Source: a virus
DNA length: 28,054 nt
Virus record (IMG/VR): IMGVR_UViG_3300032331_001499
Span: 1 to 28,054 of that record
Direction: 5' to 3' (one strand)
The first letter of the stretch is position 1; each line of letters opens with the position of its first letter. The notes below the pieces were generated by a model. The model did not search any database. It saw only the letters and a list, made by a program, of their open reading frames with translations, and was not told the origin of the DNA. Both the position numbers and the translations under genes were made by a program. Shown one piece after another: positions 1-28,054 of this stretch.

Positions 1-942
1 ATATATAATAACGGAGTAAAATACATTAAAATTAATAGATATGACTCTGGTGGTCTTGACAGATCAGATTATTTAAGTCAACTGCAATCGATAACACTTA
101 CATACCCAGATCGCGGTGCTATAGAATATCCTATTACTACTATCCAAGAACAAGCTAATTTTTATCTTTATGGTATAACACCTGGGTATAATACTTCTTC
201 TAAAGGAGATATAAATAATTATAGTTTAGTAGCTACACAATCTAGTTTTAATTTCCCAATAAGTACATTAGTACCATTAACCGCCTCACTCACCGCAAGT
301 GTTAATCCTTTAGGATATTTTAATAACCCAACATCTTTTTATACCTTAGGAGATACCCCAAATATTCCTATTAGTTTTTCTCTAGCAGCTACTAGTAGTA
401 ATAATTTAACTAGTACTTTTATTATAGTACAAACTAATAGAAATATAGCTGGTTCCACTACAGTATCAGCTCCATTATCTAATCCTGACTATATATATTC
501 CATAGCTAGTTTAACTATCTCCCCATCAATATTATCTGGATCTTCTACAACTATTATTAATGGATTATTAGAAACAGATACATTTATAACAACTGTATCA
601 ACTGGGTTAGGAGCAGCCGCTACTGTAACTAAATTAACATGGAATATAACTCAATCTGTGATATTTAACGGTTCATCATCATTAACACTTTTCAACCCAG
701 ATGCTCTTAATTTTGATTATAATGATTATAATCCATTAATAGATAATGCTGAGACACCTCAATATTCTACTACATTTATGGATGTAGATTATTCTCAAAA
801 TCCCTTGACTCCTGTTAATTTTGGTCTTATATTATCCGGAACTGCTGATAGAGCATTTGTTCAAGATTCAAATTATAGTTCAAAAACATGGTCTAATTTA
901 AGATATAACGGTAGTAGAACAAATTCATACAGAACAATATAA
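1..942 (+). CDS. Virion structural protein, 5'-truncated by window edge
   Basis: The frame is open from the first base to the TAA at 940-942 and has no ATG before residue 240, so the true start lies left of the window. At least 313 residues are visible. The sequence is rich in Ser, Thr, Asn and Ile with few charged residues, as in beta-rich phage tail, baseplate or fibre proteins. I recognise no catalytic motif. A GTG at 658 could serve as a start but is unlikely because the same residue style continues unbroken upstream of it. The next gene starts two bases after the stop, which suggests co-translation with a structural operon. The assignment as structural rests on composition and neighbours only. 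Confidence 0.7.
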   Translation: MYNNGVKYIKINRYDSGGLDRSDYLSQLQSITLTYPDRGAIEYPITTIQEQANFYLYGITPGYNTSSKGDINNYSLVATQSSFNFPISTLVPLTASLTASVNPLGYFNNPTSFYTLGDTPNIPISFSLAATSSNNLTSTFIIVQTNRNIAGSTTVSAPLSNPDYIYSIASLTISPSILSGSSTTIINGLLETDTFITTVSTGLGAAATVTKLTWNITQSVIFNGSSSLTLFNPDALNFDYNDYNPLIDNAETPQYSTTFMDVDYSQNPLTPVNFGLILSGTADRAFVQDSNYSSKTWSNLRYNGSRTNSYRTI

Positions 943-943
943 T

Positions 944-2440
944 ATGTCAGAAAATTTATATAGTGCAAATATACAAGGAGATTTTAATGACTCTACTGTA
1001 GATGGTAGTGGATATGGAGCGCTTTCTGCTGCTGAAAAAAATCAAACATATTTTGCTTATTTTAGTAGTATAGGAGGAACAGATCCTGAACTTATAGATC
1101 AAACAGCTTACTTTGTAAAGTATTTAATTGATGCTCAAGGTAATGTAGTTACACCACAACCTAATTCTATTGATGTATTAAATTTATTACAAAATTTTGA
1201 ACCGGGGAATAAAGTAAATATTACTAGTTTAGAAGGAACTACATTATTTGGATCATTATTAGGAACCAAAACTGTAACTGACATAGGGAGAATAGATACT
1301 ATTCTAACCACAGAAACCGGATTTGGAAGAATGGATTATTTAAGAACAATGAGTTTTTACCAAGGTGGTATTTCATTCTCTAATATTCCTAACTACGCGT
1401 TTGTCGCTAAAAAAACAACAGACTCAACAGTCACTAATACAACTTGGACTGATCTCCCATTCGCTACTGAGTTATCAGACCCATTAGGTAATTACGATCC
1501 AACAACATATACTTATACTTTTAATTCTAATACCTACGATTATAGTACTAATATTACTTTTAATATAAGTGTATTAATAAATAATTTTAATAGTAATGAA
1601 AACTTTTATCTACAAATAATCAAATCCACAGATAATTTTGTAACATCCCAACCATTAGATTTAAACATAACCCCAATATTACCTAATAGTGCAACTCCAC
1701 CACCACTACAGAATATAGGATATGATTCTGAAGGAGTATTTTACGTAGCTAGTGGAGGAACAACTTCTGTTATATATTCAAACATTATATCTTCTACTCC
1801 ACAAGTATTTGAAAATGGGGCTAAAGTAAAAGTAAGATATAAATTAGGAGGAAATACAACGTCACCTAGTGTGAATATATTAGGTACATCTACTAGTGAT
1901 AATTTAGATACATCCTTTTTAATAACTACCGCTCTTTCTAGTCTAGTAGAAATAACTTCCTCATATTGGCTTGGAGCAGCAAATTATCCCACATCATCTA
2001 ATGTTATTCAATATTTAGTTGCTACTCTACCATTTTCAAGTATGTTAACTTCTCAAAATAATTTCCTTCAAGCTTTATCAACAGCATCTGTAGGTTTTAA
2101 TAACATAACCTCATTAGCTCAAATTCGCCCTGGAGATTACATTAGATTTGAATATGATAAAACAAAACAATCTAAAGTATATAATGTTTCATCTATTACT
2201 GGAGGGTATGTATATTTAGAAATTAAACCACCAATACCATCAGGCTCTATTTTAGACCACTTTACTGTTTATAGAATAAATCCAAATGCTGGTAACCAAA
2301 TAATATTAAATGTACCTAAACCTACAGGTACAACAGGTCAATCTTTAACAGGTTTTATTAAGCCACAATATATGTCTAAAGAATTAGAAGATAATTTTAC
2401 AACTATAATTCAAAAACTTGCCGCAGAAGGCACAATATAA
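944..2440 (+). CDS. Virion structural protein (baseplate/tail region), 498 aa
   Basis: The product has 498 residues and is Ser/Thr/Asn-rich, with beta-strand-like segments and little charge, like its upstream neighbour. Its C-terminal third, around residues 395-450, reads like a small beta-barrel (RPGDYIRFEYD, then YVYLEIKPPIPSG). It ends in a helical, charged tail (MSKELEDNFTTIIQKLAAEG) that could be an assembly interface. No signal peptide or membrane segment is visible. The ATG follows the upstream stop by one base. The gene is followed by a TATTTATAATAAA element before the next gene. I do not recognise the family with certainty; the structural call is inference from composition and context. 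Confidence 0.65.
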   Translation: MSENLYSANIQGDFNDSTVDGSGYGALSAAEKNQTYFAYFSSIGGTDPELIDQTAYFVKYLIDAQGNVVTPQPNSIDVLNLLQNFEPGNKVNITSLEGTTLFGSLLGTKTVTDIGRIDTILTTETGFGRMDYLRTMSFYQGGISFSNIPNYAFVAKKTTDSTVTNTTWTDLPFATELSDPLGNYDPTTYTYTFNSNTYDYSTNITFNISVLINNFNSNENFYLQIIKSTDNFVTSQPLDLNITPILPNSATPPPLQNIGYDSEGVFYVASGGTTSVIYSNIISSTPQVFENGAKVKVRYKLGGNTTSPSVNILGTSTSDNLDTSFLITTALSSLVEITSSYWLGAANYPTSSNVIQYLVATLPFSSMLTSQNNFLQALSTASVGFNNITSLAQIRPGDYIRFEYDKTKQSKVYNVSSITGGYVYLEIKPPIPSGSILDHFTVYRINPNAGNQIILNVPKPTGTTGQSLTGFIKPQYMSKELEDNFTTIIQKLAAEGTI

Positions 2441-2443
2441 TAA

Positions 2444-2456
2444 TATTTATAATAAA
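2444..2456 (+). promoter_or_regulatory. TATTTATAATAAA start-proximal motif
   Basis: This is a copy of the window-wide motif TATTTATAATAAAAT. It lies just after the stop at 2440 and 12 bases before the ATG at 2469. It may be a phage late promoter or an A/T-rich translation-start element. Confidence 0.45.
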
Positions 2457-2468
2457 TTAAAATAAAAA

Positions 2469-3125
2469 ATGGGATATTTAAATAACCAAATAGTAACAGT
2501 TGACGCTATTTTAACTAAAAAAGGTAGAGAGCTTCTAGCTAAAAACGATGGCTCATTTCGTATTACTCAATTTTCATTATCAGATGATGAGATTGATTAT
2601 ACTCTTTATAACCCAAATAATCCTTCAGGATCAGCTTATTATGGTCAAGCAATTGAAGGTATGCCTTTATTAGAAGCATTTTCTGATGAAACACAAATAA
2701 TGAAGTACTTACTCACTACATTACCTCGTGGAACAGCTAAAATGCCTATTCTTAATATTGGTTATACTAATATAGTATTAAAACAAGGTGCTTCATTATC
2801 AATCACACCACAAACATTAAATTATTTAGGTGGATCCCAAACATATGAAGCATCAGGATATAATTTTACTATAGGTGATGTTAGAACAATGAGTGTATTT
2901 AATGGTGTAGGTATCAATACAACTCAAGCTACTTCATTAAACTCAACAACTACTCTTGGAACTAATGTGTCTAAAACAGTAATTGGTACTACATTAAACA
3001 TGACTGGAACTACTATTAATACATTATTTGGTAACCAAACTCAATTACAAACAGTGTTGATTGTTCAAGGTAGAGATAGTGGAGCTCGAGTAACTATCCC
3101 AGTCACTATAACAAAAGTTAGCTAA
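2469..3125 (+). CDS. Conserved phage virion protein, 218 aa
   Basis: The N-terminus (GYLNNQIVTVDAILTKKGRE, then LLAKNDGSFRITQFSLSDDE) is a pattern I associate with a conserved structural protein in T4-like marine and Bacteroidota phages, in which residues 1-80 form the conserved block. The remainder is Thr/Asn/Gly-rich and beta-like (TLGTNVSKTVIGTTLNMTGT), ending in a short beta segment with RVTIPVTITKV. No enzymatic motif is seen. The ATG at 2469 has no Shine-Dalgarno sequence and is preceded by A-rich sequence. It sits within a run of structural genes. Family recall is from memory, not a search, so the specific role (baseplate, neck or tail) is open. Confidence 0.65.
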   Translation: MGYLNNQIVTVDAILTKKGRELLAKNDGSFRITQFSLSDDEIDYTLYNPNNPSGSAYYGQAIEGMPLLEAFSDETQIMKYLLTTLPRGTAKMPILNIGYTNIVLKQGASLSITPQTLNYLGGSQTYEASGYNFTIGDVRTMSVFNGVGINTTQATSLNSTTTLGTNVSKTVIGTTLNMTGTTINTLFGNQTQLQTVLIVQGRDSGARVTIPVTITKVS

Positions 3126-3142
3126 TAAAAATATTATAAAAA

Positions 3143-4213
3143 ATGTCATATAAAGCTTTAGACCCTCAAGATTTTTTAGTTAGTGCTGATAGTATAACAG
3201 CACCATGTTGGACTAATTACTCAAATCCAATATTATCATTATATACTTCCTCTGTACAAGTAGCAGGAACATCTGGAAATTATTACTTAAATGTATATAA
3301 TTCTAATCCATCTACAGACACAACAGCTGAGATCCAATTTAATATAGCATATGGTAATAAAAATGGATCTGGGTCATTATTATATGACGCAGGTATAAAT
3401 GGTTTATCTCCTTCAAGAACAGTTTATGGTCAATTCCGTAATTTAATTTATGGAGATGAGAATACTCAATTTTCATTCTCATCTGTCACTCCATCACAAC
3501 AAGATTTCTATTCTATTACTATTGATAGAGCAAGATTTAAAGAATCATTATTCCCAGGATCATTAAATCTAACATTATATTCCGCTTCACAACAGATTAA
3601 ATTAACAGATAATAGTTTAGATACAACAACTGTGACATATTGTGATGCAGGTAGAGTATTCCAAATTGTATCAGGAAGTAATGGAACAGCTGTATCAACA
3701 GCGAATAGTGCTTTAGGAGCAGTAAGTAATGGTATGACAATCTCAGGTTCATATGGTTTATTCCTACCCGATATTGGAACTATCATATTAAATGCTCCAG
3801 CTTTAGACTTACCATTTGCAAGTGGAGGTATTGCTTTAAATACAGTAAGAACATCAAATACGAACTCCACTAACCCATCTCGATTATACTCTACAAGCTC
3901 AGCCCGAATTGGTTTAACTACAGGTTCATATACAAGTAGTTTCTCATTAAATAGTAATGAGACAATCACTTCTGATTTTGTATTCTGCAGAGCAAGAAAC
4001 GCTGAATTTAACTACACTGAAAATCCAAGTTTTATATCAGGTAGCACAGGAGCTGTATTATATAATTTATTTATTAATAGTCCAACTACTTATATCACAA
4101 CTGTAGGTTTATATAATGACTCAAATGAATTGTTAGCAGTAGCTAAGTTATCAAAACCACTTAAAAAAGATTTTACAAAAGAGGCATTAGTACGTGTTAA
4201 ATTAGATTTTTAA
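3143..4213 (+). CDS. Virion structural protein, paralogue A
   Basis: The product has 356 residues and is Ser/Thr/Asn-rich with a beta-structural look. The last 70 or so residues (NPSFISGSTGAVLYN, then TTVGLYNDSNELLAVAKLSK) are clearly homologous to the end of the next gene. The shared ending, with LYN/FYN-(D/E)-x-(N/Q)-ELL-x-VAKL followed by a hydrophobic/charged final strand, looks like a docking or oligomerisation domain of a tail or baseplate component. The ATG is preceded by A-rich sequence and no Shine-Dalgarno. The next gene starts four bases after the stop. Function beyond virion structure cannot be read. Confidence 0.65.
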   Translation: MSYKALDPQDFLVSADSITAPCWTNYSNPILSLYTSSVQVAGTSGNYYLNVYNSNPSTDTTAEIQFNIAYGNKNGSGSLLYDAGINGLSPSRTVYGQFRNLIYGDENTQFSFSSVTPSQQDFYSITIDRARFKESLFPGSLNLTLYSASQQIKLTDNSLDTTTVTYCDAGRVFQIVSGSNGTAVSTANSALGAVSNGMTISGSYGLFLPDIGTIILNAPALDLPFASGGIALNTVRTSNTNSTNPSRLYSTSSARIGLTTGSYTSSFSLNSNETITSDFVFCRARNAEFNYTENPSFISGSTGAVLYNLFINSPTTYITTVGLYNDSNELLAVAKLSKPLKKDFTKEALVRVKLDF

Positions 4214-4216
4214 TGA

Positions 4217-5173
4217 ATGGGTGCTTTCAAACAATTTTTAAGCACGGATGTTATTGTAGCACCGTTAGTTGTTAACAAAAGTTTTTCTTTTGAAGGAAGT
4301 GCATCTTTTACTACTAATGGAATAGGAATATATTTAGGAGCGAATTATACGTCCTCAAATCTTCTTACTTCATCATTAGAGTATGATCAAAGGTTAAAAT
4401 ATAACTCTATAAAACAGTTATATTACACCAATTATATTCCTAACCCTATAAGTGGTTCACCTTATATTACTAATTATTTAGGACAAGCAGTTGAAGATAC
4501 TTCCCAAACTAATGTTTATAGTAGGTTTTATAATTACGAGCAAACTAGTTTATTTCAAACTAATTCATATCTTTATACTTCTAACTATGGATATGAAAGA
4601 TTCTTCCCAACAGAATCAGCTTACATTACCGGTGGAGGGTTACTTTGGGGAGGAATTGGTATAATATCTATACCTAAAGATCTATTTGGGGATTATATTA
4701 ACCCAAATACTTTTAGTTATAAATTTTTAGATAATGGTTTTAACGAGAATATTTTATTTGATAATGGAGAAGGATTAATAGTAGATGGTGGAAAAAGTGT
4801 ATATGGAATTATTAATTACCAACATGGTATTATTGTTATAACAGATCCATATGTGTTGTATGCTGATTATTTCACTTCATCATTATCATCTCCTACTTGT
4901 AGCTTCCAAAGTTCAAGAACAATATATGAAACCCAATATAAATGTACTATTAGACCTGAAGAATTTAATTTTAGCTTAAACCCGTCATTAATATCAGGTT
5001 CTACAGATGGTACTGTATATAATTTTGTAACAGGTTCATATTTTAGCCCATATGTTTCAACAGTAGGTTTTTATAATGAAAACCAAGAATTATTAATGGT
5101 AGCTAAATTAGGCCAACCTCTCCCAACAAGTCGAACAACTGATACAACAATATTAGTCAATATAGATAAATAA
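4217..5173 (+). CDS. Virion structural protein, paralogue B
   Basis: The product has 318 residues. Its C-terminal domain (FNFSLNPSLISGST, then VSTVGFYNENQELLMVAKLG) aligns by eye with that of the preceding gene, while the N-terminal parts differ. It is rich in Tyr, Asn and Ser, typical of tail-tip, baseplate or fibre proteins. An alternative ATG at 4213 is out of frame, so the start at 4217 is kept. Tandem duplication with N-terminal divergence suggests two related subunits of one assembly, for example baseplate or adhesin-attachment proteins. It is the last structural gene of the left block. Confidence 0.65.
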   Translation: MGAFKQFLSTDVIVAPLVVNKSFSFEGSASFTTNGIGIYLGANYTSSNLLTSSLEYDQRLKYNSIKQLYYTNYIPNPISGSPYITNYLGQAVEDTSQTNVYSRFYNYEQTSLFQTNSYLYTSNYGYERFFPTESAYITGGGLLWGGIGIISIPKDLFGDYINPNTFSYKFLDNGFNENILFDNGEGLIVDGGKSVYGIINYQHGIIVITDPYVLYADYFTSSLSSPTCSFQSSRTIYETQYKCTIRPEEFNFSLNPSLISGSTDGTVYNFVTGSYFSPYVSTVGFYNENQELLMVAKLGQPLPTSRTTDTTILVNIDK

Positions 5174-5177
5174 AATT

Positions 5178-5645
5178 ATGGTAAACTGGTTATATAAAGG
5201 TAATAAAATTGAAAATGTAGAAGATTTCGGTAAACATACTCCATTCGGATTTGTCTATCTTATTTCTAATACCATTGATGGTAGAATATATATTGGTAAA
5301 AAATTCCTTCAACATAAAAAGACTAAAAAACTAGGTAAGAAAGTCATGGCTGAACAAACTGGTCCTGGTCGTAAAAAAACTAAAGAAGTTTCATACGCTG
5401 AATCAGATTGGAAAACATATTGGGGTAGTTGTAAACCATTATTAGAAGACGTGAAACGTTTAGGTGAAGATAAATTCTATAAAGAAATACTAGATCTAGC
5501 ATGGTCATCAAAACATCTATCATATCTCGAAGCTAAGTACCAATTTAAAACAGACGTCTTAGAAACAAATAGCTATAACGATAACATACAAGCAAGATAT
5601 TATAGAAAAGACTTGGCAACCCCAAGTTCTATTGATATATTGTAA
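5178..5645 (+). CDS. GIY-YIG-like nuclease, standalone
   Basis: The product has 155 residues. Residues 23-42 contain a GIY-YIG-like core (GFVYLISN, then GRIYIGKK). A basic insertion and a WxTYWGS segment follow, then the helix LSYLEAKYQF near residue 120, whose Glu could be the metal-binding catalytic residue. No NUMOD or HNH DNA-binding tail is present, unlike the three homing endonucleases further right. It sits directly between structural genes and the primase. Such short GIY-YIG proteins are found in T4-like phages and are often annotated as Seg-like endonucleases; it may be a housekeeping phage nuclease. The fold call is fairly good; the biological role is unknown. Confidence 0.65.
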   Translation: MVNWLYKGNKIENVEDFGKHTPFGFVYLISNTIDGRIYIGKKFLQHKKTKKLGKKVMAEQTGPGRKKTKEVSYAESDWKTYWGSCKPLLEDVKRLGEDKFYKEILDLAWSSKHLSYLEAKYQFKTDVLETNSYNDNIQARYYRKDLATPSSIDIL

Positions 5646-5647
5646 GT

Positions 5648-6577
5648 ATGGTAAATCAAGCTTTAGTAGCAACAATAAATTCTGTTTTAGGTACTGGTAA
5701 GTCTACCTCTAAAGGTAATTTTGCTTACCATTGTCCATTCTGTAATCATCATAAACCTAAACTTGAAGTCAATTTATCTGAAAATGAAAAAGGTGAACAT
5801 CCATGGCATTGTTGGGTTTGTGATAAAAGAGGTAAAAGCTTAGTTAAACTATTTAAATTAATAGAAACTACTGCTGAAAAAATAAATGAACTAAAATCAC
5901 TAGTAAAATACACATCAGGTGTAGAAACAGTAGTAGTTGATAAAAAAGTAGAATTACCTAAAGAATTTAAACCACTGTCAAACCAATATAATAGCATCGC
6001 ATATAAGCACGCAATCAGCTATTTAAAACGCAGACAAGTTACATCTAACGACGTTATTAAGTATAATATAGGTTATTGTGAATTCGGCAAGTATAACAAC
6101 TGTATTGTAGTACCATCATATGATAAAGATGGAATTTTAAATTATTTTACTGCTAGAAGTTTTGATAAAAACTCATCTATAAAATATAAAAACCCAGATG
6201 TATCCCGCGATATAATACCGTTTGAGTTGTTTATTAACTGGAATATACCAATTATATTATGTGAGGGACCATTTGATGCACTTGCTATTAAACGCAATGT
6301 TATCCCACTGTTAGGCAAAAATATTCAACAAAATTTAAGAAAAAAATTAGTTACATCTAAAGTACAAAAAATATATATAGCATTAGATAAAGATGCTATT
6401 AAACAAGCTCTATCATTTTGTGAGGAGCTGATCAATGAAGGTAAAGAGGTATATTTGGTAGATATGCAAGATAAAGATCCTGGTGAAATGGGATTTGAAA
6501 ATTTTACAAATCTAATCCAACAAACCATTCCATTAACATTCTCAAGTCTATTTGAGAAAAAACTCCAATTAGTATGA
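5648..6577 (+). CDS. DNA primase (zinc-ribbon plus Toprim, T4 gp61-like)
   Basis: A primase makes RNA primers for lagging-strand replication, working with the replicative helicase. An N-terminal zinc ribbon is visible (C29, C32, C55, C58, with nearby His28 and His35). A central region carries the primase-like segments VVPSYDKDGILNYFTARSF and YKNP. A Toprim domain follows, with ILCEGPFDALAI (catalytic Glu) and IYIALDKDA (the DxD-type metal site). The length of 309 residues fits short phage primases such as T4 gp61 and is well below DnaG. No C-terminal helicase domain is present, so the helicase must be encoded elsewhere. The stop overlaps the next start (ATGA), suggesting coupled translation with the nuclease. 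Confidence 0.85.
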   Translation: MVNQALVATINSVLGTGKSTSKGNFAYHCPFCNHHKPKLEVNLSENEKGEHPWHCWVCDKRGKSLVKLFKLIETTAEKINELKSLVKYTSGVETVVVDKKVELPKEFKPLSNQYNSIAYKHAISYLKRRQVTSNDVIKYNIGYCEFGKYNNCIVVPSYDKDGILNYFTARSFDKNSSIKYKNPDVSRDIIPFELFINWNIPIILCEGPFDALAIKRNVIPLLGKNIQQNLRKKLVTSKVQKIYIALDKDAIKQALSFCEELINEGKEVYLVDMQDKDPGEMGFENFTNLIQQTIPLTFSSLFEKKLQLV

Positions 6578-7344
6578 GCAAAATAAAGCACTCGTATAAG
6601 CGTTTATTAGAAATTTCTGATGACCATAAACAAATAACACTACCAGATTCTAGATATTATAGAAGAAATAGTGATTATTATCCATCTGTCACTTATGTGT
6701 TAGGAACATATCCTAAAGGTAAACATTTTGAAGATTGGTTAAAGAAAGTAGGATATGCTTCAGAACATATAGTTAAAAAAGCAGCTGAAGATGGTACTCA
6801 AACTCATGAAATGATTGAGGAATACTTAAATGGTGAAGAATTAAAATTTTTAAGTTCATATGGTGTACCACAATATGATCCAAATGTTTGGATTATGTTC
6901 CTACGTTTTGTAGATTTTTGGGAGACATACAAACCTAAATTAATAGAAACTGAAGTACACTTATTCTCAGATGAATTAAAAGTAGCTGGTACATGTGACT
7001 TAGTTTGTGAAATTGATGGTGAGTTGTGGATTATTGACTTTAAGACATCTAATCATTTACAAACAGTATATGAATTACAAACAGCTGTTTACAAACAATG
7101 TTACAAAGAATGTTATGGTTTAGAAGCTGATCACGCCGCTGTGTTATGGTTAAAATCATCTAAACGTAAGGCTAGTAAAGATAAAATGCAGGGTAAAGGA
7201 TGGGAAATAGCTGAGTCAGAACGTACATTTGAAGAAAATTTAGAAATATTCAAAACAGTACGTAAGTTATTTGATCTTGAGAATCCTAAGTCAGCACCTG
7301 TATTCGAGTCGTTTAGAACTACCGCAAAACGAGAAGACTTGTAA
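6574..7344 (+). CDS. PD-(D/E)XK (RecB/Cas4-type) nuclease
   Basis: The product has 256 residues. The order of motifs fits the PD-(D/E)XK nuclease superfamily: His78 in THEMIEEYL, Glu126, Asp142 in GTCDLV, Asp155-x-Lys157 in IIDFKTS, and Gln169 in YELQTAVYK. This is the RecB/Cas4/lambda-exonuclease-like arrangement. No four-cysteine iron-sulfur cluster pattern is evident, so a true Cas4 is unlikely. It overlaps the primase stop by four bases, which points to a role in phage replication, recombination or host DNA degradation. The nuclease fold is well supported; the polarity and substrate are not determinable. Confidence 0.8.
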   Translation: MSKIKHSYKRLLEISDDHKQITLPDSRYYRRNSDYYPSVTYVLGTYPKGKHFEDWLKKVGYASEHIVKKAAEDGTQTHEMIEEYLNGEELKFLSSYGVPQYDPNVWIMFLRFVDFWETYKPKLIETEVHLFSDELKVAGTCDLVCEIDGELWIIDFKTSNHLQTVYELQTAVYKQCYKECYGLEADHAAVLWLKSSKRKASKDKMQGKGWEIAESERTFEENLEIFKTVRKLFDLENPKSAPVFESFRTTAKREDL

Positions 7345-7359
7345 TATTTATGATAAAAT
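7345..7359 (+). promoter_or_regulatory. TATTTATGATAAAAT start-proximal motif
   Basis: This is a one-mismatch copy of TATTTATAATAAAAT directly after the nuclease stop and 20 bases before the ATG at 7380. It marks the start of the accessory-protein cassette. Confidence 0.45.
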
Positions 7360-7379
7360 AATTAATTACATCTAAAATA

Positions 7380-8048
7380 ATGAATAAAGAATTTCTTAAA
7401 ATGCAAAAGTTGGCTGGTTTAATTACTGAAAGTCAATTTAAACAATTAGTTGAGAATGGAACTATTACTTACAAAGGTCCAACCGAAGATTCCCCATATC
7501 GTAAAGAAATATACCGTGATAATAAACCTCTTTTAACTGCTGAAACTAGTCAAGAAGAGCAAGGAAAAATATCAATGATGCTCAAAGGAGAAAACATTAT
7601 TGATCAAATGTATGAACCTTCTCAATTAGCTGACGTTTTAGGTTATGACAGCGTAAAAGAATTAGCCCAAGCTGTAGCAGAAAAAATTGATGCTCAATTC
7701 TCAGAAGACATCAATGAAGTTCGTACATCATATCGCCTAGGTGATGATATATTTGATGCCATATATATAGACATTATCCAACCTGATGAAGATGAATCTA
7801 ATTCAGATAATGGTGGATTATTTGATGAACCTGGAATGGATGGGTACACAGGAGGTGTTGGATTTAAAACAGGTCGTCAAAGGAATGAAAAAGGAATACT
7901 AATCCATACAGTAGAACAAGAAAAAGATTATCTAAAGTATTTAAAGAAAAAAGCAGATGAAGGAAATGAAAAAGCTATAGAATTATTTAGAATAGCCAAA
8001 ACACTTCCTGAAGTACAACCCCTTCTTAAACAATTAGGATTTAATTAA
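7380..8048 (+). CDS. Accessory virion-type protein with FLKMQKLAG leader
   Basis: The product has 222 residues of unknown function. Residues 5-20 (FLKMQKLAGLITESQF) recur almost exactly inside the gene at 22029, residues 142-157, showing that this is a mobile peptide module. ITE at 15-17 would fit the L/I-x-E cleavage rule of T4-type prohead proteases. The rest is acidic, with a predicted alpha/beta region around residues 85-140 and a basic, helical C-terminus (KDYLKYLKKKADEGNEKAIE). No catalytic motif is recognised. Its position at the head of the cassette and the module suggest an internal virion protein, which is inference. Confidence 0.6.
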   Translation: MNKEFLKMQKLAGLITESQFKQLVENGTITYKGPTEDSPYRKEIYRDNKPLLTAETSQEEQGKISMMLKGENIIDQMYEPSQLADVLGYDSVKELAQAVAEKIDAQFSEDINEVRTSYRLGDDIFDAIYIDIIQPDEDESNSDNGGLFDEPGMDGYTGGVGFKTGRQRNEKGILIHTVEQEKDYLKYLKKKADEGNEKAIELFRIAKTLPEVQPLLKQLGFN

Positions 8049-8064
8049 GTTATACATAACATAA

Positions 8065-8074
8065 TATTTATGGG
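8065..8074 (+). promoter_or_regulatory. Weak TATTTAT motif
   Basis: TATTTATGGG lies 16 bases after the stop at 8048. It matches only the first half of the recurrent TATTTATAATAAAAT element and lies upstream of the host-type promoter and hairpin at 8077-8113. Confidence 0.25.
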
Positions 8075-8076
8075 AA

Positions 8077-8099
8077 GAGGCTTGGCTTAGCTAAGTCTC
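8077..8099 (+). terminator. Putative hairpin terminator overlapping a promoter
   Basis: GAGGCTTGGC (8077-8086) pairs with GCTAAGTCTC (8090-8099), giving 10 pairs including two G-T wobbles and a three-base loop. A T-rich run (TTTATTATATTT) follows. It resembles a factor-independent terminator. The 5' arm also contains the TTGGCTT promoter element. Confidence 0.5.
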
Positions 8100-8113
8100 T
8101 TTATTATATTTAG
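8082..8113 (+). promoter_or_regulatory. Bacteroidota-type promoter, copy 1
   Basis: TTG at 8082-8084 is separated by 20 bases from TATATTTA at 8105-8112. It shares TTGGCTT-N15-TTATATTTA with copies at 26232 and 27467. The -7 box ends only five bases before the ATG at 8118, so the transcript would be leaderless or nearly so. Confidence 0.55.
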
Positions 8114-8117
8114 CAAG

Positions 8118-8915
8118 ATGATAAAACTAACAGATCTATTAAAAGAGGTACAAAATAAACCAAAAGCCATCATAATGGCTGGAGGAGCATCAGTAGGTAA
8201 ATCAACAATCTTAAAAACAATTGAGTCGCGATTAAGTGGATTTGAAAACTTAAATGCCGATAAATATGTAGAAGATAAAGATTCATCTATGTTCGGTAAT
8301 CTATCAGCGGCATCATCCCAAATAAGAAAAAATGACCTACCAGATACTATAGAAGCTAAACGTAATTTAATTTACGACACAACGGCTTCTAACTTATCTA
8401 CTCTCCAACCAACATTAGACATGTTAAATGAAAGTGGATATGATGTAATGATGATAATGGTTTATGCTCACCCTATAGTATCATTTTTAAGAAACTACAA
8501 ACGTGAACGTAAAGTACCAGCAGCTGGTGTTTTGGGTACTTGGGCTAATGTTTACAATTTATTGGACGAGTATAAAAATATATTTGGAGATAATTTTATT
8601 TTAGTAAACACACCCTCGAACCCAGAAGAAGAAGCAGAAATTGCTAATTTTGAAAAAGCATATCAAGATGGTATCTTAAAAGAATACTTTAATAATTTAC
8701 TATCATCAGGCCAATTTATATCATCATTTAGAAAAGATGATACTGAATTATCACCTAAAGAAAAAGCTAAAAAAGAAAAAACAAGAGAAAAAACAAAACA
8801 ACAACTTTATCAAAACATTGATAAAATAGCTAATACTTACGGAGATATTCAATCTAAACTAAGTCCTATAGATAGTAAACAACTTCCAAATATAGTTAAT
8901 AATTTTATTAAATGA
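8118..8915 (+). CDS. P-loop kinase (PNK/zeta-toxin-like) with leader peptide
   Basis: The product has 265 residues. Residues 1-10 (MIKLTDLLKE) form the recurrent leader, with LKE as a possible L/I-x-E cleavage point. A Walker A motif follows at 22-30 (GGASVGKST) after a hydrophobic strand (KAIIMA). LIYDTTAS near 84-91 and VMMIMVYAHP near 110-119 fit the next strands of a P-loop kinase. The arrangement resembles polynucleotide kinase, zeta toxin or AAA-33-type kinases; the substrate is unknown. The C-terminus is a charged helical region (KEKAKKEKTREKTKQ). Translation starts near a putative promoter and overlaps the next gene by four bases. Met20 as an alternative start would delete the first strand and is less likely. 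Confidence 0.7.
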   Translation: MIKLTDLLKEVQNKPKAIIMAGGASVGKSTILKTIESRLSGFENLNADKYVEDKDSSMFGNLSAASSQIRKNDLPDTIEAKRNLIYDTTASNLSTLQPTLDMLNESGYDVMMIMVYAHPIVSFLRNYKRERKVPAAGVLGTWANVYNLLDEYKNIFGDNFILVNTPSNPEEEAEIANFEKAYQDGILKEYFNNLLSSGQFISSFRKDDTELSPKEKAKKEKTREKTKQQLYQNIDKIANTYGDIQSKLSPIDSKQLPNIVNNFIK

Positions 8916-10438
8916 ACTCATTAGTTAAATCACTTATATTACCATTTTTAACTGAAGTTGATTCTTTAGGTGAAGGATTAACTGTAGGTTTATTTGGAGG
9001 TGGATTTCAACCACCAACTAAGGGTCATTTTGAAGTAGTTAAAAAAGCTATAGAAAAATACAATCCAAACAAATTTATTATATTTGTTGGAACAGGAGGT
9101 GGAAGATCAGATATCACTCAAGATCAATCATTAGCTATTTGGAATATCTATAAAAATTATTTACCTGATAATGTTGAAATTATAGCTTCACCAAACCCAG
9201 TATCTTCAATCTATAGATATGCTAAAGAACATCCATTTGAAGATATTAAATGGTTTTTAGGATCTAGACAAGGTAATGACCAAGATTTTCAAGATTTTTA
9301 TAAACGCTCTAAAGCAGCGGATACTCGTGATAATTTAGAAGCTATTAATATTATCACTACTAATGATGTTAGTGGTACTAAAGCTAGACAAGTATTAACA
9401 GATAAAGAAACATTATTTAATTATCTACCAACTGAGTTATCAGATAGTGAAAAAGAAGAAGTATATAGTATTCTTAATCCAATATCCGAAGGTGAAGAAA
9501 TAACAACTTGGGTTGATGAAGAAATAGATAATGATAATTTAGATATAGATACAACAGGAGTATTAGATGATACTGATATAGTCATATCTAAACATGTTAA
9601 AGATAGAGCAAAAGAAAGAAATATTAGTACTAATGATATTGAATTATTTTTTCAACATCTAAAACAAGATTCTGAAGCTAATGATGAACTTGAAATAGAT
9701 TTACAATATAATAACGCTGTTGCTTCTGATCTTAATAAAACAAAATCAAAGCCAAATCCAACAAATATTAATATTCCACTTTCGAAAATTAAAAATAACC
9801 AAACTGTAGCTACTACTATAATGAAAGGTAAAAACTTTACACCTAATAGTGCTAGAGAACCTAAAATAGTTTTTGAAAAAGTTGTAGGTGATAGTATAGT
9901 TTGTGATAATTGTGGTTGGACATGGAAGATAAAAGATGGTGGGGACGATTTATATATTTGCCATAAATGTGGGCATGATAATACTCCTAAAGAAACAAAT
10001 AATTTCTTTGAACCATTAAAAGGAGAAGATACAATTGAACAACATGGCTTAGAACATGATAAAGATTTTATAAAAAAATTAGTATCATTAACAGACTATA
10101 TGATGGGTCATATTAATATTGAACCACTACCAGATATTAATTTTGTTGAAGATGATGTTAAAAACGCTGATAATTTTTTTGGTAAAACAGCGTATTATGA
10201 CCCAAATAGTAAATCAATCACGTTATACACACTAAAACGCCATCCTAAAGATGTATTACGCTCTTTCGCACATGAGATGGTACATCATAAACAAAATCTT
10301 GAAGGTAAATTAACAAACATACAAGGTCATGATATAAATGAAGACGATTATTTAAAAGAATTAGAACGTGAAGCATATGAGTATGGTAATGGTTTATTAT
10401 TTAGAGGTTGGGAAAATTCAATAAAAGAAAATGATTAA
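8912..10438 (+). CDS. Nucleotidyltransferase, zinc ribbon and zincin fusion
   Basis: The 508-residue product contains three recognisable modules. Residues 24-165 form an NMNAT/cytidylyltransferase-like fold with FGGGFQPPTKGHF (TxGH motif at 36-39) and VSGTKAR (153-159), the usual ISGTxxR motif. Residues 226-250 (SKHVKDRAKERNISTNDIEL) form a small helical element. A zinc ribbon follows with C331, C334, C350 and C353. Residues 440-500 carry a zincin metalloprotease motif, AHEMVHH (H454, E455, H458), with possible third ligands among Glu484-Glu490. The start MNSLVKSLILPFLTEV is a divergent leader with LTE. The nucleotide substrate is not known; nicotinamide mononucleotide is one possibility. Overlaps on both sides indicate a tight operon. 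Confidence 0.75.
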   Translation: MNSLVKSLILPFLTEVDSLGEGLTVGLFGGGFQPPTKGHFEVVKKAIEKYNPNKFIIFVGTGGGRSDITQDQSLAIWNIYKNYLPDNVEIIASPNPVSSIYRYAKEHPFEDIKWFLGSRQGNDQDFQDFYKRSKAADTRDNLEAINIITTNDVSGTKARQVLTDKETLFNYLPTELSDSEKEEVYSILNPISEGEEITTWVDEEIDNDNLDIDTTGVLDDTDIVISKHVKDRAKERNISTNDIELFFQHLKQDSEANDELEIDLQYNNAVASDLNKTKSKPNPTNINIPLSKIKNNQTVATTIMKGKNFTPNSAREPKIVFEKVVGDSIVCDNCGWTWKIKDGGDDLYICHKCGHDNTPKETNNFFEPLKGEDTIEQHGLEHDKDFIKKLVSLTDYMMGHINIEPLPDINFVEDDVKNADNFFGKTAYYDPNSKSITLYTLKRHPKDVLRSFAHEMVHHKQNLEGKLTNIQGHDINEDDYLKELEREAYEYGNGLLFRGWENSIKEND

Positions 10439-10931
10439 ATTAAAAGAGTTATTAGAAAAAGTTGAAAGTGACAAGTATACTATCTATTGTGATTTAGATG
10501 GTGTGTTAGTTGATTTTGAAAAAGGTTATGAAGAAGCAACAGGTAAACCAATGACTAGCGCAGGTGAAGGTCCTGAATTTTGGGAACCAATACATAAAAT
10601 AGGAGCTTCATTTTGGATTAAATTAAAATGGTTACCTGATGGACAAACATTATGGAATTATATTAAACCATTTAACCCAACATTATTATCAGCACCCTCA
10701 CAAGAGGAATCATCTAGAATAGGTAAACGAGTATGGAAGAAAAATAACCTCCCAGATGCTAAAATGATTTTGACACCAGCTAAGTTTAAACAAAAATATG
10801 CTGGGGAGAATAAAATACTTATTGATGACATGGAAAGAAATATTCAACAATGGAAAGATAAAGGTGGAATAGGGATATTACACACATCTGCTGCAGATAC
10901 AATTAAACAATTAAAAGAACTAGGACTATGA
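10431..10931 (+). CDS. HAD-family phosphatase (5'-nucleotidase-like) with leader
   Basis: The product has 166 residues. The leader is MIKLKELLEKVE. HAD motif I is DLDGVLVDF with Asp21 (nucleophile) and Asp23. A motif II-like Ser88 occurs in LLSAPS, Lys111 or a nearby lysine could serve as motif III, and motif IV is ILIDDMERN with Asp132 and Asp133. The pattern fits small 5'(3')-deoxyribonucleotidase-type HAD proteins. It would hydrolyse a phosphate monoester, perhaps a nucleotide, but the substrate is inferred. It overlaps the previous gene by eight bases and the next by four. The cap region is short. Confidence 0.8.
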   Translation: MIKLKELLEKVESDKYTIYCDLDGVLVDFEKGYEEATGKPMTSAGEGPEFWEPIHKIGASFWIKLKWLPDGQTLWNYIKPFNPTLLSAPSQEESSRIGKRVWKKNNLPDAKMILTPAKFKQKYAGENKILIDDMERNIQQWKDKGGIGILHTSAADTIKQLKELGL

Positions 10932-11374
10932 AATACAGTTTAGTAAGACTAATGGAAAACGAAGGTGATGACGAACGCCCATCATCAGGATTAAAAGCTA
11001 CTTATAATTTAGTATTAACACCTAAAGGAGCAACTGTAGATGAAGTTATAGATGCTTTATCTAATCCTAAGTTTTTAGGAATATATATGTCTAATTTAAG
11101 AACTAGATTTTCAAAAGATTATGATGAAAAATTTGGTACTGTATATGATCGTAGAGCAGGTAGAAAACCACCTGTTACTAAAGATATGGAAAATGAATTT
11201 TACGCTGATTTATTAACAAATAAAAAAACTCGTTTACTAACATGGGTACCTAAAGGTGAAACATTGGTTTTTCCACAAGGAAATAACCCATCAAAAGATT
11301 TAACTAAAAAAATTATCAAAACAATTTTAGGTAATGCTAAAATTAAATATGATATAGCAGAAAAAGAATCATAA
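10928..11374 (+). CDS. Small basic protein of unknown function with leader-like start
   Basis: The product has 148 residues. MKYSLVRLMENEGDD resembles the leaders on neighbouring genes, with LME matching L/I-x-E. The remainder is basic, with FSKDYDEKFGTVYDRRAGRK near residue 60 and a Lys-rich C-terminus. No enzyme motif or membrane segment is seen. It overlaps the HAD gene (ATGA). I do not recognise the family; a DNA-associated internal protein is possible from its charge, but this is weak. Confidence 0.55.
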   Translation: MKYSLVRLMENEGDDERPSSGLKATYNLVLTPKGATVDEVIDALSNPKFLGIYMSNLRTRFSKDYDEKFGTVYDRRAGRKPPVTKDMENEFYADLLTNKKTRLLTWVPKGETLVFPQGNNPSKDLTKKIIKTILGNAKIKYDIAEKES

Positions 11375-11377
11375 GTT

Positions 11378-11947
11378 ATGGCTGAAAATGTTTTGAAAAA
11401 AGAATTTAAGGAAAAAGACGTACAACGTCTTCGTAACCTTATGACAGGTAAATATGGTGAAAAAAATACTGTAGGTACTGGCTATACTAAACAATATGAA
11501 TATCATGAAGAAGGTGATATATGGGAGGAAGATGATCGTACTTGGACTATTAAAAATGGTGTTAAACAAAATATCACTAAATTAGACGCTGCTAAAAAAG
11601 AGATTAACTTACCTTTATTTTGCCCATGTTGTAGTAATATAATGAAACCTCATTTAGATAAACGTTTTTATTTACAATATAAAAGATGTTTTAACTGCCA
11701 GATAGATTTTGAAGCAGATCTTAGAAAAAAAGGACTACTTGAAGAGTATGAAAAATTTGTAAACAATTCAGATATTGATGGTATGATCCATGAATTTAAT
11801 ATTTGGGTAGATGAAGAAATGGGTACTAAAAATGAATCATATATAACTGAAGCTGGTGATGTAGAACGTTGGTCTGGTAATGCTAAACAAAAACTTCTTG
11901 AGAATAAAGAAGAAACCATTAAATATCTTGAGAGCTTGAAAAAATAG
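11378..11947 (+). CDS. Zinc-ribbon protein of unknown function
   Basis: The product has 189 residues. The N-terminal 75 residues are charged and helical. A four-cysteine site follows in CPCCSN (C82, C85) and CFNC (C104, C107), with an 18-residue spacer, which looks like a zinc ribbon. The C-terminal half is acidic and helical (ADLRKKGLLEEYEKFVNNSD). ESYITEAGDVERW near residue 155 contains ITE. The ATG is three bases after the previous stop. It might bind nucleic acid or another protein; no specific role can be read. Confidence 0.6.
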   Translation: MAENVLKKEFKEKDVQRLRNLMTGKYGEKNTVGTGYTKQYEYHEEGDIWEEDDRTWTIKNGVKQNITKLDAAKKEINLPLFCPCCSNIMKPHLDKRFYLQYKRCFNCQIDFEADLRKKGLLEEYEKFVNNSDIDGMIHEFNIWVDEEMGTKNESYITEAGDVERWSGNAKQKLLENKEETIKYLESLKK

Positions 11948-11951
11948 CCGA

Positions 11952-11967
11952 TATTTATAATTAAAAT
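11952..11967 (+). promoter_or_regulatory. TATTTATAATTAAAAT start-proximal motif
   Basis: This close copy of TATTTATAATAAAAT has one extra T. It lies four bases after the stop at 11947 and just before the ATG at 11973. Confidence 0.45.
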
Positions 11968-11972
11968 TAAAC

Positions 11973-12335
11973 ATGGATTTTGCTAAATTAATTTCTTATT
12001 TATTTCACTCTCGTACCCAAACTCACATATTCCATCTCCAAACACAGTCATTTGCTGAACATATGGCTTTAAATACTTACTATGATGGTATAGTACCATT
12101 AATTGATGGTATTGTAGAAGCATATCAAGGTAAGTATGGAATTATTAAGGGTTATTCTAACTTTAACTTAATGGAATATAATAACGCTCAACAAGTAATA
12201 GCTTATTTAGACGCATTATGTAAAGCAATTTACGCTACTTATGAAAATATAGAAGATACATACATCCAAAATTTATTGGATGGTATTACTGAATTAGTAA
12301 AATCAACGATTTACAAATTACAAAACTTACACTAA
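11973..12335 (+). CDS. Dps/ferritin-like protein (DUF5856-like)
   Basis: The 120-residue product is predicted to be nearly all alpha-helical. His18, His30, Asp45 and Glu49 are spaced 12, 15 and 4 residues apart, the same spacing as E. coli Dps His51, His63, Asp78 and Glu82 at the ferroxidase centre. The surrounding text (HIFHLQTQSFAEHMALN, then LIDGIVEAYQGKYG) matches the Dps helix A/B style; the Dps Asp67 position is Asn34 here. Two further helices follow. It is shorter than cellular Dps (about 165 residues) and lacks the Lys-rich N-terminal DNA-binding tail. It may store iron or protect DNA, or only keep the fold. The stop overlaps the next ATG by one base. Confidence 0.65.
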   Translation: MDFAKLISYLFHSRTQTHIFHLQTQSFAEHMALNTYYDGIVPLIDGIVEAYQGKYGIIKGYSNFNLMEYNNAQQVIAYLDALCKAIYATYENIEDTYIQNLLDGITELVKSTIYKLQNLH

Positions 12336-12544
12336 TGGCTTTCAAATATAAATTAGCTGAGGATAAACATGCTGGTACACAAGGTATGTTTAAAGATCTT
12401 TTAGATAAATGGAACGTTGAAGATAAAGAAAAAGAAGCTGAAATAGCTAAACTTCCTCAAGATCTTCAAGATAAAATTAAAACTATGGCTAAAGAGGCAT
12501 TATCTAAAAAGAAATGTTATGAGTGTAAAACCATTAAAAAATAA
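12335..12544 (+). CDS. Small charged helical protein with terminal CxxC
   Basis: The product has 69 residues. It is Lys/Glu/Asp-rich and helical (KDLLDKWNVEDKEKEAEIAK) and ends with KKKCYECKTIKK, a lone CxxC pair that could bind metal only as a dimer or form a disulfide. It starts on the stop of the Dps-like gene (TAATG), suggesting translational coupling. I do not recognise the family. Confidence 0.55.
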   Translation: MAFKYKLAEDKHAGTQGMFKDLLDKWNVEDKEKEAEIAKLPQDLQDKIKTMAKEALSKKKCYECKTIKK

Positions 12545-12546
12545 CA

Positions 12547-12561
12547 TATTTATAATAAAAT
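12547..12561 (+). promoter_or_regulatory. TATTTATAATAAAAT start-proximal motif
   Basis: This is an exact copy of the consensus, two bases after the stop at 12544 and three bases before the ATG at 12565. Confidence 0.5.
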
Positions 12562-12564
12562 ACA

Positions 12565-12921
12565 ATGAGTACTAAGTTAAAATCATTAATACAACAAATC
12601 ATTAAAGAGGAAGTTGCTTTATTTGAAAAGAAAAAGAAAAAAGATGAATTACCTCCTCTAGATGTAGATGTTGATGTAGATGCTGAAGTAGCACCTGCTG
12701 AAGAAGCACCTATAGATGACTTATCTACTGACCCAAATATGGATATGGGAGCAGATATGGGTGGTGACTCAATTGAAAAACAAGTTGGCCAAGGTTTACA
12801 AACAGCCTTAGACGCTGCTAAACAATTACCAGACGGGGAAAATAAAGATAAATTAGTACGTCAAATCGGAAACACAGCTTTATTCTTTTTGAAAACACAA
12901 ATCACTAAGGATCAAGCATAA
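12565..12921 (+). CDS. Acidic internal-protein candidate with KLKSLIQQIIKEE leader
   Basis: The product has 118 residues. The N-terminus STKLKSLIQQIIKEEVALFE is a clear member of the leader family, with IKE as the candidate cleavage site. A Lys run (KKKKKDE) follows, then a strongly acidic Asp/Val and Met/Gly/Asp segment (DVDVDVDAEVAP; DPNMDMGADMGG), then a helix near the C-terminus (GLQTALDAAKQLPDGENKDK). The composition resembles small scaffold or internal head proteins. No enzymatic motif is present. The role as capsid cargo or core protein is inference from the leader and composition. Confidence 0.6.
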   Translation: MSTKLKSLIQQIIKEEVALFEKKKKKDELPPLDVDVDVDAEVAPAEEAPIDDLSTDPNMDMGADMGGDSIEKQVGQGLQTALDAAKQLPDGENKDKLVRQIGNTALFFLKTQITKDQA

Positions 12922-12944
12922 TATAAACCAAACAAATAAAATCT

Positions 12945-13118
12945 ATGAACAGTCAAGAGTTATTAGAAAGAATGCAAGAGTTATTCGAGTTATTAGTAGC
13001 AGAACACTCAAAACCAGCAAAAGCAGCACATGGACGTGCTCGCAAAACTGCAGGTGAGATTAAGAAGGTAATTGCGGAATACCGTAAAGCTTCTACTGCT
13101 GACGACAAAGCGAAATAA
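12945..13118 (+). CDS. Hc1-like histone H1 (nucleoid) protein, 57 aa
   Basis: The 57-residue product starts MNSQELLERMQELFELLVAE and continues with AKAAHGRARKTAGEIKKVIA and EYRKASTADDKAK. An N-terminal helix followed by an Ala/Lys-rich segment with (G/R)RARK(T/A)xxEIKK is typical of the bacterial histone H1-like Hc1 family, common in Bacteroidota and Chlamydia. Such proteins bind and compact DNA. It is close to the usual length for short Bacteroidota versions. A hairpin with GC-rich stem follows its stop, so it may be the last gene of its transcript. Family assignment is by eye; packaging of this protein in the virion is inference. Confidence 0.7.
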   Translation: MNSQELLERMQELFELLVAEHSKPAKAAHGRARKTAGEIKKVIAEYRKASTADDKAK

Positions 13119-13138
13119 GAATTGTAAATTTGAGTTAT

Positions 13139-13158
13139 AGGGGAGCATTTGCTCCCCT
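13139..13158 (+). terminator. Hairpin terminator after the Hc1-like gene
   Basis: AGGGGAGC (13139-13146) pairs perfectly with GCTCCCCT (13151-13158) around a four-base loop. The following T-run is weak (TAACTTT). It is the strongest GC stem in the window and sits between two genes. Confidence 0.65.
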
Positions 13159-13178
13159 TAACTTTAAAATAAATAGAT

Positions 13179-13847
13179 ATGCCATACGAATTAAGAGGCA
13201 AATGTGTTTATAATAAAGAGACAGGTAAGAAGAAAGGATGTTCTTCATCTGTTAAAAAAGCTAAGGCTTATATGAAAGCATTATACGCTTCTGAACCTAT
13301 TAACGAAGGATTATCAGACGCGGTTTTAGATAGAGCAAATGACATCTACTCAGCAATGAAATCTGATGGAAAAGCAATAATGAATGCTGTTGCTAAACAT
13401 GGTAGTAGCGCTGAAAATATACTATGGGGACGCGCAATCAACACAGCTAAAAAACAAGTACAGACTATGAGTAATACTAAATTAAAAGAAATAATTAAAA
13501 AAAAATTATCTACACCTCCTGTAAATAAGAAAAAAAGTAAAGGATTTCCTGACTTAACAGGTGATGGTAAAGTAACTAAAGCTGATATATTAAAAGGACG
13601 TGGGGTAGATCTTAAAGAAGAAGTTGACTATGAAGGTGAAATGGCTAAGTCTGAATTATATCGTTTAGTTAAAAACTCTCAAGAGTTAATGCAGATGTTA
13701 GATGACGATACTCAATTAGAAGCATGGGTACAAAGTAAAATTACTAAAGCAGCTGACTACATAGCCTCAGTTAGCCAGTATTTAGGCTTCCAGGCTGAAA
13801 ATAAACCTAGCATAGATGAAAAAACTGAATACACTTTAGATAAATAA
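13179..13847 (+). CDS. Modular phage protein with EF-hand/dockerin-like loop
   Basis: The product has 222 residues in several short modules. Residues 1-37 (MPYELRGKCVYNKETGKKKG, then CSSSVKKAKAYMKALYA) are a basic motif with Cys9 and Cys21, a pattern I recall from other large-phage proteins. Residues 98-110 (SNTKLKEIIKKKL) resemble the leader peptide seen elsewhere. Residues 125-136 (DLTGDGKVTKAD) are a good EF-hand or dockerin-type calcium loop. Residues 155-205 (MAKSELYRLVKNSQELMQML, then LEAWVQSKITKAADYIASV) form a helical module also recalled from T4-like phages. No catalytic site is seen. It may be an assembly or cargo adaptor, which is inference. Confidence 0.65.
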   Translation: MPYELRGKCVYNKETGKKKGCSSSVKKAKAYMKALYASEPINEGLSDAVLDRANDIYSAMKSDGKAIMNAVAKHGSSAENILWGRAINTAKKQVQTMSNTKLKEIIKKKLSTPPVNKKKSKGFPDLTGDGKVTKADILKGRGVDLKEEVDYEGEMAKSELYRLVKNSQELMQMLDDDTQLEAWVQSKITKAADYIASVSQYLGFQAENKPSIDEKTEYTLDK

Positions 13848-13848
13848 A

Positions 13849-14406
13849 ATGGCAAGTAGAAAAGAATTAGTAGACAAAATACAAGCTATAGCTAAACGTG
13901 TTTACACAGCTAAAACTACAGGTGAAGAATCTGTAGAAGCTCAAGAAGATACATTTGGTGTGACACCAGATGATGTTAATTTTGAGGAAGAATTATTCCC
14001 TGTATTAGCTAAGTTTCCTAAATTAAAGGAAGTTATAATGGATTTACTTACAGATCAATATGGAGATTTTATATCTGATATATGGTGGGTAGCTCCTCGT
14101 CCTACTACATTTAAAGTTATATTAGCTAATGACCAATTCTTTTATTTAATATATACTGAACGTTCTTGGATTGCTCAAGTAGAAGGTAAAAAATTCTATT
14201 TAGCTAACTTAAATGAAGAAGAACGTGCTGCTGACTCAATAGCTCGTATATTACGTTATGGTGGAGGAACAGAACCAGAAAAAGAAACACCAGCGGGTGA
14301 AGTACCAACAGACGGAGAAACACCAGAAGACGAAACAGTACCTGAAACACCTACTGAGGAAACACCTCCAACAGAAGAAACGCCTGAAGAAACACTCCCA
14401 GCATAA
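13849..14406 (+). CDS. Phage protein with Pro/Glu/Thr-rich tail
   Basis: The product has 185 residues. The first 135 or so form a globular alpha/beta region (FPKLKEVIMDLLTDQYGDF, then VILANDQFFYLIYTE). The last 45 residues are a low-complexity tail of Pro, Glu, Thr and Gly (ETPEDETVPETPTEETPPTE), probably unstructured. It starts one base after the previous stop and its own stop shares a base with the next ATG. I do not recognise an enzyme; similar acidic PET tails occur in virion accessory proteins. The tail's repeats may vary in length among relatives. Confidence 0.6.
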   Translation: MASRKELVDKIQAIAKRVYTAKTTGEESVEAQEDTFGVTPDDVNFEEELFPVLAKFPKLKEVIMDLLTDQYGDFISDIWWVAPRPTTFKVILANDQFFYLIYTERSWIAQVEGKKFYLANLNEEERAADSIARILRYGGGTEPEKETPAGEVPTDGETPEDETVPETPTEETPPTEETPEETLPA

Positions 14407-14738
14407 TGAAAACATCAATTAATTTTATAAAGAAAAATTGGTATATTATATTACCTTGGTTTTTTGCTATAGCATTCTTTGTTCATATTATAATAAAACA
14501 TACTAAACCTGTAAGACCAGTAATACCTCCTGTGGACAATCGTATTGATAGTTTAAGTCATATTGTAGATTCATTAAATATATCTTACACTAAACTAAAA
14601 CAAGACTATGATAGTGCTCAATCAAATGTAAAAACAGAAATCCAATATATCCAAATCAAAAATGCTAAAGACATTTCTAATATCCATAATTTTACTACTG
14701 ACCAGTGTGATAGCATGTGGTCAACACTTAAACCCTAA
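14406..14738 (+). CDS. Putative i-spanin-like inner-membrane protein
   Basis: The product has 110 residues. A short basic N-terminus is followed by one membrane segment at about residues 11-32 (NWYIILPWFFAIAFFVHIII), then a Pro-rich stretch (KPVRPVIPPVD) and a periplasmic heptad-like region (RIDSLSHIVDSLNISYTKLK). This is the layout of a Rz-type i-spanin, anchored in the inner membrane and reaching across the periplasm. The next gene begins inside it in another frame at 14662, as in Rz/Rz1 nesting. Spanins fuse the inner and outer membranes at lysis of Gram-negative hosts. The assignment is by topology and gene overlap, because spanins conserve little sequence. Confidence 0.6.
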   Translation: MKTSINFIKKNWYIILPWFFAIAFFVHIIIKHTKPVRPVIPPVDNRIDSLSHIVDSLNISYTKLKQDYDSAQSNVKTEIQYIQIKNAKDISNIHNFTTDQCDSMWSTLKP

Positions 14739-15114
14739 ACGTATTGTTTTTAGTGGTGATACTGGTGTTTTCTTTACTCATAAACAAGAAATTGAATTAT
14801 TAGTAAAATTTAAACAACTTGAGGGTTGTAAACTTGAAGTTGAAAAATGGAAGAAATATGCAATGGATTCTGATCTACAAATAGATAAAGAAAGAAAAGC
14901 ATATGATAATTTAGATAAAGAATATGATAGTTTATTAGCTGTCTCTAAAGATTTTCAAAAGAAATATAATGATGAGTATACTGCTCATGAAAATACTAAA
15001 ATTGAACTAAAAGATATGACTACTAAAAAGAATAAATGGGTTAAAGCAACATTTGTTACTGGTGGAGTATCATTAATAATCATTGCGCCTTTAGTTTATT
15101 TATTAGCTCATTAA
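14662..15114 (+). CDS. Putative spanin lipoprotein with C-terminal membrane segment
   Basis: The product has 150 residues. The N-terminus MLKTFLISIILLLTSVIACG is a lipoprotein signal with lipobox VIAC, giving Cys19 as the lipidated residue. A periplasmic region with coiled-coil character follows (ERKAYDNLDKEYDSLLAVSK). Near the C-terminus, residues 127-149 form a hydrophobic segment (WVKATFVTGGVSLIIIAPLV). A lipoprotein with a C-terminal membrane helix is the layout of a unimolecular u-spanin such as T1 gp11. It overlaps the upstream i-spanin-like gene by 77 bases in a different frame. Whether it works alone or with that partner is unclear. Confidence 0.65.
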   Translation: MLKTFLISIILLLTSVIACGQHLNPKRIVFSGDTGVFFTHKQEIELLVKFKQLEGCKLEVEKWKKYAMDSDLQIDKERKAYDNLDKEYDSLLAVSKDFQKKYNDEYTAHENTKIELKDMTTKKNKWVKATFVTGGVSLIIIAPLVYLLAH

Positions 15115-15115
15115 A

Positions 15116-15122
15116 TATTTAT
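15116..15122 (+). promoter_or_regulatory. Weak TATTTAT motif
   Basis: TATTTAT follows the stop at 15114 by one base and precedes the ATG at 15127. Only the first half of the recurrent element is present. Confidence 0.25.
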
Positions 15123-15126
15123 CGGT

Positions 15127-16326
15127 ATGAATGTATTCGATAAATTCTTACATAGCGTTTCCTATAAATTCCCTAAGGGTTATCCAGATATAAGTAACCC
15201 TACTGATATTTTATTACTTGAATCTTTAATAAGTGAAGTACTAGGACAAAGTGTAAAGTTAAATGAAGGTAGTATGAAGCAAAATACAGTTAGAGCAATT
15301 CAAGCTATCATTTCCTCAGAATTAGGTAAAAAACATAATTTTAAAATACAGTCAGATTGGTTCCGTTTAGGCAACATGGATAAAATACCTTCAGACCAGT
15401 TTTTAGCAATTATTAAAGATACATTTAGTAATCCACAAGTAACAATTCTTAAACCTAAAGAAGGAGAAAACCCAAGTTCTAAATATAACATGTATTTATT
15501 TGACATTCCTGAAGGACCAGTTAAAATAATACTATCAGGTGGAGCAAATCAAGGTGAAAAATACGAAAGTAATTTTTATAGTAAAATTAAATCATCAGCA
15601 GGTACTCCACTAGAAGATATAACTGATCCTGATTTAAGAGAATTGTATACTAAAATAGGTATTGATCCTGAAGATATTATCCCCGAACAAGTAATCCAAA
15701 CAGGAAATAAAGATACTAAACGTCCTATTGACTTTAATGGTCCTGAAAATAAAGGAAAGACAATATCAGATATTACAATTTTACCTGATACGTATTTATC
15801 TATTAAAAATGTAGCGGGTAGTGGATTTTACAATGGAGGAATTATCCCATTTATTGTCTTTGAAGATGGTAAAGTAGTTTATGATCCTAGTAAATTCAAT
15901 GTTAAACCTGTTGTAGCTCAATTATTTGAAACACTTAATATTGACCCTAAAAAGGTAGCTCAAGGATTAAATGAGTATGCTACTAAAGAAGGTGATATGT
16001 CTAATACATATGAAAATATAAACATAAGTAATTCTGAAGACCTTAAAAAATTCATAGCATCAGGATATGATTATGGATACTGGTATGTTCGTGAAAAAGA
16101 AAAAGGATTATTTGTTTATGATAACAGAACAGAAGACGATGTTTATCGATTTGTTGGTGATATAAAAAATGCTAGTGTTAAGTATCCTAATAAAGAAACA
16201 AAAACATTAACAGCAAAGTTAACAGCGGACAGCCCCGTATTAGGTGCTGTAAATTATCTTATTGAGATACGAGATACTCAAGGTAAAGGAATATTACCAT
16301 TAAGTTTAAAAATAAGAACATCATGA
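15127..16326 (+). CDS. Large accessory protein of unknown function, 399 aa
   Basis: The product has 399 residues. The N-terminus (DKFLHSVSYKFPKGYPDISN) leads into a helix ILLLESLISEVLG at about 29-41, which contains LLE and ISE triplets, somewhat like the cassette leaders but displaced inward. Residues 45-120 are mixed alpha/beta, and the central region near 200-260 has a beta-rich stretch (TISDITILPDTYLSIKNVAG). Tyr/Asp/Glu-rich segments follow (YDYGYWYVREKEKGLFVYDN). I see no catalytic motif and do not recognise the family. Its last base pairs overlap the next start (ATGA), tying it to the cassette. Confidence 0.55.
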   Translation: MNVFDKFLHSVSYKFPKGYPDISNPTDILLLESLISEVLGQSVKLNEGSMKQNTVRAIQAIISSELGKKHNFKIQSDWFRLGNMDKIPSDQFLAIIKDTFSNPQVTILKPKEGENPSSKYNMYLFDIPEGPVKIILSGGANQGEKYESNFYSKIKSSAGTPLEDITDPDLRELYTKIGIDPEDIIPEQVIQTGNKDTKRPIDFNGPENKGKTISDITILPDTYLSIKNVAGSGFYNGGIIPFIVFEDGKVVYDPSKFNVKPVVAQLFETLNIDPKKVAQGLNEYATKEGDMSNTYENINISNSEDLKKFIASGYDYGYWYVREKEKGLFVYDNRTEDDVYRFVGDIKNASVKYPNKETKTLTAKLTADSPVLGAVNYLIEIRDTQGKGILPLSLKIRTS

Positions 16327-16967
16327 AACAATTAATAATAGAAGCAATCAAATCAGCTTTACTAGAACAACCTAATAAAGCACCAATGCTAAATGAGTCT
16401 AAACAGTATAATTCTCCTATATCTGAAAACATGAGATATCATATCTCTAATAAAATACCAATCCATGAAAATATATTCCGTCCTGGTTCTAAATCACATA
16501 TAGAGTTAATTCATGAAGCTCGTATATTATGGAAACAAGGTATTATTGAACTTTTAGCTGAAGATAAAAAATTATTTGAAAACACAGATTTAGGTCGTTT
16601 TGGGATGTATGAAGGTGAAATAGTACCTTTAGATTTACCAATGATGGAAATCGAAACATTAACAGAAGCTGAATTAGAAGAAGAAAAGAAACAACCAGCA
16701 TTAGGAAAACCTCATCGTGGTGGTTCTAAAAAATTCTATGTATATGTTAAAGATCCTAGAACTAAACGTATTAAAAAAGTATCATTTGGTATGGCAGGTG
16801 GTGGATTACGCGCTAAATTAAATAATCCTAAAGCACGTAGAGCGTTTGCTAAACGTATGAATTGCCCACAAAAGAAAGATAGAACAAAAGCTGGTTATTG
16901 GAGTTGTAGGTTGCCCCGCTACAGCAAACTGTTAGGGTTTAAAACCACTTTTAGTGGCTATTGGTAA
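16323..16967 (+). CDS. Leader-bearing basic virion protein with conserved Cys motif
   Basis: The product has 214 residues. The start MKQLIIEAIKSALLEQ is a leader-family member with IIE and LLE. The middle is helical and partly acidic (ETLTEAELEEEKKQPA). The basic C-terminal domain (KKFYVYVKDPRTKRIKKVSF, then RAFAKRMNCPQKK and AGYWSCRLPRYSKLLG) matches a module I recall from many T4-like and large phages, with (F/A)xxRxNC followed by YWSCR. Its function is not established to my knowledge. The two conserved cysteines and the basic charge could suit nucleic-acid or metal binding. A hairpin spans its stop codon. Confidence 0.7.
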   Translation: MKQLIIEAIKSALLEQPNKAPMLNESKQYNSPISENMRYHISNKIPIHENIFRPGSKSHIELIHEARILWKQGIIELLAEDKKLFENTDLGRFGMYEGEIVPLDLPMMEIETLTEAELEEEKKQPALGKPHRGGSKKFYVYVKDPRTKRIKKVSFGMAGGGLRAKLNNPKARRAFAKRMNCPQKKDRTKAGYWSCRLPRYSKLLGFKTTFSGYW

Positions 16968-16970
16968 ACC
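16936..16970 (+). terminator. Two-part hairpin across the stop codon
   Basis: GGTTTA (16936-16941) pairs with TAAACC (16965-16970), enclosing a second stem CCACT (16945-16949) with AGTGG (16953-16957). The stop TAA at 16965-16967 lies in the outer arm. There is no clear T-run, so it may be a terminator, an mRNA end structure or a remnant of endonuclease-gene insertion. Confidence 0.35.
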
Positions 16971-16975
16971 CAATA

Positions 16976-16986
16976 TATTTATTATT
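16976..16986 (+). promoter_or_regulatory. TATTTATTATT start-proximal motif
   Basis: This divergent copy of TATTTATAATAAAAT lies three bases upstream of the ATG at 16989. It overlaps the 5' arm of the inverted repeat at 16980-17003. Confidence 0.35.
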
Positions 16987-17003
16987 GTATGAAAACAATA
17001 ATA
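16980..17003 (+). promoter_or_regulatory. Inverted repeat looping out the start codon
   Basis: TATTATTGT (16980-16988) and ACAATAATA (16995-17003) form a perfect nine-pair stem whose six-base loop, ATGAAA, holds the start codon of the endonuclease gene. It could restrict translation from long read-through transcripts. Confidence 0.45.
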
Positions 17004-17642
17004 TATTATTTACATAGAGGAGACAAGGTTCCATTCTATGTTGGGAAAACTAAGAATCTAAAAAATAGACTAAATACACATAAAAGTATTTTTGGAAAAA
17101 ATATCTATATAGAATGTATAGATAAAGTGGATGATTGGAAATATTGGGAAAAACATTATATAACTCTTTTTAAAAATTTAGGATATATCCTAGAAAATAA
17201 AAATGAAGGTGGTGGAGGTCCATCTGAAGGAGTTGTTTTTCCTGAAGAAAGAAAACAAAAAATTGGTCAAGCTAATAAAGGTACAATCCATCCCATAGAA
17301 GGTAGATTAGCGGCTAGTCAAAAATTAAAAGGACGTAAACTTTCAAAAGAGATATGTGAAAAAATTCGTTTAGCTAAAACCGGTAAACCTAATCCTAAAA
17401 AAGGTAAACCTGATGGTCCTAAACCTAATGTATCTAAAGCTCATAAAGGTAGAGTAAGTCCTAATAAAGGAAAAAGTAATCCTGTGGTTTTATATAAAAC
17501 ATCAGGTGAATATGTTAAAACATACTCTAGTTACCATGATTTAGCTCTTGACCTACAAATTAACCCAGAAACAGTAAGATGTCAACTTATTGGTAAGGCT
17601 CAAACTATCAAGAATAAGCAATATAGAGCACAATATGTATAA
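16989..17642 (+). CDS. GIY-YIG homing endonuclease with NUMOD repeats
   Basis: The product has 217 residues. The GIY-YIG domain spans about 1-80: IIYYL at 4-8, FYVGKT at 16-21, Arg27, catalytic Glu54 in YWEKHYI and the terminal Asn72 followed by EGGGG. NUMOD3-like DNA-binding motifs follow (PEERKQKIGQANKGT and SKEICEKIRLAKTGK) together with Lys/Pro/Gly-rich linkers. A NUMOD1-type helix-turn-helix ends the protein (KTYSSYHDLALDLQINPETV). Such free-standing endonucleases cleave related genomes lacking the gene and spread by homologous repair. It sits between two cassette genes, most likely as an insertion. All key catalytic residues seem intact. Confidence 0.88.
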   Translation: MKTIIYYLHRGDKVPFYVGKTKNLKNRLNTHKSIFGKNIYIECIDKVDDWKYWEKHYITLFKNLGYILENKNEGGGGPSEGVVFPEERKQKIGQANKGTIHPIEGRLAASQKLKGRKLSKEICEKIRLAKTGKPNPKKGKPDGPKPNVSKAHKGRVSPNKGKSNPVVLYKTSGEYVKTYSSYHDLALDLQINPETVRCQLIGKAQTIKNKQYRAQYV

Positions 17643-17644
17643 TC

Positions 17645-18838
17645 ATGATGAAACTTACAGAAATACTAAGACAACTCCTTGAGGAGCAAAAGAAAAAAGA
17701 AGATCGTTGTAAGCGTATTGCTGATCGTCGATATGATAAACCATCTGCTTACAAATCAGGTGCTATTGTTAGATGTCGCCAGGGTAAGATTTGGAAAGAT
17801 TTAAAAGAAAATAACAATAATAATCAAAAACATATCATATATCCTAATTTTCAAGGTTTAGATCCTGCTAAAACTCCTACAGGAATAGAAAAAGAAATTA
17901 ATGTAAAAGATGCTATTGGAAATGAGCCAAATAAAAACTTAAATTATTTTCAAACAGAAAAAAAAGATTATGTTGAAAATATGATTAAAAGTGCTCAAAA
18001 TAATGGATGGAAAAATTTTCCTCCTATCATAGCAATTAAACATCCATTACTTCCTGGTAAATTTTTAGTTATAGATGGTAATCATAGATTAGGTGCTTTT
18101 AAAATAGGAGGTATTCCTAAAATTAAAGCAATTATAGTTAATGATAATGATATTTTATTAGCTATTCCTGGTACTAAATGGCAAGAAGGAAAAACACCTG
18201 AAACTATTAATTTAACAGATGCAAAAGGAAAAGTAAATTTTAAAGATTATTTTGCAACAAAAGATTTAGAAATTCCTACAAATTTAAATGAAGATGAAGA
18301 TCTATCTACTAAAAATAATTATATAGATGCTGAGGGAATGTTAGATTTTCAACAGATTCAAAATGATTTAATTAAAATAAAGCCATATTATAAATCATCA
18401 TTACCTAATTATTTAAATGGTGAACCATTAACTGATGATCAAATAGATCAATTAATAGAAATTTTCACTGATAATGAAGCTGATATATTTGATTCTGATT
18501 GGATGACAGACGCTGATAAACTTAAATTTAATCAACGTTGGCTAAAAGCAGATATAGATGATTTAAATGATTGGTTTGTAAGTTTTGTAGAAGGATTGGC
18601 TGATAATTGGGAAGAATATCCATTAAATGAAGATGAATCACTTCATAAGTGGTTTAAACGTAAAGGAACACCTGGTAAAGAAGGTGGATGGGTAGACTGT
18701 AATACATGCCATAATGGTAAATGTAAACCTTGTGGTAGAAAAGAAGGTGAAGACCGAGCTAAATACCCATCATGTCGTCCTACACCATCTCAATGTAAAA
18801 CCAAGGGTAAAGGCAAAAAATGGGGTAAGACCAAATAA
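17645..18838 (+). CDS. ParB-like protein with leader and DUF5872-like tail
   Basis: The product has 397 residues. Residues 1-14 (MMKLTEILRQLLEE) are a leader with LTE and LLE. Residues 21-45 carry a basic module (DRCKRIADRRYDKPSAYKSG, then AIVRCRQG) of the PSAYxSGAxVxCR type seen in large-phage proteins. A ParB/sulfiredoxin-like domain spans about 105-200, with the motif VIDGNHRLGAF at 142-152. An acidic helical linker follows. The C-terminal 66 residues (LHKWFKRKGTPGKEGGWVDC, then CHNGKCKPCGRKEG and YPSCRPTPSQCKTKG) resemble DUF5872. ParB-like domains may bind DNA or hydrolyse nucleotides; which applies is unknown. Confidence 0.7.
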   Translation: MMKLTEILRQLLEEQKKKEDRCKRIADRRYDKPSAYKSGAIVRCRQGKIWKDLKENNNNNQKHIIYPNFQGLDPAKTPTGIEKEINVKDAIGNEPNKNLNYFQTEKKDYVENMIKSAQNNGWKNFPPIIAIKHPLLPGKFLVIDGNHRLGAFKIGGIPKIKAIIVNDNDILLAIPGTKWQEGKTPETINLTDAKGKVNFKDYFATKDLEIPTNLNEDEDLSTKNNYIDAEGMLDFQQIQNDLIKIKPYYKSSLPNYLNGEPLTDDQIDQLIEIFTDNEADIFDSDWMTDADKLKFNQRWLKADIDDLNDWFVSFVEGLADNWEEYPLNEDESLHKWFKRKGTPGKEGGWVDCNTCHNGKCKPCGRKEGEDRAKYPSCRPTPSQCKTKGKGKKWGKTK

Positions 18839-18846
18839 CTAACCCA

Positions 18847-18860
18847 TATTTATAATAAAT
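18847..18860 (+). promoter_or_regulatory. TATTTATAATAAAT start-proximal motif
   Basis: This near-consensus copy lies eight bases after the stop at 18838 and six bases before the ATG at 18867. Confidence 0.45.
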
Positions 18861-18866
18861 TTTGTA

Positions 18867-21800
18867 ATGAGTAATATTCATAAATTAATAGAACATTTAG
18901 TTAACAATTGGTCAAACAATTTATCTGAGGCATTAGCTCCAAGAGTTAAGCAACAGTTAATGGACAAATTCAAACAAGAAGCAGATGATTTTGATATCAC
19001 GATTGCTGATAAACAATTAAGCGATTATATCGATTATTTTGATGCTCGATTAAAAAATAATCCTAAAGTAACTGAAAAAGATTTATCTAAGTATCCATTA
19101 AAGTCATTAATTAAACTTGTTTCAGCCTACAAAGGTTCAAGTAAAGAAGAAGATGACGAAGACATATCAAACATACCAGATGTTGTTTATAATGAAAATG
19201 GTCTTATAATTTATAGTGGTCATAATGAAGAAAACTGTTTAAAGTTTGGTAAAGGTGAACAATGGTGTATTACTAGAGGTTCATTTGGTAACTATCGTTA
19301 TGATGCTAATAGAAAAAATCCAACATTCTACTTAGTAAAAGATACCAACTTACCAAACAGTGATAGAAAAAGTTTCTTTGTTGTTGTAGTAGGTAGTGAT
19401 AATACTTACAAAGTATCAGACAGATCAAATAATGACGTTGGTGGTAGAGGAACAGAATGGAACAGATGGGAACCATGGTCATTTGTTGAACAACAATTTC
19501 CTTCCGTTCAAGGTTTAGAAAGAATATTTAAATATGTTCCTATTGGTAAAGTTGAATTATCAACTCGCCAATATGCTAACAACGCTATGAATGTTGAAGA
19601 ATGGGAGGTAGCACCACCAGACTTTAAAGAACGATATCTTATCATCAGAAAAGGAAAAAAACTTTTTAATGATATTACTAATGAAAAATTTGTAAAAACT
19701 ATCCTCCCAGACAGCCAAGACATGGCTACAGTAGTAGCTAAAAACTATGGGATGATAGATATAAATACATTATTGCAAGAATTTGATTCTTTCTCTAACC
19801 AAAACCAAAAATCAATTATAGCTAATGCTAGAAGATTTACAAAAGTACCTACAGAGATTTTAAAATCACGTGGTATCCCATTCTCAGCTAAAAAAGCAGT
19901 AGTTAGTGGTGGATTGCTTGATATTCCTGGTGATGAAAGATATTATGTCTCTAGTGATGATAAGGCTATAATTAAATTAAAATTTAGTGGTGATGACATA
20001 TCAATGGGATTATTCACTGAAAAAGATACATACCCTAATGTTAAAGTAAACTCTCGTACAAGTAGTATATTAAGAAGTTTACCTAGATTTGATGAGATGC
20101 CTTTTGATGCTTTATTAAAGTTAACAAAAGATAATCTTTTGCCTAAAGATACTGTCACTAAAGTAATTGATAAATCAAAAGAAGAAGACTCTAAATCAGC
20201 TATTATAACAGCAAACACTGATGAAGGCGAAATAGTGTTAGATACAAATACTTTTAAGGCATATAAATCTGAAAATGGAGAATATACATCAATACCATTT
20301 GAAGATGATTCTGTCCAAAGTATACTAAAATCAGATACAGTAGGGGGTGGTATTCAAGATGGTATTATAAGGATAGTTTCAGCATTTGACAGCATCCCCC
20401 CATCAGTACTACCTATGTCAACTGTAGTCTCAATAGTGAAACAAACTCCACCAGAAAAAAGAATAGTAAGAAAAGGAGATGAAAGTTTTATAATAATACC
20501 TAGTAGTACAGGGAATGAACTTAATTTATGGAATACAAATAATCCTTTAGATAGAAGTTCTGTAGCATTTAATTATAGAGAAGATGGAAGATTTGGTAGT
20601 GGAAAAATGGCAAATCAAGAAATATGGTCTGAATATTTTAATTATTTAAGATCTCAAAATTTAGCTTATGATTCTTCCCAACTTCTTGGTTTAGCTAGTT
20701 CCCAATACTATGCCGGATCTAAATTTTTAGCTGCTAACCCTCCTTTAACAGCTGATAATACATACAAACCTGCTCAATATGAAGGAACATGGTATATTAT
20801 AAACCAGAATAACCCGTCAGAAAGTAGAAAACTTAGCCCACAAACAGGTAATATACTTAGAGCTAATCTTACCCCAGCTAAAGTATCTACAATACTAGGA
20901 ACAAGACCACCCGCAGGAGCAGTTAGGGGTACTACAACACCTAGAACACCTAGAACAACCGCCGCAGCAGCAGCTACACCACCTGCAACTACCGGTCAAG
21001 TAAATGATGCTGTACGACAAGCAATTGTTGGGGCAGGTTTAGAACAAGGATTTTCTGCTTTGCCAACCCCACTTAGAAGTAGAATATTATCAGGTACATT
21101 AGTAGCTAATGATAATGGAGTAGCGGGTCGTAATAGAGCATTAGGAGACAGAGGACGAGTTACTAGAATTATATCTGCTGGTCAAAGTAGAATGTATATT
21201 ATTCGTTTAGCTAGTGGTACTATGATAGGACAAGCATCATTCCAACCTGAAGCAAGACACTTTATTATAACTGCTGCTAGCGCGTTTAATATGGGTAGAG
21301 TAGGTAACTTTATAGATGCTTTAACAGCTCGTAACTTACGTGAAACAGAAGACATATTACGAGTAGCAATAGGAGCAGCAACACCAGAAGAATTAGAAGA
21401 AATTAAATCTAAAGCTAAAACTAAACCGTATAAGGACTTAGAAGTAACCAACGAACATATCATTCGTGAGTTTGATGAAAATATTGATCCTATTGAACTT
21501 AAATGGCATCGTGATAATGAAAACCGAATAATAGAAATTGTAGGTAAAACTGATTGGAAAATACAATTAGAAAACCAATTACCAATTTCTATGAACCAAC
21601 CTATTTCAATACCTAAAGGTGAATGGCATCGCGTTATCAAAGGTAATGGTAAGTTAACTTTAAAAATAATTAAAGAAGAATCTACTCAATATAATATTGA
21701 AGGATTATTATTAACTAACACTGAAGATCGCCCACAAAAAGATATATTATCTGATATACGTTCATTACCTGGTGTAACAATTGTATCAAGTAAAGATTAT

Positions 21801-21992
21801 GATTTATCAGGCGAAACATCCGCATTTAGTAATCCTAACTATTACACAATACTTAAAATTAAAGTAGATCCACATCCATATCCTAATGGATTTAAAGATG
21901 AAGATTTACAACAATTATTTACTGACATTAGAGCAATTAAAGGTGTTAGAAACTTTAAATTAAACAAATCTATAGAAAAGAAAACAGTTTAA
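18867..21992 (+). CDS. Giant mosaic virion-type protein, 1041 aa
   Basis: The N-terminus MSNIHKLIEHLVNNWSNNLS is a leader-like helix with LIE and LSE. Residues 110-190 hold a GKGxxWCI-type module (EENCLKFGKGEQWCITRG, Cys124 and Cys134, then FYLVKD), which I recall from phage and giant-virus proteins of unknown function. A long middle region follows without recognised motifs. Residues 689-712 are a Thr/Pro/Ala linker (TTTPRTPRTTAAAAATPPAT). A cupin-like fold occupies about 860-940 (ELKWHRDNENRIIEIVGKTD, then IPKGEWHRVI). The last 95 residues look like a ferredoxin-like or ACT-like domain (LPGVTIVSSKDYD to IRAIKGVRNFKL). It is the longest gene here and may be ejected with DNA; that is inference. 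Confidence 0.65.
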   Translation: MSNIHKLIEHLVNNWSNNLSEALAPRVKQQLMDKFKQEADDFDITIADKQLSDYIDYFDARLKNNPKVTEKDLSKYPLKSLIKLVSAYKGSSKEEDDEDISNIPDVVYNENGLIIYSGHNEENCLKFGKGEQWCITRGSFGNYRYDANRKNPTFYLVKDTNLPNSDRKSFFVVVVGSDNTYKVSDRSNNDVGGRGTEWNRWEPWSFVEQQFPSVQGLERIFKYVPIGKVELSTRQYANNAMNVEEWEVAPPDFKERYLIIRKGKKLFNDITNEKFVKTILPDSQDMATVVAKNYGMIDINTLLQEFDSFSNQNQKSIIANARRFTKVPTEILKSRGIPFSAKKAVVSGGLLDIPGDERYYVSSDDKAIIKLKFSGDDISMGLFTEKDTYPNVKVNSRTSSILRSLPRFDEMPFDALLKLTKDNLLPKDTVTKVIDKSKEEDSKSAIITANTDEGEIVLDTNTFKAYKSENGEYTSIPFEDDSVQSILKSDTVGGGIQDGIIRIVSAFDSIPPSVLPMSTVVSIVKQTPPEKRIVRKGDESFIIIPSSTGNELNLWNTNNPLDRSSVAFNYREDGRFGSGKMANQEIWSEYFNYLRSQNLAYDSSQLLGLASSQYYAGSKFLAANPPLTADNTYKPAQYEGTWYIINQNNPSESRKLSPQTGNILRANLTPAKVSTILGTRPPAGAVRGTTTPRTPRTTAAAAATPPATTGQVNDAVRQAIVGAGLEQGFSALPTPLRSRILSGTLVANDNGVAGRNRALGDRGRVTRIISAGQSRMYIIRLASGTMIGQASFQPEARHFIITAASAFNMGRVGNFIDALTARNLRETEDILRVAIGAATPEELEEIKSKAKTKPYKDLEVTNEHIIREFDENIDPIELKWHRDNENRIIEIVGKTDWKIQLENQLPISMNQPISIPKGEWHRVIKGNGKLTLKIIKEESTQYNIEGLLLTNTEDRPQKDILSDIRSLPGVTIVSSKDYDLSGETSAFSNPNYYTILKIKVDPHPYPNGFKDEDLQQLFTDIRAIKGVRNFKLNKSIEKKTV

Positions 21993-22004
21993 CAAACCCC
22001 AATA

Positions 22005-22019
22005 TATTTATAATAAAAT
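22005..22019 (+). promoter_or_regulatory. TATTTATAATAAAAT start-proximal motif
   Basis: This exact consensus copy lies 12 bases after the stop at 21992 and nine bases before the ATG at 22029. Confidence 0.5.
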
Positions 22020-22028
22020 ACAACTAAA

Positions 22029-22943
22029 ATGGAAATTAACAGACTACGTTCAATTATAAGAGAATCAATTAGTAACAATCTTAAAGAAATTGAAGATGTT
22101 GCTGAAAACGCGGCTATGGAAGCTAAATTAAATGCTTATACTGAAGCGATTGAAAAAGTAAACAAGAAAATTGAAATGGCTGAAAGCCTTGAAGAAATGC
22201 AAGAATTAGTAGATCCTACTAAATTAAATGAACTTAAAAAACATTTAAAAAATCTTGAAAAATCAAAAGCTAAATTAGAAAAAGTTAAAACTAAGAAAAA
22301 CAAAGGTAAAGAAGTAGTAACTGATGAACCTGTTGAAGAAGCAGTAGACAATATAGAAGCTGGAGAATTTGATATTCCTTATAACGCTGGAACAGCTGAA
22401 GGAGATTTTAAAGATGAAGATCATGAGGCTTATTTTGAAGTGAACGAGTCATTCCTTAAAATGCAAAAATTAGCAGGTGTAATCACTGAAGCTCAATACA
22501 ATCAAAAAAAAAGCTTAACTGAGAACCAAATAGAAGAAAACTATGTACTAGATGCTATGGGTACTGTATTAGTAGGAGGTGTTGGATTGGTATTAGCAAC
22601 AGCTGGTGTTGTTGGTGGTACTGCTTTAGCTCTAGATAATATCCAATATGGTCCAATAGGTGATACTATCAAAAAATTAAAAAACAAAATAAGTGATCGT
22701 AAATTTAATAAATATATTAGACCAATACTCCTTCGTTTTAAAAACGATCAAGTATTACAAGATATGTTTGGAAAATATAACTCAGCATCCTCCTTTGAAT
22801 TTGATGCTATTAGAAAAGAAATTGCTGACTATATTGAAAGTAAACTTTCATCTAAAGAGTTAAAATACATTAAAGATGTTGTTGATTCATTACATATGTC
22901 AGATCTATCTAAATCATTTAAACAAGAAGATGATATGATGTAA
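22029..22943 (+). CDS. Leader-bearing protein with internal FLKMQKLAG module and membrane segment
   Basis: The product has 304 residues. The start MEINRLRSIIRESISNNLKE is a leader with IRE and LKE. Residues 25-95 form a Lys/Glu-rich coiled coil. Residues 142-157 (FLKMQKLAGVITEAQY) repeat the N-terminus of the gene at 7380 nearly exactly. A Gly/Val/Ala-rich hydrophobic segment at about 178-202 (VLVGGVGLVLATAGVVGGTA) could cross a membrane. The last 90 residues are helical and basic to acidic. A leader, a second cleavage-like module and a possible membrane helix would suit a protein processed in the capsid and delivered to the membrane on infection; this is speculative. Confidence 0.6.
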   Translation: MEINRLRSIIRESISNNLKEIEDVAENAAMEAKLNAYTEAIEKVNKKIEMAESLEEMQELVDPTKLNELKKHLKNLEKSKAKLEKVKTKKNKGKEVVTDEPVEEAVDNIEAGEFDIPYNAGTAEGDFKDEDHEAYFEVNESFLKMQKLAGVITEAQYNQKKSLTENQIEENYVLDAMGTVLVGGVGLVLATAGVVGGTALALDNIQYGPIGDTIKKLKNKISDRKFNKYIRPILLRFKNDQVLQDMFGKYNSASSFEFDAIRKEIADYIESKLSSKELKYIKDVVDSLHMSDLSKSFKQEDDMM

Positions 22944-22960
22944 AATATAAATAATGTACA

Positions 22961-22979
22961 GACCGATTCATTGCCGGTC
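22961..22979 (+). terminator. Small hairpin after the gene at 22029
   Basis: GACCG (22961-22965) pairs with CGGTC (22975-22979) around a nine-base loop, 17 bases after the stop at 22943. The following bases (GCCTATTTATAAAA) are only mildly T-rich, so termination is uncertain. Confidence 0.35.
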
Positions 22980-23009
22980 GCCTATTTATAAAATTAAAAA
23001 CGTGAAGTA

Positions 23010-23053
23010 GTGGCTCACCCTTTAAAAGGTGGGCCACCTTAGTTTCTAGGTGG
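23010..23053 (+). ncRNA. Mutually exclusive hairpins in the endonuclease leader
   Basis: Stem one pairs GTGGCTCACC (23010-23019) with GGTGGGCCAC (23028-23037), ten pairs with one wobble. Stem two pairs CCACCTTAG (23034-23042) with CTAGGTGG (23046-23053) with a bulged T. The two share bases 23034-23037, so they compete. This is the most GC-rich intergenic stretch and lies 41 bases before the ATG at 23094. It may be an attenuator, terminator or structured leader; no known riboswitch class is recognised. Confidence 0.4.
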
Positions 23054-23075
23054 TTGGCCTGACGGAATTTTGGGA

Positions 23076-23090
23076 TATTTATAATAAAAT
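23076..23090 (+). promoter_or_regulatory. TATTTATAATAAAAT start-proximal motif
   Basis: This exact consensus copy lies three bases before the ATG at 23094 and downstream of the competing hairpins. Confidence 0.5.
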
Positions 23091-23093
23091 AAT

Positions 23094-23735
23094 ATGACTA
23101 AAATATATCTTGTTGAAAATTGTTATGGTGATCCTAATAAAGTTTATATAGGTAAAACTAGAAATTCAAGAATAGGTCCACATAAACGAACATATGGTAA
23201 AAATATAACTTATACAATTATAGATGAAATATATAGTTTAGACCATAAATTATGGAAACCACTAGAATCATATTGGATAGAACAATTTAGACAGTGGGGA
23301 TTTGAGTTAATGAATATTAATAAAAAAGGAGGACAAGGCCCAGGAATATATTCAGAAGAATCTAAAATAAAAATGAGGAAACCCCGCAAAAAAGGAACCG
23401 GAGAGAAAATAAGTAAAAGATTAAAAGAAAATAATCATTCACAATACTACACAGATGATGTTAGAAAGAAAATAAGTAAAGGTAATAAGGGTATACCTAA
23501 ACCATTCACTGAAGATCATATACGAAACATCGGTTTAATTAAACGTAAGAATGCCAAACGGGTACTCATGTATGATTTAGAAGATAATTTAATTAAAGAA
23601 TGGGAATGTAAGAGTCAAGCAGCTGAATGGATAAAAGAAACAAAGAAAAGACAAGGAAATTTGACCTCCCAGATAAAAGATGCTATATTAGGTAGGCAAA
23701 AAACAGCTTTTGGATATAAATGGAAATATAAATAA
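23094..23735 (+). CDS. GIY-YIG homing endonuclease, upstream of FAD gene
   Basis: The product has 213 residues. The GIY-YIG domain spans about 1-85, with KIYLVE at 3-8, VYIGKTR at 17-23, Arg26, Glu58 in LESYWIEQF and an Asn near 74 followed by KKGGQGPG. The central part is basic with NUMOD3-like segments (DVRKKISKGNKGIPKPFTED). A C-terminal NUMOD1-like helix-turn-helix (YDLEDNLIKEWECKSQAAEW) ends in GRQKTAFGYKWKYK, nearly the same ending as the endonuclease at 25090. The catalytic set looks intact. It stands directly upstream of the FAD dehydrogenase, whose ATG follows two bases after this stop. Confidence 0.87.
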   Translation: MTKIYLVENCYGDPNKVYIGKTRNSRIGPHKRTYGKNITYTIIDEIYSLDHKLWKPLESYWIEQFRQWGFELMNINKKGGQGPGIYSEESKIKMRKPRKKGTGEKISKRLKENNHSQYYTDDVRKKISKGNKGIPKPFTEDHIRNIGLIKRKNAKRVLMYDLEDNLIKEWECKSQAAEWIKETKKRQGNLTSQIKDAILGRQKTAFGYKWKYK

Positions 23736-23737
23736 TT

Positions 23738-25051
23738 ATGGAATATAATAAAAAAATTGTAATTGTAGGAAGTGGAGTCGCAGGTATTAATGCTGCTACT
23801 AAGTTAGTAGATAACGGCTACCCAGGTGAATTGATTACTATAATTGATAAAGGACGAGGTCCATATGAACGTCAACCTGAAGAAGTAATGTGTGGATTTG
23901 CCGGAGCAGGTGCATGGAGTGATGGTAAATTAACATACCATACTGCTATTGGAGGTGTACTATCAAAATACTGCGGTGAAGAGAAAGCAATGGAGTTAAT
24001 GGATCAAGTCATTAGTAACTTTAGACGTTTCCACCCTAAACCAGAAGAAATATTTTGCTCTGATCCACAAGCAGAACCTGATTTTATTAAACCATATTTT
24101 GGGTTACGTTTATTCCCAGTATGGCATATTGGTTCAAATTATCTACATGAAATTGCTAAAACATGGTATCAATATTTAGTTGATAAAGGTGTTAAATTTG
24201 AATGGGAAACTGAAGTAGATAAGATTGAATTTGCTAATAATAAACTTCACTATAACAGAATGTGGCATTTTGAACCACAGAGTGAATGGATTAATTATAA
24301 TGAACTAATATTTGCTGTAGGCAAATCAGGTATTGACTTTGGTAAAAAATTAGCAGATAGTTATCAATTACCTACAGAACCAAAATCAGTACAAATTGGA
24401 GTTCGTTTTGAAGCACCACAAAAATATTTCCAAAAACTAATTGATATTAGCTACGATTTTAAACTATACCAAAAGTTTGATAATATATCATTACGTTCAT
24501 TCTGCACAAACAACAACGCAGCTTATGTAGCAGTAGAAGAAACATATGGTGATATTACTTATAATGGTCATGCTAAGAAAGGTGAAGAATTTGAAAACCA
24601 AATGACTAATTTTGGTATTTTAATGGAAATCAAAGGTATTGATAATCCATTTGAATGGTCAAGGGATGTTGTTAATAAATTACAAATTGGTGGAACAGGT
24701 TTATACTACAGCCCATTAAGAAATCCATCTAAAACATCAGAACATGAGTTAATTAACACTACTCAAATCTTTGATTTAACTACAGTTAAAGAAGTAATGG
24801 GTGAATATTTTACATATGTTGAAAACTTTATCAATGATATGGATAAAATATTTGAATTTGGTGATGATTGGGGCGTATATATACCCGAGTGCAAATATTT
24901 AAGTCCCGAGCCTCTTGTAAATTATGAGGATTTAAGTCTTACTAAATATCAAAATGTATATTTTGCTGGAGATGCTCTATCAGCAAGGGGTATAACAGTA
25001 GCGGGTAGTCAAGGCATTTATATAGCTGAAAATATTTTAAAGAAAAATTAA
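23738..25051 (+). CDS. FAD-dependent dehydrogenase (COG2509-like)
   Basis: The product has 437 residues. The N-terminal Rossmann motif is IVIVGSGVAGINAA, with Gly11, Gly13 and Gly16 of GxGxxG and an acidic residue at the end of the second strand (IIDKG). A Cys/Gly-rich segment follows (CGFAGAGAWSDGKLT). The C-terminal FAD motif is VYFAGDALSARGITVAGSQG (Asp412). This order matches the uncharacterised COG2509 FAD dehydrogenases. The substrate is unknown. It would be cytosolic; no signal peptide is seen. An intact metabolic oxidoreductase is unusual in a phage and suggests acquisition from a host. It is flanked on both sides by GIY-YIG endonuclease genes with similar C-termini. Confidence 0.8.
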   Translation: MEYNKKIVIVGSGVAGINAATKLVDNGYPGELITIIDKGRGPYERQPEEVMCGFAGAGAWSDGKLTYHTAIGGVLSKYCGEEKAMELMDQVISNFRRFHPKPEEIFCSDPQAEPDFIKPYFGLRLFPVWHIGSNYLHEIAKTWYQYLVDKGVKFEWETEVDKIEFANNKLHYNRMWHFEPQSEWINYNELIFAVGKSGIDFGKKLADSYQLPTEPKSVQIGVRFEAPQKYFQKLIDISYDFKLYQKFDNISLRSFCTNNNAAYVAVEETYGDITYNGHAKKGEEFENQMTNFGILMEIKGIDNPFEWSRDVVNKLQIGGTGLYYSPLRNPSKTSEHELINTTQIFDLTTVKEVMGEYFTYVENFINDMDKIFEFGDDWGVYIPECKYLSPEPLVNYEDLSLTKYQNVYFAGDALSARGITVAGSQGIYIAENILKKN

Positions 25052-25062
25052 TTTTAATGTCT

Positions 25063-25098
25063 GGGGCGTATATTTATAATAAATAAATTATGCGCCCT
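25063..25098 (+). promoter_or_regulatory. Start-codon-sequestering hairpin
   Basis: GGGGCGTATA (25063-25072) pairs with TATGCGCCCT (25089-25098), ten pairs including two G-T wobbles, around a 16-base A/T loop. The start codon at 25090-25092 lies inside the 3' arm. Transcripts reading in from upstream would hide the start; transcripts beginning inside the loop would not. Confidence 0.6.
25071..25084 (+). promoter_or_regulatory. TATTTATAATAAAT start-proximal motif
   Basis: This near-consensus copy lies inside the hairpin at 25063-25098 and six bases before the ATG at 25090. Confidence 0.5.
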
Positions 25099-25734
25099 TA
25101 TATTTACTTAGTTAAAACCCAGCAAGATAAAATAGTTTATATTGGTCAACAAATTGGAACTAAATCTATAAATGAATATAAAGGTTCTGGTTTATTACTA
25201 AATCGAGCCTATAAAAAATATGGTGAATATTATTTTAAACGAGAAATAATTGAATATTGTGATATAAGTGAGTTAAATAATAAGGAAAAATTATATATAA
25301 AACAATATAATACTAAATTTCCTCATGGATATAATTTAACAGATGGTGGTGATGGTAATAAAGGTTTAAAATTTACTAAAGAGCAAAAGCAAAAAATTAG
25401 TCAAAGTAAAATAGGACAAAAATATCCAAAAGAACATGGTGAAAAAATAAGACAAGCTAAATTAGGTAAAAAACATAATCAAGAAACTATAAATAAAATA
25501 ATTCAAACTAAAGCATCTAAACATAATATTCAGTCTAATTTGGATTTAAAAAATCAATATAAAAGTAATTCACAAAAATCCATACTCCAATATGATTTAC
25601 AAGATAATTTACTTAATGAATACCAATCAGCTCAAGAAGCAGGTAGATGTTTAAATAAATCAGGTAACCAAATAGCAGATTGTGCTTCAGGCCGTCAAAA
25701 AACAGCATATGGTTATATCTGGAAATATGTATAA
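25090..25734 (+). CDS. GIY-YIG homing endonuclease (Seg-like), downstream of FAD gene
   Basis: The product has 214 residues. The GIY-YIG domain spans about 1-90: YIYLV at 4-8, VYIGQQ at 16-21, YKGSGLLLNRAYKKYG at 30-45, Glu66 in NNKEKLYIKQY and Asn82 in YNLTDGGDGN. The YKGSG variant is typical of the Seg/I-TevII-like branch. NUMOD3-like repeats follow (TKEQKQKISQSKIGQK and YPKEHGEKIRQAKLGKK). The C-terminal NUMOD1-like segment ends in GRQKTAYGYIWKYV, close to the end of the gene at 23094. The catalytic residues seem intact. Its start codon lies within a hairpin arm, suggesting tight translational control. Confidence 0.88.
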   Translation: MRPYIYLVKTQQDKIVYIGQQIGTKSINEYKGSGLLLNRAYKKYGEYYFKREIIEYCDISELNNKEKLYIKQYNTKFPHGYNLTDGGDGNKGLKFTKEQKQKISQSKIGQKYPKEHGEKIRQAKLGKKHNQETINKIIQTKASKHNIQSNLDLKNQYKSNSQKSILQYDLQDNLLNEYQSAQEAGRCLNKSGNQIADCASGRQKTAYGYIWKYV

Positions 25735-25746
25735 TAAAATATTATA

Positions 25747-26196
25747 ATGAAACTATCACAACTTAAACATATTATTAAAGAGGAAATACATAAAATATTG
25801 AATGAAACAACATATGTTGAACCCGATGGAGAATTATCAGGAGATTTTACTTTAAATCAACTTCCACTTAATCAAAAAGTAAAACAATATATTGATAAAA
25901 TAATAAAAGATGCTAAAAATGATGGAGAACTTGAAAATTTAAAATCATTTGGTTATTTTGATACAGAACTATCTATACATCTTCTTCAAAAATTTAATGG
26001 AGATATTATAGAAAATTTTTTAGATATATCCCCTGAAGATTTAGAATATTTAACATCTACATTAGATGACTTAGAAGACCCTGAAGATTTAGAAGATTTA
26101 GATGTAGATGATGAAATCAAAGATAAATTATATACATCAATTTCTGATAATGTAAAAAAATATATTCAATCTAGTATATATTATGATTTAAACTAA
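25747..26196 (+). CDS. Acidic leader-bearing protein, 149 aa
   Basis: The start MKLSQLKHIIKEEIHKILNE is among the clearest leader sequences in the window, with IKE and LNE. The rest is strongly acidic and helical, with a Leu/Asp/Glu-rich stretch near residues 95-120 (LDDLEDPEDLEDLDVDDEIK). No catalytic residue or membrane segment is recognised. The ATG is preceded by TATAATAAAAT sequence (a partial copy of the recurrent motif). Composition fits a prohead core or internal protein; the family is not recognised. Confidence 0.6.
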   Translation: MKLSQLKHIIKEEIHKILNETTYVEPDGELSGDFTLNQLPLNQKVKQYIDKIIKDAKNDGELENLKSFGYFDTELSIHLLQKFNGDIIENFLDISPEDLEYLTSTLDDLEDPEDLEDLDVDDEIKDKLYTSISDNVKKYIQSSIYYDLN

Positions 26197-26226
26197 TTTA
26201 AAACCCCTAATATATTTTAATACTTT

Positions 26227-26252
26227 AAGGCTTGGCTTTGCCGAACCCTTTT
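26227..26252 (+). terminator. Hairpin terminator overlapping a promoter
   Basis: AAGG-C-TTGGC (26227-26236) pairs with GCC-G-AA-C-CCTT (26240-26250) with one mismatch and one bulge, followed by TTTT at 26249-26252. It probably ends transcription of the leader-protein block. The 5' arm includes the TTGGCTT element. Confidence 0.5.
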
Positions 26253-26263
26253 GTTATATTTAG
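26232..26263 (+). promoter_or_regulatory. Bacteroidota-type promoter, copy 2
   Basis: TTG at 26232-26234 is followed by a 20-base spacer and TATATTTA at 26255-26262. It shares TTGGCTT-N15-TTATATTTA with the copies at 8082 and 27467, and lies 19 bases upstream of the ATG at 26282. Confidence 0.6.
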
Positions 26264-26281
26264 TCATAATTATAAATACTT

Positions 26282-27478
26282 ATGGCGAATTTACAAGAAG
26301 ACCTATCAAGAATAGGCAAGCAATTAATGTTTAGTGAACCATTCTACGGTATATTCATGTCAACTCTTAATAAAGTTGTAAGAAAAGATTTACCTACTGC
26401 TGGAGTTTCTAAAAATAACATTAATTATCAACTAGCTATCAATGAGGAATTTTGGGACTCATTAGATAATGACAAAAAGAAGATAGGTCTATTAAAACAT
26501 GAACTACTTCATATATGTTTTAACCACTTAGAAGATAGAGAGTGGTTTCCTAATCATGAATTACATAATATAGCTGCGGATTTAGAAATTAACCAATATC
26601 TAACACCAGAGTATTATCCAATGGATGGTATTATATTATTATCGTCGTTTCCCGAATTAAATCTACCTGAAAAAGCTGGTACTAAAGTGTATTATGGGTT
26701 ACTACAACAAGCCTTAGATAAAGGTACAAGTCCATCATTACAAGCATTAATGGATCAATTAGCTGGAAATGAGTATGGTGGTTTACATCCAACATGGAAA
26801 GAATTTGATGGTATAAGTGAAGCTGATGCTAAATTAGCTAAAGCACAAATTGAACATCAAATTAAAGACATTGTTAATTCACAAAATAATCAAGGTAGAG
26901 GATTTATACCTTCAGAATTACAAAGTTGGATTGATAATATGTTTGAAGAATCAGAACCTTCATATGATTGGAAGTCATATTTTAGACGATTTTGTGGTAC
27001 ATCATCAAAAACATACACTAAAAAAACAAGACGTAAACTAAATAAACGTTTCCAAGAAAACCCAGCATTAAAAATCAAAACTAAAAAGAAAATATTAGTA
27101 GGAGTCGACACATCAGGTTCAGTTGGTGAAAAAGATTTAATTGAGTTCTTTAATGAAATTAATCACATGCATAAAACTGGTGTATCAATTACTATAGCTG
27201 AAGGAGATGCTGATATCCATAATGTATATGAATATAAAGGTGATATGCCTGATAAAATAACAGGTAGAGGTGGTACTGATATGAATCCATTTATTACATA
27301 TTTTAACGAGCATAGGGAGTTTAATAGCCTAATCATATTAACTGATGGCTATATAGGCGAGAATACAGTTAAGACATTTAAACCAATGATGATGGTTATA
27401 TGTTCAAATGGTGATAGTGTAGAAACAGTAAAAGAAAATGGATGGGGCCACACAATTAAAATAAGTTTGGCTTCTTAA
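26282..27478 (+). CDS. DUF2201-type zincin/VWA protein
   Basis: The product has 398 residues. The N-terminal metallopeptidase-like domain has HELLH (His73, Glu74, His77), followed by NIAADLEINQ with Asp100 as a likely third ligand. A helical linker covers about 180-265. The C-terminal VWA-like domain has a MIDAS signature: DTSGS (Asp276, Ser278, Ser280), GRGGTD (Thr332, Asp333) and LTDG (Asp355). This two-domain order fits the DUF2201 family, normally encoded next to a MoxR-type AAA+ ATPase, as here. Such pairs are thought to remodel or activate protein partners. No signal peptide is seen. It has its own host-type promoter. Confidence 0.85.
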   Translation: MANLQEDLSRIGKQLMFSEPFYGIFMSTLNKVVRKDLPTAGVSKNNINYQLAINEEFWDSLDNDKKKIGLLKHELLHICFNHLEDREWFPNHELHNIAADLEINQYLTPEYYPMDGIILLSSFPELNLPEKAGTKVYYGLLQQALDKGTSPSLQALMDQLAGNEYGGLHPTWKEFDGISEADAKLAKAQIEHQIKDIVNSQNNQGRGFIPSELQSWIDNMFEESEPSYDWKSYFRRFCGTSSKTYTKKTRRKLNKRFQENPALKIKTKKKILVGVDTSGSVGEKDLIEFFNEINHMHKTGVSITIAEGDADIHNVYEYKGDMPDKITGRGGTDMNPFITYFNEHREFNSLIILTDGYIGENTVKTFKPMMMVICSNGDSVETVKENGWGHTIKISLAS

Positions 27479-27498
27479 GATATAAATGTTATATTTAA
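27467..27498 (+). promoter_or_regulatory. Bacteroidota-type promoter, copy 3
   Basis: TTG at 27467-27469, a 20-base spacer and TATATTTA at 27490-27497. The upstream part lies within the last codons of the VWA gene. There is no hairpin here, so the conservation of TTGGCTT is not explained by a terminator stem. The ATG at 27517 is 19 bases downstream. Confidence 0.6.
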
Positions 27499-27516
27499 TT
27501 AAAATAAATAAAGGTT

Positions 27517-28054
27517 ATGGCAAAACAAAAAACAAAACACACTGAAGTGTCTCTAAACATTAAAGAGGCAAAACAATTCTTAAAACACATTATAAATAAC
27601 AATCGTTATTTACAAGCACAAGGTAAACTACCTGTAGCAGTTGAGGTAGTTGGTGACTCTGGTATTGGTAAAACATCAACAATTTTACAATTAGCCAAAG
27701 AAACAGATCTAAACTTTGTTAAGTTAAACTTAGCTCAAATTGAGGAGCTAGGTGACTTAGTAGGTTTTCCAATTCGTCAATTTGAAGTATGTAAAACTGA
27801 TAATGACTGTTTATGGATTGATGAACATGCAGTAGAAGAGTATACTAAACAAGGTTACAAATTTACAGGTCTAAATCGTATGAGTTACTGTCCACCTGAA
27901 TGGATTAGTGGTAAAACTAATGGAGGTATCTTATTATTAGATGACTGGAATCGCGCTGACGTTAGGTTTATTCAAGCTGTTATGGAGTTAATTGATAGAC
28001 AACAGTATATTAGTTGGACATTACCTAAAGACTGGCATATTATATTAACAAGTA
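27517..28054 (+). CDS. MoxR-type AAA+ ATPase, 3'-truncated by window edge
   Basis: The frame is open from the ATG at 27517 to the right edge, giving 179 residues of an incomplete protein. Walker A is GDSGIGKT (Gly46 to Thr53, Lys52). Walker B is ILLLDDWNRAD, with Asp142 and Asp143 and the following Asn-Arg typical of MoxR-like ATPases. GKTNGGILLLDDWNRAD fits the MoxR pattern in which the preceding loop reads GxxxGG. It most likely works with the zincin/VWA protein encoded just upstream, using ATP hydrolysis to remodel a target. The ATG is preceded by AAATAAAGGTT, where AAGG could be a weak Shine-Dalgarno, and by a host-type promoter. Confidence 0.85.
   Translation, partial: MAKQKTKHTEVSLNIKEAKQFLKHIINNNRYLQAQGKLPVAVEVVGDSGIGKTSTILQLAKETDLNFVKLNLAQIEELGDLVGFPIRQFEVCKTDNDCLWIDEHAVEEYTKQGYKFTGLNRMSYCPPEWISGKTNGGILLLDDWNRADVRFIQAVMELIDRQQYISWTLPKDWHIILTS

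Follow-up and report, generated by a model that had tools for sequence, protein, structure and literature searches.

The window, that is, the whole stretch of DNA analysed here, is a 28,054-bp IMG/VR viral record, a 28-kb phage fragment. Its ORF listing includes an open frame at 8912..10438 on the plus strand that runs from ATG to stop and encodes a multidomain protein of 508 amino acids, referred to below as P0001. The features of this region are as follows (a slash marks a cut site).

7380..8048, plus strand: 222-aa ORF with a capsid-targeting-like N-terminus, FLKMQKLAGLITE/S (motif match; peptide also found in proteins of immuto)
8118..8915, plus strand: zeta/polynucleotide-kinase-like P-loop kinase that begins with the capsid-targeting-like MIKLTDLLKE (Zeta_toxin, 3.5e-13; AF2 pLDDT 89; Foldseek matches to zeta and PNK)
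8912..10438, plus strand: P0001 (open frame; full-length relatives L001-L007)
8912..8956, plus strand: capsid-targeting-like peptide MNSLVKSLILPFLTE, with a predicted prohead-protease cut after Glu15 (T4 IPII/IPIII spacing; N-terminal enrichment)
8975..9481, plus strand: HIGH-superfamily nucleotidyltransferase domain, residues 22-190 (PF01467; AF2 pLDDT ~90; Foldseek CoaD/NadD)
9017-9028, plus strand: TKGH, within the transferase domain
9371-9388, plus strand: SGTKAR, within the transferase domain
9548..9877, plus strand: BECR/RegB-like module, residues 213-322 (REGB_T4 sub-threshold, hhalign, invariant His and Thr; low pLDDT)
9593-9595, plus strand: invariant His228 of the BECR/RegB-like module
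9815-9817, plus strand: invariant Thr302 of the same module
9902..9970, plus strand: four-cysteine zinc ribbon, Cys 331, 334, 350 and 353 (recurs in relatives; Pfam ribbons sub-threshold)
10043..10435, plus strand: zincin metallopeptidase domain, residues 378-508 (AF2 pLDDT ~85; invariant active site; Foldseek IrrE-like)
10271-10288, plus strand: HEMVHH, the zincin active site
10364-10375, plus strand: EREA, candidate third ligand of the zincin domain
10431..10931, plus strand: HAD 5'-(3')-deoxyribonucleotidase-like phosphatase, a conserved partner (phrog_2643, 6e-25)

The preliminary description had placed the TKGH and SGTKAR motifs, a four-Cys ribbon and an HEMVHH zincin with Glu455 in one 508-residue chain, and all are present, at residues 36-39, 154-159, 331/334/350/353 and 454-459. 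Its domain list (transferase, ribbon and zincin) was correct as far as it went and missed the RNase-like module and the capsid-targeting-like peptide. The same fusion recurs in independent viral contigs: L001 is 83% identical to P0001 over residues 1-508, and L002-L007 are full-length relatives at 50-70% identity. dN/dS lies between 0.05 and 0.25 in each domain, indicative of purifying selection. Together these results exclude an assembly or joining error, and P0001 is a maintained gene. Searches of bacterial and archaeal genomes found no relatives, comparison with PADLOC defence-system proteins gave no match, and a PDB sequence search with either the whole protein or the BECR-like module returned nothing useful. 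Among Pfam families, CTP_transf_like scores above its cut-off on P0001, and DUF4258, zinc ribbons and zincin families fall below theirs. An AlphaFold2 model built with 27 sequences has a mean pLDDT of 71, with approximately 90 for the transferase, 85 for the zincin, 65 for the ribbon and 55 for the middle module, and low-confidence linkers at residues 192-221, 305-327 and 360-377. With a pTM of only 0.40, the model does not show how the domains are placed relative to one another. AlphaFold2 and Foldseek support both a HIGH-superfamily transferase fold and an IrrE-like zincin fold.

The transferase domain is matched by PF01467 at 23.6 bits (cut-off 21; E 6e-5), which places it in the HIGH superfamily. 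In 26 aligned transferase relatives Phe32, Pro34, Pro35 and His39 are invariant, residue 36 is either Thr or His, and Arg159 is kept in 25. With the whole P0001 model as query, the top Foldseek matches are CoaD and NadD structures (E 8e-8 to 5e-6), and for this reason the substrate is unreadable from the fold. Against viral models the same search finds phage "cytidyltransferase-like" multidomain proteins, the uncultured Caudovirales phage protein A0A6J5LVS0, and IrrE-like zincins.

The middle module carries the signature HxxDR...FF..L...V..D..T.I.IP...A.TIM. REGB_T4 is matched below threshold by 5 of its 12 members (best 0.0023), single members also match the endoribonuclease phrog_1323, and HHalign against an alignment of T4-like phage RegB gives a probability of 90% and an E-value of 1.7e-6 over 43 columns. 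His228 and Thr302 are kept in 12/12 members, and His228 aligns with RegB His48. The second catalytic residue of RegB is His68 (PMC3014915); at this position P0001 has Gln and its relatives have other residues, and orthology with RegB was rejected on the absence of this second histidine. The BECR RNases of polyvalent proteins are defined instead by a His in the N-terminal helix and a Thr or Ser in the C-terminal strand (PMC5512222), a pair that His228 and Thr302 provide. The fold itself is modelled at low confidence. From its sequence, residues 213-322 are a probable RNase of the BECR/RegB-like type, which may be active or may merely bind RNA. Relatives differ in this module: in L001 it is 98% identical to that of P0001 and its flanks are 88-91% identical, L003 has a transferase 95% identical to that of P0001 yet a divergent middle module (~40%), and L010 lacks the module. 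By these comparisons it is evidently exchanged between phages.

The four-Cys ribbon is shared by 16 homologous sequences. In the zincin, His454, Glu455, His458, His459 and Gln461 are invariant in all 52 aligned domains, fused and standalone, and Glu485, Glu487 and Ala488 are kept in 51, the remaining sequence being truncated. The active site of the fused proteins reads RHPKDxLRSxAHEMxHHxQN...ExEA, and HExxH, downstream Glu and fold, with Foldseek matches to viral IrrE-like proteins, identify the domain as a zincin. A large family of standalone homologues (L038-L080), 124-188 aa in length with one of 299 aa, is found in viral contigs, and others occur in Synechococcus phages B23 and S-SRM01; some of the L038-L080 proteins open with T4-like targeting peptides (e.g., MLKFKQFLAE/A in L073). 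The existence of standalone zincins makes it plausible that the zincin acts in trans.

Of the 40 loci that contain a HIGH domain, many of them near-duplicates, 36 have a homologue of the kinase immediately upstream. Of the four exceptions, three (L005, L036 and L081, the last from Flavobacterium phage immuto) have an N-terminal extension of the chain where the separate kinase gene would be; by Pfam this extension is a Pol-beta transferase in L036 (3e-8), weakly so in L005 (0.02), and has no match in immuto. The fourth, L049, couples the HIGH domain to DUF6267, with a standalone zincin following. Most loci that reach far enough have a 5'-nucleotidase downstream of the transferase gene or fused to it, as in L025 and L044, and in L097 (2165-7012) a single 1616-aa chain combines HIGH, a second HExxH zincin-like region, SOD, zincin, kinase and nucleotidase. 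Modules are swapped among relatives, some of which keep them as separate genes. The linkage of kinase, transferase and nucleotidase argues that these three small-molecule enzymes serve one function, and it would make chemical sense for a HIGH transferase to act after a kinase that forms a phosphate ester. The model of the kinase is similar to zeta toxin and polynucleotide kinases and is not clearly that of a nicotinamide riboside kinase.

Elsewhere in the window, the same gene cluster includes a 1041-aa ORF (18867-21992) with no Pfam match. There are also four homing-endonuclease-like ORFs: 5178-5645 (SegE GIY-YIG), 16989-17642 (GIY-YIG/NUMOD), 23094-23735 (no Pfam match) and 25090-25734 (NUMOD). 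The last two flank an FAD-oxidoreductase-like ORF at 23738-25051.

The N-terminus of P0001, MNSLVKSLILPFLTE/V, fits the capsid-targeting pattern of T4. Internal proteins IPII and IPIII of T4 start MKTYQEFIAE/A, with Y4, F7, I8 and E10, and targeting of IPIII depends mainly on residues 4 and 7, its processing on residues 8 and 10 (PMC9026906). Ile9, Phe12, Leu13 and Glu15 of P0001 reproduce this spacing of hydrophobic or aromatic residues and an LxE or IxE site, shifted by five residues; the mature parts of IPII and IPIII are unrelated to P0001. The pattern occurs at 8/30 ORF N-termini in the window against an internal background of 2.5%, at 20/148 in the complete immuto genome (2.2%; p 2e-10) and at 133/523 in the fetched loci (2.9%). 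The motif was fixed after the window N-termini had been viewed, and the loci and immuto come from phages related to one another; these tests are accordingly not fully independent and the p-values are indicative. Among the carriers in immuto are gp070, its prohead protease, and the neighbouring ORF gp067, and the kinase partner of P0001 keeps L4, L/I7, L/I8 and E10 in 23/23 homologues, with residue 9 variable. An S77 prohead protease is encoded in 6 of 14 records, immuto and five relatives; the 28-kb window stops short of that region. No such peptide is present at the first Met of L018, L025 or L049. A literature search found no virion proteome for immuto. Mass spectrometry has, however, detected NMNAT/cytidylyltransferase-like proteins in the virions of cyanophages S-SCSM1, S-CBWM1, S-SZBM1 and S-CREM2 (PMC9602691, PMC9146016, PMC10665884), and virion delivery of this domain class is therefore not new. 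Judged from sequence, the N-terminal signal probably packs P0001 into the virus head, which lends indirect support, through the T4-type N-terminus, the S77 protease of relatives and the cyanophage virion proteins, to the earlier suggestion that the protein is virion-delivered. The 222-aa ORF at 7380..8048 is probably another packaged protein of the cluster. The peptide FLKMQKLAG(L/V)ITE occurs both in this ORF and in ORF 22029-22943, N-terminal in one and internal in the other, and the internal copy is a possible prohead-protease site.

Several relatives of the cluster encode Fe/Mn superoxide dismutases with conserved metal ligands, either standalone (L099-L117) or fused (L025, L097, L098, L103 and L104), the latter including SODs embedded within transferase-zincin chains. 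All 13 of the 13 standalone phage SODs listed have a capsid-targeting-like start (e.g., MIKLTDILKE/V and MKLMSILTE/A), and these sequences suggest that the phage SOD is a virion-packaged antioxidant enzyme. No clear case of a cultured T4-like phage with this SOD family was found, the matches being mostly host-like or unannotated records. In the fused chains of L104 (2549-6316) and L103 (1428-5660) a stretch, VFEPKDI...GLYKYHCDPH, resembles by eye a cupredoxin copper site.

The order of domains in P0001 had been thought to lack a characterised precedent, but close counterparts exist in gp88 of Flavobacterium phage vB_FspM_immuto (immuto; YP_010114595.1), which is annotated as NMN adenylyltransferase NadR, and in UniProt entry A0A6J5LVS0. 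Like P0001, immuto gp88 is a single chain with a HIGH transferase and, at 49% identity over 131 aa, the same zincin; its gene follows primase and exonuclease genes and precedes that of a 5'-deoxyribonucleotidase. Unlike P0001 it is 907 aa long, has an extra N-terminal region akin to the L036 extension where P0001 has a separate kinase gene, lacks the BECR module (separate, in gp080) and the four-Cys ribbon, has a second HExxH zincin-like region at its C-terminus, and begins with a different N-terminus that is without the capsid-targeting-like peptide. A0A6J5LVS0, which tops the viral Foldseek matches with 30% identity across 535 alignment columns, is unannotated and, at 657 aa, longer than P0001. 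The cyanophage virion proteins share a HIGH-type transferase that is homologous by fold at the domain level only; they are shorter where size is given (286-362 aa), and no ribbon or zincin has been reported for them. The polyvalent proteins of Iyer et al. 2017 (PMC5512222) offer an architectural parallel, being phage-encoded and mosaic, with disparate enzymatic domains, a zincin hub and BECR RNases. The P0001 family has the same organization. By this sequence architecture P0001 ranks as a polyvalent protein and would work like one, although Pfam polyvalent MPTase models do not match it and text searches of PMC5512222 found no mention of HIGH/NMNAT, cytidylyl/adenylyltransferase or SOD. P0001 is no one-off enzyme: phage "cargo" proteins like it make up a broad family, largely uncharacterised, whose modules are shuffled.

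Taken together, P0001 is probably a head-packaged, multi-domain early effector of the polyvalent type, from a marine or freshwater, Immutovirus-like phage of the T4 superfamily that is related to immuto. The N-terminal peptide would send the chain into the prohead, a gp21-like S77 protease would cleave after Glu15, and the protein would be ejected together with the DNA. In the cell, the HIGH-fold domain may use a phosphorylated acceptor for AMP or CMP transfer; the neighbouring zeta/PNK-like kinase would plausibly make this acceptor, and the 5'-nucleotidase encoded next door would counteract it. The BECR/RegB-like module would cut or bind RNA, the zinc ribbon may aid partner binding, and the zincin, with its intact active site, would either free modules from the chain or cut a host or virion protein.

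The two roles for the zincin lead to different accounts of the protein. In the first, which merits tentative consideration, P0001 is a polyprotein whose linkers are cut by the zincin or the prohead protease, leaving the transferase, RNase-like module and ribbon to act on their own. The low-confidence linkers, the presence of the modules as separate genes in relatives, an IxE at residues 191-193 and the autoprocessing proposed for polyvalent MPTases (PMC5512222) are consistent with this; against it, standalone zincins, some with targeting-like peptides, indicate that the protease works in other contexts, and enrichment of LxE at internal boundaries is weak (21/38 against a shuffle mean of 14.2). 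Such LxE sites were considered as prohead-protease sites, since only 10 of 1000 shuffles reach 21/38, but the reversed motif gives 18/38 and internal processing at LxE is consequently not claimed. In the second account, likewise possible but to be held lightly, the zincin is an effector that cuts a host protein soon after injection, with the transferase and RNase-like module as independent weapons on the same carrier. Here the packaged appearance of standalone zincins, a weak similarity of the P0001 zincin to the M91 and XopG effector zincin families, and module swapping of the kind typical of arms-race proteins have to be set against the sub-threshold level of that similarity.

A broader and more speculative proposal would see the head-packaged proteins as a metabolic kit (kinase, nucleotidyltransferase, nucleotidase and sometimes SOD) that, with RNase-like and protease modules and often as one cargo polyprotein, acts in the first minutes of infection, before phage gene expression, to build or destroy a host nucleotide (a cofactor or an immune signal) by chemistry other than known NAD salvage.

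That the transferase is instead a true NMN adenylyltransferase, which restores NAD+ once host NADase defences have acted and is paired with a nicotinamide riboside kinase, the upstream gene product, in a split NadR-like arrangement, seems unlikely. A virion NMNAT has already been proposed as an NAD modulator by the cyanophage authors, whose virion proteins bear that name, and the reading can draw further on the HIGH fold with TKGH and SGTKAR, on NMNAT models among the best of the weak matches, on a kinase-transferase pairing that recalls NadR, and on the NadR annotation of immuto gp88. The best NMNAT equivalog nevertheless scores only 27.3 bits on P0001 against a cut-off of 112.45, and TIGR01527 15.9 bits against 181.2; the nearest structures are CoaD and NadD, and those nearest the kinase are zeta toxin and polynucleotide kinase. 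One study reported NadV from every phage in which it saw NadM (PMC9503650), whereas a search of 14 records, many of them fragmentary, found no NadV; PnuC, NADAR and Prs were found in none of 6 records, among them the whole immuto genome and a relative of 160.8 kb, with many again fragmentary. The low NMNAT scores and the absence of NAD-salvage partners weaken the NAD idea and leave unsupported both the NMN specificity and the role in counter-defence against NAD depletion that had been suggested for the protein. Least likely is an enzyme of the replication region that stays unpackaged and works in the cell where it is made, a reading prompted by the neighbouring DnaG-like (5648-6577) and PD-(D/E)XK (6574-7344) primase and exonuclease genes and by the absence of the peptide from some relatives, since in immuto the same cluster sits between tail and terminase/head genes and adjacent genes carry targeting-like peptides.

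The reading of P0001 as a packaged early effector gives the widely annotated, uncharacterised "cytidyltransferase/NMNAT" proteins of aquatic phages a probable delivery route and associates them with a conserved kinase-transferase-phosphatase set; its analysis also yields cleavage sites that are testable. The presence of the short N-terminal peptide on every one of the standalone phage SODs listed suggests, more generally, that it may let the injected protein repertoire of T4-superfamily phages be read from sequence.
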